64,000 bases of DNA from an uncultured Eubacteriales bacterium (GTDB taxonomy: Bacteria > Bacillota > Clostridia > Oscillospirales > CAG-272). Made by a program: the position numbers and the translations under genes. Below, piece by piece: positions 1-64,000 of this stretch; the first letter of the stretch is position 1, and the number at the start of each line of letters is the position of its first letter. The stretch lies in assembly GCA_948467545.1 (NCBI GenBank), contig CAOKER010000001.1:186001-250000 (forward strand), written 5' to 3'. The notes under the pieces were generated by a model. That model had not been told where the DNA came from. It was given only the letters and a program-made list of their open reading frames with translations, and did not search any database.

Positions 1-1197
1 CTTGGTTTTGGCATGTTTGTCCATTGGGGACTTTATTCCCAGCTTTGCGGCGGAGAGTGGATTTATCATATGAAGCATATGAAGATGTGCGACTATTCAA
101 AACTTAAAGACAGTTTCACCGCGGAGGACTTTGACGCGGACAAGCTTGTGCTTACGGCGAAAAGCGCCGGATGCAGATACATAACACTCACAACTCGGCA
201 TCATGAGGGATTTTCGCTTTATGACACATGCGGGCTTAATGATTTTGACGCACCTCATTCGCCTGCCGGCAGAGATCTTGTTCGTGAATTTGTCGAAGCG
301 TGCCGCAGACATGATGTTGTTCCGTTTTTTTATCATACTACGGTTGACTGGTATAATAAAGATTTCAATGAGAACTTTGATCGGTATCTTGAGTATCTGA
401 GAAAAAGCGTGGAGGTTCTCTGTAAGAATTATGGCAGGATAGGAGGTCTGTGGTTTGACGGAAACTGGTCGAAGCCCGGCGCCGACTGGAAGGAGAAAGA
501 ACTCTACGCCACCATACGAAAATATCAGCCGGAGGCTATGATCATCAATAATACGGGAATATTAAACCGCGGCGCGGTCGGAGATGATGAAATCGACGCC
601 GTTACTTTTGAACAGGATAATCCTGTGCCGATGAACCGAGAGGGAATGAGCAAATATCTTGCTGCCGAGATGTGTCAGACCGTAAACAATCATTGGGGTA
701 TCGGCAATTACGATATTGATTATAAATCGCCGGGTGAATTGATTAAGAATTTATGTGATTGCCGCAGAGCGGGTGCAAATTATCTTTTGAATATCGGACC
801 TGAGGGGCAGGGAGGAGTAAATTTGTATCAGCAGCAGCTTTTTGCTTTGATCGGCAGATGGATGGAGTGCTTTGGTGATGCCATATATAACGGAAGACCA
901 TACCCGTCGGTCTGTGTGGGAAAAAATTTTGTTCTGAAAAGCGCCGCGGGAAAATTCTTGTATTTGTTTATATACAATCTTGGTATATGCGGAGATTCTA
1001 ATGTTACGCCGGACGGTGAGTTTGTCGGAAACCTTGCATTTGGCAATATAACCGATATTGTCAAATCCGTTGAGTGGATGGACAGCGGAGAAAGCTTAGA
1101 CTTTGTTCAGAAGAACGATATGCTGTGTGTAAATTTTACAGGATATGAATACGGAAAGTCTTTGATTGTCAGAGTGGCAAGGGCAGAAATAGAATAA
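1..1197 (+). CDS. alpha-L-fucosidase, GH29 (5' end outside window)
   Basis: Family GH29 alpha-L-fucosidase, a retaining enzyme that releases L-fucose from fucosylated glycans such as mucin. The frame is already open at base 1 (Leu-Gly-Phe-Gly before the first visible Met at 13), so the N-terminus lies outside the window; 398 residues are visible. Counting from that Met, the barrel motifs FVHWGLYS (2-9) and TTRHHEGF (60-67) match the family, and the expected nucleophile is the Asp of LWFDG (149). The last ~85 residues look like the usual C-terminal beta-sandwich. The acid/base residue cannot be assigned by eye, and secretion cannot be judged without the start. A strong hairpin follows at 1311-1359. 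Confidence 0.93.
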   Translation, partial: LGFGMFVHWGLYSQLCGGEWIYHMKHMKMCDYSKLKDSFTAEDFDADKLVLTAKSAGCRYITLTTRHHEGFSLYDTCGLNDFDAPHSPAGRDLVREFVEACRRHDVVPFFYHTTVDWYNKDFNENFDRYLEYLRKSVEVLCKNYGRIGGLWFDGNWSKPGADWKEKELYATIRKYQPEAMIINNTGILNRGAVGDDEIDAVTFEQDNPVPMNREGMSKYLAAEMCQTVNNHWGIGNYDIDYKSPGELIKNLCDCRRAGANYLLNIGPEGQGGVNLYQQQLFALIGRWMECFGDAIYNGRPYPSVCVGKNFVLKSAAGKFLYLFIYNLGICGDSNVTPDGEFVGNLAFGNITDIVKSVEWMDSGESLDFVQKNDMLCVNFTGYEYGKSLIVRVARAEIE

Positions 1198-1310
1198 TAT
1201 AATTAAAATAAAAGCAAGCTTTCCTCCGCCTCCATGTCGGCCAGATGTCAGGTCTTTTTGAAGACGGTGCAGCCTCCTCTGAATCGTACCGTAACGGTGC
1301 CTTGCGTCTT

Positions 1311-1359
1311 ATACAAAAGCCGGCTTGTCATCTTAGTGATGGCAAGCCGGCTCTTGTAT
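1311..1359. terminator. long bidirectional hairpin
   Basis: A 15-bp stem (AGCCGGCTTGTCATC / GATGGCAAGCCGGCT, one G-T wobble, loop TTAGT) is extended by ATACAA/TTGTAT on the outside. There is no long T-run, so termination after the fucosidase gene is inferred from stem strength and position between the converging genes at 1-1197 and 1700-2527. Confidence 0.6.
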
Positions 1360-1465
1360 TCATAAAACCACGCGGCAATTCGTCTCTCTATGTCTTATAG
1401 AACGGATTTAAAATATCTGTTGAATACTTTTTGATTTTTTGCTTGTTTGTATATACCGCAATTTT

Positions 1466-1533
1466 TCGGGATTTTACTTTGTAAAATCGTCGTTATCGGC
1501 GGTGAAAAAATCTTCTGTCTACAAAGCTTTTAT
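1466..1533. repeat. degenerate copy of short interspersed repeat (copy 5)
   Basis: About two thirds of positions align with the copy at 42631-42719, including TTTTnCTnnGnAAAATCGnCGT and CGGCGGnGAAA. The terminal TATAAT box of the other copies is absent. The rest of 1360-1699 shows no convincing gene: the short open frame at 1439-1678 has no ribosome binding site and resembles no family I know. Confidence 0.45.
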
Positions 1534-1699
1534 TTACAGTGCATCTGTTCAAGCATTTCATAGCGATTATTTTACTTTTTCGCCATTGAATTTACAGCAA
1601 GCAATAATTGAAAAAGAGAAATTTCAGCCCCAAGTGCTTGTTGAAATCAAAAAACGATGTTTTGATTTTCTGTCGTGATTTACTCAAGTGTATGCCTTG

Positions 1700-2527
1700 C
1701 TAAAAGCGGCGCATTTTGTAATCTATAATCATTTCATCAAACGATATGTAGATGTAATCGCCTTGCAATCCGGCCTCGATGTAATGATCGTCTATAATTG
1801 CACATAGCTTATGATTATACTCGGCAATTCCTTTCTTTTCATCATAAACTTTTCCGTTTATTACAAGCTCGTTTACAGATTTTACGCGGCGGTAGACTAT
1901 CTTATATTCCTCTACATCCGCATTCAGGAAGACTCGGCTTTTTACTGTGAAATCTGCGTCTCGAATTGCCACTGTTCTTTTCCCGTCTATAATATCTGTT
2001 TTGTGATTATGTCGCTTATCCTCTTTTTTACGGTAATTTACTAATCCGACTGTATAAACGATTAAAAGCACCCCTAATATACAGATTGTACATCCAATTG
2101 CAATATAACCGTAATTGTATGAGTAAATATCTGTCTGAGATGTTTTAAAATTAAAAAGCTCTTCGGTGTCGGTTTTAATTTCTGTTACATAATTGTTATC
2201 TGGATTTATCTTGATATAGAGTGTCGTACCTTTTTCAAGCGATTCCATTCTTTGACTGAATTCTTTTGATTCTATATTTGGATAAACTGTATAATAGACC
2301 CCATTTTTAAAATGAATTGTATGTGAGCCATTTGAGTTCTCATAGCTTTCAAATTTTCCGGAATAGGAAATTTCCTCTTCGCGCTCAATAGATTTACTAT
2401 TTCCGTTAATGTAAATAAAAAATATACCAAAACATATGGCTGCAATTGATATAATTAATAACGCTCGAGGAGAATCGAACAGAGTGTTTGGGAAAATAAG
2501 TTCTTTTGACTGCTTTGCCTTTTTCAT
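1700..2527 (-). CDS. two-pass membrane protein, DUF3592-like
   Basis: 275-residue protein of unknown function. Two hydrophobic helices (about 22-40 and 141-163) bracket a ~95-residue segment that would be extracytoplasmic. That segment is rich in short beta strands (FESYENSNGSHTIHF, GTTLYIKINPDN) and resembles DUF3592-type membrane proteins, a weak match by eye. The remaining ~110 C-terminal residues are predicted to be cytoplasmic and charged. The ATG at 2527 follows GAGGT. The 5' region (2585-2698) is one copy of the interspersed repeat with its own -10 box reading into this gene. It stands alone, converging on the fucosidase gene. Confidence 0.75.
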   Translation of the reverse strand: MKKAKQSKELIFPNTLFDSPRALLIISIAAICFGIFFIYINGNSKSIEREEEISYSGKFESYENSNGSHTIHFKNGVYYTVYPNIESKEFSQRMESLEKGTTLYIKINPDNNYVTEIKTDTEELFNFKTSQTDIYSYNYGYIAIGCTICILGVLLIVYTVGLVNYRKKEDKRHNHKTDIIDGKRTVAIRDADFTVKSRVFLNADVEEYKIVYRRVKSVNELVINGKVYDEKKGIAEYNHKLCAIIDDHYIEAGLQGDYIYISFDEMIIDYKMRRF

Positions 2528-2584
2528 TTTTACCTCGTTCTGAATAAAAAATTATTTTATCTTTATTATTTTGTCGCTATATGC

Positions 2585-2675
2585 TTCGAGTTTTTGTACT
2601 GAACAGTCGCCGTAGGCGACGGCGATTTTGTGAAACAAGACCACGAAATATTTCGGTTGGGCTCCGGATATTATA
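2585..2675 (-). repeat. short interspersed repeat, copy 1
   Basis: Read on the minus strand: TATAAT at 2675-2670, then TATCCGG... and a CG-rich hairpin (GTCGCC/GGCGAC) ending in a CTCGAAGC segment. A TTGTAC lies 17 bp upstream (2698-2693) as a weak -35. This is the most diverged copy apart from that at 1466, but it keeps the order -10 box, hairpin, CG-rich hairpin, CTCGAA. It sits directly upstream of the gene at 1700-2527. Confidence 0.5.
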
Positions 2676-2715
2676 TCACATATTAAAGTAAAGTACAATT
2701 AGATATGATTAGTTC

Positions 2716-2756
2716 AAAAACGAGAGCCAAGGCATAAAACTTTGACTCTCGTTTTT
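2716..2756. terminator. terminator downstream of ssrA
   Basis: An 11-bp stem (AAAAACGAGAG / CTCTCGTTTTT) with a short inner extension and T5 on both strands. It lies about 130 bp past the mature 3' end of tmRNA and probably ends the ssrA transcript; it also shields the minus-strand gene that follows. Confidence 0.8.
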
Positions 2757-2886
2757 CGCGGTGACATTACAAAAATTCTTCTATAGCAAAACCGCCTTTG
2801 AAATAGTAGGTGTTCGTGCAATGTTTATTTGATGGAGCAGATGATTTGCCGATCGAACTGCTCCGAGGTTCGACCAGCGACTAAAG

Positions 2887-3237
2887 TGGTGGAGGCGAGG
2901 GGAGTCGAACCCCTGTCCGAAAACTCATCCGACAGGCTTTCTTCGGGTGAAGTCGATTTTAATTTATGCTTTTATAGAGTCTGAACCGACAAAAGACAGA
3001 ACAAAGCAGCCGTTTTATGTGTGACTGCTATAAAGGCAAACTCACAGTTCACATTTACCACTGAATGACGCCCGAACCGAAGCCGTGGTACTCAACGGAG
3101 GGACGTGCTGCACTTAGGCAGCAATAGCGTAACTATTGTTATCGTTTATTATTTAAGTTTGGTATATTTTAAAGAGGTCATACCGTCTCTACCCGCTTAC
3201 CTGTAATCAAAATCCCCGTCGAAACCTTTACGCCCCC
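2887..3237 (-). ncRNA. ssrA: transfer-messenger RNA (tmRNA)
   Basis: Minus-strand tmRNA of 351 nt including CCA. The 5' GGGGGCG (from 3237) pairs with CGCCTCC before ACCA at the 3' end (2887), and the T-arm GGGGTTCGACTCCCC is intact. The tag reading frame ends in NDNNSYAIAA followed by TAA (stop at 3116-3114), a normal hydrophobic degradation tag; the resume codon is not certain (ATA at about 3152-3147 is in frame just after a TAA). It rescues stalled ribosomes together with SmpB, encoded just upstream on the same strand at 3253-3747. Confidence 0.95.
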
Positions 3238-3252
3238 ATATCTGTGAAAAAA

Positions 3253-3747
3253 TTAATAGTCGTAATTTGACTTAGAAAATGACTTCATATGACGTTCCAT
3301 ATCTCGGCTTGCCTGCGCGGCAGCCGCACTGTCTCTCTTGTCATAAAGCTTTTTACCTTTGCACAGAGCTACAGAAACCTTTACATGAGAGCCGGAAAAA
3401 TGCATATCAAGCGGAACAAGGGTATATCCCTGTTTATCTGTAAGTCCGATCAGTTTCATTATTTCACGCTTATGAAGCAGAAGTTTTCTTGAACGGAGCG
3501 GATCGTGATTGAAGATATTGCCCTTTTCATAAGGACTGACATGAATACCGTAAGCAAAAAGTTCTCCGCCTTTAACCGAGCAATAAGAGTCCTTGAGATT
3601 AACCTGGCCGGCGCGGATGCTTTTGACTTCCGTACCGCGGAGAGCAATACCGGCTTCATATGTTTCTTCTATAAAATAGTCATGATATGCTTTTTTGTTC
3701 TGCGTAATCAGCTTTCCGCTTTTTTTCTTATCATTTTTGTTTGGCAT
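3253..3747 (-). CDS. smpB: SsrA-binding protein SmpB
   Basis: 164-residue SmpB, partner of tmRNA in trans-translation. It binds the tRNA-like domain and fills the decoding site of stalled ribosomes. The family signature is plain: [20 protein letters not shown] and GTEVKSIR near the N-terminus, the OB-fold beta-barrel, then a basic C-terminal tail (KKLYDKRD...). Length is normal. The ATG at 3747 follows GGTGAT. The gene lies 15 bp before ssrA on the same strand, the common clostridial order, so co-transcription is likely. A good sigma-A-like promoter within repeat copy 2 (-10 at 3994-3989) would give a leader of about 240 nt. Confidence 0.96.
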
Positions 3748-3910
3748 TTAGAATCACCGTTTTCGTTTTACTGCACATTGTGTATCATCATAAAGATAAT
3801 TTGCTTAACAACGTAAATCTTTTATATCTGACAGTCCGAAGTGAAACATGCTGACAGAAAAACTTTAGCTTTGAGGCAATTATTCCTGTAAAATTCGTTT
3901 TACTCGCAAT

Positions 3911-3994
3911 GTTTTGAGTTTTTTTGCAAAATCGCCGTTGCCGCGGCGAAACGAAACTTGCTAATCTCAAAGCTTTAGCTTTTAAATTATTATA
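3911..3994 (-). repeat. short interspersed repeat, copy 2
   Basis: Read on the minus strand: TATAAT, a small AAAGCT/AGCTTT hairpin, GCAAGTTTCGTTTCGCCG, a CG hairpin (GCCG/CGGC), GATTTTGC, CTCAAAACATTG. It is closely similar to copy 3 at 42631-42719: the stretch GCAAGTTTCGTTTCGCCG is identical. It lies upstream of smpB and reads toward it. Confidence 0.75.
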
Positions 3995-4017
3995 TCATAA
4001 AAATCCCTGTAAGTCAA
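3989..4017 (-). promoter_or_regulatory. sigma-A-like promoter at the edge of repeat copy 2
   Basis: TTGACT (4017-4012), a 17-bp spacer, TATAAT (3994-3989), minus strand. Five of six -35 bases and all -10 bases match consensus. It points to smpB, whose ATG is about 240 bp away. The -10 belongs to the repeat and the -35 to flanking DNA. Confidence 0.7.
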
Positions 4018-4122
4018 TAGACAGAAGCTTCCTGCGGCCATTCGTATATGCGTCAAAACAGCAGACGTGCCGACATAAGTGGCAGTCGCTTTTAGCTATA
4101 TAATGGACATTTAGGCATTATT

Positions 4123-4809
4123 TTATTCAGAGTCTGCATCTTCAGATTCTTTTTTCATGGCGATGGCATTTTCGGGTGAAAAAATATTTGAAGCTGCGTC
4201 TGATATGTTATCGGTTTGAATATCATCGGAATTGAATTCTGTATATTCGTCAAGGTTTCTTTGCAACATATTGTATTGTCTGTCAATTTCAGCAAGCTGA
4301 GACAAAATCTTTTTGTCGTCGGATACGTCCTTTATTTCGGGTGCTATCTCCGGATTTTTCATTTTATCGTAGGTTTCTGAGTAATTTGCCTCTTTTTTTA
4401 CTTCACTGGTTATTGCAGTGTCAGCCGAATTTGCGGCTGTTTCAGCAACTTCTTCCTGGACAATTTCGGAATTCTGTATATCGTCGATTTCGTTAAAGTC
4501 ATCGAGGGAGGGAAGGGGCTCGGCATTTTCCGGTTTCAGAAGCGGAGACTGAGCGGGAATATGCTTTAGCGGATCGTACAAGAATTTTTTACAGCTGTAT
4601 TCGCATGCTACAACGCCTTTGCGGTCGCAAAGCATCGTATCAGAGTCATAAAGCTTGTGTGCGTTTATACAAAATCTGCATATTTCCGGCAGCTCGTGTT
4701 CCGAATGTTTTTTTCTTTTTGATTTTTTGTATTTCGGACGGTAGACAACCGGCTTTGCTTCAATGCTGGTCGGTACATATTTGCTTTCGCCTTTTTTATG
4801 AAAAGCCAT
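4123..4809 (-). CDS. hypothetical protein with N-terminal Cys cluster
   Basis: 228 residues, function not recognised. A basic N-terminus (KKSKRKK, ~28-35) is followed by a cysteine cluster, C44-x2-C47-x13-C61-x7-C69-x3-C73, that could bind a metal such as zinc. The rest is acidic, low in hydrophobics and probably disordered, with a short coiled-coil-like stretch near 170-195 (ILSQLAEIDRQYNMLQRNL). No signal peptide or membrane helix. The ATG at 4809 has GGAGGT upstream. The gene stands alone between ylbJ and smpB. Confidence 0.7.
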   Translation of the reverse strand: MAFHKKGESKYVPTSIEAKPVVYRPKYKKSKRKKHSEHELPEICRFCINAHKLYDSDTMLCDRKGVVACEYSCKKFLYDPLKHIPAQSPLLKPENAEPLPSLDDFNEIDDIQNSEIVQEEVAETAANSADTAITSEVKKEANYSETYDKMKNPEIAPEIKDVSDDKKILSQLAEIDRQYNMLQRNLDEYTEFNSDDIQTDNISDAASNIFSPENAIAMKKESEDADSE

Positions 4810-5007
4810 AGAGCTTTTACCTCCGTGTTTTTCAAACTTTACGCCGCAATGACCTGTATAGGATAAATGCAGACATACTTCAATACATTATACTACATAA
4901 TTAACTGTTTTTCCATACTTTTTTGTATTTTTACAAATTTATTTGATTGCTGGATATTGTTATATGTTTTGATCCTGTCTGAAATATAAAATTCAAAAGA
5001 ACTTTTT

Positions 5008-6126
5008 TTATATCTTTCCTGACAATTTCATAAGAATGAGTGTCAGAATCGGACAGACAAGAGCCGTCGTTATTTTACCTTTATAATAATATTTCATTGT
5101 GATTCCGCTTCCTTCCGTTACGGAAGACGTCTGAAAATGAACGGACAAACCTGACCATCCGACCGCGGCGGCAGTTATAAGGGCTGCGGGAAGGGTGCCG
5201 AGAGACGAAGCTTCTTTGATACCGCAGGTAATTTCGGCAAAACAGGTTATCAGAGAAATAACTGCCGAAGATTTGCAGCCGAGAGACAAAAGGGCGCTTT
5301 TGAGCAGAGATGTGACGACGCCGAAAAAGGTTACAAAAGCGCATATCGACAGCATATTTATTGCCGAGGTGCCTACCGCTTTCGTAAAGATAACTGAAAA
5401 GCTTACGGGTGGATTATTTACTTCCGAATCTGACTTGTAAATTTTTAATTTTTTGTCCGTCAAAGGATTTTGTTCAGGTTTAATGGCATCCGCAGAATTT
5501 TGCATTTCCTTCGGTTTTGTTTTAACCGCTGTCCTTTTCATCAGAATACCGCATAATATGGAGGTCAGCAGGAGAGCAATCCAAATTATAATTCCGAGTG
5601 TTTTGTCAGACAGTATTCCTGCTCCGATACCTGTTATCAGAAAAGCGGGACCGGTGTTATTACAAAAGGCGAGAGCGCGTGATGCGCTGTCCTTATCCGT
5701 CTGTCCTGACATAACGAGATTTGCCGCTGCCGCCGCGCCCGCCGGATACCCGGTGAGATTTCCGATCAGAAACAGTATGGCGCAGCTTCTGTCGATTCCG
5801 AAAAGTTTTTCAAAGGGAACGGATATAAGCTTTCCTATAACGTTGCCTGCGCCGGAGGAGGTGATCAGTGCGGAGAGGACGAGAAACGGAAACAATGACG
5901 GTATTACAGTAAATGCGCAGAGCCGAAGCGACTCCGAGGCTGCGTACGACGCGGTTTCCGAGAATATAACGAGAATCGGAAAAGCTGAGATTATCAGGAT
6001 ACATTTAATTATGTATGCAAACGAGTTTTGGTTTTCATTCCGGCATTTTCTTTTAGAGGGCGCAAGATGACCTGAAACTCTTGTATATGCTTTACCTGCC
6101 GAAATACTGTTATTAATTTGACTCAC
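5008..6126 (-). CDS. ylbJ: sporulation integral membrane protein YlbJ
   Basis: 372-residue polytopic membrane protein of the YlbJ family, which contains the nucleoside-recognition (Gate) fold. In Bacillus subtilis ylbJ is under sigma-E and needed for heat-resistant spores; the substrate is unknown. The conserved core is seen as LCAFTVIPSLFPFLVLSAL, then GNLTGYPAGA and LAFCNNTGPAFL. About eight hydrophobic helices can be traced. The GTG at 6126 has no good ribosome binding site, so the first ~30 polar residues may not be translated. It diverges from yqfC. Confidence 0.9.
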   Translation of the reverse strand: MSQINNSISAGKAYTRVSGHLAPSKRKCRNENQNSFAYIIKCILIISAFPILVIFSETASYAASESLRLCAFTVIPSLFPFLVLSALITSSGAGNVIGKLISVPFEKLFGIDRSCAILFLIGNLTGYPAGAAAAANLVMSGQTDKDSASRALAFCNNTGPAFLITGIGAGILSDKTLGIIIWIALLLTSILCGILMKRTAVKTKPKEMQNSADAIKPEQNPLTDKKLKIYKSDSEVNNPPVSFSVIFTKAVGTSAINMLSICAFVTFFGVVTSLLKSALLSLGCKSSAVISLITCFAEITCGIKEASSLGTLPAALITAAAVGWSGLSVHFQTSSVTEGSGITMKYYYKGKITTALVCPILTLILMKLSGKI

Positions 6127-6231
6127 CCCGCATAAAATTAATTTACAATACTGTACAATTAGTTATATTTATTTGTCATGCAAAACATGCAGCTCAATGA
6201 TGACAATAATTAAAAACGGGGGATTCGGTCA

Positions 6232-6606
6232 ATGAAGAGATATTCCGGGCGGGAAAAAGGCGGCCATGCGAGCGGCTTTTACAGAAAAGACGTCGGAAGG
6301 GAAAACAAAAAATCGGGTGTGAGAAGAAAGCGTTCGTTTTCGCAGCGTTTTCTTGAGTCGGTTGATCTTCCTCAGTCTGTCAGTCCGTTTATACCGGAGA
6401 CGGTTATAACCATAAGTGAAAATATGACACTTAACGTGAGTTCATGCAAAAAAATTCTTTGCTACCGAGAGGATATGATTCGGCTTTTACTCGGCAGATA
6501 TGAGCTTGAGGTTACCGGCCGCGGGCTTTCTTTAAAAAGCTGTCTGAACAAATCTTTGGAGCTTACAGGTATTATAGACACCGTCAGCTTTGACGGAAGA
6601 AAGTAG
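6232..6606 (+). CDS. yqfC: sporulation protein YqfC
   Basis: 124 residues. The last ~80 match the small beta-rich YqfC family (IPETVITISENMTLNV, YREDMIRLLLGRYELEVTGRGL). In Bacillus the gene is in the sigma-E regulon and precedes yqfD, as here (21-bp gap). The first ~45 residues are basic and poorly conserved. GGGGGA precedes the ATG. It starts the cluster yqfC-yqfD-phoH-ybeY, a gene order widely kept in Firmicutes. Confidence 0.9.
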   Translation: MKRYSGREKGGHASGFYRKDVGRENKKSGVRRKRSFSQRFLESVDLPQSVSPFIPETVITISENMTLNVSSCKKILCYREDMIRLLLGRYELEVTGRGLSLKSCLNKSLELTGIIDTVSFDGRK

Positions 6607-6627
6607 GGAAGCGGAGGCTGAGTTTAT

Positions 6628-7836
6628 ATGCTGTTTTTGAGATTTCTTAAGTTTTTTGAAGGTCAGGATGTTTTGAAGTTTGATTCGGACTGCGGTGAAA
6701 AAGCTCTCGGACTGATGAACAGCCGCGGAATTGTCTACAGATGTCCCGGACGGGAGGAGGACGGCTCTGTCAAGGCCGAAATTTCACACAGCGACAGGCA
6801 GAAAGTAATTTCACTTCTTGACAAAAACGGAATAAGGGTATATATTATATATGAGAGAGGTTTTCCTGCTCTGGTCAGCCGGTACAAACGCCGTCCCGGA
6901 ATATTGATTGGGGCGGTTATATTCTTGTTTACAATGTGGCTTTCTACCCAGTTTATATGGAATATCGAAATTTACAGCAGCGGAGAGACGGACAAGGATA
7001 AGGTGATTGAAAATTTATCTTCTCTCGGCTGCAAAGTGGGTGCGTATATACCGAGCATCGACTTTTATTCGCTCTGTACCAAGTATTTGCTTATTGCCGA
7101 CGATACCGCATGGGTTTCGGTTAATATGCTCGGTACGACAGCTGAGGTCAGGCTGCTTCCGAGAATGGATAAGGAAGGTCAGGGCGATATATCGGGACCG
7201 GCGAACGTAATTTCCAAGTATGACGGCGTTGTGGAATATGTAAACACCTTTGACGGAGATTCTGTTGTGACCGACGGCGACAGTGTTGTCAAAGGACAGC
7301 TGCTTATAAGCGGAGTAATCGAGGATAAAAATGATTTTTCAAACCGTTTTGTAAGAGCTGACGGAATAGTTATGGCAAAGACATATCATGAGATTACAGT
7401 ATCTGTTCCGCTTGAATATACCGAAAGAGTCTACTCAGGACAGCCGGAGCAGATGTATGACATCGGAATTTTTGCCGTTAAGCTGAGGCTGAAGCGTCCG
7501 TCGCTTGACGCTGCTAAACTTTACGAGGAAGATTATGAGGAGAACAGGATTATTCTTCCGGGAAACATAATACTTCCGGTTACAAAATATGTAACCTCGT
7601 ATCATCCGTATACCGATGAGACAAGGCAGCGGACTTCATCCGAGGCGGCTCTGATTGCCGACGCGGAGATGGCGGTGAAAATTGCCGACGAGCTTGCAGA
7701 TGCGGAAATTATATCTCGCGAAACCGAAGCGTCTGTAATTACAGATGATGACGGATGTCAGTTTTATAATCTCTGCTGCCGAATCAGATGCACTGAAAAT
7801 ATTGCGCAGACGGTTCCGCTTACGGTAATGGACTGA
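6628..7836 (+). CDS. yqfD: sporulation protein YqfD
   Basis: 402-residue YqfD, a mother-cell sporulation membrane protein. A cytoplasmic N-terminal part (1-88) is followed by one strong membrane helix (about 90-112, GILIGAVIFLFTMWLS) and a large extracytoplasmic beta-rich domain. That domain includes the conserved segment NVISKYDGVVEYVNTFDGD and later VPLEYTERVYSG. Length fits the family. GGAGG precedes the ATG. The molecular role is not established. Confidence 0.93.
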   Translation: MLFLRFLKFFEGQDVLKFDSDCGEKALGLMNSRGIVYRCPGREEDGSVKAEISHSDRQKVISLLDKNGIRVYIIYERGFPALVSRYKRRPGILIGAVIFLFTMWLSTQFIWNIEIYSSGETDKDKVIENLSSLGCKVGAYIPSIDFYSLCTKYLLIADDTAWVSVNMLGTTAEVRLLPRMDKEGQGDISGPANVISKYDGVVEYVNTFDGDSVVTDGDSVVKGQLLISGVIEDKNDFSNRFVRADGIVMAKTYHEITVSVPLEYTERVYSGQPEQMYDIGIFAVKLRLKRPSLDAAKLYEEDYEENRIILPGNIILPVTKYVTSYHPYTDETRQRTSSEAALIADAEMAVKIADELADAEIISRETEASVITDDDGCQFYNLCCRIRCTENIAQTVPLTVMD

Positions 7837-7908
7837 CGGAGCGATACGGGAAGATGCGGTTGTATTTGCAATAATAAGGCCTTAAAAGAAGAGGAATAGA
7901 TTTTAAAC

Positions 7909-8895
7909 ATGGAAGGACTTGTAAAAAAGACGCTTCACACGGACAGCGCCGAACAGACCGGAGCGGTGTTCGGGGTGCTCGACAGAAATATAAAGGAACT
8001 GGAAAACGCATTTGGAGTTACGGTGCGGAGTGAGGATTCGGAGGAAACCGCGGGAAATACTTTGATTGTAGAGGGACGCGGTGAGGAATCTGTCGGACGC
8101 GCGGCAATCGCCCTTGAGTATCTGTGCGGAATGGTGTCCCCCGGAGAGGGGATAAACGAACAGAGCTTACATTATGTGATCGACATGGTGAAGGACGGCA
8201 GGGAGGACGAACTGAACAGCTTCAGTTCGGAATGTATATGTGTGACTACCCGCGGAAAGCCGGTCAAGGCAAAGACGGCAGGGCAGAGGAGATATGTCGA
8301 AGCAATAAGAGATAATACCGTTGTTTTTGGAGTCGGTCCCGCCGGTACGGGAAAAACCTATCTCGCGGTTGCGCTTGCCGTTGACGCACTGCGGAAAAAG
8401 ACGGTGAGCAAAATTATTCTGACACGTCCGGCGGTTGAGGCGGGAGAGCGTCTCGGTTATTTGCCGGGAGATTTGCAGAGCAAAATCGATCCGTATCTGC
8501 GGCCCCTTTATGATGCGCTTTATGATATGTTAGGCTCTGAAACCTGTATGAAATATATCGAGCGGGGAACAATCGAGGTCGCTCCGCTTGCATATATGCG
8601 CGGACGTACCTTGAGTGACTCGTTTATTATACTTGACGAGGCGCAGAATACTACTCGTGAACAGATGAAAATGTTTCTCACGCGTCTCGGCTTTAACTCC
8701 AAAATTATAGTGACCGGAGATATAACTCAAACCGATTTGCCGGAGGGCAAGCAGTCCGGACTGGTCGAGGCACTGCGCATTCTTCGCGGAATTGACGGAA
8801 TCTATCTTCATTATTTTACCGAGAAGGATGTCGTACGTCACCGTTTGGTGCAGAGAATTATAACGGCGTATGAAAAAGGTACCGCATATGATTAA
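7909..8895 (+). CDS. phoH: PhoH-family ATPase
   Basis: 328-residue cytoplasmic PhoH/YbeZ-type P-loop protein, thought to act in RNA metabolism with YbeY. A small KH-like N-terminal region (~1-110) precedes the ATPase: Walker A GPAGTGKT at 143-150, Walker B FIILDEAQN near 240, then VTGDITQTDLP. The start is supported by AGAGGA upstream. The next gene is ybeY, the usual neighbour. Confidence 0.94.
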   Translation: MEGLVKKTLHTDSAEQTGAVFGVLDRNIKELENAFGVTVRSEDSEETAGNTLIVEGRGEESVGRAAIALEYLCGMVSPGEGINEQSLHYVIDMVKDGREDELNSFSSECICVTTRGKPVKAKTAGQRRYVEAIRDNTVVFGVGPAGTGKTYLAVALAVDALRKKTVSKIILTRPAVEAGERLGYLPGDLQSKIDPYLRPLYDALYDMLGSETCMKYIERGTIEVAPLAYMRGRTLSDSFIILDEAQNTTREQMKMFLTRLGFNSKIIVTGDITQTDLPEGKQSGLVEALRILRGIDGIYLHYFTEKDVVRHRLVQRIITAYEKGTAYD

Positions 8896-8949
8896 TCGCA
8901 GATAACTAATAAAGAGACGGCTTTATGTGAGCAGGGAGAGGATTTTGAA

Positions 8950-9480
8950 ATGGGAAGAATGAAAATTGCAGTCTTGAAGCGTCCGTGCTGCGGATGCAGG
9001 GTGAAAATTGAAAATCGACAGGGGCGGTATCTTATTGATTTTCAGACAAGGCTGCTTATAAAGCGCGCAGTATATTCGGCGCTGAAATATGAACACATGT
9101 GTATGAAGGAATTTCCCGCCGAGGTTTCGGTTTCAATTGTAAGCGACAAGCAGATACATCGTCTTAACAGAAAGTATCGAGGGATTGATTCGTCCACGGA
9201 TGTTCTTTCCTTTCCGCTGCTGGAGGACGGCTGTCCGACGCCCGATGATGTCGATTATGACAGCGGATGTATACCGCTTGGAGATATTGTGATATCGATT
9301 GATCACGCGATTATGCAGGCGCGGGACTACGGTCACTCACTGCGGCGTGAAATAGCTTTTCTATGCGTTCATTCTGTTCTTCATCTTCTCGGTTACGACC
9401 ATGTGACGAGCGATGAGGATGAGCAGATTATGTTTGACAGACAGAGAGATATTCTTGAAACAATGGGAATTGCAAGGTGA
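8950..9480 (+). CDS. ybeY: endoribonuclease YbeY (rRNA maturation)
   Basis: 176-residue YbeY, a zinc-dependent endoribonuclease for 16S rRNA 3'-end maturation and ribosome quality control. The metal motif H-x3-H-x5-H is present (H141, H145, H151 in HSVLHLLGYDH). The protein has about 25 extra N-terminal residues containing CCGCR, unusual for the family. GGGAGAGG before the ATG at 8950 supports the long form, but an internal start cannot be excluded. Confidence 0.95.
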   Translation: MGRMKIAVLKRPCCGCRVKIENRQGRYLIDFQTRLLIKRAVYSALKYEHMCMKEFPAEVSVSIVSDKQIHRLNRKYRGIDSSTDVLSFPLLEDGCPTPDDVDYDSGCIPLGDIVISIDHAIMQARDYGHSLRREIAFLCVHSVLHLLGYDHVTSDEDEQIMFDRQRDILETMGIAR

Positions 9481-9610
9481 CTGCGGGCGGTGCGGATGCT
9501 TCGGAGTATGGGAGTATGAATAAATTGCCGGTAAATACCAATAATGCTGATAATACCGATAAATTTACTGCGGCGCGGTGCGCTGCGAAATCGAAAGGCT
9601 GAAGAGACAG

Positions 9611-10690
9611 ATGCTTAATAGGCTTCGAGACGTAGAAATAAGATACAGAGAGATAGAAAAACAAATAGAAAATCCGGAGGTTATTTCCGACATGGCGCAG
9701 TATTCGGCGCTTATGCGGGAGTATAAGCAGCTTACTCCGGTAATAGATAAATACAGGGAATATCTGTCCGCGGAGCAAGCTGTTAATGATGCTCTTGAGA
9801 TACTTGAGACGGAAAACGATGCGGAAATGCGCGGGCTTGCTGATGAAGAGCTGCGAGACGGAAGAGATCGGACAGCGAAGCTCGAAGAGGAAATTAAGCT
9901 TCTCCTTCTTCCGCGCGACGAAAATGACGATAAAAATGTAATTGTAGAGATTCGCGGCGGAGCTGGGGGCGAAGAGGCAGCTTTGTTCGCGGGGGTTCTG
10001 TACCGAATGTACGCCATGTATGCTGACAAAATGCGCTGGAAGCATGAAATTGTAAGCGCTAATGAAACGGAGCTCGGCGGCTTTAAAGAGGTTTCGTTTA
10101 TGATAGAGGGCGAGGGGGCGTATTCAAAGCTCAAATTCGAGAGCGGCGTTCACCGCGTTCAGCGTGTTCCGGAAACCGAGTCGTCAGGAAGAATCCACAC
10201 GTCAACTGTGACGGTTGCGGTATTGCCGGAGGCGGAGGATGTTGAGGTTGAGATTTCGCCGAATGATTTAAAAATAGAGACTATTAAGAGCAGCGGAGCG
10301 GGAGGACAGCATGTAAATAAGACGGAGTCTGCGATACGCCTGCTTCATATCCCGACCGGAATTGTTATAGAATGTCAGGACGAGCGTTCTCAGTTCAAGA
10401 ACCGTGATAAGGCTATGAAGCTTCTTCGCACAAAGCTGTATGATCTCAAGCAGAGCGAGCAGAATGAGAAAATTGCTTCTGAGAGAAAGAGCCAGGTAGG
10501 TTCGGGAAACCGATGCGAGCGTATCCGCACTTACAATTATCCTCAGAGCCGCGTAACCGACCATCGTATAGGCTTGACGCTTCACAGTTTGGAATCTTTT
10601 CTTAACGGCGATATTGAAGAGATGATTGATTCTCTTGCTACGGCGGACGCTTCCGAGAAATTAAAGTCTGGCGCGGAATCGCAGGAATAA
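9611..10690 (+). CDS. prfA: peptide chain release factor 1
   Basis: 359-residue RF1, which ends translation at UAA and UAG. The GGQ motif is in the conserved context SGAGGQHVNKTESA, and the domain-2 region PETESSGRIHTSTV is intact. I chose the ATG at 9611 (MLNRLRDVEIRYREIEK) because it matches the family's N-terminus; an in-frame GTG at 9578 adds 11 residues with no support. No prmC methyltransferase gene follows; the next gene is sua5-like. Confidence 0.95.
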   Translation: MLNRLRDVEIRYREIEKQIENPEVISDMAQYSALMREYKQLTPVIDKYREYLSAEQAVNDALEILETENDAEMRGLADEELRDGRDRTAKLEEEIKLLLLPRDENDDKNVIVEIRGGAGGEEAALFAGVLYRMYAMYADKMRWKHEIVSANETELGGFKEVSFMIEGEGAYSKLKFESGVHRVQRVPETESSGRIHTSTVTVAVLPEAEDVEVEISPNDLKIETIKSSGAGGQHVNKTESAIRLLHIPTGIVIECQDERSQFKNRDKAMKLLRTKLYDLKQSEQNEKIASERKSQVGSGNRCERIRTYNYPQSRVTDHRIGLTLHSLESFLNGDIEEMIDSLATADASEKLKSGAESQE

Positions 10691-10802
10691 ATAAAAGTAT
10701 TGAATGTTTAATTGTGCAGAGCTTTTTGCGCCTTGACGGCAGGAAAACGGACACCTGCGGAAAACATACCGGCCAAACTCCGCATATGACGAAAGGCATG
10801 GT

Positions 10803-11852
10803 ATGGTTATGGCGACTGAAGTTGGAATTGTTTCTTCGGAGGGAGGCTGTCATACAGAATATCTGTCGGCAGAGGAGGACGAAAATCTGATCCGCGCCGC
10901 GGATGTGATTCTGCGCGGCGGGCTTGTGATTTTCCCGACCGAGACGGTTTACGGAATCGGTGCCGATGCGCTTGACGCGGATGCTGCCGGGAAAATTTAC
11001 GCGGCAAAAGGAAGACCGTCGGATAATCCGCTGATAATTCATCTTGCGGAGCCCGAAGATGCGGAAAAGTATGCGTATACGTCGGAGCTTTATTATAAGC
11101 TTGCAAACCGTTTTATGCCGGGACCGATTACAGTCATTCTTCCGAAGAAGGATTGCATACCGAATACTGTCACCGGAGGACTTGATACGGTGGCGGTGCG
11201 CATACCTGTAGAGAGGCATGCGCACAGGCTGATAGAGCTTGCGGGGGTACCGATTGCGGCTCCGTCGGCGAATATCTCCGGGAGGCCGAGTCCAACGTCG
11301 GCCGAACATTGCCGGCATGATATGGATGGCAGAGTGGATATTATTCTTGACGGCGGCATGTGCAGCTTCGGACTTGAATCGACAATTGTCAAGCCGAACG
11401 GCAGGGGCGGGATTAAGCTTTTAAGGCCGGGCGCGGTTACTCCCGATGATTTGCGGACGATATGCGAAGATGTTGAAATCGACAGTGCTGTTTTCAGTAA
11501 ATTTTCGGGAATTCCGGAGGCTCCCGGAATGAAATACAGGCATTACGCGCCTGATGCGCGCGTGATTATACTTGACGGCAGCGACAGTCAGGTTTATTCT
11601 TTTCTTAAGGATAAGCAGGATTGCGGGATACTTTGTTACAGAGAGGACAAACCTCTTCTCGGCTTTAGAAATGCGGCGGTTATCGGAAGCAGATACTCAC
11701 CTGCCGAGCAGGCGCATCTTCTCTTCAAATGTCTGCGCGAGTTTAATGGCGTTGATACAATTTATGCGAGAATGCCATCGAGCGGCGGTGTAGGACTTGC
11801 CGTATTCAACCGTCTGGTAAAGGCGGCCGGATATGAAATTCTTAAGCTCTGA
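10803..11852 (+). CDS. threonylcarbamoyl-AMP synthase, Sua5/YwlC type
   Basis: 349-residue enzyme that makes threonylcarbamoyl-AMP from threonine, bicarbonate and ATP for t6A37 of ANN-decoding tRNAs. An N-terminal YrdC domain (~18-215, KGRPSDNPLIIHL, SANISGRPSPTSA) is joined to a C-terminal Sua5 domain (~245-345, PEAPGMKYRHYAPDA). So this is the long Sua5 form rather than the single-domain TsaC. AAAGG lies six bases before the ATG at 10803; an ATG at 10809 is also possible. It follows prfA after 112 bp. Confidence 0.95.
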   Translation: MVMATEVGIVSSEGGCHTEYLSAEEDENLIRAADVILRGGLVIFPTETVYGIGADALDADAAGKIYAAKGRPSDNPLIIHLAEPEDAEKYAYTSELYYKLANRFMPGPITVILPKKDCIPNTVTGGLDTVAVRIPVERHAHRLIELAGVPIAAPSANISGRPSPTSAEHCRHDMDGRVDIILDGGMCSFGLESTIVKPNGRGGIKLLRPGAVTPDDLRTICEDVEIDSAVFSKFSGIPEAPGMKYRHYAPDARVIILDGSDSQVYSFLKDKQDCGILCYREDKPLLGFRNAAVIGSRYSPAEQAHLLFKCLREFNGVDTIYARMPSSGGVGLAVFNRLVKAAGYEILKL

Positions 11853-11969
11853 GCCCCAAAATTCGGAACAGACTGCTTTCGGACAGGCTTTAGCTGTTGA
11901 CAGAATATTGACGGAATGTTGACAGAACGAACTTTCGCTGATATAATTAAAAGGCAGTCTGACTGACAA

Positions 11970-12059
11970 GCGTCGTTACTGTGTCAGGTGCCGTTACTGT
12001 GTCAGGAGTTGTTACTGTGTTAGGAGTTGTTATTGTGTTAGGAGTTGTTATTGTGTCAG
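11970..12059. repeat. 18-bp tandem repeat, five units
   Basis: Five consecutive 18-bp units with consensus GAGTTGTTACTGTGTCAG, each differing at one to four bases, lie in the 330-bp gap between sua5 and proS. No open frame or hairpin with T-run is associated, and no T-box was found upstream of proS. The rest of 11853-12182 is AT-rich with no gene. Confidence 0.9.
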
Positions 12060-12182
12060 AAGTTGCGGAATACGATTGTTGTCATGCGGACATCCTGTTT
12101 ATGTTATGTACATCGGACGTCGGGATAATGAGAATATTTTAAAAATAAGAATATATAAAAAATAAAAGGAAATTTAATTAAA

Positions 12183-13631
12183 ATGGCTGAACAGAAGAAT
12201 GATAAAAAGCTTGTTGAGCAAATTACATCAATGAAGGAAAACTTTGCGCAGTGGTACACCGATGTGTGCATAAAAGCCGATCTTATCGGATATGCCAGCG
12301 TTAAGGGATGTATGATATACAGGCCGTACGGCTATGCGATATGGGAGAATATTCAAAAGATATTCGACGAAAAGTTCAAGGAAACCGGACACGAAAACGT
12401 TTATATGCCGCTTTTTATTCCGGAGTCGCTTCTCAACAAGGAAAAGGATCACGTTGAGGGATTTGCGCCGGAGGTTGCATGGGTTACGCATGGAGGGAAT
12501 AATCCGCTTGCGGAGAGAATGTGCGTGCGACCGACGTCAGAGACGCTTTTCTGCGATCACTACAAGGATATTGTTCATTCATGGAGAGACCTTCCGAAGC
12601 TTTATAATCAGTGGTGTTCTGTTGTTCGCTGGGAAAAGACAACCCGTCCTTTTCTCCGCAGCCGCGAGTTTCTTTGGCAGGAGGGACATACTATTCATGC
12701 AACGGCTGAAGAGGCGCGGGAGGAGACGCTTCGCATGCTGAATATTTATGCCGACGTCTGTGAAAATCTTTTTGCCATGCCTGTTATAAAAGGACCGAAA
12801 ACGGAAAGCGACAAATTCGCGGGAGCTGTATCAACATATGCAATCGAAGCGCTTATGCATGACGGAAAGGCTCTTCAGGCCGGCACATCTCACTATTTCG
12901 GAGACGGGTTTGCAAAGGCATTCGACATTAAATTTACCGATAAAAATAACAATCTTACATATCCTCATCAGACGTCATGGGGTGTTTCAACACGTCTGAT
13001 AGGCGCGATTATAATGACGCACGGTGATGACAGCGGACTTGTGCTTCCTCCCGCGATTGCTCCGATTCAGGCTGTTATCGTACCTGTACAAATGCACAAA
13101 GAGGGTGTAACCGAGGCTGCATCAGCTCTTTATCAGAGGCTGAAGAATAAATACAGGGTAAAGCTTGATGTAAGTGATAACTCTCCCGGATGGAAATTCT
13201 CTGAGTATGAGATGAAAGGCGTTCCGGTGCGGATTGAGCTCGGACCTCGGGATATAGCGCAGAATCAGTGCGTTATAGTTACACGGCATAACCGTGAAAA
13301 AACGGTTGTATCGCTCGACTGCCTTGAGGCAGCGGTCGCCGAAAAGCTTGAACAGGTGCGTTCAGGTCTTTACGAAAAGGCGATTGCAAATCGTAAGGCG
13401 CATACGTATGACTGTACAAGCATTGACGAAATCAAGCGGAATCTTTCCGAAAACGGAGACGGCTTTGTGCGGGCAATGTGGTGCGGAGATCCCGACTGTG
13501 AGGACAAAATTAAGGAGCTTACCGAGGTGGGATCGCGCTGTATTCCGTTTGAGCAGGAACAGCTTTCGGATAAATGTGTCTGCTGCGGCAGACCTGCAAA
13601 GCATTTGGTTTATTGGGGAAAGGCTTATTGA
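12183..13631 (+). CDS. proS: prolyl-tRNA synthetase, short (archaeal/eukaryote-like) type
   Basis: 482-residue class II ProRS. It lacks the ~180-residue INS editing domain of the long bacterial form and instead has the C-terminal zinc-associated extension ([19 protein letters not shown]). Motif 2 is seen in [14 protein letters not shown]. The overall sequence ([25 protein letters not shown]) matches ProS type 3. AAAGGA precedes the ATG. The separate YbaK-like deacylase at 30918-31457 could supply editing in trans (inference). Confidence 0.96.
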
Positions 13632-13705
13632 GTCTTTGATTTATGAATTAATGATTTATCCGTAAATTCGATGAGCGGTATAGTCAGATGTCAGGAGGTT
13701 ATGGC

Positions 13706-13951
13706 TTGAACGACAGTTTCACCGTAGAAGAAAAAAGAAGGTATATGCTTAAAAAGCATATTAAAAGTCATCTGTTTGAGTATATTGTTGACTTTATCGG
13801 TCGGATTCTGATTACGGTATTTATCTTATATCTCTGCAAAGCGGAGAATTTTATATACGGAATAATTCTATCCGCTGTATATTCCTTAGGAAAATGGATT
13901 TATGATTTGTATCATTACAAAAAAGAATATATAGATATGGATATAAAATGA
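13706..13951 (+). CDS. small two-helix membrane protein
   Basis: About 81 residues, function not recognised. Basic N-terminus (EEKRRYMLKKHIKSH), then two adjacent hydrophobic stretches (IGRILITVFILYL and FIYGIILSAVYSLG) and a short charged tail. AGGAGG at 13693-13698 sits seven bases before an in-frame TTG at 13706, which I take as the start; an in-frame ATG at 13688 lies before that site. Confidence 0.6.
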   Translation: MNDSFTVEEKRRYMLKKHIKSHLFEYIVDFIGRILITVFILYLCKAENFIYGIILSAVYSLGKWIYDLYHYKKEYIDMDIK

Positions 13952-14008
13952 GAGCGTACTTGCGGATTGTATGGCTTATAGAAAACGAAAAATTGCCATG
14001 GATGAAAA

Positions 14009-15208
14009 ATGAAGAAAAAACATTGTCGGGACGATGCCGGAAAGCGCCGGAATTTGCAGAGCGGAACAAGTAAAGATATTAATACGGATGAACGTGACAT
14101 GAAATCTCTTAAAAGCTGGTTTTACGGAAGTAAAATTTTGCTTACATGCGCGCTTCTTCTCTCCATTGTCGGAATCATTACGATTTTTATTACGGTTTCT
14201 GTCTCTGAGCTTTCCGCCTGCAGAGGTATTTCAAAGGTTTTTGTTCAGCTCGGAGCCGTGGCTGCAGGCGCGGTGCTTATGCTTTTGATCGCCCGGATGC
14301 CGCTTGGCTTTGTATATAAAAGACTGTGGTGGTGCTGTCTGATACTGTCGGTATCGCTTCTTTTGCTTACCTTAAAATACGGGACGGGACCGTCGGGTAC
14401 AAAAAGCTGGCTGACGGTTCCGGGAATTTCACTGCAGCTTCAGACCTCCGAATTTGTAAAGCTTCTTTTTATAATTTCTTTTACCGGACATTTGAAGCTG
14501 GTGGGGGAAAAAATAAATCATCCGCTTGCGGTTTTTTCGCTGGTTGTGCATGTCGGCGTAATAGCGGGAATCGTAGTGCTTCAGCATGATCTCGGGAGCG
14601 CCCTTGTGTACTTATTTATAGCGGTTTTCATGTGTTTTTCCGCAGGGCTGAGTGGATGGTATTTTGCAGGCGGGGGAGCGCTTTTTCTCGCAGGATTTCC
14701 GCTTATATGGCGGTTTCTTACCGAATATCAGAAGCAGAGAATCATAGTGGGATTGAATCCGGAGCTTGATCCGCTCGGATACGGATACCAGGTAATTCTG
14801 AGCAAAAATGCGATAATATCAGGTTTTCCATGGGGTTCAAAGTGGCTTTCTCTTACATATTCGCCCAAAACTCCGGCGGCTCATACTGATATGATTTTCT
14901 CTGTTATGGCGGAGCAATTCGGAATCATTGCGATTTTGATTGTATTTATTCTTTATGCAGTTATTGTTTTCAGATTGCTGAAAATGGGCAGACGGTGCGG
15001 ACGTACGGGCGCCGAAATCTGCGCGGGGGTGGCGGCAATATTTATTGTTCAGGCCACGGAAAATATAGGAATGTGTATGGGACTTTTGCCTGTTATCGGC
15101 GTGACGCTGCCGTTTTTAAGCTATGGCGGATCGTCTGTGCTGAGTCTTTTTATCGGTCTCGGAATTGCTGTTTCGGCCGCGCGGCGCGATACGCCGGTCT
15201 GCTATTAA
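14009..15208 (+). CDS. SEDS peptidoglycan glycosyltransferase (RodA/FtsW/SpoVE family)
   Basis: 399-residue polytopic protein of the SEDS family, which polymerises glycan strands of peptidoglycan from lipid II with a class B PBP partner. About ten membrane helices are visible, along with the family segments KSWLTVPGISLQLQTSEFVKL, VVLQHDLGSALVY and GVTLPFLSYGGSS. Which branch (elongation, division or spore cortex) cannot be told by eye, and no PBP is adjacent. The first ~30 residues are hydrophilic; a start at 14099 (MKSLKSW) is possible and matches family length better. Confidence 0.9.
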   Translation: MKKKHCRDDAGKRRNLQSGTSKDINTDERDMKSLKSWFYGSKILLTCALLLSIVGIITIFITVSVSELSACRGISKVFVQLGAVAAGAVLMLLIARMPLGFVYKRLWWCCLILSVSLLLLTLKYGTGPSGTKSWLTVPGISLQLQTSEFVKLLFIISFTGHLKLVGEKINHPLAVFSLVVHVGVIAGIVVLQHDLGSALVYLFIAVFMCFSAGLSGWYFAGGGALFLAGFPLIWRFLTEYQKQRIIVGLNPELDPLGYGYQVILSKNAIISGFPWGSKWLSLTYSPKTPAAHTDMIFSVMAEQFGIIAILIVFILYAVIVFRLLKMGRRCGRTGAEICAGVAAIFIVQATENIGMCMGLLPVIGVTLPFLSYGGSSVLSLFIGLGIAVSAARRDTPVCY

Positions 15209-15263
15209 AATATCGTTAAGGTTATTCATATGGGGCTGTCAAAAAGTCCCGAAATATAAAGAT

Positions 15264-15296
15264 ACCCGATGGAGATGAACTATCGGGTTTTTTGTT
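15264..15296 (+). terminator. intrinsic terminator after SEDS gene
   Basis: Stem ACCCGAT/ATCGGGT with an 11-base loop, followed by TTTTTTG and another T9. Located 55 bp after the SEDS stop codon; it isolates the recombinase gene from upstream transcription. Confidence 0.85.
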
Positions 15297-15471
15297 TTTT
15301 TTTTCGAAAAATCTGAAAATCTACTGTTATCTTTCGGCTTTCATACTTAAAAAAGTGTGAAAGTCTTTTTGTTTTTTTCAGATAAACTGATAAAATAATT
15401 AATAAAAGGGAAAATTAAATTCAGAAACATAAATAACATTATAAGACATGAACGAAAGGTCGTATAAAAAT

Positions 15472-16314
15472 ATGAAAAGGACAAAAATAACACAGAAAAC
15501 AGTAACCGAATATGCAGTATATCTGAGAAACGAAGAAAAAAGCCGTGCAACCATAGAAAAGTATCTGCGCGACACGGCGCATTTCGCCCGTTATGCGGAT
15601 GGAAAAAGGATAAGCAAGGAGCTGACTTTAGAATATAAGAACGTGCTTAAGAACAGCTACGCGCCGGCAAGTGCGAATTCCATGATAGCGTCTCTTAACT
15701 CGTTTTTGAGGTTTATGGGGCTTCACGGCTGTTGTGTAAAACAGTTCAGAGTACAGCGTGAGGCGTACCGTTCGGCAGACAAGGAATTGACTAGGGATGA
15801 GTACGTTCGTCTCGTTAAGGCGGCAAAAGCGCAGGGCAGCGGAAGACTGGAGCTTCTGATAGAGACTATCTGCGGTACAGGAATCAGAGTAAGCGAGCTG
15901 CGGTTTATCACGGCGGAAGCTGCGGAAAAGGGAGAAGCAAGGGTAATGAACAAAGGGAAAAGCCGAACGGTATTACTGCCCGCCAAGCTGCGAAATAAGC
16001 TGCTGTGTTACGCCTCCGAAAGGCATATATCATCGGGACCGCTGTTTGTTACACGCTCCGGCAGACCTTTAAACCGGTGCAACGTCTGGAGGGAGATGAA
16101 AGGGCTGTGCAGACGTGCGGGCGTAAAAGAGGAAAAAGTGTTTCCGCATAACCTCAGGCATTTGTTTGCACGGACGTTTTACGGAATTGAACGGGATATA
16201 GCAAAGCTGGCGGACCTGTTGGGACACAGCAGCATAAATACTACGAGAATTTATGTGGCTACTACCGGCGCGGAGCACCGCAGAAGGCTTGATGAAATGA
16301 GTTTGATTATCTGA
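15472..16314 (+). CDS. tyrosine recombinase (probable DNA invertase of the adjacent segment)
   Basis: 280-residue XerC/D-like tyrosine recombinase. The N-terminal SAM-like core-binding domain covers ~10-100 and the catalytic domain ~105-275. All catalytic residues are visible: R139 (TGIRVSEL), Lys near 163 (NKGKSRTV), H226 and R229 (HNLRH), H252 (LLGHSS) and the nucleophile Y261 (TRIYV). I prefer the ATG at 15472, 13 bases after AAAGG; an ATG at 15448 has no binding site. It is bounded by terminators on both sides. The gene ends 52 bp before a perfect 22-bp inverted-repeat pair with the form of recombination sites, so local inversion is its likely job; there is no phage or transposon gene nearby. 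Confidence 0.93.
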   Translation: MKRTKITQKTVTEYAVYLRNEEKSRATIEKYLRDTAHFARYADGKRISKELTLEYKNVLKNSYAPASANSMIASLNSFLRFMGLHGCCVKQFRVQREAYRSADKELTRDEYVRLVKAAKAQGSGRLELLIETICGTGIRVSELRFITAEAAEKGEARVMNKGKSRTVLLPAKLRNKLLCYASERHISSGPLFVTRSGRPLNRCNVWREMKGLCRRAGVKEEKVFPHNLRHLFARTFYGIERDIAKLADLLGHSSINTTRIYVATTGAEHRRRLDEMSLII

Positions 16315-16319
16315 TAGAT

Positions 16320-16346
16320 AAAAAAAGCCGACGCCAAGGCGCCGGC
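16320..16346 (-). terminator. leftward intrinsic terminator facing the invertible promoter
   Basis: Hairpin GCCG-n-CGCC / GGCG-n-CGGC (16327-16346) followed, on the minus strand only, by seven Ts (16326-16320). On the plus strand no T-run follows. It therefore stops transcripts coming from the invertible segment before they run antisense into the recombinase gene. Confidence 0.8.
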
Positions 16347-16365
16347 AGGTATCAACAATTTAATA

Positions 16366-16387
16366 ACATAATGTGCGTTATGTGACA
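16366..16387 (+). repeat. left inverted repeat (IRL) of the invertible segment
   Basis: 22 bp, identical to the reverse complement of 16715-16736. Its first 18 bases have the form ACATAA-TGTGCG-TTATGT: two 6-bp inverted arms around a 6-bp spacer, followed by GACA. This is the layout of a tyrosine-recombinase crossover site. Confidence 0.93.
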
Positions 16388-16430
16388 AACATCCGCGGAA
16401 GAAATCAAATAAAAAGATTTCCTTTACCAT

Positions 16431-16459
16431 ATAATAGCATAAAAAGTGCCGTAAGTCAA
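16431..16459 (-). promoter_or_regulatory. invertible promoter, in leftward orientation
   Basis: Minus strand TTGACT (16459-16454), a 17-bp spacer, TATTAT (16436-16431), with TG one base before the -10 (extended -10). Transcription would start near 16424 and run left through IRL into the terminator at 16346-16320, giving an RNA of about 100 nt in this orientation. Confidence 0.85.
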
Positions 16460-16714
16460 CATATAAAATTGATTTTAAATAAAATTTGTATTTTATTACA
16501 TAAATTTGGGCGCAATAAAAAGACATTCCTGATTATTAAAAAAAAAAATAAGAAAGGTTTTGTTTCTGCGCCCCGAAAACAAAATATCGTTACAATAATT
16601 TTCCGAAATTTATGACATAGGACAAAGATTCGGCCTGAAAACGGTATTCGGTGTGATACATTTTTCCGTTTTATGCGCCGATTTATCGGAAAAGTATAGA
16701 GTGACATTTTTAAG

Positions 16715-16736
16715 TGTCACATAACGCACATTATGT
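16715..16736 (-). repeat. right inverted repeat (IRR) of the invertible segment
   Basis: Exact reverse complement of IRL over 22 bp; the identity stops on both sides, so the boundary is sharp. The sipW start is 230 bp further right. Confidence 0.93.
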
Positions 16737-16871
16737 ATCTATGCTATACATGATATAAAGGCGCGTAACGCTTAAAAATCGAAAAATGCTGCGGAGCGGG
16801 TATGCTTATGCTTTATGTGCGAAGAACCGTACGGATACGTGAGGAGAGTACAAGCCTCAGCTTTGTATTTT

Positions 16872-16885
16872 CGGAGCATGCTCCG
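16872..16885. promoter_or_regulatory. perfect 14-bp palindrome in the sipW leader
   Basis: CGGAGCATGCTCCG, in the 230-bp leader between IRR and sipW, followed by two near-identical direct repeats (GCATTTCGGCGTA and, 16 bases on, GCATTTTGGCGTA). It could be a protein-binding operator or an RNA hairpin; function unknown. Confidence 0.4.
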
Positions 16886-16965
16886 CATTTCGGCGTAAGC
16901 TCTGCATTTTGGCGTATCCACTGTCAGCAAAGCTGTGAGTACATATGAAAGGTACGGTCATAAAA

Positions 16966-17511
16966 ATGAGCCTCAGTCCGAAAACAAAAAATATTCTTTC
17001 AACGGCAGGCAATTTTGTTTCATCCTTTATAACGGCGGCGGTTGCGATTACAGCGGCGATCTTTGTTATTATAAAGCTGCTGGGCTGGAATATGTTTTCG
17101 GTAGACAGTCCGAGCATGGCTCCGCTCTATCCTGTCGGAACTCTGGTAATCGTGCGGGATGCCGAGCCGGAAGAAATCGAGGCGGGAGATGTGATTACAT
17201 ACGTGCTCAACGAGGACGGAGTTCTTGTAACTCACCGTGTTGTAAAGGTCAACGCGGATAACCGCACTTTCATTACAAAGGGAGACGCCAATAATACGGA
17301 GGATTCGCCCGTACTGTGGGAAAACACGGTTGGCAAAGTCGTGTTCGGAATTCCGGCGCTCGGAACTCCCGTGCGGTATATTACTGCGAAGGAAAACCGT
17401 CCGGCTGTAATCGCTGTAATTGCCGTCATTTTTGTATTTTCTCTTGCGTGGGATATATTCGAGCGGAGGAAAAGCGGAAGAGGCAGACGAGTTCCGCGGC
17501 GGGGACGGTAA
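16966..17511 (+). CDS. sipW: SipW-type (ER-like) signal peptidase I
   Basis: 181-residue type I signal peptidase of the SipW branch, which uses a Ser-His dyad instead of the bacterial Ser-Lys. Ser50 lies in DSPSMAP, His90 in VTHRVV, and Asp107 in TKGDANN. One N-terminal membrane helix (~15-38) and a C-terminal one (~146-164), then a basic tail. In Bacillus SipW matures TasA and TapA; here five genes with SipW-like signal regions follow directly. The ATG at 16966 sits behind the recurrent GAAAGGTACGGTCAT motif; an ATG at 16945 lies before it. First gene of the cluster downstream of the invertible promoter. Confidence 0.92.
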   Translation: MSLSPKTKNILSTAGNFVSSFITAAVAITAAIFVIIKLLGWNMFSVDSPSMAPLYPVGTLVIVRDAEPEEIEAGDVITYVLNEDGVLVTHRVVKVNADNRTFITKGDANNTEDSPVLWENTVGKVVFGIPALGTPVRYITAKENRPAVIAVIAVIFVFSLAWDIFERRKSGRGRRVPRRGR

Positions 17512-17518
17512 AGGTACA

Positions 17519-17617
17519 GAATCTGAGCTGAATCCGTGTGGAATCTGAGCGGAATCTGAGCGGAATCTGAGTGGAATCCGAGTGGAATCCGAGCTGAATC
17601 CGAGCTGAATCCGAGCG
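17519..17617. repeat. 11-bp tandem repeat, nine units
   Basis: Nine head-to-tail copies of GAATCnGAGNN (for example GAATCTGAGCG, GAATCCGAGCT) begin at the stop codon of sipW and end about 100 bp before the next start. The unit length is not a multiple of three and no plus-strand gene spans it, so it is an intercistronic element. Confidence 0.95.
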
Positions 17618-17720
17618 AAATATCGGCAGATGTACAAGTTTGTTTTTTATACCGCGGGCGATAAATATGTACCGTTGCCCGGCGGTGTGAAAATATATAT
17701 TGAAAAAGGAGGTAATAAAA

Positions 17721-18359
17721 TTGAGAAAAAGCCAAAAGCTATTGGTTACCAGCCTGCTGCTTGCAGTGATAGCCGTACTAACCGTTTCGCCTACGCTGTC
17801 GTGGCTGTCCTCAACGAGCGCTCCCGTAATCAATACCTTTGCGGGCGGAGTTATTTCCGTAAAGCTTGACGAGGCACTTGTCGGCACGGACGGAAAGGAG
17901 ATAACCGGCGAAGGAGCGCAGCGTGTGAACTCCAACAACTACAAGTACACGGCAGGCGCGGTTCTTGACAAGGATCCGACCCCCACAGTGCTCAAGGGAA
18001 GCGAGGAATGCTATGTATTCCTGCTTGTGGATAACGGACTTGACGACAAGTTTGCTATAAACTACGACACGTCGTCATGGCTGAAGGCTGCGCAGGCGGA
18101 CGGGAAAACCGTATATGTCTACAGCAGCCGCGTAAACGCTTCGGAGTCGGCGGAGGACATTGTACTCAAACCGATATTCACAACGGTAACAGTTTCCGAG
18201 AACCTGACGGCCGAGGATATATCATCTCTCGGTGAAAGAAAGCTCTCTGTAACGGCGTTTGCTGTGCAGGCGGCTTCGATTGACTCTAAAACGGCAATCG
18301 ACTTAGCGATCGGGCAGCTGCTTCCGGGGAGCACGGCGGAATATCCGAGCGTCGGTTAA
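17721..18359 (+). CDS. SipW-dependent surface protein, TasA/CalY-like
   Basis: About 212 residues. A hydrophobic signal helix is followed by SPTLSWLSSTSAPVINTFAGG, matching the SipW-type signal pattern (T-x-AWF/S-x then N-x-F-x-x-G) and a beta-rich mature part like camelysin/TasA. AAAGGAGG (17705-17712) lies eight bases before an in-frame TTG at 17721, which I take as the start; an ATG at 17700 precedes the binding site. It would be exported by Sec, cut by SipW and probably assembled at the cell surface. Sequence diverges from the three large paralogues downstream, so it may be the fibre's minor or anchor subunit (inference). Confidence 0.8.
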   Translation: MRKSQKLLVTSLLLAVIAVLTVSPTLSWLSSTSAPVINTFAGGVISVKLDEALVGTDGKEITGEGAQRVNSNNYKYTAGAVLDKDPTPTVLKGSEECYVFLLVDNGLDDKFAINYDTSSWLKAAQADGKTVYVYSSRVNASESAEDIVLKPIFTTVTVSENLTAEDISSLGERKLSVTAFAVQAASIDSKTAIDLAIGQLLPGSTAEYPSVG

Positions 18360-18389
18360 AAAGGTTAAATCTGAGAGGAGGTATACGGC

Positions 18390-18731
18390 ATGGCTGAAAA
18401 CAGGGGTTTAACACCCGCGCTCAAACAGTTCTTTCTGCTTGTTCTCTGTGTCAGTTTGGCGGCATGTTTGTGCTCACAGCCGCTGAAAAGCACCGTTTCA
18501 TATATTTCCTCACGTTCGGAAACCTGCGTGAATACCTTTACGGGTGAAATGACGGAGCCTGTACCGTCCGAGCCCGGACGGGATGAACCGGAGCCTGAGA
18601 ATCCGGGAAATTCCGAATCGCCTCCCACGGGCGAATACATTCGTTCGGAATGGTATGTATTCGGTATGCTTATCGGTCTTGCCGGCTTTGCCGCAACCGC
18701 TAAACTGGGGAGCAGGAAACCTCGATTTTGA
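18390..18731 (+). CDS. small surface protein with SipW-like signal and sortase-like C-terminus
   Basis: 113 residues. An N-terminal hydrophobic helix (~13-29) leads into STVSYISSRSETCVNTFTGE, a SipW-type pattern. An acidic Pro-rich spacer follows (~54-76). The C-terminus has SPPTGE (77-82), a hydrophobic helix (~88-104) and a basic tail (KLGSRKPRF), the layout of a sortase sorting signal; SPPTG fits the (S/P)PxTG motif known for Clostridioides difficile SrtB. There is no sortase gene in this window. GAGGAGG precedes the ATG. It could be the wall anchor or base subunit of the fibre (inference). Alternatively it is a simple bitopic membrane protein. Confidence 0.7.
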   Translation: MAENRGLTPALKQFFLLVLCVSLAACLCSQPLKSTVSYISSRSETCVNTFTGEMTEPVPSEPGRDEPEPENPGNSESPPTGEYIRSEWYVFGMLIGLAGFAATAKLGSRKPRF

Positions 18732-18765
18732 TTTTAAAATTATAAGCTGTAACAATATGAAAAAG

Positions 18766-18792
18766 AAAAACGTACTTGCAAAGTACGTTTTT
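18766..18792 (+). terminator. terminator or attenuator before the first large paralogue
   Basis: Stem AAAAACGTACT / AGTACGTTTTT (11 bp, loop TGCAA) ending in T5, 24 bases before the ATG at 18816. It lies inside the cluster, so it probably reduces rather than ends transcription into the three large paralogues, or separates two transcription units. Confidence 0.65.
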
Positions 18793-18815
18793 CGAGAGGA
18801 AAGGATGATTGTCTA

Positions 18816-20327
18816 ATGAAGCTGAACAGGAAAAATGTTCTCACAACAAGTCTTGCCGCGGCGCTCGCGGCGGCAATGGTTGTGGGGGGGGGTACGATTG
18901 CATACCTTCAAGGAGAAACAAGCGACATTGTAAACGAGTTTAAAACTAACAAGGTTATGGTAGATCTGACCGAAACAACAGGGGATTACAATATTATTCC
19001 GGGAACCGTTGAGAAAAAGGATCCTAAGGTTACTGTGGACAATACCGTGGATGCTTATGTGTTTGTGGAAGTGACCGATACCACACAAAATCTTGTAGAT
19101 TATACAATCGCGGATGGTTGGACTGAGCTTGCGGATTTTGGAACGGAAACTGTGAAAGTATATTACCGTGAAGTTAAAGGCGATGCAGACGTCAATGATA
19201 AGAGCTTTTCGGTTTTGCAGAACGATGAGGTAAGATACGACGCGGCGCTGGAAAACAAAGATATGTTCGTAAAAAATACCACGAGTCTCAAAAGCTCTGT
19301 TAAGCTTAGCTTCAAGGCCTATGCTATTCAGCAGAAACCGTTTGAGAGCGTTGAGGCGGCTTATGTTGCGCAGCCCAAAAGCGCCGCGGACGCTAAAGAA
19401 CTTGGAAGAGCTCTTTCTTTAGGCTCGCCTGTAGCTTTAAGCGGCGATATACAGATTGGCAGATCCTTTTTAGAGAAGAATCTTAACTCAAACAGTCAGA
19501 TCGATCTTAACGGAAAGACTTTAACAATTGCAATGGCTTCAGATGTGATTGATATAGCAGAGGGCAGACAGCTTACAATAAAAAACGGAACGATTGAATC
19601 AAATGGTAAAACTTATGCTTTTGACATACATTCCGGCAGTTCGCTTACATTTGAAAACGTTACCTACAATACTAAGGCGGAATTTGGGGTCGGAGGCGTT
19701 GCGCAGTATGCGACCGATACGACATTCAATATTATTGATTCAGACGTAACTGTGGAAGGCTGTATGATTATTTCTACGAACGCGTCCAAAGATTCGGCGG
19801 GGAACGTATCCTCCGGTGCAAAGATCAATGTTAAGAATTCCAAGCTTACAATTACCGAGAATACGGGTGACTGCGTAGGAATTCTTTTGAATGTTCCCGG
19901 TACTCTTAATATTGAAAATTCAACGATCACAGCCGACAGACAGGCCGTTGTTGTACGAGGAGGAGACGCCGTTATTAAGGACAGCAGTCTTGTTTGTACA
20001 GGTAAATTCCTTGAGACTGATGAACATAAGGAAACAGATAATGGATATACAACCTTGCCAGCCGGAGAAACATGGGGTTCGGGCAATGAGGTTCCCGCAA
20101 GAACGCTTGTTGTGGGCAACATCTCAAGCTCCGGGGCATATGCATATCCGGCAAGCTGTACGCTTGTAAATACTACGCTTACATCTGCGGCAGAAATTAA
20201 GCCGGTGCTTGCGGCGGCTTGCAACGGTTATCCTACTACCGTTACCGGCGTTGCTGATGAAAATATCGATATAATAAAGGCCGCTGGTACAGATACTGTT
20301 AATATAATTAACAGCTTCGATAATTAA
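18816..20327 (+). CDS. large SipW-dependent surface protein A (beta-helix type)
   Basis: 503 residues. Signal region MKLNRKNVLTT...GGGTIAYLQG with the SipW-type TIAYL motif, then an N-terminal domain (~30-175) shared with the next two genes (NEFKTNKVMVDLTE, IIPGT, DPKVTVDNTVDAYVFVEV). From ~180 a repetitive beta-helix-like region follows (IDLNGKTLTIA, LTIKNGTIES, INVKNSKLTI, LNIENSTITA). Codons for V-G-G-G are written by nine Gs (18884-18892), in frame. No membrane anchor or sorting signal at the C-terminus. Probable fibre or adhesin subunit; the sequence shows no enzyme motif. Confidence 0.85.
   Translation: MKLNRKNVLTTSLAAALAAAMVVGGGTIAYLQGETSDIVNEFKTNKVMVDLTETTGDYNIIPGTVEKKDPKVTVDNTVDAYVFVEVTDTTQNLVDYTIADGWTELADFGTETVKVYYREVKGDADVNDKSFSVLQNDEVRYDAALENKDMFVKNTTSLKSSVKLSFKAYAIQQKPFESVEAAYVAQPKSAADAKELGRALSLGSPVALSGDIQIGRSFLEKNLNSNSQIDLNGKTLTIAMASDVIDIAEGRQLTIKNGTIESNGKTYAFDIHSGSSLTFENVTYNTKAEFGVGGVAQYATDTTFNIIDSDVTVEGCMIISTNASKDSAGNVSSGAKINVKNSKLTITENTGDCVGILLNVPGTLNIENSTITADRQAVVVRGGDAVIKDSSLVCTGKFLETDEHKETDNGYTTLPAGETWGSGNEVPARTLVVGNISSSGAYAYPASCTLVNTTLTSAAEIKPVLAAACNGYPTTVTGVADENIDIIKAAGTDTVNIINSFDN
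18884..18892 (+). repeat. poly-G tract (9 G), in frame
   Basis: Nine consecutive Gs within the signal-peptide codons of protein A. Length keeps the frame. It is the counterpart of the 11-G tract in the next paralogue, so it is a potential slippage site. Confidence 0.9.
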
Positions 20328-20477
20328 GCGGTATTAGGACTGCCTTTTCGGTACAGCAATGCGGCAGAATCTAAGACGACCGCGGCCGCTGCTTAAGGGA
20401 AATTTTCTCCTCACGAAGTCTAATCTGACGCCGAATTGATGGATTTTATAACGATTAATTTGAACAGGAGTAGAAAA

Positions 20478-21744
20478 ATGAAAGAGTCAATAAAAAAGAA
20501 CGTCCTTACAACAAGTCTTGCCGCGGCGCTTGCGGCGGCAATGGCTGTGTGGGGGGGGGGGTACGATTGCGTACCTTCAAGGAGAAACAGGTGACGTTGT
20601 AAACGAGTTCAAGACAAACAAGGTTTTGGTTGAACTTAACGAAACGGGAACAGATGAGAACGGAGTTAATAATTCGTATAACATAATTCCGGGAACCGAG
20701 CAGTCAAAAGATCCTAAGGTTACCGTGGACAACACGGTTGACGCTTACGTATTCGTAGAGGTAACCGATAAAACGGACGGTCTGATTCGATACGAAATCG
20801 CCGGCGGCTGGATTGCTCTTACGGGTTATGAGGATAAAAATCCGAAGGTCTATTACCGCGAGGTGGCGGGCGACGCCGCTGTAAAGGTGTTCGATATTCT
20901 TGAGGAAAACAAGGTTATATATGACGCGGCGCTGGAAAACAGTGATATGCTCAAGAACAATAAGCTTAAGAGCGGCATTGCCCTGAGCTTCAAGGCAAGT
21001 GCGGTGCAGAAGGCGGCTTTTGCCGACGCGGCGGCAGCTTATGCGGTAAAGAGCAACGGCAGTGATGTCAGAGCAGCGCTCGAAAACGGAAACAGTGTAA
21101 TTCTCGGCACTGATATTTTAGGCGTCAACACCGCTGAAGAAAGCAATTTCTATGTTTATCAAAGCAAATCAAAACCCCGAATTGAAGCCACAATCGACCT
21201 TAATTCAAAGACTGTTGCCGCCGCAGAGGGGACCGACGCCGATAAAAGTGGTGTTGAATATGTTATTAAAGCCGCGCTGAATGTCACGCTAACCGTAGAC
21301 GGCAACGGAACGGTAATCGGCGGTTCAGGAGCGCCTGCAAATAAAATCAATGCCGCGGTAGAGGCTTCAAACGGAGCAAAGGTTATTATCAATTCAGGTA
21401 CTTTTACCACAGGTCCTGACGCAAGCGGCGGTCCGAATCCGGTAGTTTATGTCCGCCGCACAAATACCAAACAATCAGGTGCGGAGGTTGAAATCAACGG
21501 AGGATTTTTCTACAACAGCACCTGCGATGAAAACGGCAACTACTGGCTTCTTAATATCGAGGATGACGACGTCGGCGTCTGCAAAATTATCGTAAAAGGC
21601 GGTACTTTTGTGAACTTTGATCCTGCCGATAATATGTCCGACGGTGAACACACAAACTATGTGGCGGACGGATACAAGTCTGTTGCGGAGAAACAGGCGA
21701 ACGGAGATATCTATTACACTGTTGTTCCGATTGTTTCGGAATAA
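20478..21744 (+). pseudogene. large SipW-dependent surface protein B, out of frame at a poly-G tract (phase-off)
   Basis: Starts at ATG 20478 (AGGAG seven bases upstream) with MKESIKKNVLTTSLAAALAA, then reaches an 11-G tract (20551-20561). As written the frame shifts there and stops at about 20602, giving a peptide of some 40 residues. Dropping one G restores AVWGGGTIAYLQGETGD and a continuous protein of about 421 residues ending at 21744. That protein has the shared N-terminal domain (IIPGTEQSKDPKVTVDN) and a different beta-helix tail (VEINGGFFYNS, IIVKGGTFVNF). The downstream frame is clean over 390 codons, so it is under selection; phase variation by slippage is more likely than decay. A homopolymer sequencing error is the main alternative. 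Confidence 0.85.
20551..20561 (+). repeat. poly-G tract (11 G), frame-breaking
   Basis: Eleven Gs directly after GCTGTGT in the signal-peptide codons. Ten or thirteen Gs would place ATG 20478 in frame with the mature protein; eleven does not. Confidence 0.9.
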
Positions 21745-21888
21745 GCGTTTAACCCAAAGCAATTGTTCCACGTTCAACGCAGTTTACAGATGCGGTGCAA
21801 TCCTGTCGTCACAGAACCTTATGCCTTATGTGCTGCTATGCGTATTGTTGAAAATTATTAGATTTAAGAAAAGAAAGGAACAAATGTG

Positions 21889-23862
21889 ATGAAAACGAAT
21901 ATGAAAAAGAACGTTATTACTACCGGTCTTGCCGTGACGCTCGCGGCGGCTATGGTAATCGGCGGCGGAACGGTCGCATATCTTCAGGGACAAACCAAGG
22001 ATGTTGTAAATGAATTTAAGACAAACAAGGTAATGGTTAGTCTTACCGAGAGCGGTGCCGATCCGAACACCGGAGTTAATAATACATATGAAATAATTCC
22101 GGGAACGGAGGCCGCAAAGGATCCTAAAGTGACGGTTGACAATACGGTTGCCGCGTATGTCTATGTAAGGGTGACAGACGATACGCAGGAGCTTGTAGGA
22201 TACGAAATCGCCGACGACTGGAATCTTCTCGAAGGCTTCACCGATGTGTATTACCGCGAAGTTCCCGCTAAGGCTTCGGCTTCCGACGCGGACGCTGAGT
22301 TTGCGGTTCTTAAGGACAACAAGGTCTATTATGACGCCGCTCTTGAAAACAGCGATATGCTGAGTGCGGACGGAAATCTTAAAGACGGCATTAAACTGAG
22401 CTTTAAGGCGTTTGCAATTCAGAAGACGCCGTTTGAAGATCCCATGCTCGCTTACGGCTATGCCGCAGGCACAGCGGTTGCAAACAAAACAGAGATCGAA
22501 AATGCCGTAAAGACTGCAAATGAAGTCGGAGAGCCTGCGGTTCTTCTCATAAACGGGGGGGTTGATTTGAATGAGACTCTCACAATTCGTGCGGACAACG
22601 GTCTTACGCTCGTCGGAGACGGAATGGCGGCCGTGACAGGAAAGCCTATTCATTTGTACGTAAAGGAAGAGATTGTAATCTCCGGAATTGATTTTAACAA
22701 CGGTACTTTAAGGGACGATGTTAACGGACCTCAAGAATCCAGCATTTATGTATCTAATAAAGACGAAATAAAGAATCTGGTTATCGAGAACTGCAGCTTT
22801 ACCGAATCGGGATGGGACTGCATACAGCTGACCAACCCGAATATCGAAAGTATAGCGATTCGCGGCAATTCCTTTATAAATACGGATAAAAGTAATCCGG
22901 GAAAGAGGTATATCCACCTTGAATTGAGAGACGCCAATGGACAATATACCGCATCGGATACCAAGCTTGAAATTACCGGAAATACTTTTACCAATGTTTC
23001 TGAGAGTTATTGTGATGACAGCGCAGTTACAGTATGCGGTTTCAAATTTGAAAATATGACGATTGAAAGAAACGCGGTGCTCGGCGACGGTGCAGACAAA
23101 CTTACAACAGCCATTATTTGGATTTGCAACGGAACAAATTTTAATGAGCTTTACTCTACAGAACAGATCAAAGCGGCATTCGTGTATGCTTCGGCGGCTG
23201 TATCGACCGAGGAAGAAATGAATGAGGCTATTGCAAATGTAAAGGATGGGGATGTTATCGTTCTGACAGACGATATCGCAGTAACTGCTCCCTTAAATTT
23301 CAGCGGCAATTCTGACGGGACATCCGAAACGCCCGTAAAAGCTAATCTGAATCTGAACGGAAATATAATTTTCGCAGAGACGCCGATTTGGAATGACAGT
23401 CAAACTTCATCTGACTGGTCTCTTATCAGTGTAGGCAGCGGAGTTGAACTTACAATCGACGGAAGCGGATCATTGGAGGCTATTCCGGAAGATTCATATG
23501 CGGTCGACGTTTGGGGAGGCGGCAAGCTTACCATAAACGGAGGAACATATATAGGAAACATACACGCGGTGTATGTACTTGAAGGCGAGCTTGTTGTAAA
23601 CGGCGGAACCTTCAGCGTTCAGCAGAAATATTCAACGGATAAGCCGGATGAGTTTGTTTTGAACTGCTATGACGCAAATTATAAGGACGAAACCGCGAAA
23701 ATTACCGTAAACGGAGGCAGCTTTGCCGGATTCAATCCTTCTGACTGTAAAGCGGAGGGAGTAGGCACAAACTTTACGGCGGAGGGCTGCACAGTTTCTG
23801 CGGCAACAGGTGCAGACGGCATTACATGGTACACAGTTACGCCTAATGCTGCGGCGGAATAA
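21889..23862 (+). CDS. large SipW-dependent surface protein C (beta-helix type)
   Basis: 657 residues, the longest of three paralogues. Signal region with GGGTVAYLQGQT, here encoded by mixed Gly codons (GGCGGCGGA) rather than a G run, so not slippage-prone. Shared N-terminal domain to ~180, then two beta-helix-like blocks: ~205-400 (LTIRADNGLTLVGDG, IVISGIDFNNGT, LVIENCSFTES) and ~425-640 (LTIDGSGSLEAI, KLTINGGTYIG, LVVNGGTFSV, ITVNGGSFAGF). AGAAAGGA precedes the ATG at 21889. Last gene of the cluster, followed by a strong terminator. Confidence 0.85.
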   Translation: MKTNMKKNVITTGLAVTLAAAMVIGGGTVAYLQGQTKDVVNEFKTNKVMVSLTESGADPNTGVNNTYEIIPGTEAAKDPKVTVDNTVAAYVYVRVTDDTQELVGYEIADDWNLLEGFTDVYYREVPAKASASDADAEFAVLKDNKVYYDAALENSDMLSADGNLKDGIKLSFKAFAIQKTPFEDPMLAYGYAAGTAVANKTEIENAVKTANEVGEPAVLLINGGVDLNETLTIRADNGLTLVGDGMAAVTGKPIHLYVKEEIVISGIDFNNGTLRDDVNGPQESSIYVSNKDEIKNLVIENCSFTESGWDCIQLTNPNIESIAIRGNSFINTDKSNPGKRYIHLELRDANGQYTASDTKLEITGNTFTNVSESYCDDSAVTVCGFKFENMTIERNAVLGDGADKLTTAIIWICNGTNFNELYSTEQIKAAFVYASAAVSTEEEMNEAIANVKDGDVIVLTDDIAVTAPLNFSGNSDGTSETPVKANLNLNGNIIFAETPIWNDSQTSSDWSLISVGSGVELTIDGSGSLEAIPEDSYAVDVWGGGKLTINGGTYIGNIHAVYVLEGELVVNGGTFSVQQKYSTDKPDEFVLNCYDANYKDETAKITVNGGSFAGFNPSDCKAEGVGTNFTAEGCTVSAATGADGITWYTVTPNAAAE

Positions 23863-23937
23863 AAAATCTTCGGTCAAAGCGGGAGACTTCCGCGTTAAAC
23901 GCAGTAAATCTTTGAAAAAACAATAAAAATGCAAAAA

Positions 23938-23971
23938 AGTCGATCTCATTTTTCGGGATCGGCTTTTTTTT
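23938..23971 (+). terminator. terminator of the surface-protein cluster
   Basis: Ten-pair stem AGTCGATCTC / GGGATCGGCT (two G-T wobbles), 7-base loop, then eight Ts. It lies 75 bp after the stop codon of protein C. Confidence 0.9.
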
Positions 23972-24160
23972 GCGCGTTCAAGGTGATATTCGGCAGTAAT
24001 CGGTTTTTACGAAATCCGACGGTTGTTTGTTCTCTGCCAATGTTTGTTAAATTGTCCGAAGTGCATATTTTCCCGCCCGCTTTGTCAATACTTTTATCAG
24101 TGATGAAAGTAAAAATTCATCCTCAATATCTGTATCGGCATCAAGCGGAGGAAGTCTCGG

Positions 24161-24952
24161 ATGTATCATAACAAAGTGGTTATCTGCGGAGTAAATACCG
24201 CAAAGCTAAAGACCTTGACCGATGAAGAAAAAAAAGACCTTCTTGTAAAAGCCAAAAGCGGGGATAAGGAGGCAAGGCAAAAGCTTGTTTACGGAAATCT
24301 TCGCCTTGTTCTGTCAATTATACAGCGATTTACATGCAGAAGCGACAATCTTGACGACCTTTTTCAAGTCGGCTGCGTGGGACTGATGAAGGCGATTGAT
24401 AACTTTAACACGGAGCTTGACGTAAAATTCTCGACATACGCTGTTCCTATGGTAATAGGTGAAGTCAGAAGATATCTTCGTGACAACAATTCGGTACGAG
24501 TGAGCCGATCTGTGCGCGATCTTGCATATAAGGCGCTTACGGCGAGGGAACAGCTTTCTTCAAAAATGCAGCATGAACCGACGATCGCGGAAATAACAAA
24601 GCAGCTTTCGGAAAACGGTATAACGTGTACCGAGCATGATGTCAGCACTGCCCTTGAAGCGATTGTCGAACCGATTTCGCTTTACGATCCGGTTTACGGC
24701 GACGGCAGCGGCGATTCGCTGTATGTTATGGACCAGATAAGCGACAATGATAACACCGATGAAAGCTGGATTGAAAATATCGCGCTTCGGGAGGCAATGA
24801 AAAAGCTGTCCGAACGCGAACGGTCTATTATAGGAATGCGCTTTTTTTCCGGAAAAACTCAGATGGAAATAGCGTCGGAAATCGGTATTTCACAGGCGCA
24901 GGTTTCAAGACTCGAAAAGGGAGCTCTTGAACGTATGAGAAGGGAATTATAA
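24161..24952 (+). CDS. sigG: RNA polymerase sporulation sigma factor SigG
   Basis: 263-residue late forespore sigma factor. The N-terminal NKVVICGVNTAKL segment matches SigG (the region used for recognition by its inhibitors) and separates it from SigF. Region 2 is seen in DDLFQVGCVGLMKAIDNFN and VKFSTYAVPMVIGEVRRYLRDNN, region 4 in KTQMEIASEIGISQAQVSRLEKGAL. GCGGAGGAAG precedes the ATG. Not next to sigE/spoIIGA here; it stands alone between the surface cluster and the antiporter. Residue features, not position, support the call. Confidence 0.95.
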   Translation: MYHNKVVICGVNTAKLKTLTDEEKKDLLVKAKSGDKEARQKLVYGNLRLVLSIIQRFTCRSDNLDDLFQVGCVGLMKAIDNFNTELDVKFSTYAVPMVIGEVRRYLRDNNSVRVSRSVRDLAYKALTAREQLSSKMQHEPTIAEITKQLSENGITCTEHDVSTALEAIVEPISLYDPVYGDGSGDSLYVMDQISDNDNTDESWIENIALREAMKKLSERERSIIGMRFFSGKTQMEIASEIGISQAQVSRLEKGALERMRREL

Positions 24953-24991
24953 TTACGTCTCTTTTTGCCGTGACTATTCATTTTTAAAGGG

Positions 24992-25020
24992 TTGACAAAT
25001 TTGTATAAAGGCGGTATAAT
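24992..25020 (+). promoter_or_regulatory. sigma-A promoter of the fluoride-riboswitch transcript
   Basis: TTGACA (24992-24997), 17-bp spacer, TATAAT (25015-25020): perfect consensus at both boxes. Confidence 0.93.
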
Positions 25021-25027
25021 AAAATCG

Positions 25028-25125
25028 AACCGGGAATGAAGTTCTCCCGTGGGTAAACCTAAACCGCTTATTAAGCTGATGACTTCTGCGATTTTACAGG
25101 CGCAGAAAGAGCATCGGCTTTTTTG
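25028..25125 (+). ncRNA. fluoride riboswitch (crcB motif) with terminator
   Basis: The aptamer shows the crcB layout: GGGAATGAAGTTCTCCC stem-loop, AAACCGC, a short loop, then GCTGATGACTTCT at the 3' side, as in the known GGcGAUGg...AACnGC...GCUGAUnaCUNCU consensus. The 3' half (25074-25090) also pairs with CGCAGAAAGAGCATCGGCT (25101-25119) to form a terminator with six Ts. So fluoride binding should prevent the terminator and turn the antiporter gene on. Confidence 0.88.
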
Positions 25126-25144
25126 CGTTTTAAGGGGGATTTTT

Positions 25145-26344
25145 ATGTTAGCGTCGCTTTCACTTATTTTTCTTACAGGGCTTGCTATGTCTGCCGTCTT
25201 TCGGAGGATGAAGCTGCCGGGTATAATCGGAATGCTGATATCCGGCGTTTTATTGGGGCCGTACGTGCTGAATTTACTTGATTCGTCTGTTTTGTCCGTT
25301 TCTGCTGATTTGCGTCAGATGGCTTTGATTATTATTTTGCTGAAGGCCGGTCTTTCTCTCGATTTAAGCGATCTCAAAAAAGTCGGTCGTCCTTCCGTTA
25401 TGATGTCGTGTTTGCCGGCGTCCTTTGAAATACTGGCTTTTATTTTGTTTGCTCCGCATATTTTAGGTGTGACAAGGATAGAGGCTGCCGTCATGGGAGC
25501 TGTGCTTGGCGCGGTTTCTCCGGCGGTAGTTGTACCGAGGATGGTTAAGCTGATAGAAACCGGGTACGGCACCGACGAGGGAATTCCTCAATTAATCATG
25601 GCGGGGGCTTCCTGCGATGACATTTTTGTTATTGTGTTATTCTCGGCATTTGTAAATATGGCGCAGGGCGGAAGTTTGAATATAATTGACTTTGTAAATA
25701 TCCCGGTGTCTGTTGTACTTGGGGTCGTACTTGGATTTGCTGCGGGATATATTCTCAGCATGTTTTTTGAAACCGCATATGTACATGGACGCTGTATCAG
25801 GAACAGTCTGAAAATTATTGTTATTCTGGGAGCGTCCTTCCTGCTTACGGCTGTCGAAGCATGGGCTGAGGGGATAATATCAATATCGGGACTGCTCGCC
25901 GTAATAGGCATGGCGTGCGTTATCAGAAAAAAAAGTCCCGCGTCTGTTTCAAAGCGTCTTTCGGATAAACTCGGCAAGATCTGGCTCGCGGCAGAGATAA
26001 TTTTATTTGTGTTGGTCGGGGCGTCGGTTGACATTCGATATACTTTTCATGCCGGAATTTCCGCAATTTTGATGATAGTTATCGCGCTTGTATTCAGATC
26101 GCTTGGCGTTGCCGTGTGTTTACTCGGAACGTCTCTTTCGTTGAAGGAACGCGTATTCTGCATGATTGCGTACATTCCGAAGGCAACGGTACAGGCGGCG
26201 ATTGGCTCTGTTCCTTTGGCTATGGGGCTGCCGTGCGGACAGCTTGTGCTTTCCGCGGCTGTTCTTGCAATTATAATTACAGCTCCGATCGGCGCGTTCG
26301 GGATAGACCGTACATATAAAAAATTGCTGAAAAGAGCAGAGTAA
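25145..26344 (+). CDS. cation:proton antiporter family protein (fluoride-riboswitch controlled)
   Basis: 399-residue membrane protein of the monovalent cation:proton antiporter superfamily (PF00999-type), with about twelve helices. Diagnostic segments are LPGIIGMLISGVLLGPYVL, KAGLSLDLSDLKK and GAVLGAVSPAVVVPRM, and the conserved acidic pair is probably in ASCDDIFV. Start taken at ATG 25145 after GGGGGA, downstream of the riboswitch; a GTG at 25049 lies inside the aptamer. Antiporters of this family are among genes known to follow crcB riboswitches, so a role in fluoride tolerance is likely; transported ions are not shown by the sequence. Confidence 0.9.
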   Translation: MLASLSLIFLTGLAMSAVFRRMKLPGIIGMLISGVLLGPYVLNLLDSSVLSVSADLRQMALIIILLKAGLSLDLSDLKKVGRPSVMMSCLPASFEILAFILFAPHILGVTRIEAAVMGAVLGAVSPAVVVPRMVKLIETGYGTDEGIPQLIMAGASCDDIFVIVLFSAFVNMAQGGSLNIIDFVNIPVSVVLGVVLGFAAGYILSMFFETAYVHGRCIRNSLKIIVILGASFLLTAVEAWAEGIISISGLLAVIGMACVIRKKSPASVSKRLSDKLGKIWLAAEIILFVLVGASVDIRYTFHAGISAILMIVIALVFRSLGVAVCLLGTSLSLKERVFCMIAYIPKATVQAAIGSVPLAMGLPCGQLVLSAAVLAIIITAPIGAFGIDRTYKKLLKRAE

Positions 26345-26412
26345 AAATATCTTGCGGGAGATAAGCCGAAAATAAAAATGTTAATTTATGCATTATAAAA
26401 CGTTTTTTCCTC

Positions 26413-26441
26413 TTGCATAACTGCGGTAACAGTGGTATAAT
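26413..26441 (+). promoter_or_regulatory. sigma-A-like promoter of pgsA
   Basis: TTGCAT (26413-26418), 17-bp spacer, TATAAT (26436-26441), 70 bp before the chosen pgsA start. Confidence 0.75.
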
Positions 26442-26510
26442 TTAAAAAATGTATAAGCTTTATCAATGGGTATTCAAAAAAGCGGTAACGGAGAGGACGG
26501 GTTAAGCATT

Positions 26511-27125
26511 ATGAAGGATAAAACGTTTTCAAATCGGATTTCTGGACTGACAAAAAAGGACGTTATAACGATTCCCAATATTCTCAGCATGTTCAGACTT
26601 ATTTTGATACCTCTGATATTTATTTTCTGGTTTAGAGATGAGTATGTTCTAACCTTTATTACGGTTGCGGCTTCTGCTTTTACCGATGTCCTTGACGGAT
26701 TTATTGCAAGGAAATTCAGGATGATAACCGATCTTGGAAAATTTCTTGACCCGTTGGCCGACAAGCTTACTCAGCTTTCCGTACTTATTTGCCTTACAAT
26801 GAAATACAGATGGATAATAGCTGCTGTTATCCTGCTTGCTGTAAAGGAGCTTACAATGCTTGCCGTTGGGACGAGAGTTCTTAAAAAAACCGACAGAATG
26901 CCTTATGCGCGCTGGTACGGAAAGGCGGCGACGGCTGCGCTTGACATTTCGACCGCTCTTGTAATACTCTTTCCCGATATTCCGGAAGCTGCCGCCATGG
27001 TGATTTTCGCGGTATGCGCGGCCTTGATAATTTATTCGCTTGTACGTTATATGATGCTTTACAGGGAAATGATTGCCGAATGTACCGAAAAAGACGGCTC
27101 GGAATCGGAAAAAGAAAGAAATTAG
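26511..27125 (+). CDS. pgsA: CDP-diacylglycerol--glycerol-3-phosphate 3-phosphatidyltransferase
   Basis: 204-residue membrane enzyme making phosphatidylglycerol phosphate from CDP-diacylglycerol and glycerol-3-phosphate. The CDP-alcohol phosphotransferase motif D-x2-DG-x2-AR-x8-G-x3-D-x3-D is complete (DVLDGFIARKFRMITD then LGKFLDPLAD). ITIPNILSMFRL is the usual N-terminal helix. ATG 26511 follows GGAGAGG; an in-frame ATG at 26466 has no binding site. It shares a likely transcript with the HD gene 17 bp downstream. Confidence 0.93.
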   Translation: MKDKTFSNRISGLTKKDVITIPNILSMFRLILIPLIFIFWFRDEYVLTFITVAASAFTDVLDGFIARKFRMITDLGKFLDPLADKLTQLSVLICLTMKYRWIIAAVILLAVKELTMLAVGTRVLKKTDRMPYARWYGKAATAALDISTALVILFPDIPEAAAMVIFAVCAALIIYSLVRYMMLYREMIAECTEKDGSESEKERN

Positions 27126-27142
27126 TTTGGATTTAACTGAAT

Positions 27143-27706
27143 ATGGATGCGAGAAAATTTATAGAAATACTGAATCTGGCAGAACGGTTAAAGGATACGA
27201 AAAGGCATTGCTTTACGTCCGGAGGGCGCAGGGAAAGTGTCGCTGAACATTCATGGAGACTGACGTTTGCAGCGTATCTTGTAAGCGACGAATTCCCTGA
27301 AGCCGACCTTCAAAAATTATTAAAAATGTGCCTGATACATGATTTGGGAGAAGCCTTTACCGGAGATATTCCCGCTTTTGAGAAAACTGATAAGAATGAA
27401 GCGCGCGAGGCGGAGCTGCTCGGCGAGTGGGTGAGAACGCTTCCGGAGCCGTATTCTTTCGAGATGCTGTCCTTGTGTCGAGAAATGTCGGAAAGAAAAA
27501 CTCTTGAGGCTAAGATTTTTAAAGCTCTTGACAATATAGAAGCTCTTATTCAGCATAATGAATCTGACATAAAGACGTGGCTTCCGTTAGAATACGAGCT
27601 TCAGATGGTCTACGGAGATGATAAAGTGTCGTTTTCCGAATACTTAACCGAAGTGAGGGAGCTTGTCCGTTGCGACAGCCGCAATAAAATTGCAAAAACA
27701 AAATAA
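27143..27706 (+). CDS. HD-domain hydrolase, YfbR/5'-nucleotidase-like
   Basis: 187-residue cytoplasmic HD-superfamily metal-dependent phosphohydrolase. H36 (ESVAEHSWR), H66-D67 (CLIHDLGEAFTGD) and a distal Asp (ALDNIEALIQHNE) form the H...HD...D metal site. Closest in form to YfbR-like deoxynucleoside-5'-monophosphatases; the substrate is inferred. The stop codon overlaps the terminator stem. Confidence 0.85.
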   Translation: MDARKFIEILNLAERLKDTKRHCFTSGGRRESVAEHSWRLTFAAYLVSDEFPEADLQKLLKMCLIHDLGEAFTGDIPAFEKTDKNEAREAELLGEWVRTLPEPYSFEMLSLCREMSERKTLEAKIFKALDNIEALIQHNESDIKTWLPLEYELQMVYGDDKVSFSEYLTEVRELVRCDSRNKIAKTK

Positions 27707-27782
27707 AATCCTGCAGATCTGATATACACCTGAGATAGTAAAGTTATTCAGAGTATATTCGGAGAAATCTGCAGGATTTTTC
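27705..27782. terminator. terminator of the pgsA-HD transcript
   Basis: A 14-bp perfect stem (AAAATCCTGCAGAT / ATCTGCAGGATTTT) with a ~48-base loop and T5. Symmetrical, so it can act both ways. Confidence 0.75.
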
Positions 27783-27803
27783 CGTCAAATGGAATTCAGT
27801 AAA

Positions 27804-27952
27804 GTATTTCAACAAGTAATTTGGCAAATGGTTTAGCAAATGGCTTAACAAGTGGCTTAATAAGTGGTTTAACAAGTGGTTTAGCAAGTGATTCGGCAAG
27901 GTAATTCAACAAGTTAATTCAGCAGGTAATTCAATAATTAATTCAGTCAAGG
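27804..27952. repeat. degenerate 12-bp tandem repeat, about twelve units
   Basis: Head-to-tail units near TGGTTTAACAAG (variants TGGCTTAATAAG, TGATTCGGCAAG, TTAATTCAGCAG), mostly 12 bp with a few 13-bp spacings toward the right. It fills most of the 383-bp gap between the HD gene and ylmC; the rest of the gap shows no gene. Confidence 0.85.
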
Positions 27953-28089
27953 ACACTTCCGGTCATGGAGCTCGGCAAGTGCAGCATATAAGCTCGTTCA
28001 GCGGGAGTTCGCACTCCCACTGAATTATGATTGCCGCCGCTTATAGAGACGGAAGACGTCCTTGCTTAAAGTTATATCTGTATGAAAAT

Positions 28090-28392
28090 TTATTCAAACA
28101 GACATTTCCACCACGGTTTTTGATTTTTTGGTCTGTCGCATCGGCATTCCGAGCGTGGCGGCAGGCTTACCAGAATTGTATCGTCTCCGATTTTTTCAAT
28201 CTTTTCCCAAGGGATTACAATAAGCGAACCGCGGGGGGATGAAAACAATTTACATTCTCCCGGAACGCTTATAGAGACGATTTTTCCGGTACAGGTATCT
28301 ACCGCCACGTCACAGATATAACCGAGACGGCTGCCGTCGCATATGTTGATTACTTCCTTGTCCTGAAGAGCTCCGACACAGCATCCGTTCAA
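28090..28392 (-). CDS. YlmC/YmxH-family sporulation-associated PRC-barrel protein
   Basis: About 100 residues. Family features are LQDKEVINICDGSRLGYICDV (PRC-barrel-like start), DTCTGKIVSISVPG and LIVIPWEKIEKIGDDTILV. Function unknown, but YlmC/YmxH genes are regularly tied to sporulation loci. The TTG at 28392 is preceded by GGAGGT at nine bases; an in-frame ATG at 28416 lies before that site. C-terminal CRCDRPKNQKPWWKC is an unusual Cys/Trp tail. Co-directional with and 50 bp after spoIVA, so probably in the same sigma-E transcript. Confidence 0.85.
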   Translation of the reverse strand: MNGCCVGALQDKEVINICDGSRLGYICDVAVDTCTGKIVSISVPGECKLFSSPRGSLIVIPWEKIEKIGDDTILVSLPPRSECRCDRPKNQKPWWKCLFE

Positions 28393-28442
28393 AATAACGC
28401 TACCTCCATACCGCATAGGCGTTAAATATTAAAGCTTAAGAA

Positions 28443-29921
28443 TCAGAGAATAATGCAGATCATTCCTCCGCTGCCCTCGTTTATCAGGCGGCTGAGTGTT
28501 TCGGAGAACTTCGCGCGCGATTCCTCAGGCATATGTGAAAGCTTTGTGTGAAGCCCTTCTGTTACAAGCTCGTAAAGCGTTTTCCCGAACATGTTTGATT
28601 CCCAGATGCTGTGAGGATCTTCTTCAAATTCATTGAGCAGGAATTTAACAAGATCTTCGGATTGCTGTTCGCTGCCGACGACAGGATTTATCTCTGTCTG
28701 AATGTCGGCTCTCATCATGTGAATCGACGGTGCGCTTGCCCGCAGCCGTACTCCGTATCCTCCCGGCCTTTCTATGATTTCAGGCTCTTCGAGACGGAGA
28801 TCGTCGATATCCGGCGTTACAATTCCGTAGCCTGTTTCAGCAACATCGTCAAGTGCCGCAGCAACCTTGTCGTATCGGTGCTTTACGGATGCGAGAGATC
28901 GAAGCGTCGATATAAGATCCTCGTCTCCGCCGATTTCAAGTCCGGTGAGCTCACTGATTATTTTGTAGTACAGCCCGTCGGCAAGATTAAGCGTAACCGC
29001 CGCGCTTCCCGTACCGAGATCTATGCTTTTCAGTTCGGCCGACTTTATAGTTTCTCCTGAGCGGAGCTCATCAAAAACATTTCTTACATCTCCTGCTTTA
29101 TGTATGTTTCCTGCGCATTCGAGAACAGAGTTTCTCAGAGATGTATTAAGCCAGTGATCCGATTCGAGTGCAAGCGTCCATTCCGGAAGTTCTATTCCGA
29201 TTTCGGATACCGGAAATTCAAGAAGTATAAGCTCTAAAATATGTCTGATGTCCTCGGCGTTCAGTTCAAGACAGTTTACCAGAGCAACCGGGGCGCTGTA
29301 GCTTTCCTCAAGCTCATATGCAAGCTTTACCGTTTCTTCGTTTTCCGGATCTTTTGCATTGAGTATAATTGCAAAAGGCTTTTTCAAAGCCTTAAGCTCG
29401 TTTACGACACGGCGCTCGGTATCGGCGTATGAGCTGCGCGGTATATCTCCTATAGAGCCGTCTGTCGTGACAAGAATTCCAATAGTGGAATGGTCATCGA
29501 TAACCTTCTTTGTTCCGAATTCGGCCGCTTGTTCAAAGGGCATCGGAGACTGAGACCACGGTGTCATTACCATTCTCGGACTTCCGTTTTCAATGTAGCC
29601 CAGCGAATCCGGTACTATATACCCCACACAGTCGATCATTCTTACACGCATATGCGCATTGTCGCCGAGCGTAACTCCTACAGCCTCATCCGGAATGAAT
29701 TTGGGTTCGGTCGTCATCACGGTTCTGCCGGCTGCGCTCTGCGGCATTTCGTCTTTTGCTCTTTCGCGGTCAAATTCACTTTCTATATTTGGGATTACAA
29801 GCGATTCCATGAATCGCTTAATAAAGGTAGACTTTCCGGTGCGGACCGGACCGACTACGCCTATATATATGTCCCCTCCGGTGCGTTCCGCTATATCTTT
29901 ATAAATGGAATATTCGGTCAT
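28443..29921 (-). CDS. spoIVA: stage IV sporulation protein A
   Basis: 492-residue SpoIVA, the mother-cell ATPase that polymerises on the forespore surface as the basement layer of the coat. Walker A is GPVRTGKS at 24-31, in a GTPase-like fold. The family's long N-terminal P-loop domain and C-terminal region (ending GSGGMICIIL) are intact at normal length. GGAGGT precedes the ATG. A consensus sigma-E promoter lies 51-80 bp upstream. Confidence 0.97.
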   Translation of the reverse strand: MTEYSIYKDIAERTGGDIYIGVVGPVRTGKSTFIKRFMESLVIPNIESEFDRERAKDEMPQSAAGRTVMTTEPKFIPDEAVGVTLGDNAHMRVRMIDCVGYIVPDSLGYIENGSPRMVMTPWSQSPMPFEQAAEFGTKKVIDDHSTIGILVTTDGSIGDIPRSSYADTERRVVNELKALKKPFAIILNAKDPENEETVKLAYELEESYSAPVALVNCLELNAEDIRHILELILLEFPVSEIGIELPEWTLALESDHWLNTSLRNSVLECAGNIHKAGDVRNVFDELRSGETIKSAELKSIDLGTGSAAVTLNLADGLYYKIISELTGLEIGGDEDLISTLRSLASVKHRYDKVAAALDDVAETGYGIVTPDIDDLRLEEPEIIERPGGYGVRLRASAPSIHMMRADIQTEINPVVGSEQQSEDLVKFLLNEFEEDPHSIWESNMFGKTLYELVTEGLHTKLSHMPEESRAKFSETLSRLINEGSGGMICIIL

Positions 29922-29971
29922 TTCCTTACCTCCGACAAATCGTGATTGGAAAGTACAATCGGTTTTGATTA

Positions 29972-30001
29972 AATGTATGCCTGACCGTTTAATAATATGC
30001 C
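29972..30001 (-). promoter_or_regulatory. sigma-E promoter of spoIVA
   Basis: Minus strand GGCATATT (30001-29994), a 14-bp spacer, CATACATT (29979-29972). This matches the sigma-E consensus (KMATATT, N14, CATACAHT) at every defined position. Confidence 0.9.
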
Positions 30002-30089
30002 ATTACCTAAAGGAAAATGATAGAAATATAGAGATTTATTGATAAATTATCGGCTTGCGTGATTAAAAGCTTTATTTATATCGGTAAGT

Positions 30090-30890
30090 TTAAAGTGTCC
30101 TGCCCGAAAAAAAAGTACCCGCCTTTCCGCCCTTGATAATATCGTACAATACGTCAGGCGATTTTCCGTTTGTAATAAATGTGTCTATTCCCCGTGACGT
30201 GGCTAATTCAGCCGCGCGGAGCTTTGTTTTCATACCTCCCGTTCCGCGTCTTGAACCGGCGCCGCCCGCAAGGGAATATATTTTTTCGTCAATTCTGTCT
30301 ATTTGGTTAATCAGCCTTGCATTTGAATTCAGTCTGGGATCTTGATCGTACAAACCGTTTATATCCGACAATATGATCAGCCGTTTCGCTCTGCACAGAA
30401 CGGCCACAGCCGCGGAAAGCATATCGTTGTCCCCGAATAGCCTGTCTTCGGATTCTATTTCGGTATAGCTTACAGAGTCGTTTTCGTTGACAATAGGGAT
30501 AACGCCCATATCGAGCAGAGTGTCGAAAGTATTTATCAAGTTTTCTTTCTTTTCTTTCTGTTCAATATCTTCCGCGTTAAGAAGAATTTGAGCAATGGTT
30601 TTATCGTAATCGCCGAAAAATTTGTCATATAGAGACATTATGCCGCATTGCCCTACCGCGGCGGCAGCCTGCTTGGTCCGCATGGCTGACGGATGTTTTT
30701 TCATACGCAGTTTATTTGTGCCGATAGCAATCGCACCGGAAGATACTAAAATCAATTCATAATCCATGTTATGAATGTCGGACAGAACGCATGCGATGCG
30801 GTCAAATGAACGCAGATTGCTTTTGCCCGTTTCGTTTGTAAGAGTGGAGGTTCCGACTTTTATTACAAGTCTGTTTTGATAAAGTCCCAT
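30090..30890 (-). CDS. proB: glutamate 5-kinase without PUA domain
   Basis: 266-residue amino-acid kinase that phosphorylates glutamate in the first step of proline synthesis. LVIKVGTSTLTN and LVSSGAIAIGTNKL are the ATP/substrate loops, and GTGGMKTKLRAAELA is the family C-terminal signature. The ~100-residue C-terminal PUA domain of E. coli ProB is absent; short forms are known. No proA is in the window. The gene starts 27 bp after ybaK on the same strand, so the two are likely co-transcribed. Confidence 0.93.
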   Translation of the reverse strand: MGLYQNRLVIKVGTSTLTNETGKSNLRSFDRIACVLSDIHNMDYELILVSSGAIAIGTNKLRMKKHPSAMRTKQAAAAVGQCGIMSLYDKFFGDYDKTIAQILLNAEDIEQKEKKENLINTFDTLLDMGVIPIVNENDSVSYTEIESEDRLFGDNDMLSAAVAVLCRAKRLIILSDINGLYDQDPRLNSNARLINQIDRIDEKIYSLAGGAGSRRGTGGMKTKLRAAELATSRGIDTFITNGKSPDVLYDIIKGGKAGTFFSGRTL

Positions 30891-30917
30891 AGTTAAGGTA
30901 ATACCTTTCTTTCGGAT

Positions 30918-31457
30918 TTATATTTCGATAATTTCGGCGGTATGTTGTGTAAACGGCAATAGTTTTTTACGAATATCGTCTGTATGTAATTTCATATATC
31001 CGGTTGTGGTACCGTCGCTGCAGCCGTACCATTCTTCCGATACGACGTCTTTGTCAAAAATAATCCGCACCTTGTTTTCCTTGTCACACAGACTGCTGAA
31101 AACTGTCGCCGCCCCTATTTTCGTGCCGAGCATGCTTTCCATTTTTTCGGCGGGAGCAAATGAGACGCGGGAAATATTCAAAGTGCTGCTGAAATCCTTG
31201 GAACAGAACTGCCTGCGGCCGGGGGTAATAAACAAATAGTGAGCTGTCTGCTGACGATTACACAGAAAAAGTGTTTTTACCATATTCATATTTAATTTTT
31301 CGTTAATCACTGAGCAATCGTCCATAGTAATAGCCTCATCTGTTTCCACACGAAGAAATGGAATTTGCAGCTTTTCTAACGCCGCGTACACCGTCTTCTG
31401 AAGCGGCGTCCGGAAATTTGCTGGCGGTTTGGTTTTAATTTCGCTGATATAAAACAT
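30918..31457 (-). CDS. YbaK/ProX-like aminoacyl-tRNA deacylase
   Basis: 179-residue YbaK-fold protein, the trans-editing family that hydrolyses mischarged tRNAPro. Conserved pieces are MNMVKTLFLCNRQ (the Lys of the family's active site), LGTKIGAATVFSSLCD and SEEWYGCSDGTTTGYMKL; the last, WYGCSDGTTTGYMKL, is typical of the ProX branch that removes alanine from tRNAPro. The ProRS of this genome (12183-13631) lacks the INS editing domain, so this protein may be the editor (inference). AGGAG precedes the ATG. Divergent from the LysR gene. Confidence 0.88.
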   Translation of the reverse strand: MFYISEIKTKPPANFRTPLQKTVYAALEKLQIPFLRVETDEAITMDDCSVINEKLNMNMVKTLFLCNRQQTAHYLFITPGRRQFCSKDFSSTLNISRVSFAPAEKMESMLGTKIGAATVFSSLCDKENKVRIIFDKDVVSEEWYGCSDGTTTGYMKLHTDDIRKKLLPFTQHTAEIIEI

Positions 31458-31580
31458 TTTTTGTCACACTCCTGCTTGACTTTTTTTATATTTTAGTTTA
31501 CCATATATTTTGAAATTACAAAAGCGAATATTTTTCATAAACAAAATGACAAAATCAGATAATTGAAATAAGGTGAGAAG

Positions 31581-32447
31581 ATGGATATGAATATTCAGAA
31601 ATATATGGCGTTTGTAAAAACTGTGGAGTATGGCAGCTTTACAAAGGCAGCTGAAATACTTCATTATTCTCAGTCCGGAATCAGCCGTATGATTAACGAC
31701 TTGGAGAAAGAGTGGAATATCATTTTGCTTGAGAGAGGAAAATCCGGAGTAAAGCTGACAAGTGACGGAACGGTGCTTCTTCCTCACGCAAGGAGTGTCT
31801 GTACGGAATATGAAAAGCTGCAGATGGAGGTTGACGGACTGAACGGGCTGCAATCGGGACTTATCCGTATAGGAACGTTTTCCAGCGTGGCGACGCACTG
31901 GCTTCCTAACATTATCAGAGAATTTCAAAAGGCATATCCCAATATTGATTATGAGCTGCTGCTCGGAGATTACACGGAAATAGAAGAGTGGATATTAAAC
32001 GGACGTGTTGACTGCGGGTTTCTGCGTTTGCCTGCCAATTCCGAGTTTGAAACAATTTTTTTGGAACAGGACAGACTTCTTGCAATTCTGCCTGAAAACC
32101 ATTCACTGGCGCAGCTTGAAAAAATTCCTGCGGCTGCGCTGTGTGACGAACCTTTTATGCTCTTGGAGAAAGGTGCAAAAGCGGAAATCGCCGAAATATT
32201 TGAACGCCGCGGCTTAATTCCTAATGTACATTTTACAACATGGGACGATTACGCCGTCATGTCAATGGTTGAGAGCGGTCTCGGAGTCAGCATACTGCCG
32301 GAATTAATCTTGAAGCGTACACCGTACCGTATTGTTGCCAGAGAACTTGATATTCCCGCGTACCGTAAAATCGGTATTGCCGTGAGAAACAAAAAAACCG
32401 CTTCACTGGCGGTAAAGCAGTTTTTAAATTATCTTCAATACAGGTAG
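31581..32447 (+). CDS. LysR-family transcriptional regulator
   Basis: 288 residues. Winged helix-turn-helix at ~5-62 (MAFVKTVEYGSFTKAAEILHY, SQSGISRMINDLEKEW), then a two-lobed effector domain (~90-285, LIRIGTFSSVATHWLP, VESGLGVSILPELIL). AAGGTGAG precedes the ATG. It diverges from ybaK-proB across 123 bp, the classic layout for a LysR protein controlling its neighbour, so those genes are candidate targets. Effector unknown. Confidence 0.93.
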   Translation: MDMNIQKYMAFVKTVEYGSFTKAAEILHYSQSGISRMINDLEKEWNIILLERGKSGVKLTSDGTVLLPHARSVCTEYEKLQMEVDGLNGLQSGLIRIGTFSSVATHWLPNIIREFQKAYPNIDYELLLGDYTEIEEWILNGRVDCGFLRLPANSEFETIFLEQDRLLAILPENHSLAQLEKIPAAALCDEPFMLLEKGAKAEIAEIFERRGLIPNVHFTTWDDYAVMSMVESGLGVSILPELILKRTPYRIVARELDIPAYRKIGIAVRNKKTASLAVKQFLNYLQYR

Positions 32448-32535
32448 TTTGTCGTAAAGCGAGCCGTGCTTTTAATCAGAGCATAATTTTTTGTTTACCC
32501 GAAAGACAAATACATCTTGTAAAGCCTGCTATGTC

Positions 32536-33039
32536 CTATAAGCTTTTGCAAGTATTTGTTCTGTCATCGGTGATTATATGTTCAATTCCGCAATGCTCTG
32601 TACCGAGATATTCTTTTATAAAACCTGGAAAAGCTTTATATTTATCTAAGTCTTTTATTGGTATCCAGTGCATTTCTTCTTTTGTCCCGTATGATGTATA
32701 ACTGTTACTATGAAGCTCCTGTGTTCCTCTTGGTTTCATCAGAAAATAAAAACAAATCTCATGGCAGTTTAGCCCTTTTCGTATCCCGCTGCTTTCGTTA
32801 AAAAAGTTTTCATGAATAACAGCCAAGTGATCTATTTCATAGTGTACGCCTGTTTCTTCAAAAACCTCCCTAAGTACGGCGTCTTTAGCTGTTTCTCCCA
32901 TACGAACGCCTCCGCCGACGGAATACAGATAATTTTCATTTTTATTACCGACAAAAAGAACGCATTCATTTTCTATGATAATTGCTCCCGCACGATACCT
33001 AAACCAATTGTTTTCTTTTGTAAATCCGCAATCATACAT
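32536..33039 (-). CDS. NUDIX hydrolase
   Basis: 167-residue NUDIX-fold hydrolase of a nucleoside-diphosphate-linked substrate. The Nudix box G-x5-E-x7-REVxEExGV is complete (GGVRMGETAKDAVLREVFEETGV). AAGGAG precedes the ATG. Substrate cannot be told. It stands alone between the LysR gene and polA. Confidence 0.9.
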   Translation of the reverse strand: MYDCGFTKENNWFRYRAGAIIIENECVLFVGNKNENYLYSVGGGVRMGETAKDAVLREVFEETGVHYEIDHLAVIHENFFNESSGIRKGLNCHEICFYFLMKPRGTQELHSNSYTSYGTKEEMHWIPIKDLDKYKAFPGFIKEYLGTEHCGIEHIITDDRTNTCKSL

Positions 33040-33232
33040 ATACTGTTCTCCTTTTCATGAGTTTCTTCATCAATTTCGGTACAATTAAATTTAGAACGGG
33101 CAAAAGCTATCCGACGATGGTACGCCGCGTACAGGATTTTGTCTTTGCCGAATTAAGTTAAGATGCCCCATGCTTTTAGAACTGTACGCTTGTGACAGCT
33201 CATGGAACGGCAAGGGACATTTTGATTTTTTG

Positions 33233-35803
33233 TTATTTCTGTTCAAACCACGTTTTTCCGATTCCGAGCTCTACGGTCAGCGGTACCGACAGCTCAACCG
33301 CATTTTCCATTTTATCGCGGAGAATCTCGGCCGCCTTATCTGCACAGCTTTCATGAGCTTCTACAATCAGCTCATCGTGTACCTGCAGAATCAGCCTTGC
33401 GTCGATCCCGGACTCCTTCAGGGCGCGGCTTGTTTCAATCATTGCGATTTTTATAATATCGGCTGCAGTTCCCTGAATGGGACTGTTCATCGCCGCACGT
33501 TCTCCGAATGCGCGCAGTGGAGCCTTCGGACTGTGAAGCTCCGGAATATATCTTCTGCGTCCGTAAAGAGTTGTAACATATCCGAGCTGTTTGGCCCGGT
33601 CTACAATCTCATTCATGAAACGTCTGATTCCGCTGTAGTGGTCAAGATAGCTTTCTATATATTCTTTCGCCTGCCGCTTTGTCACTCCGATGTCCTGAGC
33701 AAGAGAAAAATCGCCGATTCCGTAAACGATTCCGAAATTTACCGCTTTTGCCCGCTTACGCAGTTCCGGGGTAACCGAATCCGCGGGAACGCGGAACACC
33801 TGACTCGCGGTTATCGTATGGATATCCTCTCCGCTTTTAAACGCCTCCTGCATTGCCTTGTCATCCGCCATGTGTGCCAAAACGCGCAGCTCTATCTGAG
33901 AGTAATCGGCGTCGATGAGCAGGCGGTCATCTGAGCGCGGAATGAAGTACCGCCTGAATTGTCTGCCAAGCTCGGTACGAATCGGAATATTCTGCAGATT
34001 CGGTTCTACCGAGGAAAGTCTTCCGGTGGCCGTTACATTTTGTTTAAAGCTTGTATGAATAATTCCGTTGTCGTCGGCTGCCCTGAGCAGTCCGTCCGCA
34101 TAGGTGGATTTGAGCTTTGACAACTGCCTGTAGTCGAATACCGCGCTGATTATCGGATGATACGGACGCAGCTTTTCAAGAATGTCCGCCGAAGTGGAGT
34201 AACCGCTTTTAGTTTTCTTAATCGGCGGAAGTCCGAGCTTTTCAAAGAGAATTTCTCCGAGCTGTTTGGGAGAATTTATATTGAATTCCGTATCTGCCAA
34301 AGCATAAATCTTTTTTGCGCATATATCTGCTTCTTCGCTCAGCTTTGTTCCGAACCGCGCAAGTCCGCGGCAGTCTACCTTAAAGCCGAGAAGCTCCATG
34401 TCGGCGAGTACCTGAGCGAGCGGAAGCTCGATGTCGTAGTATATGTGTTCGGTTTTTTCTTCGGCAAGCTTATCGGAAAGAGGTCCGTGCAGCATATAGA
34501 GCGCTTCCGCTTCAAATTTTCCGTAATCTTCCGCATTGCCGTCACGATATTCCTGCGGAATATCGTAGCCTACATAAACAGAAGCGATTTTTGAAAGCTC
34601 CTGAGTTACTTCTCCGGGGTTGATGACGTATGCGGCAAGCGACACGTCAAATATACCGCACCTCGGAGTTATCCCGCTTTTTCTTAAAAGCTTTATTGTG
34701 TCTTTAGAGTCATAAACGCAGAGTACTGTGTTGTCGTCAAAGATTTTCCTAATTTCATCAAGAGACGAAAAACGAATTTTCAGTCTTGTTTCTCCCCGTC
34801 TTACAAAAGCACAGCCTGCGCCGTTCGATTCGACAGCTATGCTGAGGGCGGTCAGAGCTCCGTCGTTCAGTGCGGCAGCTTCCGGAGCGCCGCATTCCTT
34901 ATATTCAAAGCTGTACTCCGATTTATCCGATGCTTCGAGAAGCGACAGACGCTTGATGAGCTTGTCAAATTCGAGTTCGCGGAAAAGAGAAAGAGTACTC
35001 TCTCTGTCGATTCCGGTATATTCAAGCTCGCAAATATCTTTATTTATAGGCGCGTTTTTCTCAATAAGAGCAAGTTTTAACGACATGTATGCGTCTTCTT
35101 TTCCTCCGCGCAGTTTTTCAACCGCCGATTTGCCGACCGGAAGCGCCAGTCCTTTATCGAGTGAATCGTAAACCGAGTCGAGAGATCCGCATTCCGCAAT
35201 CAGCTTTAAAGCGGTTTTTTCTCCGATTCCGGCAATTCCGGGAATGTTGTCCGAGCTGTCCCCCATAAGCGCTTTCACATCGACAAAGCTTGACGGAGCT
35301 ATACCGTATTTTTCGGTAAAGGCTGCTTTGTCAAACAGTTTAGTCTCGCCTGTGCCGGCAAGAAGAACATTTACATTGTCGTCTATAAGCTGAAGCGAAT
35401 CGCGGTCGCCTGTCAATATATATACCCTTGCGCCGGATTTTTCTCCGATATTTGCCATTGTTCCGAGGAGATCGTCCGCCTCATAGCCTTCAAGCTCCAG
35501 TACCTTGAATCCGAGCGATTGCATAGCCCTTTTGGCATACGGCAGCTGCTCGGCAAGTTCGTCGGGCATTCCGTGTCTTGCGGCCTTATATCCTTTATAC
35601 ATTTTGTGCCTGAAGGTCGGCGCTCTCATGTCGAATGCTACGGCAGCATAGTCGGGTGAAAGCTCTTCTATTTTGGGAAGCAGTATGGTTATCATACCGT
35701 ATACCGCGCCGGTATGAATACCCGTGGAAGAAACGAGAGGAGGCATTCCGAAGAAAGCTCGGTTAAGTATACTGTTTCCATCGATTATAAGCATATTTTT
35801 CAT
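33233..35803 (-). CDS. polA: DNA polymerase I
   Basis: 856 residues. An N-terminal 5'-3' exonuclease (1-~290: DGNSILNRAFFG, EGYEADDLLG, GDSSDNIPGI) and a C-terminal family A polymerase (~490-856: RLSSVEPNLQNIPIRTELGR, DADYSQIELRVLAH, RAKAVNFGIVYGI, QVHDELIVEA) are intact. The middle 3'-5' exonuclease domain has lost its DxE metal ligands (LTALSIAVES where FDTET would be), so proofreading is expected to be absent, as in many Firmicute PolA. It works in repair and Okazaki-fragment processing. Confidence 0.97.
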   Translation of the reverse strand: MKNMLIIDGNSILNRAFFGMPPLVSSTGIHTGAVYGMITILLPKIEELSPDYAAVAFDMRAPTFRHKMYKGYKAARHGMPDELAEQLPYAKRAMQSLGFKVLELEGYEADDLLGTMANIGEKSGARVYILTGDRDSLQLIDDNVNVLLAGTGETKLFDKAAFTEKYGIAPSSFVDVKALMGDSSDNIPGIAGIGEKTALKLIAECGSLDSVYDSLDKGLALPVGKSAVEKLRGGKEDAYMSLKLALIEKNAPINKDICELEYTGIDRESTLSLFRELEFDKLIKRLSLLEASDKSEYSFEYKECGAPEAAALNDGALTALSIAVESNGAGCAFVRRGETRLKIRFSSLDEIRKIFDDNTVLCVYDSKDTIKLLRKSGITPRCGIFDVSLAAYVINPGEVTQELSKIASVYVGYDIPQEYRDGNAEDYGKFEAEALYMLHGPLSDKLAEEKTEHIYYDIELPLAQVLADMELLGFKVDCRGLARFGTKLSEEADICAKKIYALADTEFNINSPKQLGEILFEKLGLPPIKKTKSGYSTSADILEKLRPYHPIISAVFDYRQLSKLKSTYADGLLRAADDNGIIHTSFKQNVTATGRLSSVEPNLQNIPIRTELGRQFRRYFIPRSDDRLLIDADYSQIELRVLAHMADDKAMQEAFKSGEDIHTITASQVFRVPADSVTPELRKRAKAVNFGIVYGIGDFSLAQDIGVTKRQAKEYIESYLDHYSGIRRFMNEIVDRAKQLGYVTTLYGRRRYIPELHSPKAPLRAFGERAAMNSPIQGTAADIIKIAMIETSRALKESGIDARLILQVHDELIVEAHESCADKAAEILRDKMENAVELSVPLTVELGIGKTWFEQK

Positions 35804-35968
35804 ATATAAATACCCCGTGCCGCCCGTCGGCGGTTAAAAAGACAGATTAATGCGTATCAGCGCGGATCACAATGCACCGTTTTCACGCTCTGTTTGCGCC
35901 TGCACAAATGCAAAGAAAGGTATATTAATGAAAATGTAAAATTTTATTCTGCATTTGCAGGTTTGCTA

Positions 35969-35998
35969 TTGATTTATTCATTCATTGTGTAGTATAAT
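35969..35998 (+). promoter_or_regulatory. sigma-A-like promoter of the NYN gene leader
   Basis: TTGATT (35969-35974), 18-bp spacer, TATAAT (35993-35998). It starts the structured leader that follows. Confidence 0.75.
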
Positions 35999-36003
35999 AA
36001 AAA

Positions 36004-36106
36004 GGACAGGATGCCCGAAGCCTTGTCGTTTGAGAGCGAAAAGCCCGCTGTCTCGGCATTTAGGGAGGATTGCCCTTTGTCGGGAAAATGGAGGAGCCCC
36101 TTGTCC
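36004..36106 (+). ncRNA. candidate structured leader RNA (unrecognised)
   Basis: Just after a -10 box the sequence can fold into a closed multi-stem RNA. P1 is GGACAGG (36004-36010) with CCTTGTCC (36099-36106, one bulge). P2 is CCCGA (36014-36018) with TCGGG (36080-36084). P3 is GAGAGCG with CGC-TG-TCTC (36032-36054). P4 is AGGG/CCCT (36062-36076). A second CCTTGTC (36021-36027) could compete for the 5' strand, suggesting a switch. It matches no riboswitch or small RNA consensus I know. It may be a cis-regulator of the NYN gene. Confidence 0.4.
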
Positions 36107-36162
36107 GAACAAAGCTTTTGCTCTTGAAAGTATATTATTTGCAGAAAGGAGGAAGAGATACA

Positions 36163-37731
36163 ATTTTCAGTATATTCAGTAAAAACAGTGTGCCGCGAAA
36201 TTCAAAGCCTTCCGCGATAGCTTTTGTCGATTACGAGCATTGGTATATATCCATGTATCGAATGTATCATCAAAAACCGGATATCAGACAATGGAGAAGC
36301 GCGATTTCCGAACTTTACGATGTTCATGATATTCTGTTTTTCGGAGATTTTTCAAATCCGTCGCTTCGAGCCGAAATTTCAAAAATCCGAGAAATTTCAA
36401 GCAGTATAATTGAGACTCAAAATGCATCTTCATATCACAAAAAGGATTATACCGATTTTATAATGCTGGATCATATCTATCAGCGCGCAATAACATACGG
36501 CGACAATACAGATGTGTTTATTATTTTCTCAGGCGACGGTCACTTCAGCTCGGCTGCAAGCTTTCTTGTCAACCGATGCGGAAAAACCGTTGCTGTTTAC
36601 GGAATACGCGATTGTTTCAGTATGCAGTTGAAGAATACTGCGAGCATAACCGTCGAGTGGCCTCCACTCGATTCAATTTCGGATAGCGAAAGTTTAACTG
36701 CCGAGATTGCTTTGAACAACGGCGGAAACCGCAATAATTTGTCTGCGGATGTGACAGAGAATAAGATATCACGTTCATCCTTGGAAAACGCCGAGTCTAA
36801 AGCGGGCGGTGAGATTAAGTCAGACAGCGAACTCAAAGCAAACGGTGTTCTTAAAGCAAGCGGTAAATATGAAGCAAGCAGCGGGGCTGCGGCAAACAGT
36901 AAATCCAAAGTAAACAATACTCCCAAAGAAGGCGATAAGTCTGAAGCAGGCGGTGGGACTGTGTTAAACGGCAAATCCAAAGTAAACAGAGCTCCCAAAG
37001 CGAACGGTAAGTCCGAAGCAAACGGAAACCCTAAAGCCGTCATCTCTTATGCTTCGGCCGGGAGAAACAAAGCTGTGGATCGGACTGCGGACAGCAAATC
37101 TAAAACCGGCGTCAGAATGACGAAACCCGACGGTACAAACTTTTCAACATCTGTTCGATCCGAGCAAAAAGAGACTACAGACGGAAATAACGGTATTGTT
37201 TCCGAGATTGCCGACTATGATAATAAAAACTCTGCCGGCAGTACGAACGGCGGAAAGGTTAAAAAACGATTGGCCGCGGAAAACAATGATTTCCGCAGCG
37301 GAGCAAATGCAAAAAAAACGCAGGGAAAAAGCGGAAAAGAAAACAACAGTGTAATTATTCGGAAAAAGGCGGAAATCGCTCCGCGGATTTTGAAGGCTGA
37401 TGAAAATACTCAGGAGAAAAAACTCGGGTTGAAACAGGAGAATGGCTCAGAAGCTGAGCCTGACGATATTTTTACTTCGTATTATAAAGATATTTTGACA
37501 AACATCAGATTTCTTGAAAGAAACAATATCGGAAAAATGCAGATGAAATATACATTTGGGGGAACGGTGGATTCGGTATCCGAATATTACGGGGTTGACC
37601 GCGACATGGTTTCCGTTGCACTTGACCGTCTGTGCGACAGAGGATATATAGAGACAGCCGGAGGAATGCTGAAAAGCTCAAAGACGTTTACGGTCAACTG
37701 GGATAAGGCTGTTAAGGATAAGCTTATCTGA
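36163..37731 (+). CDS. NYN-domain protein with long low-complexity linker
   Basis: About 522 residues. An N-terminal NYN (PIN-like nuclease) domain at ~13-155 shows AFVDYEHWY, the Asp-rich DYTDFIMLDHIYQ and FIIFSGDGHFSSAASFL, so RNA cleavage is plausible. A ~260-residue linker follows, made of imperfect Lys/Ala/Asn/Gly/Ser units (LKANG, LKASG, SKVN, PKANGKSEANG). The last ~80 residues resemble a winged helix (YYGVDRDMVSVALDRLCDRGYIE). AAAGGAGG (36145-36152) is followed at ten bases by an in-frame ATT (36163), not ATG, GTG or TTG; a TTG at 36070 is in frame but poorly placed. The start is therefore uncertain. Confidence 0.75.
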   Translation: MFSIFSKNSVPRNSKPSAIAFVDYEHWYISMYRMYHQKPDIRQWRSAISELYDVHDILFFGDFSNPSLRAEISKIREISSSIIETQNASSYHKKDYTDFIMLDHIYQRAITYGDNTDVFIIFSGDGHFSSAASFLVNRCGKTVAVYGIRDCFSMQLKNTASITVEWPPLDSISDSESLTAEIALNNGGNRNNLSADVTENKISRSSLENAESKAGGEIKSDSELKANGVLKASGKYEASSGAAANSKSKVNNTPKEGDKSEAGGGTVLNGKSKVNRAPKANGKSEANGNPKAVISYASAGRNKAVDRTADSKSKTGVRMTKPDGTNFSTSVRSEQKETTDGNNGIVSEIADYDNKNSAGSTNGGKVKKRLAAENNDFRSGANAKKTQGKSGKENNSVIIRKKAEIAPRILKADENTQEKKLGLKQENGSEAEPDDIFTSYYKDILTNIRFLERNNIGKMQMKYTFGGTVDSVSEYYGVDRDMVSVALDRLCDRGYIETAGGMLKSSKTFTVNWDKAVKDKLI

Positions 37732-37774
37732 ACGCAGTTCTGTAACAGACATAATGGAAGTAATTGTTATCGGC

Positions 37775-38614
37775 TTATCTGTCGGACGGCTTTTTTGAAA
37801 ATATCGTTCCAATCAGAAAACGCGGAAGCGCCAGCATACGGAAAAATCTTGACGGCTGTGCAATCAAGCGATAGAGCCATTCGAGACCGAGCTTAATGAA
37901 GATTTTCGGCGCGCGTTTTACGGTTCCTGCCATTACATCGAGTGTGCCGCCGAAGCCGCAGCATAGTTTGACTCCGAGTTCATTCTTGTGTTCAAACATA
38001 AATACTTCCTGTTTCGGAGCACCTAGGCAGACATAAAGAATATCAGCGCCGCTGTCATGAATTCGGGCAATGACGGCGGCCTCGTCTTTGATATATCCGT
38101 CGCAGGTGCCGGCGATTTTAAGTCCGGGATATTTTTCGGCGGCTTTCGAGGCGGCAATATCTGCGATTGCGTCGGATTCCTCACTTTTCGGTTTTCCGCC
38201 GTAAAAGAAAACGTTGTAGCCCTCGTTTGCCGCTTTCTGCAGAATACCGTCAGCGACCTCAACTCCTGCTACCTTTCCTTTTGTCAGCGGCGTTCCGAGA
38301 ATTTTTGAGGCGAGTATTATACCTATGCCGTCCGGTATGATTATATCGGCTCCGGCTATTATCTCATAGTATTTGTTCTGTTCGATACAGAGCTGAACAA
38401 TTTCAGAATTGGGCGTGTGGAGGATTGCCGCGCTGCCGTCGCTTTTCGGATGCCGTACAAAGTCCATGCATTTTTCGACTGCTTCATCGTAGTTTACGCT
38501 GTCAAACGGAATTCCGCGTATGTCGATTCTTTTGTTCGGAATTCGGGTTTCTGTGCTTTTGATTTCACTCATGTCTGAATTTATCCTGCTACCTTTCATG
38601 TTCGGCAAAGTCAT
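37775..38614 (-). CDS. WecG/TagA/CpsF-family glycosyltransferase (GT26)
   Basis: 279-residue GT26 enzyme of the type that adds N-acetylmannosamine to undecaprenyl-PP-GlcNAc in teichoic acid or other surface-polymer synthesis. Motifs are HTPNSEIV, ADIIIPDGIGIILASKILG, FFYGGKPK and LYVCLGAPKQEVFM, plus the basic C-terminal membrane-association part (RAPKIFIKLGLEWLYRL). No other teichoic-acid gene is adjacent. The start at 38614 is not strongly supported; the ATG at 38572 is the alternative. Confidence 0.9.
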   Translation of the reverse strand: MTLPNMKGSRINSDMSEIKSTETRIPNKRIDIRGIPFDSVNYDEAVEKCMDFVRHPKSDGSAAILHTPNSEIVQLCIEQNKYYEIIAGADIIIPDGIGIILASKILGTPLTKGKVAGVEVADGILQKAANEGYNVFFYGGKPKSEESDAIADIAASKAAEKYPGLKIAGTCDGYIKDEAAVIARIHDSGADILYVCLGAPKQEVFMFEHKNELGVKLCCGFGGTLDVMAGTVKRAPKIFIKLGLEWLYRLIAQPSRFFRMLALPRFLIGTIFSKKPSDR

Positions 38615-38747
38615 ATCTGATTTTGGCTCAGAATGTTTAGCTTTTTAATATATTATTCCAAAGTATAACACAAAATTAATATTTTGTAAAGTATATAATG
38701 CAATCCGCAATGCATGAGAAAATAAAATTATAGAGGAAAAACGATAT

Positions 38748-39197
38748 ATGAAACACGTTGAAATATATACCGACGGAGCCTGTAAGGGGAATCCTGGTCC
38801 GGGAGGGTGGAGCGCGATTGTCGTATACGGAAGTGCCGAAAAGGAGCTTTCGGGAGGCGAGGCGCGTACTACGAATAACCGTATGGAGCTGACCGGGGCA
38901 ATTTCAGGGCTTGGCGCTCTTAAGGAGCCGTGTGAGGTTACTCTGTACTCGGATTCCAAATACCTTGTTGACGCTGTTAATTTGGGGTGGGCGCGTACAT
39001 GGAAGTCGCGCGGATGGGTAAAAGCAGATAAAAAGCCGGCGCTGAATACGGATTTGTGGCAGACGCTGCTTGATCTTCTGGCAGTACACAAAGTTACGTT
39101 CGTCTGGGTAAAGGGACATGCCGGGCACAGCTATAACGAACGCTGTGACGAGCTTGCCGCAGCTGAAGCCGAAAAGTATCTGAAAAAAGAAGATTAA
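38748..39197 (+). CDS. rnhA: ribonuclease HI
   Basis: 149-residue RNase HI, which cuts RNA in RNA-DNA hybrids. The DEDD metal ligands are visible in [33 protein letters not shown] and [12 protein letters not shown] precedes the ATG. Normal length; no hybrid-binding extension. Followed after 73 bp by the NUDIX gene. Confidence 0.96.
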
Positions 39198-39270
39198 CAA
39201 ATAAGTGAAAGGAGACCTTTGTCGGCAGGAGTGAGTAAAACTTTGCTGACAAGGGTGGGTGAAAATATTT

Positions 39271-39855
39271 ATGGGGCTTTTCAAAGATACCGAATTAAAT
39301 GAAAAAATGCTGTCGTCAGAGATAGTATATGACGGACAGCTTCTGCATGTATATAAGGATACCGTCGTGCTTCCGAACGGCGCCGAGTCGAGGCGCGAGT
39401 ATATAAAGCATGTCGGAGCCGTCTGCATTGTAGCTCTCGACGATAGCGGAAATGTTGTAATCGAACGTCAGTTTCGGTATCCTGTCGGACGTGTTGTAAC
39501 GGAGATTCCTGCCGGAAAGCTTGATGAAAGGGGAGAAAATCCCCTTTTTGCGGCCAAGCGTGAACTGCTTGAAGAGACGGGAATAACGGCCGGCGAATAC
39601 AAATATCTCGGGCCTTTTTATCCGAGCTGTGCGTATTCCGATGAGGTTATACATATGTATCTGGCAGAATCTCTTCATTACGGAGAGCGCGAGCTTGATG
39701 ACGACGAGTTTTTGAATGTCGAGCTTATTCCGCTCGAAGAGCTTGTGTCTATGATTCTGAGCGGTGAGATTGCCGACGGTAAGACTCAGGCAGCGGTAAT
39801 GCGCGTGTGGAACGAGCTTAGTTCCGAACGGAAAAAAACGTGCCGTGATTGCTGA
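39271..39855 (+). CDS. NUDIX hydrolase, ADP-ribose pyrophosphatase type
   Basis: 194 residues. The Nudix box lies in AGKLDERGENPLFAAKRELLEETG, and the Pro some 15 residues on (LGPFYPSCAYSDE) is typical of ADP-ribose pyrophosphatases, which split ADP-ribose into AMP and ribose-5-phosphate. ATG 39271 fits AAGGGTGG upstream; a GTG at 39259 abuts that site. Ends at a shared terminator with hom. Confidence 0.9.
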   Translation: MGLFKDTELNEKMLSSEIVYDGQLLHVYKDTVVLPNGAESRREYIKHVGAVCIVALDDSGNVVIERQFRYPVGRVVTEIPAGKLDERGENPLFAAKRELLEETGITAGEYKYLGPFYPSCAYSDEVIHMYLAESLHYGERELDDDEFLNVELIPLEELVSMILSGEIADGKTQAAVMRVWNELSSERKKTCRDC

Positions 39856-39856
39856 C

Positions 39857-39933
39857 AAAAAAGAGTCTGCGAAGCCCTAAAGCTTTGGAAGCGGTATGCT
39901 TTGAAGCTTTGGAATGTTTTCGCAGACTTTTTT
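39857..39933. terminator. bidirectional terminator between NUDIX gene and hom
   Basis: A ten-pair stem AGTCTGCGAA / TTCGCAGACT with A6 and T6 flanks, serving the converging genes on both sides. The ~45-base loop contains a direct repeat of AAGCTTTGGAA. Confidence 0.85.
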
Positions 39934-39957
39934 ATTTTATTTCCGATTAAGGCAGTG

Positions 39958-41037
39958 TTAGTCTTCAAATACCGGAGTACCGAGAACCGCAGCGGTTTCC
40001 TTAATAATTTTATCGGGGAGTTTTTCTTCGTATGCCTCCGGCGCACGGTCGAAGCGGAGAGTTTCATCCGGAGCAAAACTGTCGCCGCGTGCTATTATAT
40101 CCGCAATGTCGGAAACAACAGCGCTTGCGGTTGGGAATTTTCCCGCGCCCTTGCCGTAAAGCATAATGTCATCGGAGTAATTTCCGTGAATAAGTACAGC
40201 GTTGAAAACATCGTCGACTCCCGAAAGCGGATTTTCATTTTTTACGGCATAAGGTGCGACTTCAAGATGAATTTTACCGCCGTCGAGTAAAACGGCACGG
40301 CCGATAAGGCGTATATGAGCACCGTTTTGTTCGGCATATTTTATATGCTCAGGCGTTATATCGCGTATTCCGCGGGTTTTAACTTTTTCCATAGGGATGA
40401 GCTTGCCGAATGCAATAGCGGCGAGGATGCAAATTTTTCTGCAGGCGTCAAAACCGTCTACATCTGCGCTCGGGTTTGCCTCCGCGTAGCCTAATTTCTG
40501 CGCATCCTTAAGGGCGGTTTCGTAGTCGATATTTTCTTTACCCATACGGGAGAGAATATAATTTGTCGTTCCGTTGAGGATAGCGTTGATTTCCGTCACT
40601 TTATTTGAGGTTACGATTGAGTGCATGAGAGGAGATATTACCGGAATTCCGCCTCCCACGCTTGCTTCAAATCGGTATCTGACATGGTTTTCCTCGGCGA
40701 GCCTGAGCAGCTCATCTCCGAATTTCTCGACTACCTCTTTATTTGAGGTTACTACACTTTTGCCGGCGCGCAGAGCTGCGGCTGAAAAATCATATGCCGG
40801 GTGGGCGCCGCCGAGCATTTCGGCTACTATGGAAACATCGGGATCATTTTCGATTATTTTAAAGTCATGTATGACGCGGTCTCCGAGCGGATCGTCAGGA
40901 AACTCACGCAGATCAAGTATGTATTTTATGTTTACCCTTTGACCGAGTCTTTTTTCAAGATTTTCAAGATTACCGGTAAGAACCTGCGCCGTGCCGTTTC
41001 CTACCGTGCCGTAACCGAGAATTGCTACATTAACCAT
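39958..41037 (-). CDS. hom: homoserine dehydrogenase without ACT domain
   Basis: 359-residue NAD(P)H-dependent enzyme reducing aspartate semialdehyde to homoserine on the way to threonine and methionine. Nucleotide fold VAILGYGTVGNGTAQVL at the N-terminus; catalytic region NAILNGTTNYILSRM and GYAEANPSADVDGFDACRKICILA. The usual C-terminal ACT domain (~75 residues) for threonine feedback is missing. ATG 41037 follows GAAAGGACATTC; a frame open to 41094 adds 19 unsupported residues. The preceding pathway enzyme, Asd, is at 47374-48468. Confidence 0.95.
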   Translation of the reverse strand: MVNVAILGYGTVGNGTAQVLTGNLENLEKRLGQRVNIKYILDLREFPDDPLGDRVIHDFKIIENDPDVSIVAEMLGGAHPAYDFSAAALRAGKSVVTSNKEVVEKFGDELLRLAEENHVRYRFEASVGGGIPVISPLMHSIVTSNKVTEINAILNGTTNYILSRMGKENIDYETALKDAQKLGYAEANPSADVDGFDACRKICILAAIAFGKLIPMEKVKTRGIRDITPEHIKYAEQNGAHIRLIGRAVLLDGGKIHLEVAPYAVKNENPLSGVDDVFNAVLIHGNYSDDIMLYGKGAGKFPTASAVVSDIADIIARGDSFAPDETLRFDRAPEAYEEKLPDKIIKETAAVLGTPVFED

Positions 41038-41283
41038 CTTAAGAATGTCCTTTCTTTTTTTGAAAAATATCTGACCGGATGAAGCAGTTTTCATTTAATA
41101 AGACGCAAAACGCCGTGATGAAGCGATTGATTCGGAGGCGGATTGTACCGCAAAAATATAGCGAAACAGCCACCATGGAAGCGGGAACATCTTGCTTTTG
41201 GTTATAATACTGCTTAATTGAAAATATTTGAATATATTGGAAAAGCTTCGAATAACAGCTTCTCTGCAGTGACAGCTTTGCGC

Positions 41284-42549
41284 TCAGTTTTCCGTAAAAT
41301 AGAGCTTGAACAGAACTGCGTCCGAAAATGCTGAAATTTTGGTTACATCGGCCACTTCGATAATTTTTTTACCGCCTTCGTCTCCGTATTCCGCAATTTT
41401 ACCGTTTACGGTGCGTATGGCTGACAGCATCGAATTGTAAACGGTGTCGGACTGCGGAGAAAATTCCGTGTATAATTCTCCGTATCGTGTTTCGTTTGAG
41501 ACGGCGTTTTCTATCTGTCTGACAAGCAGTGCCGTCAGCTCCTCCTCGCTGTCTGCTGTTAATCCTGCCGTTTCATAGTAATTGAATTCATTATCCGAAT
41601 GGGGAATTACCGCGTCGTCCCTCGGAATATGACTCGCGAAAATTTCTTCATAGCTCAGGTTAAAGTAGGTATGAAATGCAAACGAGGGATCATCCTGAAT
41701 ATCCGGATCGTCTCGGAATACGTTAGTATAATAGTACGATCCGTCTGCATGAACGAGATTCCAGAAAATAAGCCACGGTTCTTCTTCGGTTGATGTCGGA
41801 ACTGTTCTCCCGCTGACAAGGGTACTGTATATTCCGACTTTTGACAGAAGCAGCTGAAAGGCCTGAGCGTAACCGTCACTGTACGCCTCTCCAAGCACCA
41901 ATGCTCCGTATGCGGTTCCGAAAAGCCCTGCCTTTTCGCTTGTGTCCTGTTTTATGCCGCATACGCCGACGAGTGCGTCGTGCAGGTATAGTTCCTTTTC
42001 AATATCATCTTTAATATCATCGGAAAATTGTCCGCCGGTTTTCATACCGTCCGTTATTTCCTTTGCCCTTTCATCGAGCTCGGTTTTCATCGCGTCGATA
42101 ATATTCGGCGCGGCAAAGTATGCCATTTTAACCATGCTTCTGTGAGATGAAACCTTGAGTTCAATGCTGTCGAAGTCAACATAGAATAGGTCGGGGTTTT
42201 CAGATTTGAGATATCTGTTTACAAGCTCGATATCGCTGCTGTCGTATGAGTAAGGAAGACTGTCGGAGTATTCTGCGCAGACAGCGGCCGCGTCTGCGAT
42301 TGCGGCGTACAGATTCTTTTGCTTCAGGGAGAGGGCATTATAGTAAAGAAGATTGACGTCATATGCGCCCGATTTGCTTTCGGAGCCTGAATTCTCTATA
42401 AGAGCTCCCACTTCAATGCATGCCTTAATGCCGAAAACAAAAACAGCGGTCACGGCAAACAGTGAAATAATGCGCAGCAAAAGCGGTTTGTTTTTAATCT
42501 CGGCGCACAGCTGCCTGCAGCTTTTGATTATTTTCTGAAAAATGTGCAT
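41284..42549 (-). CDS. membrane-anchored transglutaminase-like protein with degenerate active site
   Basis: 421 residues. An N-terminal membrane helix (~24-47) anchors a large extracytoplasmic domain. The middle matches the transglutaminase-like fold (IEKELYLHDALVGVCG, LGEAYSDGYAQAFQLLLSKVGI, WNLVHADGSYYYTNVFRDD). In active relatives the second segment reads VCxGYA and the third HxWN. Here the Cys is Ser (AYSDGYA) and the His before WN is lost (LIFWN). So it is probably not an enzyme but a binding or scaffold protein. ATG 42549 follows GAAAGG. Repeat copy 3 lies just upstream. Confidence 0.75.
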   Translation of the reverse strand: MHIFQKIIKSCRQLCAEIKNKPLLLRIISLFAVTAVFVFGIKACIEVGALIENSGSESKSGAYDVNLLYYNALSLKQKNLYAAIADAAAVCAEYSDSLPYSYDSSDIELVNRYLKSENPDLFYVDFDSIELKVSSHRSMVKMAYFAAPNIIDAMKTELDERAKEITDGMKTGGQFSDDIKDDIEKELYLHDALVGVCGIKQDTSEKAGLFGTAYGALVLGEAYSDGYAQAFQLLLSKVGIYSTLVSGRTVPTSTEEEPWLIFWNLVHADGSYYYTNVFRDDPDIQDDPSFAFHTYFNLSYEEIFASHIPRDDAVIPHSDNEFNYYETAGLTADSEEELTALLVRQIENAVSNETRYGELYTEFSPQSDTVYNSMLSAIRTVNGKIAEYGDEGGKKIIEVADVTKISAFSDAVLFKLYFTEN

Positions 42550-42630
42550 AAAAGACCTTTCTTCCGATAAATCCCCATGTATCATTTTTTTGATTATACC
42601 ATGAAATTCGGGCAAACCGCAATGTTTCAA

Positions 42631-42719
42631 TGTTTCGAGGTTTTGCTCCGCAAAATCGCCGTCCTGCCGGCGGCGAAACGAAACTTGCATCTTAAAGCTG
42701 TAAGCTTTAAGATATTATA
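42631..42719 (-). repeat. short interspersed repeat, copy 3 (best preserved)
   Basis: Minus strand: TATAAT (42719-42714), a perfect CTTAAAGC/GCTTTAAG hairpin, GCAAGTTTCGTTTCGCCG, a CGCCG/CGGCG stem, TTTTGC-GGA-GCAAAA, CTCGAAAC. A TTGCAA lies 17 bp before the -10 (42742-42737). A further TATAAT (42602-42597, minus strand) follows the repeat, closer to the gene at 41284-42549. Confidence 0.8.
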
Positions 42720-42879
42720 CCATTTTTTTTGCGTAATTGCAATAGAAATCAAAAATATTGTATAGACATTCGGAGATTTTTATGATATACTATTTATTAT
42801 ATTACGTTAATTTTATTTTTAACATTATTTAGGATACTGTGATCTGTCATTTGTAACTTACGGAGGGTAAGGAGCGTTT

Positions 42880-43500
42880 TTGAAAATACAGAAATTTATT
42901 GTAGGCGCAATGGGAACCAACTGCTATTTTCTTATCGGAGGCGATTCCGGAGAATGCGCTGTTGTAGATCCCGGAGCGGAGGCCGACAAAATTATCCGGA
43001 AGCTTGAAGAAAAGAACCTGAAATGCACGCACATACTTTTGACACATGCTCATTTTGATCATATTATGGCGCTTGAGGAGGTTAGAACGGAGACAGGTGC
43101 GCCGGTTTTTGTTCATGAGGCCGACAGTGATTTTCTGACCGACAACGAGCTTAACTGTATGTCGGTTTTTTCATCGGAAAAATTAGCGATAAATCCGGCT
43201 GACCGTCTGATAAGGGATGGGGACGAGATTGAGATTGCGGGAGAGACGGTCAGAGTTATGCACACTCCCGGACATACTCCGGGATCGGTTTGCTTTCTCT
43301 GCGGCACAGATATTATAAGCGGTGACACTTTGTTTCGCGGCAGCATAGGCAGATATGATCTTCCTGGCGGAGATTTTATGACGCTGCTCGGCTCGCTTAA
43401 AGCACTTTCTGAGCTTGAAGGAGACCGCAGGATATACCCCGGACACGGTCCGTCAACAAATCTTGACAGAGAACGTGAGGCAAATCTTTATCTTAATTAG
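42880..43500 (+). CDS. metallo-beta-lactamase-fold hydrolase (glyoxalase II-like)
   Basis: 206-residue MBL-fold hydrolase, in the group annotated as hydroxyacylglutathione hydrolase-like. The metal motif is THAHFDH (H56, H58, D60, H61), with further ligands in HTPGHTPGS and SGDTLF and the C-terminal YPGHGPST. Start is the TTG at 42880, after GGAGGGTAAGGAG. It lies 139 bp before gltX. Confidence 0.9.
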   Translation: MKIQKFIVGAMGTNCYFLIGGDSGECAVVDPGAEADKIIRKLEEKNLKCTHILLTHAHFDHIMALEEVRTETGAPVFVHEADSDFLTDNELNCMSVFSSEKLAINPADRLIRDGDEIEIAGETVRVMHTPGHTPGSVCFLCGTDIISGDTLFRGSIGRYDLPGGDFMTLLGSLKALSELEGDRRIYPGHGPSTNLDREREANLYLN

Positions 43501-43639
43501 CTGTATCAGCTGTCTTTCTGATAGCCGTTTGATTGCATGAACTTGCCGGATGTCCGAGCTTCGACCGTTGTTCATGTTAATCGGTTGTCTGATGGCGGCA
43601 TATGACATTCAGACTTTATCTTTTGAAAGGAATTGCATT

Positions 43640-45304
43640 ATGGATATAAATAATAATATATATTATGAAAAACTGGCGGAAATTCTTTTTCCGGATGTCA
43701 CCATGACGGTGCAGGATATGGAAGAGAAATATCCTCCGAGGGATCTTCCCGCGGATGCAAAGGTGACCAGATTTGCTCCGAGCCCTACGGGTTATGTTCA
43801 TTTCGGAGGGCTGTTTCCTACGAGGGTATCAGAACGGCTTGCCCATCAGAGCGGAGGAGTATTTCTGCTTCGGATTGAGGATACCGACTCCAAGCGAGAG
43901 GTTGAAGGCGCGGAGGAAAATCTGATTGGTACGCTTGAAAGCTATGGAATTGTTTTTGACGAAGGTGCGGCGGCAGGCGGCGGAGATAACGGTGTTTACG
44001 GGCCCTACAGACAGAGCAGGAGAAAGGCGATTTATCATGTGTTTTCCAAAGATTTGGTAAAGCGCGGATTTGCATATCCGTGTTTCTGCACAGAGGACGA
44101 ACTTTCTGCGATCCGAGCTAAACAGGAGGCTGAAAAGGCCGATCCCGGATATTACGGAAAATGGGCTGTATGGCGCGACGCTCCGATTGAGAAAATCGAG
44201 GCGCGTCTGTCCGCCGGAGAAAAGTTTGTTCTTCGTTTCAGGTCGAACGGCAATCCCGAACACAAGATAAAATTTTCCGATCTTGTCAAGGGACAGGTGG
44301 AAATTACCGAGAACGACAGAGATCATGTACTTCTTAAAAGCGACGGGATTCCGACATATCATTTTGCGCACGCGGTAGACGATCATCTGATGAGAACGAC
44401 GCATGTTGTCCGCGGCGAGGAATGGCTTTCCTCACTGCCTTTTCATATCCAGCTTTTTTCGGCTCTCGGATTCAGACTTCCGAAGTATCTGCATATATCG
44501 CAGCTTATGAAGCTGGAGGGCAATTCCAAAAAGAAGCTTTCCAAGCGCGATCACGGGGTAGATATGAGATGGTACAACGCAAACGGATATGCTCCGGAGG
44601 CGCTGACCGAATATATAATGACGCTTCTGAACTCAAACTATGAGGAGTGGAGAAACGCGAATCAGGCAGAATCTTTCGAGAAGTTTCCGTTTTCAATCAA
44701 GAAGATGAGTACGTCGGGCTGTCTTTTGGATATGGATAAGCTGACCGATGTAAGCAAGAATACAATCGCCGCCATGAGTGCCGAAAAGGTTTATGACAGT
44801 GTTCTTGCATGGGCAAGGCAATACGACGTCGGTTTTGCTGATTTGCTTGAGAGAGATCCGGATTACGCAAAGCGGATACTCCGAATCGGCCGCGGCGGAA
44901 AGAAGCCGCGCAAGGATATTTCGGTATGGACCGATGTAAAGCCGTATATGGGATTTTTCTATGACGAGCTTTTTAAAACGGAGGATAAAATTCCGGACGG
45001 CTTTGACCATACGGATATTAAGAATATCCTTCTTGACTTTGCAGCCTCATATAATGCGGAGGATGATGCGGGCGAGTGGTTTTCGGGAATAAAAGCTATA
45101 GCGGATAAATACGGTTATGCATCGGATATGAAGGCTTACAAGCAGAATCCCTCTGCGTTTAAGGGAAGTGTTGCAGATGTAAGTATGTTTATTCGTGTCG
45201 CTGTGACAGGCAGACTCAATTCACCTGATATGTATGAGGTGATGCAGATTCTCGGAAGCGATAGAGTAGTCAGCCGTGTAAAGGCGGCTGCCGACAGTCT
45301 TTGA
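43640..45304 (+). CDS. gltX: glutamyl-tRNA synthetase
   Basis: 554-residue class Ic synthetase. The HIGH-type motif is in APSPTGYVHFGGLFPTR and KMSKS is KLSKRDHG. FLLRIEDTDSKREVEGAE is the family signature. ATG 43640 follows GAAAGG at ten bases; the frame is open to 43550. Since a GlnRS follows at once, this enzyme may be discriminating for tRNAGlu (inference). Confidence 0.96.
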   Translation: MDINNNIYYEKLAEILFPDVTMTVQDMEEKYPPRDLPADAKVTRFAPSPTGYVHFGGLFPTRVSERLAHQSGGVFLLRIEDTDSKREVEGAEENLIGTLESYGIVFDEGAAAGGGDNGVYGPYRQSRRKAIYHVFSKDLVKRGFAYPCFCTEDELSAIRAKQEAEKADPGYYGKWAVWRDAPIEKIEARLSAGEKFVLRFRSNGNPEHKIKFSDLVKGQVEITENDRDHVLLKSDGIPTYHFAHAVDDHLMRTTHVVRGEEWLSSLPFHIQLFSALGFRLPKYLHISQLMKLEGNSKKKLSKRDHGVDMRWYNANGYAPEALTEYIMTLLNSNYEEWRNANQAESFEKFPFSIKKMSTSGCLLDMDKLTDVSKNTIAAMSAEKVYDSVLAWARQYDVGFADLLERDPDYAKRILRIGRGGKKPRKDISVWTDVKPYMGFFYDELFKTEDKIPDGFDHTDIKNILLDFAASYNAEDDAGEWFSGIKAIADKYGYASDMKAYKQNPSAFKGSVADVSMFIRVAVTGRLNSPDMYEVMQILGSDRVVSRVKAAADSL

Positions 45305-45408
45305 ATGAATTTCGTGTTCATGCAGAGGAAGCGGTAAAATTTTCGGATAAGTCGAAACAAGTCTAAAAATCTTTCATTTTGTTTACGAAAGGTATGGTCA
45401 TAACAATA

Positions 45409-47130
45409 ATGACGGAAAAAGAATTATATTCTGAAAATAACAGCGTGATAGCAGCGTCTAACTTTATTCACGATATAATCGATGAGGATAGAAAAAACGG
45501 AGCGAAAGTCAGTGTTCACACCCGTTTTCCTCCGGAGCCGAACGGCTATCTTCATATCGGAAGCGCAAAAGCTATATGGATTAACAGCAATACTGCCGAA
45601 AAATACGGAGGACTTTTCAATCTCCGTTATGACGACACAAATCCCATGAAAGAAAGCTCAGAGTATGTCCGCTCTATATATGAAGATTTGTGTTGGCTTG
45701 GCGCTGAACCTACCGGAGGAGTTTTCTACGGCTCTGATTATTTTGAAAAGTGCTATGAATTTGCCGTAAAGCTTATAAAAAACGGAGATGCTTACGTCTG
45801 CGATCTCTCGAAGGAGGACCTTGCGGAATACCGCGGCAGTTCCGATGATTTTTCGGATAAAGGAATTGTTTCTCCGTATCGTAACAGGTCTGCAGAGGAA
45901 AATCTTGACTTGTTTGAGAGAATGAAAAACGGAGAATTTTCTGACGGTGCGCGTACTCTCCGTGCAAAAATAGATCCGGATTCGGACAACTCTTATCTGC
46001 GCGATCCGGTAATATATCGTATAAGGCATATAAATCATCATCGTCAGAGTGACAAATGGTGTATCTATCCCATGTATGATTTTGCTCATCCTATTCAAGA
46101 CGCGCTTGAAGGGATTACCTATTCGCTGTGCTCCAGCGAATTCAGAAATCACCGTCCTCTTTACGATTGGGTTATTGAGCACTGCGGATTTGAACAAAAA
46201 CCAAAGCAGCGTGAATTCGGACGTATGAACGTGACATATACTGTTATGAGCAAACGATTTCTCCGATTTCTTGTTGAGCGCGGAGTTGTCGACGGATGGG
46301 ACGATCCGAGGATGCCGACAATTTCCGGACTTCGCCGCAGGGGCTATACGGCGTCTTCAATTTTTGATTTTGTAAGGCGTTCCGGCGTTTCGGCGACGGA
46401 TACGACCGCGGCGGCGGAGCTGCTTGATTATTGTCTGCGGGAGGAACTTGGAGAGACTGCTCCGAGGCGGGTTTGCGTTACAGAGCCTGTGAAGGTTGTT
46501 ATTACAAATTACCCTGAGGGAAAAACGGAGTATTTTAAGCTTCCCAACCATCCGTCAAAGCCTGAGCTGGGATACCGGGAACTGCCCTTTAACAGAGAGC
46601 TGTATATTGAAAAAGCGGATTTTGCCGAGACGCCTCCGCCGAAGTTTTTCCGTATGAAGCCGGGCGGGGAAGTAAGACTGATGGGCGCTTATATTGTGCG
46701 CTGTGATGAGATTGTTAAAAACGCGGACGGAAGCATAAAGGAGCTGCATTGTACCGCCGATCTTGAAACAGGCTGCAGCACACCGGCCGACGGACGGAAG
46801 ATAAAGGGTACGATTCACTGGATATCTGCCGGTGAGTGTATAGATTTTGATGTAATCATGTACGACCGTTTGTTCACAATTCCCGATATTGCATCATATA
46901 CAACCTCTGATCATGAGGTTGAGGAGATTCTTGAGTTTGTGAATCCCGATTCCGCACCGCGTCTGTGCGGCTGTAAAGCGGAGCCGGCTGTGGCCGACGC
47001 GAAGCCTGGTGAGGCTATGCAGTTTGTGCGCGTCGGATATTTCACAAAAGACAGCAGGTTTGCGAATACTTATAACCGTATTGTTCCGCTGAAGGACGGC
47101 TATAAGCCGGAAACTAAGCCTGTGTGCTGA
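45409..47130 (+). CDS. glnS: glutaminyl-tRNA synthetase
   Basis: 573-residue GlnRS with RFPPEPNGYLHIGSAKA (HIGH), NLRYDDTNPMKE and VMSKRFLRFL (KMSKS), and the C-terminal anticodon-binding beta-barrels (GCSTPADGRKIKGTIHWI). Most Firmicutes make Gln-tRNA by GluRS plus the GatCAB amidotransferase, so direct GlnRS points to horizontal gain known in parts of the Clostridia and Bacteroidetes. ATG 45409 follows the extended GAAAGGTATGGTCATAA motif. Confidence 0.96.
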   Translation: MTEKELYSENNSVIAASNFIHDIIDEDRKNGAKVSVHTRFPPEPNGYLHIGSAKAIWINSNTAEKYGGLFNLRYDDTNPMKESSEYVRSIYEDLCWLGAEPTGGVFYGSDYFEKCYEFAVKLIKNGDAYVCDLSKEDLAEYRGSSDDFSDKGIVSPYRNRSAEENLDLFERMKNGEFSDGARTLRAKIDPDSDNSYLRDPVIYRIRHINHHRQSDKWCIYPMYDFAHPIQDALEGITYSLCSSEFRNHRPLYDWVIEHCGFEQKPKQREFGRMNVTYTVMSKRFLRFLVERGVVDGWDDPRMPTISGLRRRGYTASSIFDFVRRSGVSATDTTAAAELLDYCLREELGETAPRRVCVTEPVKVVITNYPEGKTEYFKLPNHPSKPELGYRELPFNRELYIEKADFAETPPPKFFRMKPGGEVRLMGAYIVRCDEIVKNADGSIKELHCTADLETGCSTPADGRKIKGTIHWISAGECIDFDVIMYDRLFTIPDIASYTTSDHEVEEILEFVNPDSAPRLCGCKAEPAVADAKPGEAMQFVRVGYFTKDSRFANTYNRIVPLKDGYKPETKPVC

Positions 47131-47373
47131 ATGCGAAAATTTGCGGTATTTACGTTCGGCGCAAGGATTTACGCTTAGATGAATTTGACACATTAACCAC
47201 ATTAACTTTTAGCTTTCGGACGGTTAATAAAGGCGGTTTTGGATTTTTTACCGCCGTACGGAGGCAGATTGGAGATAGCGTGAAAAAGGCGGACATCCGA
47301 AAATTGCAGAGAATATTTTTCACGTCTCGTTTATGCCGACAGTTACAAAGCAAAGAAAGGCATGGTAATTATT

Positions 47374-48468
47374 ATGTTTGAACTTAAAAATAAACTGAAG
47401 GTTGGAATTATCGGAGCCACAGGAATGGTCGGTCAGCGTTTGATTACGCTTCTCGACGGTCATCCGTACTTTGATGTCAGCGTGCTTGCGGCAAGTGCGC
47501 GTTCTGCCGGGAGAACATACGAGGAAGTTGTCGGAGCCCGCTGGAAGCTCGCTTCTCCTATGCCGGAGTATGTAAAGGCTATGAAAATAGATGATGCGGC
47601 GAATGTAAAAGCGGTGACGGAAAAGGCGGATTTTATATTCTGCGCCGTCAATATGGATAAAAGTGAAATTCTCGCAATGGAGGATGCATATGCGCGTGCT
47701 GAAACGCCTGTATTTTCATGTAATTCGGCGAACAGAATGACTGACGATGTTCCTATGCTTATGCCTGAAATAAACGATTCGCACCTCGATATAATCGAAT
47801 ATCAGAAAAAGCGTCTCGGAACGAAGCGCGGATTTATCGTTACAAAACCAAACTGCTCGATTCAGAGCTATACTCCTTTGCTTACGCCTTTGCTTGATTT
47901 CAATCCGACGGTTGTTACGGTGACAACGTATCAGGCGATATCGGGAGCCGGAAAGACTTTCAGAGAATGGCCGGAAATGCAGGATAATATCATCCCTTTT
48001 ATAGGTGGAGAAGAGGAAAAGAGCGAGCAGGAGCCGCTTAAAATTTGGGGACATATTGAAAACGGAAAAATATTAAAAAGAGGGGCTCCTGTAATTTCGG
48101 CTCAGTGTATCCGTGTTCCTGTGTCGGACGGCCATCTTGCTGCTGTCTTTGTTTCCTTTGAAAAGAAGCCGGACAGAGACGAGATTCTTGCGCGCTGGAA
48201 AGAGTTCCGCGGAAAGCCGCAGATTCTCGGTCTTCCGCATGCTCCGGAGCAGTTTATTACATATATGGAGGATGACAATCGTCCCCAGACAAGGCTTGAC
48301 CGTGACATATGCGGAGGAATGGGGATTACTGCCGGAAGACTTCGCGGTGATAACAGTTTTGACTGGCGGTTTGTCGGACTTTCTCACAACACACTTCGCG
48401 GAGCGGCCGGCGGCGCGGTTCTTGGTGCAGAGCTGCTGGCGGCAGAAAGTATTATAACCAATAAATAA
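47374..48468 (+). CDS. asd: aspartate-semialdehyde dehydrogenase, archaeal/fungal type
   Basis: 364-residue NADPH-dependent Asd, reducing aspartyl phosphate to aspartate semialdehyde for lysine/DAP, threonine and methionine. GIIGATGMVGQRL is the dinucleotide loop, the catalytic Cys is in KPNCSIQSYTPLLTPL and the His in RVPVSDGHLAAVF. PNCSIQ rather than PNCSTI marks the archaeal/fungal-like branch. ATG 47374 follows the GAAAGGCATGGTAAT motif; the ATG inside the motif (47362) is in frame. Confidence 0.95.
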   Translation: MFELKNKLKVGIIGATGMVGQRLITLLDGHPYFDVSVLAASARSAGRTYEEVVGARWKLASPMPEYVKAMKIDDAANVKAVTEKADFIFCAVNMDKSEILAMEDAYARAETPVFSCNSANRMTDDVPMLMPEINDSHLDIIEYQKKRLGTKRGFIVTKPNCSIQSYTPLLTPLLDFNPTVVTVTTYQAISGAGKTFREWPEMQDNIIPFIGGEEEKSEQEPLKIWGHIENGKILKRGAPVISAQCIRVPVSDGHLAAVFVSFEKKPDRDEILARWKEFRGKPQILGLPHAPEQFITYMEDDNRPQTRLDRDICGGMGITAGRLRGDNSFDWRFVGLSHNTLRGAAGGAVLGAELLAAESIITNK

Positions 48469-48476
48469 TGTTTAAT

Positions 48477-48523
48477 AGGACTGTCAAAAATGGTTAAAAT
48501 CATTTATAGACAGTCCTGTTTTT
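48477..48523 (+). terminator. terminator of asd
   Basis: Stem AGGACTGTC / GACAGTCCT with a 23-base loop, then GTTTTT, just after the asd stop codon. Confidence 0.88.
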
Positions 48524-48680
48524 AGTCACATGCCTTTTTGCTGACTGATTATTAGACACGGCGGGGCTGTTGACTGTTTTCAAAGTCCAGTATTTTCCGT
48601 ATACTTAGGATGTTTTTCAGAGATTTTGAGATTATACGGATATTAACAATAAATTATTCGGTAAAATAAATCGTGAAGTT

Positions 48681-48770
48681 GCTGGAAATACGGTGATTGC
48701 TGGAAATATGGTCATTGCTGGAGATACGGTCATTACGAAGAATACAGTCATTACGGGAATACTATCATAT
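48681..48770. repeat. 18-bp tandem repeat, five units
   Basis: Units close to GCTGGAAATACGGTCATT; the first three are nearly identical, the last two degenerate. It is in the 490-bp gap between asd and the ATP synthase operon. Nothing else was found in that gap apart from the asd terminator and AT-rich sequence before atpI. Confidence 0.88.
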
Positions 48771-48958
48771 TTATAAAAAAGGCAGTCTTTCGGTTGCATA
48801 ATCCAATCGTAAGATTGTTTACAAAATCGACATAAAATATTGTTTCGGAATAAAAAAAAACATGTTATACTTACCTCGTTTTTACTGGAAATAAAGCCAA
48901 TTTATACGGACAAATTCTTATCTCTCCGCGTTTTCAGCGGGAAAGGCATGGTTATTAT

Positions 48959-49339
48959 ATGAAAAAAATAGACAGCACCGTCATACATGAGACAAAGTTT
49001 ATAGCACTTGCCGTGATTTTTTTCAGCGCTGTGACAGAACTTGTTTTTCTGATAATCGGTAAATGGGATTATACCGTGCTTCTCGGAAATCTGCTGAGCG
49101 GCTGCGCGGCGGTCTTGAATTTTCTGCTTATGGGAATTACGGTACAGAATGCGCTTGCAAAGGATGAAAAGAGTGCGAAGAATGCTGTGAGACTGTCGCA
49201 GAATCTTCGGTTGCTTATGTTGTTTGCCGCAGCGGCGCTCGGAGTTTTGCTGCCTTGTTTTAATACCGTTACCGCGCTTCTTCCGCTGTTTTTCCCGCGG
49301 ATTGCGGTAATGATCCGCCCGCTGTTTAAGAAATTTTGA
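48959..49339 (+). CDS. atpI: ATP synthase subunit I-like membrane protein
   Basis: 126 residues with four hydrophobic helices (about 13-33, 39-60, 84-100, 102-118), at the position of AtpI at the head of the operon. AtpI helps assemble the c-ring. Sequence conservation is weak, so the call rests on topology and place. The ATG directly follows GAAAGGCATGGTTAT. Confidence 0.8.
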   Translation: MKKIDSTVIHETKFIALAVIFFSAVTELVFLIIGKWDYTVLLGNLLSGCAAVLNFLLMGITVQNALAKDEKSAKNAVRLSQNLRLLMLFAAAALGVLLPCFNTVTALLPLFFPRIAVMIRPLFKKF

Positions 49340-49433
49340 GCTTTGGACTTTTCAGTGATGGCAGTAAGCCCGTCACCGGTGTTTTGACAGCGGTAAAATT
49401 CATCGCTGTCGGAACGGTAGGAGATCGAAAGGG

Positions 49434-50354
49434 ATGACCGAAAATATGAAAACTAAGGACCGCCGTTTTATTGCGGTGGATATACTTTTACTTGTTCTTG
49501 CTATATTGCCGATTGTATGCGGTATAATAATTTATATATTGACGGCGGCAGCGTCGGATGGTATTAAAATTGCGGGAGCGCAGATTTATTTTACGCTTAA
49601 TACTCCGATTCAGCCGCTTCCGATTACGGAATCTCAGGTAAATTCGGCGCTTGTGATAATATCCGTATTTTTTCTTTGTCTTTATTTAACGCATGGTCTG
49701 ACCGAAAAAGCGGAAACCAGAAGACAGCATATCGCAGAGCTTATAGTAGAAAAAACCGAATCGCTCGTTAAAACCAATATGGGAGAATTTTTTGACGGCT
49801 TTGCACCTTTTATAGCGGCTATTATGGCGCTGTCGGCATTTTCAAGTCTTTTATCGCTCTTCGGTCTTTATCCGCCGACGTCGGATATGAATATTGTCGC
49901 AGGATGGGCGCTGCTGGTGTTTATTCTGATAACACATTACAAGATGAAATGCGGCATTTGGCATTACCTTAAGAGCTTTGCGCAGCCTGCTCTTCTGACT
50001 CCGCTTAACGTTATAAGCGAGGTTGCAACGCCGGTTTCGATGGCGTTCCGTCATTACGGAAATGTGCTTTCCGGCTCGGTAATTTCAATTCTTATCGCCG
50101 CTGCGCTCGGCGGTCTTTCGTCAATGCTTCTTGGAAATCTCCCGGGTGTACTCGCGGTTTTTCCGATTTTCCGAATAGGAATTCCCGCTGTTCTGTCGAT
50201 ATATTTCGATATATTTAGCGGATGTCTGCAGGCGTTTATTTTTGCGATGCTTACAATGCTGTATATATCGAACGGCTTTCCCGCGGAAGATTATAAAAGG
50301 AAGCTGGCGGGAAAATCAAAAAAGAATAAAAAGACAGTAACAGCCCGGAACTGA
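49434..50354 (+). CDS. atpB: F-type ATP synthase subunit a
   Basis: 306-residue membrane subunit forming the ion half-channels of Fo. The essential Arg is in MAFRHYGNVLSGS (the SLxLRLFGN motif of the family). Long helical region GWALLVFILITHY and the C-terminal helix GCLQAFIFAMLTMLYI are typical. There are ~30 extra N-terminal residues and a basic C-terminal tail. The start is 49434 (GGAG at ten bases) or 49446. Confidence 0.95.
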   Translation: MTENMKTKDRRFIAVDILLLVLAILPIVCGIIIYILTAAASDGIKIAGAQIYFTLNTPIQPLPITESQVNSALVIISVFFLCLYLTHGLTEKAETRRQHIAELIVEKTESLVKTNMGEFFDGFAPFIAAIMALSAFSSLLSLFGLYPPTSDMNIVAGWALLVFILITHYKMKCGIWHYLKSFAQPALLTPLNVISEVATPVSMAFRHYGNVLSGSVISILIAAALGGLSSMLLGNLPGVLAVFPIFRIGIPAVLSIYFDIFSGCLQAFIFAMLTMLYISNGFPAEDYKRKLAGKSKKNKKTVTARN

Positions 50355-50410
50355 GACCGCGCTGATATTGATAAATTATGAAAAGACATCAAAATCAAAC
50401 GGAGGATTAA

Positions 50411-50698
<288 letters not shown>

Positions 50699-50791
50699 AC
50701 AACCGTTTGGCTGTCTGAAGGCGAATATAAATATATTGTGGTATGAATATATTTGCACGTTGTCTCACGTTAGAAAGGCTTGGAAATTAAA

Positions 50792-51304
50792 ATGCAGAAT
50801 CTTGAAGTCATATCGGTAAATATATGGCATATACTTATTTCTCTTTGCAATCTTTTAATTTTGTTTCTTATACTGAAAAAATTTTTATATGCTCCGGTAA
50901 AGAAAGTTATGGCACAGCGGCGTGCCGCGATTGACGAGAGCTACAGCGCGGCGGAGGAAGCCAGAGAAAAGGCAGATGCTGACAAAGCGGAATGGTCAAA
51001 AAGGCTTGAACTGTCAAAATCCGAGGCGGACAGTATCATAAAGACCGCCGAGGTGAACGCCGCAAACCGTGAAAATGAAATTATAAGCGAAGCAAGGGAG
51101 AGAGCAGACGGAATAATCCGTACCGCCGAGGGAGAGGCCGAGCTCAGACTGCGCAAGGCAGAGGATGAAATCAAGCATGAAATTGTAGATGTTTCGGCAC
51201 TCCTGACGGAAAAGCTGCTTGAGAGAGAAATTACCGAAGACGATCATCGTGCTTTTATAGACTCTTTTATAGCCGGAGTAGGCGTCGGCGAGGATAAAAA
51301 GTAA
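50792..51304 (+). CDS. atpF: F-type ATP synthase subunit b
   Basis: 170-residue stator subunit: one N-terminal membrane helix (~9-28), then a long charged coiled coil reaching F1. ATG 50792 lies 15 bases after AAAGG in a variant of the extended motif; an in-frame TTG at 50780 is too close to it. A 171-bp gap, large for this operon, separates it from atpH. Confidence 0.93.
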   Translation: MQNLEVISVNIWHILISLCNLLILFLILKKFLYAPVKKVMAQRRAAIDESYSAAEEAREKADADKAEWSKRLELSKSEADSIIKTAEVNAANRENEIISEARERADGIIRTAEGEAELRLRKAEDEIKHEIVDVSALLTEKLLEREITEDDHRAFIDSFIAGVGVGEDKK

Positions 51305-51475
51305 AATGGCGGTGCTTTGGCTGTTGTGGTTTTCCCGTCAATTCGGTGAAGAAAAACGGTTAGGTCTTAGGTCTGGTTAGGTCTGAAACTAAATTTTTTG
51401 CGTCAGGCTTAGAATTTTTCTGTAGGGGAGAAGCCGGGAGCAATCGAGGAATATCGGAAAGGAATGGTCATAGTT

Positions 51476-52006
51476 ATGGGTCAGATCGAAAAGGAGTATG
51501 CTGCCGCTCTGTTTATGCTCGCCGCGGAAAGCGGCTGTGAGAGAGAAATCTCCGAATCGCTGGCTCAGGTCAGCAGCGTTTTTTCCGAAAATCCGGAGTA
51601 TACGGAATTCCTGTCGTCTCCGTCTGTTCCCGGTAAGGAGCGTGTTCATTCTCTCGAACAGGCATTGGGAGCGTATGTTCCGGAATATGTGCTGTCCTTT
51701 CTTTCACTGCTTTGCGAAAGGCGGCGAATCGGCGGCTTTGAGGGCTGTCGGGAAGAATATGATAAGCTTTTGCGCGAAGCGGAAAAGCGAAGTACCGCGT
51801 TTGTAACAAGCGCTGCAGAGCTTACCGAGGTTCAGAAAGCAGATTTAAAGGACAGGCTCGAAAAGCTCAGCGGGCAGTCCGTAGATATGGAATTTTCGGT
51901 AGATACCGAGCTTATAGGCGGTATCGTTGTTAAGCTGGATGACAAGCTGTTTGACGGCAGTCTCAAAAAACGATTGCAGGAAATTAAGGAAACGATAGAC
52001 TCATGA
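51476..52006 (+). CDS. atpH: F-type ATP synthase subunit delta
   Basis: 176-residue stator subunit linking b to the top of F1. N-terminal helical bundle (QIEKEYAAALFMLAAE) and the family's C-terminal signature (DTELIGGIVVKLDDKLFDGS). ATG 51476 follows GAAAGGAATGGTCAT; an in-frame ATG within that motif (51464) is less likely. Confidence 0.94.
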   Translation: MGQIEKEYAAALFMLAAESGCEREISESLAQVSSVFSENPEYTEFLSSPSVPGKERVHSLEQALGAYVPEYVLSFLSLLCERRRIGGFEGCREEYDKLLREAEKRSTAFVTSAAELTEVQKADLKDRLEKLSGQSVDMEFSVDTELIGGIVVKLDDKLFDGSLKKRLQEIKETIDS

Positions 52007-52060
52007 AGAGCGCGGAGCTCTTACAGAAGTCTCTTGCATGAAAGGAACGGTCCTGAAAAA

Positions 52061-53554
52061 ATGAACGCAAGATCTGATGAGATAAGCAGTATTATAAAAG
52101 AGCAGATAAAGAATTATCGGAGCAAAATCGAGATGTCCGAGACAGGAAATGTCATTCTTGTCGGAGACGGAATTGCGCGTGTTTACGGTCTGCGTGACTG
52201 TATGGCGGGAGAGCTGCTCGAATTTGACGACGGAAGCTTCGGCATGGCTCAAAATCTTGAGAACGAAACGGTTTCTGTTGCTGTGCTTTCAGATAAAAAT
52301 GAAATCAGAGAGGGGACGACGGTCCGCAGAACCGGGCGTGTTGTTTCCGTGCCGGTCGGAGAAGCTTTGCTCGGCCGCGTCGTAGATGCTCTCGGACATC
52401 CTATCGACGGAAAAGGAAAGATAGACTGTAGTGCGGAATATCCCGTAGAAGCTGAAGCTCCGGGAATTATCGAAAGAAAAAGCGTTTCTGTTCCGCTTCA
52501 GACGGGAATCAAAGCAATCGACAGCATGATACCGATCGGACGCGGTCAGCGCGAGCTTATAATCGGCGACCGTCAGACCGGAAAAACGGAGATCGCGATA
52601 GATACCATTATAAACCAGAAGGATCAAAATGTAATATGTATTTATGTAGCGATCGGTCAAAAAAGTACGTCCGTTGTTCAGCTCAGCGGAGAGCTGCAAC
52701 GTGCAGGAGCGATGGATTACACGATTATAGTATCGGCGTCGGCGTCTGAAAGTGCTCCGCTTCAATATATCGCTCCGTATTCCGGCTGCGCCATGGCGGA
52801 ATATTTCCGAGCTCAGGGACGCGATGTTTTGATTGTGTATGACGATTTGAGCAAACATGCCGTCGCATACCGTGCACTCTCTCTGCTTATCCGCCGTCCG
52901 CCTGGACGCGAGGCTTATCCGGGAGATGTGTTTTATCTGCACTCAAGACTGCTTGAGCGTGCGGCATGTGTTGCTCCTGAGTATGGAGGCGGCTCGATTA
53001 CGGCTCTTCCGATTATAGAGACTCAGGCGGGAGATGTGTCCGCTTATATTCCGACAAATGTGATTTCTATAACCGACGGTCAGATATTTCTTGAAACAGA
53101 ACTTTTTCATGCAGGTGTTATGCCTGCCATAAATCCCGGAATATCGGTCAGCCGTGTCGGAGGCTCCGCACAGCTTAAGGCGATGAAAAAGGTTTCCGGG
53201 GAGCTTAAGCTTTTATATTCGCAGTACAGAGAGCTTCAGTCGTTTGCCCAGTTCGGAAGCGATCTTGACGCGGATACCAAGGCGCGTCTTGCTCTCGGAG
53301 AAAGAATTGTAGAAGTTTTGAAGCAAAAGCGAAACTCACCGGTTTCTGCCGGCTGTCAGGTCGCAATTATATATGCCGTTATAAACGGTTATCTTAAGGA
53401 TGTAGAGGTTTCAAAGGTTTCTGAATATGAACAGCTTCTTTATACGAAGCTTAAGGCAGAGTACGGTGATTTGCTTGACAGATTTGAAGCCGGTTATTTT
53501 GAGGAGAGCGACGTCGCAAGGCTGCGGTCTGCGCTTGACGGAATGCAGGGGTGA
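52061..53554 (+). CDS. atpA: F-type ATP synthase subunit alpha
   Basis: 497-residue non-catalytic nucleotide-binding subunit. P-loop GDRQTGKT, and [17 protein letters not shown] is the alpha signature. Normal length. ATG 52061 follows GAAAGGAACGGTCCTG; the frame is open to 52034. Seven bases separate it from atpG. Confidence 0.97.
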
Positions 53555-53560
53555 TCCGAT

Positions 53561-56104
<2,544 letters not shown>

Positions 56105-56172
56105 GCTAATTAAAATGTGAGAATCTGCAATAAATGATTCCGTAATTCGTTGTTTATATCTTGACATGGCAG

Positions 56173-56209
56173 CGCCGCAGAAAGCAATAACAAAGCTTTC
56201 TTTTCGGCG
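56173..56209. terminator. hairpin after the atp operon
   Basis: AGAAAGC/GCTTTCT stem extended by CGCCG/CGGCG across a small internal loop. No T-run follows on either strand, so termination is only likely. It lies between atpC and the converging hsdS gene; the rest of 56105-56334 shows no gene. Confidence 0.4.
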
Positions 56210-56334
56210 GCGTCATCTCACAGCGGAGATCTTTAGCACGATTCAGCAGTTGATTATTCTCCTTTATAAAGGATTTATACTATACACATTTTACCCTTTT
56301 CTACCATTCACTTTTTTTCATTTTTTGCACGTCT

Positions 56335-57579
56335 TTAGACGTGTCGGAGGGGATAAAAACTCAATAACTTGTTCCTGTAATATTCATACTGTTTTTGCCT
56401 TGCTTCGATTTCCGCAGGCAAACCGCATGAAAGGTCGTTGCAGAGAGTATCAAAACGGTCAAGGATATTAATAAGTTCATTTTGTGTTTCAATACTGGGT
56501 ATAGGAATTATTAATTTACGCATTTCAGACATTGGAATACTTTTCACGGTACCGCCAGCAACTTTTTTCATTATATTTGTGCGAATTAATTTTGTTCTGA
56601 ATAGGTACATTAAATAACGTGAATTTAATAGTGTTTGGTCAGGCTTAATTACATAAATTCCTTCTTTTATATTCCAATTTAATGGCTCTTTTTCTATTAC
56701 AGCAGTTTCACCAATTGTACCTGTTCCAGAAAATATTACATCGCCAATTTCAAGATTGGAACGATTGTTACACAATTTAAGTGCCTTATCGTTAATTTTG
56801 TCTGTTTTTTCTGAGAAGACAATTGTATTATTCTGAATTTCTCTTATAGTAACATAATAGTTATTTGCATCTGGAGTGTTTAAATTAAAAAAGTGACGAG
56901 GATTTAATCCTGTATTTAAAGATATAATGACATCATCTAGTTTTCTCCAAGATATTGTATTATCAAAGACTAACAATTCATCCCTATAATATTCATACTG
57001 CTTCTTTCTCGCTTGCAGCTCCGCTTGCAGCTCCGCTTGCAGCTCCGCTTGCAGCTCCGCTTGCAGCTCCGCTGTAAGCGCAGAAAATTTGTCAAGTATA
57101 CGCACGATTTCACGCTGAACAGGGAGAGGGGGAAGGGGGATTTTAAAATCTTCTGTTACTGATAAAGAGATTTGTGGTAATGATCCCATTCCGGAAGCCG
57201 CTGTGCGGAAGTATTCCAAATTATTCTTTAATACATAATAAAGATATTTGACCAATGTTATTTTATCAGCAGTGTACGCCCACATTTCATTTTTAAAGGT
57301 GAAAGGCTTATCATAATATACTACATCAATCACACCACGGGATTGAACCAAAACTGCGGGAACTTTTATTATATTTGAATTAGGTATATCTTTTTCATGT
57401 GCATTGATTACTGTCTTTCCTCCTGCAAACACTCGAATTTCCCCATCTTTGGCTTCAATTTCTTTCATTTTTCCAGCGGTAATTGGAGTACCTTTAAGTC
57501 TGTTGAAAACTTCCTTAACCCTTTTATAATCCACCCCGTTCGGGCAAAATTTCTGAATCAATTCATCAAGTTTTGTCAT
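56335..57579 (-). CDS. hsdS: type I restriction-modification specificity subunit HsdS (orphan)
   Basis: 414-residue DNA-recognition subunit with two target-recognition domains, TRD1 ~10-150 (LPPLPVQREIVRILDKFSAL closes it) and TRD2 ~205-380 (IPIPSIETQNELINILDRFDTL closes it). Each is followed by a conserved helix carrying the same KQYEYYRnxLL sequence. The central spacer is lengthened by five perfect Glu-Leu-Gln-Ala repeats. No hsdM or hsdR is in the window, so partners must be elsewhere, or it is a spare specificity cassette. AT content is higher than in its neighbours, suggesting transfer. ATG 57579 is eight bases after AAAGG; a GTG at 57588 overlaps that site. Confidence 0.93.
   Translation of the reverse strand: MTKLDELIQKFCPNGVDYKRVKEVFNRLKGTPITAGKMKEIEAKDGEIRVFAGGKTVINAHEKDIPNSNIIKVPAVLVQSRGVIDVVYYDKPFTFKNEMWAYTADKITLVKYLYYVLKNNLEYFRTAASGMGSLPQISLSVTEDFKIPLPPLPVQREIVRILDKFSALTAELQAELQAELQAELQAELQARKKQYEYYRDELLVFDNTISWRKLDDVIISLNTGLNPRHFFNLNTPDANNYYVTIREIQNNTIVFSEKTDKINDKALKLCNNRSNLEIGDVIFSGTGTIGETAVIEKEPLNWNIKEGIYVIKPDQTLLNSRYLMYLFRTKLIRTNIMKKVAGGTVKSIPMSEMRKLIIPIPSIETQNELINILDRFDTLCNDLSCGLPAEIEARQKQYEYYRNKLLSFYPLRHV
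57011..57070 (-). repeat. 12-bp tandem repeat inside hsdS (five units, Glu-Leu-Gln-Ala)
   Basis: Five identical copies of GCTTGCAGCTCC on the plus strand, in frame, each adding four residues to the helix between the two recognition domains. Gain or loss of a unit keeps the frame. Confidence 0.95.
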
Positions 57580-57613
57580 CTTTTTCACCTTTTTCCCTCT
57601 TTTTAGAGAGATT

Positions 57614-57705
57614 TATAATATCTTAAATCTAAATCTTTAAGATGTAAGGTTTGTTTCGCCGTCAACAACGTCGACTTTGCGGAACAAACCTTAGCCTTGA
57701 AACTT
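57614..57705 (+). repeat. short interspersed repeat, copy 4
   Basis: Plus strand: TATAAT (57614-57619), CTTAAA...TTTAAG hairpin, GTAAGGTTTGTTTCGCCGT, a CG-type loop (GTTGACGG region diverged), CTTTGCGGAACAAACC, CCTTGAAAC. Same order as copies 2 and 3 but opposite orientation, between hsdS and the PHP gene. No plus-strand gene follows it and no good -35 is seen. Confidence 0.7.
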
Positions 57706-57737
57706 TAGGTTTTTAATATTTTTAAGTATGTAATTCT

Positions 57738-58553
57738 TTAAGTATATAATTCAAGGGTTTCAAGGGTTGAAAATTCGTCGAATCCAAAGCTTTCAATATA
57801 GCTTAATGCACCGTTAAAACCATACAGCAAATCGCCTGACTGATGACAGTCGCTTGAAAACGTTACCTTTCCGCCTGCCGATTTTATCATTTTCATAATT
57901 TCCGGAGACGGGTAGGGCGCGGTGCGGTATCCGCGTGAAATAGCCCCGGTATTTATTTCAAAAAGCACACCGCTTTTTGCCAGAGTGTTTACGGCGTCTT
58001 CGGCTGCGCAAAGATATTTATCGGATTTTTCATCGAAAATATCGTGTTTTTCATTAAATTTGGTCAGCAAGTCAAAATGTCCTATTATGCTGCAATGCGT
58101 TTTCTCGTAAACCGATTTTACAAGCCGGAAATAATCAGCCGCATAGTCGTCGGCTTTTCCGTTCCAGTGCTGCTCGATTGCTTCAACAATCGTTTTTTTG
58201 TCTAAATCAACGTCAAAAAAACGTCCGTTATGTTCTATATAATGTACGGAACCTATTATGAAATCGTAGCTGCCGAAGCTGTCAGACGAGAAATAATCCT
58301 TTTCGACTCCGCAGTATATTTTAATTTTACCTGAAAAATCCTCTTTGAGCTGTGATATTTCCTTGCGGTATTTTACTGTGTTTTCATCTGTCATACAGTA
58401 AGAGGTATCACTTCCGTACAGCGGCGGCATGGAGGCATGTCCGGAAAATCCGAGCTCGCTTATACCGAGCTTAAGCGCCTCCTGAACAATTTCAAACGGT
58501 GTGTTTTTTCCGTCGCAGAATGTCGAATGAGTATGGTAGTTAAATTTTATCAA
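57738..58553 (-). CDS. PHP-domain phosphatase, histidinol-phosphatase HisJ-like
   Basis: 271-residue PHP-fold metal-dependent phosphoesterase. Metal ligands are visible in NYHTHSTFCDG, LGFSGHAS, GVEKDYF, IIGSVHYIE, IIGHFDLL and FSSDCHQSGDL. The family includes the Firmicute histidinol-phosphatase (last but one step of histidine synthesis); no other his gene is nearby, so the substrate is tentative. TTG start at 58553 after GGAAAGGA. Confidence 0.88.
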   Translation of the reverse strand: MIKFNYHTHSTFCDGKNTPFEIVQEALKLGISELGFSGHASMPPLYGSDTSYCMTDENTVKYRKEISQLKEDFSGKIKIYCGVEKDYFSSDSFGSYDFIIGSVHYIEHNGRFFDVDLDKKTIVEAIEQHWNGKADDYAADYFRLVKSVYEKTHCSIIGHFDLLTKFNEKHDIFDEKSDKYLCAAEDAVNTLAKSGVLFEINTGAISRGYRTAPYPSPEIMKMIKSAGGKVTFSSDCHQSGDLLYGFNGALSYIESFGFDEFSTLETLELYT

Positions 58554-58728
58554 ATTATATAGTTCCTTTCCGATTTGTATTTCTGCAGGAACTTTTGCCC
58601 GGAAATACCTATCGTGAATTACGCTTTCAATGAATATAATATCATTTTATATTATTAATGTCAACGGTATTGATATAAACATATATCTGATATTTATCTT
58701 AGGACAAAGATTTCGGCGATGATGAGAC

Positions 58729-58769
58729 AATAATAAAACCGCAAAGTTATACTTCGCGGTTTTATTATT
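58729..58769. terminator. bidirectional terminator after spoIVB
   Basis: Stem AATAATAAAACCGC / GCGGTTTTATTATT continued by AAG/CTT after one mismatch, loop TTATA. It lies 38 bp past the spoIVB stop on the minus strand. Confidence 0.8.
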
Positions 58770-58806
58770 CTTCCTGACATATTTAATCTTCTGATGTCGA
58801 TGGGGG

Positions 58807-60126
58807 TTATTCAGCCTCCGGGGCTAACAGACCGTCGCTGCCGCGAAGCATATTTTCAATGAAGATACCGTATCCGCGCGTTGGCTCGCCAATCATTACA
58901 TGAGTTACCGCTCCGACAAGCTTCCCGTTTTGAATTATGGGACTTCCGCTCATTCCCTGAATGATACCGCCTGTCAGGTTTATTAATTCCTGATCGCAAA
59001 CTTCGATTATAAAGTTTTTGGTAGAGCTGTCGTCACGCGATATCTGAGCGATTTTGATTGAATAGCGTTTGATGCCGCTGTCGTCAAGTGTACAGAGAAT
59101 TTCAGCATCTCCCTCGGTTATATCGGAGGACAATCCGATCGGCATAGGCTCTGTGTCTTTTGTATATTCCGGAATCTCCGAAAATACACCGTAAACTCCG
59201 CAGTCGCAGTTATACATCAGTGCTCCGAGCTTTTCGGAACCGAAATATCCCTGCAGTTCACCGGGAGCTCCTGCGCGTCCTTTTTTGATTCCGGAAATTA
59301 TAACGTCATTTACCGTACCTCGGCGAAGAGGGACGAGCTTGCCGGTGTCAATGTCATAAATTCCGTGTCCGAGACCTGCAAAAGCGCCTGTTTCCGGAAT
59401 TATATAAGTGACTGTTCCGATTCCTGCCGTACTGTCCCGAATCCATACACCGATTTTGTAGCTGTCTCCGTCAAACACGGGAGTAACCTGAAAGAGTTTG
59501 GTTTCACCGTCCCGCATAATTGTCAGCGTAAGAGTTTTTCCGTCGCTTTCACTGAGCAGCTCTGTCATTTGAATTACGCTGTCGATTTCTTTGCCTTCAA
59601 TTGCTGTGACGGTATCGCCTATTCGCACGCCGGCATTATAAGCCGGATTTATGGCACCGTCCGGACCGTTGACGTCGGACATTCCGACAATCAGAACGCC
59701 CTCGGTTGTCAGCTTTACCCCAAAGCTCATTCCTCCGGGATAAACCTTTACGTCGCGATAAACCCCGACGTCAACGTTTTTCAGAGGTATTACGCCGAAA
59801 AGCCTGGCTTCGCAGCTGTAATACTCTCCGAGTGATGCGGTTTTTATGCCGGAGGTACTGGCCGAAGCAACTTTTGCTCCGTCTGCCGTTCCTGCTGAGC
59901 AGGGAATACTTTCATCTCTGCAGTCTGTCCTGACATAGGATACAAGCGGAATGCGGATGCTATCCGCAAGCTCGCTTTCCGAATATACAGAGACGTATTC
60001 CGGCATGGAAAGGGAAAATGCGGAAATAACAGCGGAGACACATAGAAGTACACTGTAAACGGCCGAAGCAAAGCTGTAAACACCGCTTTTTCTATTTGCT
60101 CCTTTTTTAAAATTCCTTTTTATCAC
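58807..60126 (-). CDS. spoIVB: SpoIVB serine peptidase
   Basis: 439-residue forespore peptidase that crosses to the intermembrane space and triggers pro-sigma-K processing by cutting SpoIVFA. An N-terminal membrane helix (~18-42), a PDZ domain (~125-215, GVLIVGMSDVNGPDG, PAYNAGVRIGDTVTAIEG) and the S55-family peptidase with His in GLGHGI and Ser in GMSGSPI. The start is a GTG at 60126. A possible sigma-G/F -10 (CATCATA, minus strand 60225-60219) lies upstream but its -35 is poor. Confidence 0.96.
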   Translation of the reverse strand: MIKRNFKKGANRKSGVYSFASAVYSVLLCVSAVISAFSLSMPEYVSVYSESELADSIRIPLVSYVRTDCRDESIPCSAGTADGAKVASASTSGIKTASLGEYYSCEARLFGVIPLKNVDVGVYRDVKVYPGGMSFGVKLTTEGVLIVGMSDVNGPDGAINPAYNAGVRIGDTVTAIEGKEIDSVIQMTELLSESDGKTLTLTIMRDGETKLFQVTPVFDGDSYKIGVWIRDSTAGIGTVTYIIPETGAFAGLGHGIYDIDTGKLVPLRRGTVNDVIISGIKKGRAGAPGELQGYFGSEKLGALMYNCDCGVYGVFSEIPEYTKDTEPMPIGLSSDITEGDAEILCTLDDSGIKRYSIKIAQISRDDSSTKNFIIEVCDQELINLTGGIIQGMSGSPIIQNGKLVGAVTHVMIGEPTRGYGIFIENMLRGSDGLLAPEAE

Positions 60127-60765
60127 AACATCCGTTCCATCCTTTAAAAGATTTTTACCGTCGCTTGCAAGGCCGTAAATTTACGCTGTGGATTTACAGA
60201 CTGCAATTTTGGACGGTCTATGATGCGCACACAGTTACATTATATAATTCAGTTTTGAAATTAAACAGATTTGGATTTCAAACTGTTTTTATATAATAGT
60301 ATTTGTGCACATAATTTAATTTGTGCACGAGGAACATGAATATGTGTTACAAAATTTTCAGTGTTTGAGCGATCGACGTATTTACGCAGTTTTATTTACT
60401 TCTTTACTGTGATTGTCAAAAGTTCAAAATATATACATACATTATTTCTCGGGATATTGTATAATAACCATAAAGCTAATAATTTCGGTTGACATCTTAA
60501 TTTCTCCGTATATAGCTGTGATGTTGCAAACCAAAATTTTTGCAAATCAAAATCGCAAAATATTTCGATTTTAATGAGATTCGAAGTACAATTACGGCAA
60601 GTCCGAAGCTTTGCGATATCAGGTTATGTTTTATTTCGTGCTGCGGAGATTTTGCATATCGCAGCCTTAATTATTACGCTTAAAGCTTAATTTATATGAT
60701 AGGAATTATTATAAAAATACCGAAAAGAAATGTTTGAGCCGCTGCATGCGGCGCGGAGTATTGCT
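60127..60765. other. AT-rich intergenic region between divergent spoIVB and pepD
   Basis: About 640 bp with no supportable gene. It contains a direct repeat of ATTTGTGCAC (60301 and 60319), a TATAAT-like box near 60460, and small inverted repeats. It must hold the promoters of both neighbours; none can be assigned with confidence. Confidence 0.6.
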
Positions 60766-62241
60766 ATGAATTATGTTATTAGCGGACGCGAACCGGAAAA
60801 TCTTTTTCATTTTTTTGAGCAGATTTCCGCAATTCCGAGAGAATCCGGAAATGAAAACGAAATTGCGGATTTTGTATGTGATTTTGCAAAAAAACGCGGA
60901 CTTGAATATATAAGAGACAATTATAACAATGTTTTGGTACGAAAGAGGGCGGCCGCAGGATATGAAAATCATCCTGCGGTATTGCTTCAGGGACATCTTG
61001 ACATGGTTTGCGTTGCCGAGAGAGAAAGTAAACATGATTTTGAAAAAGATCCGCTTCGGCTTGTTTCGGAGGACGGATGGCTTCACGCGGACGGTACGAC
61101 GCTGGGGGCCGACGACGGTGTTGCCGTTGCTGCAATGCTTGCCGTTTTGGACGACGAGACCCTGCTTCATCCCGAAATCGAATGTCTTTTTACAACCGAA
61201 GAAGAAACCGGAATGACCGGCGCGATGAATTTTGACGCCTCGGAAATTAGAGCTTCGGTCATGCTCAACCTCGACTCGGAGGAAGAAGGTGCTGCGACAA
61301 TCGGCTGTGCCGGAGGAGCTGACGTGAATGTCAGAGTATCTCCCGAATATGTCGATTTGTACGGAAAATGTCTGACGGTGACTGTCGGAGGATTTGCGGG
61401 AGGACATTCGGGAACGGACATTGATAAAGAAAGAATAAACGCGATAACGCTGACGGCGAGGCTTTTGTCTTCACTTTATAATATCATGCCGTTTAATCTG
61501 GTAAGTCTGGAGGCAGGCTCGGTAAACAATGCGATTCCCACAGATGCCGAGGCTGTTATTTCCGTCTCGGACGAGGCGAGTGCCGTGGCGTTTCTTGAGG
61601 ATATGTTCGGCCGCGTCGGAGATGAATTTACTGAAGCCGACAAGGGGGGATATATAAAAATAAAGAAAACGGGCGCCGCCGGATTTACACGTACGAAAAT
61701 GTTTACCTTTAAATCGACATCGAGGATTCTGTCGTTTATAAATCTTGCTCCCTGCGGAGTTATTCGCCGAAACAAGCAGGATTTTGTTTTTGCGGAGGCT
61801 TCGTCCAATCTTGCTTCTGTTCATTCCTTTGACAGCGGCGATATGGATATTTCGTTTTTAATACGTTCTTCACTTGATGTTACTATTGATCATACGGTGG
61901 AAAAGCTGAAAACACTTGCCGTACTAACCGGGGGAGCCGTATCTGTATCCGGAAAATATCCCGGATGGGCTCCTGTTTACAAAACACCTCTTCAAAACCT
62001 CTTTATTAATGAGTACAAAACGCTTTTTTCCGATATTGAAGGGCCGTCTTTGACGCCGATTCATGCCGGACTTGAATGCGGGGTTATTTACAGTAAAATA
62101 GTTTCATGCCGCGGTGCCGGAATTGATGTTATCTCAATAGGTCCCGAAATACGGAATATTCATACGCCGGAGGAGCGGATGAGTCTTGATTCTTTTGAGA
62201 GATTTTGGCGGCTTGTTACCGCTATGCTTGAAAAGCTTTGA
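60766..62241 (+). CDS. pepD: aminoacyl-histidine dipeptidase (M20 family, PepD)
   Basis: 491-residue cytoplasmic zinc dipeptidase (beta-Ala-His type) of clan MH. Metal and catalytic segments: LLQGHLDMVCV, GTTLGADDGVAVAAMLA, FTTEEETGMTGA, and IHAGLECGVI near the C-terminus, with an inserted dimerisation domain (~210-390). ATG 60766 follows GGAG at eight bases; an ATG at 60730 adds 12 unlikely residues. It overlaps no gene and is followed closely by the metal-binding lipoprotein. Confidence 0.94.
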   Translation: MNYVISGREPENLFHFFEQISAIPRESGNENEIADFVCDFAKKRGLEYIRDNYNNVLVRKRAAAGYENHPAVLLQGHLDMVCVAERESKHDFEKDPLRLVSEDGWLHADGTTLGADDGVAVAAMLAVLDDETLLHPEIECLFTTEEETGMTGAMNFDASEIRASVMLNLDSEEEGAATIGCAGGADVNVRVSPEYVDLYGKCLTVTVGGFAGGHSGTDIDKERINAITLTARLLSSLYNIMPFNLVSLEAGSVNNAIPTDAEAVISVSDEASAVAFLEDMFGRVGDEFTEADKGGYIKIKKTGAAGFTRTKMFTFKSTSRILSFINLAPCGVIRRNKQDFVFAEASSNLASVHSFDSGDMDISFLIRSSLDVTIDHTVEKLKTLAVLTGGAVSVSGKYPGWAPVYKTPLQNLFINEYKTLFSDIEGPSLTPIHAGLECGVIYSKIVSCRGAGIDVISIGPEIRNIHTPEERMSLDSFERFWRLVTAMLEKL

Positions 62242-62286
62242 ACTTTGCGTTCTGCAAAACAATTAACGGAAGGTATTGTCATAAAG

Positions 62287-63264
62287 ATGAAGAAAATTTT
62301 TACGGTAATATGCTTGTCGCTTGCAATGATTTTGACAGGCTGTGCAGAAATTAATCCGCCTGCCGAGAATGAAAAAATCTCGGTTGTCGCAACAATTTTT
62401 CCATGCTATGATTTTGCAAGGCAGGTTGGCGGAGACTGTGCGGACGTTACTCTGCTGATACCGCCGGGAAGTGAGAGCCATAGCTACGAACCGACTTCTG
62501 CCGATATTATTAAAATAAGTGGGTGTGATTTGTTTATATATGTCGGAGGAGAATCCGATAAATGGGTAGATGAAATTATCGGTTCGGTAAAGCCCGGAGA
62601 CAAAGGGCTCAGAACTCTTAAGCTTATGGATTGTGTTTCGGTGCTTGAAGAAGACCTTACCGGAATTGTATCGGATGAGGATGAGCAGGCCGAGGACGGC
62701 GACGACAGCGCTGAGCATAGCGCTCATGAAGACGAATACGACGAGCATGTCTGGACTTCTTTGAGAAATGCGGAGAAAATTTTAACGTCGGTGGAGGCTG
62801 TTTTTTCTGAGCTTGATCCCGAAAATTCTGATATATTTGAAAAAAACTGCGCGTCATATGTTTCGGATATTTCCGACTTGGATTCAAAATTTACCGAGCT
62901 TTTTAACTCGGTGACGGATAAGACTATGATTTTTGCGGATCGTTTTCCTTTTCTCTATTTTACCCGTGATTATGAAATTCCATACTACGCTGCTTTTCCC
63001 GGATGCGCGTCTCAGACAGAACCGAGTATACTTGTAATTTCAAAGCTTATTGACAAGGTAAAGGAAGCGAAAATTAAAACGGTTTATTATATGGATTTTT
63101 CAAGTTCAAAAACCGCCGCAAGTATATCGGAAGCTACCGGTGCGGAAACTGCGTGTCTCTATTCATGTCATAATGTTACGGATGAACAGCTCAAAAGCGG
63201 AGTTACTTATCTTTCTCTGATGACTGAAAATTACAACACGATAAAAAATGCCTTTGAAAAATAA
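62287..63264 (+). CDS. zinc/manganese ABC transporter substrate-binding lipoprotein, ZnuA-like
   Basis: 325 residues. Lipoprotein signal peptide with lipobox LTGC (cleavage before Cys18 or so). Cluster A-I fold: VVATIFPCYDFARQVGG, the His ligand in PPGSESHSYEPT, the loop rich in Asp/Glu/His (SAEHSAHEDEYDEH) typical of zinc-type members, and HVWTSLRNAEKI with a second His. GAAGGTATTGTCATAAAG before ATG 62287 is the extended motif. The third and fourth ligands are changed: the usual third His appears as FADRFPFLYF, where relatives have HxAFxYF. Permease and ATPase genes may lie beyond the window. Confidence 0.88.
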   Translation: MKKIFTVICLSLAMILTGCAEINPPAENEKISVVATIFPCYDFARQVGGDCADVTLLIPPGSESHSYEPTSADIIKISGCDLFIYVGGESDKWVDEIIGSVKPGDKGLRTLKLMDCVSVLEEDLTGIVSDEDEQAEDGDDSAEHSAHEDEYDEHVWTSLRNAEKILTSVEAVFSELDPENSDIFEKNCASYVSDISDLDSKFTELFNSVTDKTMIFADRFPFLYFTRDYEIPYYAAFPGCASQTEPSILVISKLIDKVKEAKIKTVYYMDFSSSKTAASISEATGAETACLYSCHNVTDEQLKSGVTYLSLMTENYNTIKNAFEK

Positions 63265-63507
63265 TTAACGGAAAATATCTGACGTGTTGATTAAGGCGGT
63301 CTGAGACATTAGCTTGTATAAAATTCAGATTTTGCTTCATTTATCTGTATATTAGATAAACTGTAAACTTTTTTGACAATGCTTGTATTGTTAATAAAAT
63401 AAGTTTAATATAAAATAAATGCTTTTATTTATATCAGTTTTTACAATTTTACACGATGATATTAACTGTGTTTTTTGAAAGGAGTATGTAACCGCTTAAC
63501 GTCGGTT

Positions 63508-64000
63508 ATGCTTTGTTATATGATGCGCTTTCTTAAGGAGAATATGCCGACTGTTACCAAGATGATTGTCAATCAGCTCGGTATGATGATTTTTGGTCTG
63601 GTACTTTCGATGGCTACTTCACAGAATGACACGCTTTTTCTGCTTGCAAGTGTTTTTTCTGTATGCTTTTACATGTTTCTTGTATATACTGTCGGATGGG
63701 AGCTCGGAGCGAAGGATAAAGTTCGTCTTGACGGCGGAAGAATAGCTTATACTCCGTTTAAAGGCGCTCTTATTTCTCTTGCAGCAAATTCTGTAAATCT
63801 CATTTTGGGTATTTTGATAGTTATAGGGTACTATTCTCTTGATCCCTCCTGCCGTGCTATGCATGAAGCTCTTTCTCCGGTATGGGCGGCAAATCTTTAC
63901 GGTACCGCATCGGTAATCGCACGTTTTATCGAAGCTATGTATATAGGTATAATTCAAACTTATTCTCCGTATAATCCTTTCGTTTTTATACTGATAGTTT
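63508..64000 (+). CDS. membrane protein of unknown function (3' end outside window)
   Basis: At least 164 residues, open to the right edge. Visible parts: a short basic N-terminus, then hydrophobic helices at about 25-45 (GMMIFGLVLSMA), 46-65 (LFLLASVFSVCFYMFLVYTVG), 85-110 (ALISLAANSVNLILGILIVIGYY), and one beginning at the edge. Family not recognised. The start is uncertain: ATG 63508, 63520 and 63523 are in frame, none with a good binding site. Confidence 0.7.
   Translation, partial: MLCYMMRFLKENMPTVTKMIVNQLGMMIFGLVLSMATSQNDTLFLLASVFSVCFYMFLVYTVGWELGAKDKVRLDGGRIAYTPFKGALISLAANSVNLILGILIVIGYYSLDPSCRAMHEALSPVWAANLYGTASVIARFIEAMYIGIIQTYSPYNPFVFILIV

Follow-up and report, generated by a model that had tools for sequence, protein, structure and literature searches.

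Between a tyrosine recombinase gene and a cluster encoding a SipW-type signal peptidase and TasA-family proteins lies a short segment bounded by inverted repeats, which raises the question of whether it is an invertible promoter that switches the cluster on and off. The segment is part of a stretch of 64,000 nucleotides (the window), belonging to an assembled genome of 2.47 Mb in 30 contigs (97.7% complete), which was searched as a whole. Read along the plus strand, the order is recombinase, leftward terminator, left site, segment, right site, leader and sipW. Two small predicted SipW substrates and three TasA-family genes, the last ending at 23862, follow behind sipW, and then a sigma-G gene. 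The features are as follows:

15448-16314, plus strand: tyrosine recombinase, XerA/XerC-like, predicted invertase (PF00589, 92.5 bits)
16327-16346, minus strand: leftward intrinsic terminator in the gap between switch and recombinase (GC stem, T tail, -14.3 kcal/mol)
16366-16387, plus strand: left recombination site, core ACATAA-TGTGCG-TTATGT
16366-16736, strand-neutral: predicted invertible promoter segment, 371 bp
16431-16459, minus strand: promoter TTGACT-17-TATTAT with extended -10 (TG), 10/12, facing the recombinase
16715-16736, minus strand: right recombination site, perfect complement of the left arm
16737-16944, plus strand: leader ahead of sipW, between the right repeat and sipW
16945-17511, plus strand: sipW, SipW-type signal peptidase I
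17700-18359, plus strand: predicted SipW substrate with TasA-like export signal, judged by eye (TLSWLSSTSAPVINTFAGG)
18390-18731, plus strand: small predicted SipW substrate with C-terminal membrane anchor, judged by eye (NF053819, 23.4 bits, below the cut-off of 47)
18816-20327, plus strand: tasA1, TasA-family protein 1, 42% identical over 99% to P0056
18884-18892, plus strand: G9 tract in the export-signal codons of tasA1, in frame
20478-21744, plus strand: tasA2, TasA-family protein 2, export signal (ATG 20478) and mature part in different frames
20551-20561, plus strand: G11 tract in the export-signal codons of tasA2, out of frame, the frame breaking there
21886-23862, plus strand: tasA3, TasA-family protein 3, 39% identical to tasA1, export signal without a G-run (GGCGGCGGA)

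The proposed switch and the cluster in the window

A sequence-only reading of this DNA had described perfect 22-bp inverted repeats around a gene-free segment, and both descriptions were borne out. The 22-nt arms at 16366-16387 and 16715-16736 are 100% complementary, and each consists of ACATAA, 6 nt and TTATGT, that is, 6-bp arms around a 6-bp spacer. The repeats being perfect, the crossover centres of the two sites are identical. Elsewhere in the assembled genome, no further copy of the 22-nt arms was found with up to three mismatches. The only open reading frames in the 371-bp segment are overlapping, mechanically called ones of at most 91 aa. The ends of a mobile element were ruled out as an explanation of the repeats, with no cargo and no gene inside the segment, as was a genome-wide regulon of the recombinase, given two exact sites in its own genome (G000). 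At the Rfam gathering score no known RNA element was matched across 14000-25000, and the leader at 16737-16944 likewise gave no Rfam match.

The recombinase to the left of the segment, a stand-alone enzyme, had been described as having all catalytic residues. Its open reading frame ends 51 bp before the left repeat, and R147, K171, H234, R237, H260 and Y269, which we take to be the catalytic positions, are invariant in 19 of 19 aligned sequences. XerA_Arch is the closest NCBIfam model (136.9 bits, below the cut-off of 220), and the profile of the recombinase family matched the XerC-like PDB entry 4a8e (E 3.6e-35). Two tyrosine-type DNA invertase models, presumably those of the FimB/FimE type, gave 29.3 and 24.5 bits against cut-offs of 221 and 222. 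A locked switch, in which the repeats would be left over from a system that has stopped flipping in this genome, would accord with the finding that the assembled genome holds no other-orientation copy of the segment. However, the two 22-bp repeats match without a single difference and the intact recombinase retains its catalytic residues, making such a relic very unlikely.

A single strong leftward promoter had been proposed for the segment. The TTGACT-17-TATTAT element with its TG extension is indeed present, but it does not stand alone, as a second leftward 10/12 site was found at 16720-16693. Across 15000-18500 there are 5 promoter-like sites, as compared with a mean of 4.8 (sd 2.3) in shuffles, and the score alone therefore does not make the assignment credible. 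What renders the leftward promoter credible is its family-typical place: its -10 stops 65 bp short of the border in front of it, and the commonest distances in the switch family (described below) are 65-67 bp. In the assembled orientation it faces the recombinase and, as had been stated, points away from sipW. The promoter would then fire to the left and transcription would stop at the terminator (16346-16327), halting before an antisense run into the recombinase gene, with the cluster very likely OFF. No terminator was found inside the segment of the window, so that read-through from the recombinase gene into sipW is possible in the OFF state. Inversion would move the -10 to 16666-16671, at a distance of 65 bp from the right border, from where the promoter would transcribe sipW and probably the genes behind it too.

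The ON-state leader predicted by this arrangement is long (~270 nt), and the genes behind sipW are 30-190 bp apart, which leaves possible room for promoters. Both points would suit an alternative in which the segment inverts, yet the cluster has its own inner regulated promoter and the switch drives a short leader RNA only. The plus strand offers little to such a promoter, however: no sigma-70-like promoter was detected between the right repeat and sipW (16737-16944), and the single plus-strand 9/12 promoter-like site in 16700-24200 falls within tasA1 (19739). Among the matches listed, moreover, many relatives have their first gene less than 100 bp from the right site, and we regard an independent inner promoter as improbable.

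The genes behind the segment had been read as sipW and its substrates, which profile searches and relatives uphold. The sipW product exceeds the cut-off of TIGR02228, the ER/archaeal-type signal peptidase I model (101.4 versus 51.85 bits), and falls short of the Bacillus SipW equivalog NF046067 (65.6 bits against a cut-off of 190). On these scores it is classed as SipW-type and not as the Bacillus equivalog, and it is the sole SipW-type match in the genome at E 0.001. The tasA1 product has a TasA-like N-terminal part, with the rest predicted to be beta-solenoid-like. No Pfam match was obtained for the tasA1 product itself, no convincing family match for the product of 17700-18359, and none of the window proteins matched PF12389 or the SipW-dependent signal models; TIGR04090 was matched below its cut-off only. 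The predicted TasA-family assignment is instead made through relatives (42-47% identity): P0056, the relative of tasA1, bears the name TasA family protein, PF12389 exceeded its cut-off in P0056 and in P0087, and P0141, 47% identical to the tasA2 product, is named SipW-dependent-type signal peptide-containing protein. The predicted structure of tasA1 was poor (mean pLDDT 56.6), and the fold search with it returned no match under E 0.001, the TasA fibre 8aur appearing at E 0.13 only; no conclusion therefore rests on the tasA1 structure. Tandem repeats of 11 bp (GAATCTGAGCG-like) at 17519-17600 lie between sipW and the gene that follows, and their copy number could vary.

Related recombinase loci and segment orientation

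Of 58 other genomes searched, 18 contain close relatives of the recombinase (E < 1e-45; 42-59% identity along most of the sequence). The relatives of the recombinase and of the TasA-family proteins suggest that the bacterium belongs to the Clostridia. A first set of 34 contexts was reduced by 8 in which the recombinase is partial at a contig end (L056-L062, L064). A scan of GTDB species genomes yielded at least 592 recombinase relatives, the best 80 of which were kept; the titles among these best 80 of at least 592 are mostly Clostridia, Oscillospiraceae and Ruminococcus MAGs. Together with the 27 loci of the first set (window included) this gave 107 and, minus 2 duplicates, 105 loci. One recombinase (L100) comes from a MAG titled Rhodospirillaceae and has a tree position near the Clostridia copies, perhaps reflecting a mislabelled or mixed bin.

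Within this 105-locus set, an inverted repeat within 800 bp 3' of the recombinase was present in 75 of 86 loci with at least 300 bp there (window included), as compared with 1 of 103 in the same test upstream and 0 of 430 in letter shuffles. Two of the 11 loci below the repeat threshold (L033, L076) have 15-bp repeats, and a further two have remote sites, 2.3 kb apart in L042 and ~2.8 kb from the recombinase in L041. Exact matches to ACATAA-N6-TTATGT number 43 in the 19 genomes that have a close recombinase relative (own genome included) and 7 in the other 40; the reversed control has 17 across all 59 genomes. Both sites fit this pattern in 73 of 77 segments. On this comparison, the putative switch of the window is a member of a recurring recombinase-plus-inverted-repeat family. 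Of 68 oriented loci, 50 have a leftward terminator between the recombinase and the left site and 6 a rightward one; within the segments, hairpin terminators are frequent and show no preferred direction (57 and 54 of 68).

When loci are compared with each other, the arms of the sites are 96% identical and the 6-bp centre 44%, with 52 different centres, and the two centres are equal within a locus in 72 of 73 cases; this within-locus match is partly built into the choice of inverted repeats, the between-locus variety is not. Strand exchange by a tyrosine recombinase requires the two centres to be equal, which is no requirement for a binding protein, and centres that vary between loci while matching within a locus thus point to recombination sites. 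Each site is also a dyad, and in several relatives it seems, by eye, to form a leftward terminator, as would be expected if the repeats were binding sites or terminator hairpins rather than recombination sites. That explanation is scarcely credible in view of the behaviour of the centres and of the opposite segment orientations found between species.

Other arrangements of sites were seen in several loci. In L150 (G058:C14:60000-70000), sites of the same kind at ~4500-5100 lie between two divergent, nearly identical gene starts, with the recombinase ~2.8 kb away, so that inversion would redirect the promoter from one target gene to the other. The segments of L048 and L134, 3' of the recombinase, hold strong promoter motifs both ways (L048 within 67-bp inverted repeats) and would not be simple on/off switches. 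The left site occurs twice as a direct repeat in L036, L086 and L150, where deletion besides inversion might be possible. At 8809-11130 of L042 (G005:C81), the sites 2.3 kb apart surround an apparent coding sequence, as though the switch had taken up a gene. In genome G041 (C1, C5, C6, C7, C9, C10, C11, C20, C30) the recombinase is present in seven copies and as fragments, always at a contig end; several have variant sites ACATTAT-ATAATGT and two precede prepilin-like genes, suggesting many such switches in one genome.

We compared the direction of the best promoter across the 77 segments: 48 face left (recombinase), 20 face right (target) and 9 are unclear, with the best promoter above the 95th percentile of shuffles in 57 of 77. 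Promoters scoring at least 19 are placed 30-100 bp from the faced border in 56 of 61 cases (~28% expected at random), comprising 43 of 46 left-facing and 13 of 15 right-facing promoters. Since the border distances are alike both ways, the right-facing promoters look like mirror images of the left-facing ones.

Alignment of the segments themselves led to a similar picture. The 150 pairs with the largest orientation difference were examined without use of the promoters, leaving out five complex segments (L048, L118, L135, L117, L122). Among the 75 that reached z 6, all clearly similar pairs from different species, 43 have the same and 32 the opposite orientation. Promoter direction agrees with alignment orientation in 61 of 63 pairs, both exceptions involving L095, which has a weak promoter call. 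In the case of L072 and L092, the segment matches at 76% over 179 bp on the minus strand and the right flank at 73% over 632 bp on the plus strand, the two additionally sharing a shorter 67-bp forward match. Between L078 and L092 the segment is reversed, with the right-hand gene forward. Segment orientation among relatives, which had been put forward as a check on the earlier reading, hence varies, as compared with members of other genera, families and orders.

In 19 of the 105 loci the contig stops no more than 300 bp from the 3' end of the recombinase, and in 2 of 105 it stops equally close to the 5' end (Fisher p 1e-4); six contigs end 0-5 bp past a site (L034, L070, L086, L132, L133, L136). 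An assembler stops where it meets two continuations, so a mixture of orientations would predict a contig stop at the site. Multiple recombinase copies may also cause such breaks, and 3 of the 19 (L043, L049, L050) are near-copies in G041. Contigs C11 and C12 of G034, which have sites with an equal centre, share short matches only, with no clear segment overlap. Comparison with the 104 other recombinase loci as a whole backs the invertible-promoter reading, and it is very likely, judging from these sequences, that 16366-16736 is a working invertible promoter moved by the adjacent tyrosine recombinase.

Predicted targets of the family and G-tracts in the window

Of the 70 loci, the window among them, that have at least 3 kb of downstream DNA, 18 encode a SipW-type peptidase in the first 8 kb of it; upstream, 2 of 91 do so (Fisher p 1e-5). 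These 18 loci comprise 16 strong and two weak matches (L117, L143; E 1e-17 to 1e-18); a third weak one, L130, has less than 3 kb downstream and stands outside the count. A TasA-type export-signal motif, which misses the window's own proteins, was found downstream in 12 loci, 8 of them with SipW, and upstream as one poor match. By these counts, SipW-type peptidase genes are a recurrent predicted target of the switch family. Among the matches listed, other targets judged by eye include prepilin-like, collagen-like and repeat-rich surface proteins, as well as a von Willebrand A protein, an ABC transporter and a helicase operon. An early target gene resembling a TetR-type regulator (by eye) lies ahead of sipW in L072, L074, L078, L118 and L129.

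On a recombinase tree (104 rows, quick method, L063 left out), the SipW-linked loci are scattered, requiring at least 14 changes for 16 rows. Shuffling of the tree labels gave a mean of 15.2 changes, with 93 of 500 shuffles as low. This scatter fits repeated recruitment or loss. A single recombinase lineage tied to SipW was considered and showed no sign, the labels being hardly more clustered than shuffled ones.

Within the window cluster, two of the predicted fibre genes carry G-tracts in their export signals. The signal of tasA2 has a start with a ribosome-binding site at 20478 in a frame that differs from that of the mature part, and the downstream frame is open. The identical export-signal glycines are encoded in tasA3 as GGCGGCGGA, with no G-run. 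The tasA1 and tasA2 tracts are the only interior runs of at least 9 G or C in the assembled 2.47-Mb genome; a third place with G-runs is the start of contig G000:C20, a low-complexity contig end before phage-like genes. Both tracts are long homopolymers at a frame-deciding place, as is the mark of a slippage (contingency) locus. P0001, encoded on a contig of 180,381 bases (that of the window has 364,070), is identical to tasA1 over 95% and has the N-terminus MWGGTIAYLQ, which, judged from the protein alone, would fit G7 and not G9 if the surrounding bases are equal. P0121, from another contig, fits G11 for tasA2, the same count. L098 has a G9 run (4347-4355) at 396 bp behind its recombinase; no further run of this kind turned up in the ~1.7 Mb of partly overlapping related loci examined.

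Assembled G-tract lengths are error-prone, G-runs being hard to count, and the two runs could be sequencing or assembly errors or simply inert, in which case there would be one switching layer only. This objection concerns the second layer and draws on the paralogy of tasA1 and tasA2, whose tracts may share descent by gene duplication, the run then being one inherited accident, and on P0121, which shows no tasA2 difference. However, these are the sole interior runs of their kind in the genome and both sit at the same codons, the N-terminus of P0001 fits 7 G, and tasA2 keeps its start with ribosome-binding site and its open downstream frame. We consider inert or erroneous runs possible but doubtful, and slippage at G9 and G11 a likely second switching layer, as far as the sequences indicate.

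The explanation we propose is that the recombinase flips the segment at the two ACATAA-N6-TTATGT sites, thereby switching the SipW/TasA-type surface-fibre cluster on and off, and that the G9 of tasA1 and the G11 of tasA2 gain or lose bases by replication slippage, which would switch each protein singly; tasA3, with no such tract, would follow the promoter alone. Taken as a whole, with promoter flipping acting on the cluster and slippage on tasA1 and tasA2, this explanation appears highly probable. We lean slightly towards a wider view in which a portable recombinase-plus-promoter cassette, spread in Clostridia, has repeatedly become attached to SipW/TasA clusters and is here stacked with poly-G slippage into a two-tier combinatorial system. 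Inversion would open or shut the whole export-and-fibre operon, and slippage would choose the fibre proteins exported.

Relation to known systems

If true, surface-fibre formation in such uncultured gut and rumen Clostridia would be a heritable coin toss by DNA inversion, refined here by slippage in single proteins. By the sequence rule of paired ACATAA-N6-TTATGT sites 3' of such a recombinase, metagenomes would reveal where switches lie, how they are set and what they control, and one could test for which surface systems a host or phage favours the on or the off state. Three points go beyond the sequence-only reading: the recurrence of SipW targets across the family, the leftward terminator in front of the recombinase, and the poly-G tracts.

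The fim switch of E. coli, with FimB/FimE, is an invertible promoter beside a tyrosine recombinase that has a surface fibre as its target. The window resembles it in segment size, in the adjoining tyrosine recombinase and in its surface-fibre target, and differs in having no second recombinase alongside and in the weak similarity of its recombinase to the invertase models. In Bacillus, the TapA-SipW-TasA matrix fibres likewise place a SipW-type peptidase beside TasA-family proteins, under the control of SinR, and in Bacillus biofilms TasA-type fibres form the main protein scaffold. We know of no inversion in the control of Bacillus SipW/TasA. The window shares the SipW-type signal peptidase adjoining TasA-family proteins, and differs from Bacillus by its recombinase switch and by the predicted beta-solenoid extensions.

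The RecV switches of Clostridioides difficile (cwpV, flagellar, cmr), compared here by description, are likewise from Clostridia; in them a tyrosine recombinase acts on short invertible segments before surface and motility genes. According to the part of the source available, RecV acts on several switches (PMC5903667), whereas the window recombinase adjoins the only two sites found in its genome. As far as the available text goes, inverton group 139 with invertase group 35 of the hCom2 gut community (2025) is 32 of 33 from Clostridia, with a nearby tyrosine-type recombinase in nearly all; two examples have outer lengths of 255 and 257 bp, calculated from printed coordinates (PMC11892184). Examples of this group shift orientation over culture passages, and one was in reverse more often on mucin-agar carriers (PMC11892184). 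Class, recombinase type and length agree, so that on the portion available group 139 is likely the same family as the ACATAA-N6-TTATGT switches; the words signal peptidase and TasA are absent from the main text of PMC11892184. For the pili of Bifidobacterium breve, slippage at a G10-G11 tract within a surface-structure gene decides the frame and with it expression (PMC9187656). An inversion layer is absent from the available part of that description (PMC9187656), and in the window the tracts lie instead in the export signal of SipW substrates. Among the papers listed from open-licence PMC, no title or abstract describes SipW, TasA or signal peptidase together with inversion, or G-tracts together with TasA or invertible promoters. 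Set against these systems, the mechanism itself is a known one, and the new traits are the recurrent SipW/TasA target and the stacked G-tracts.
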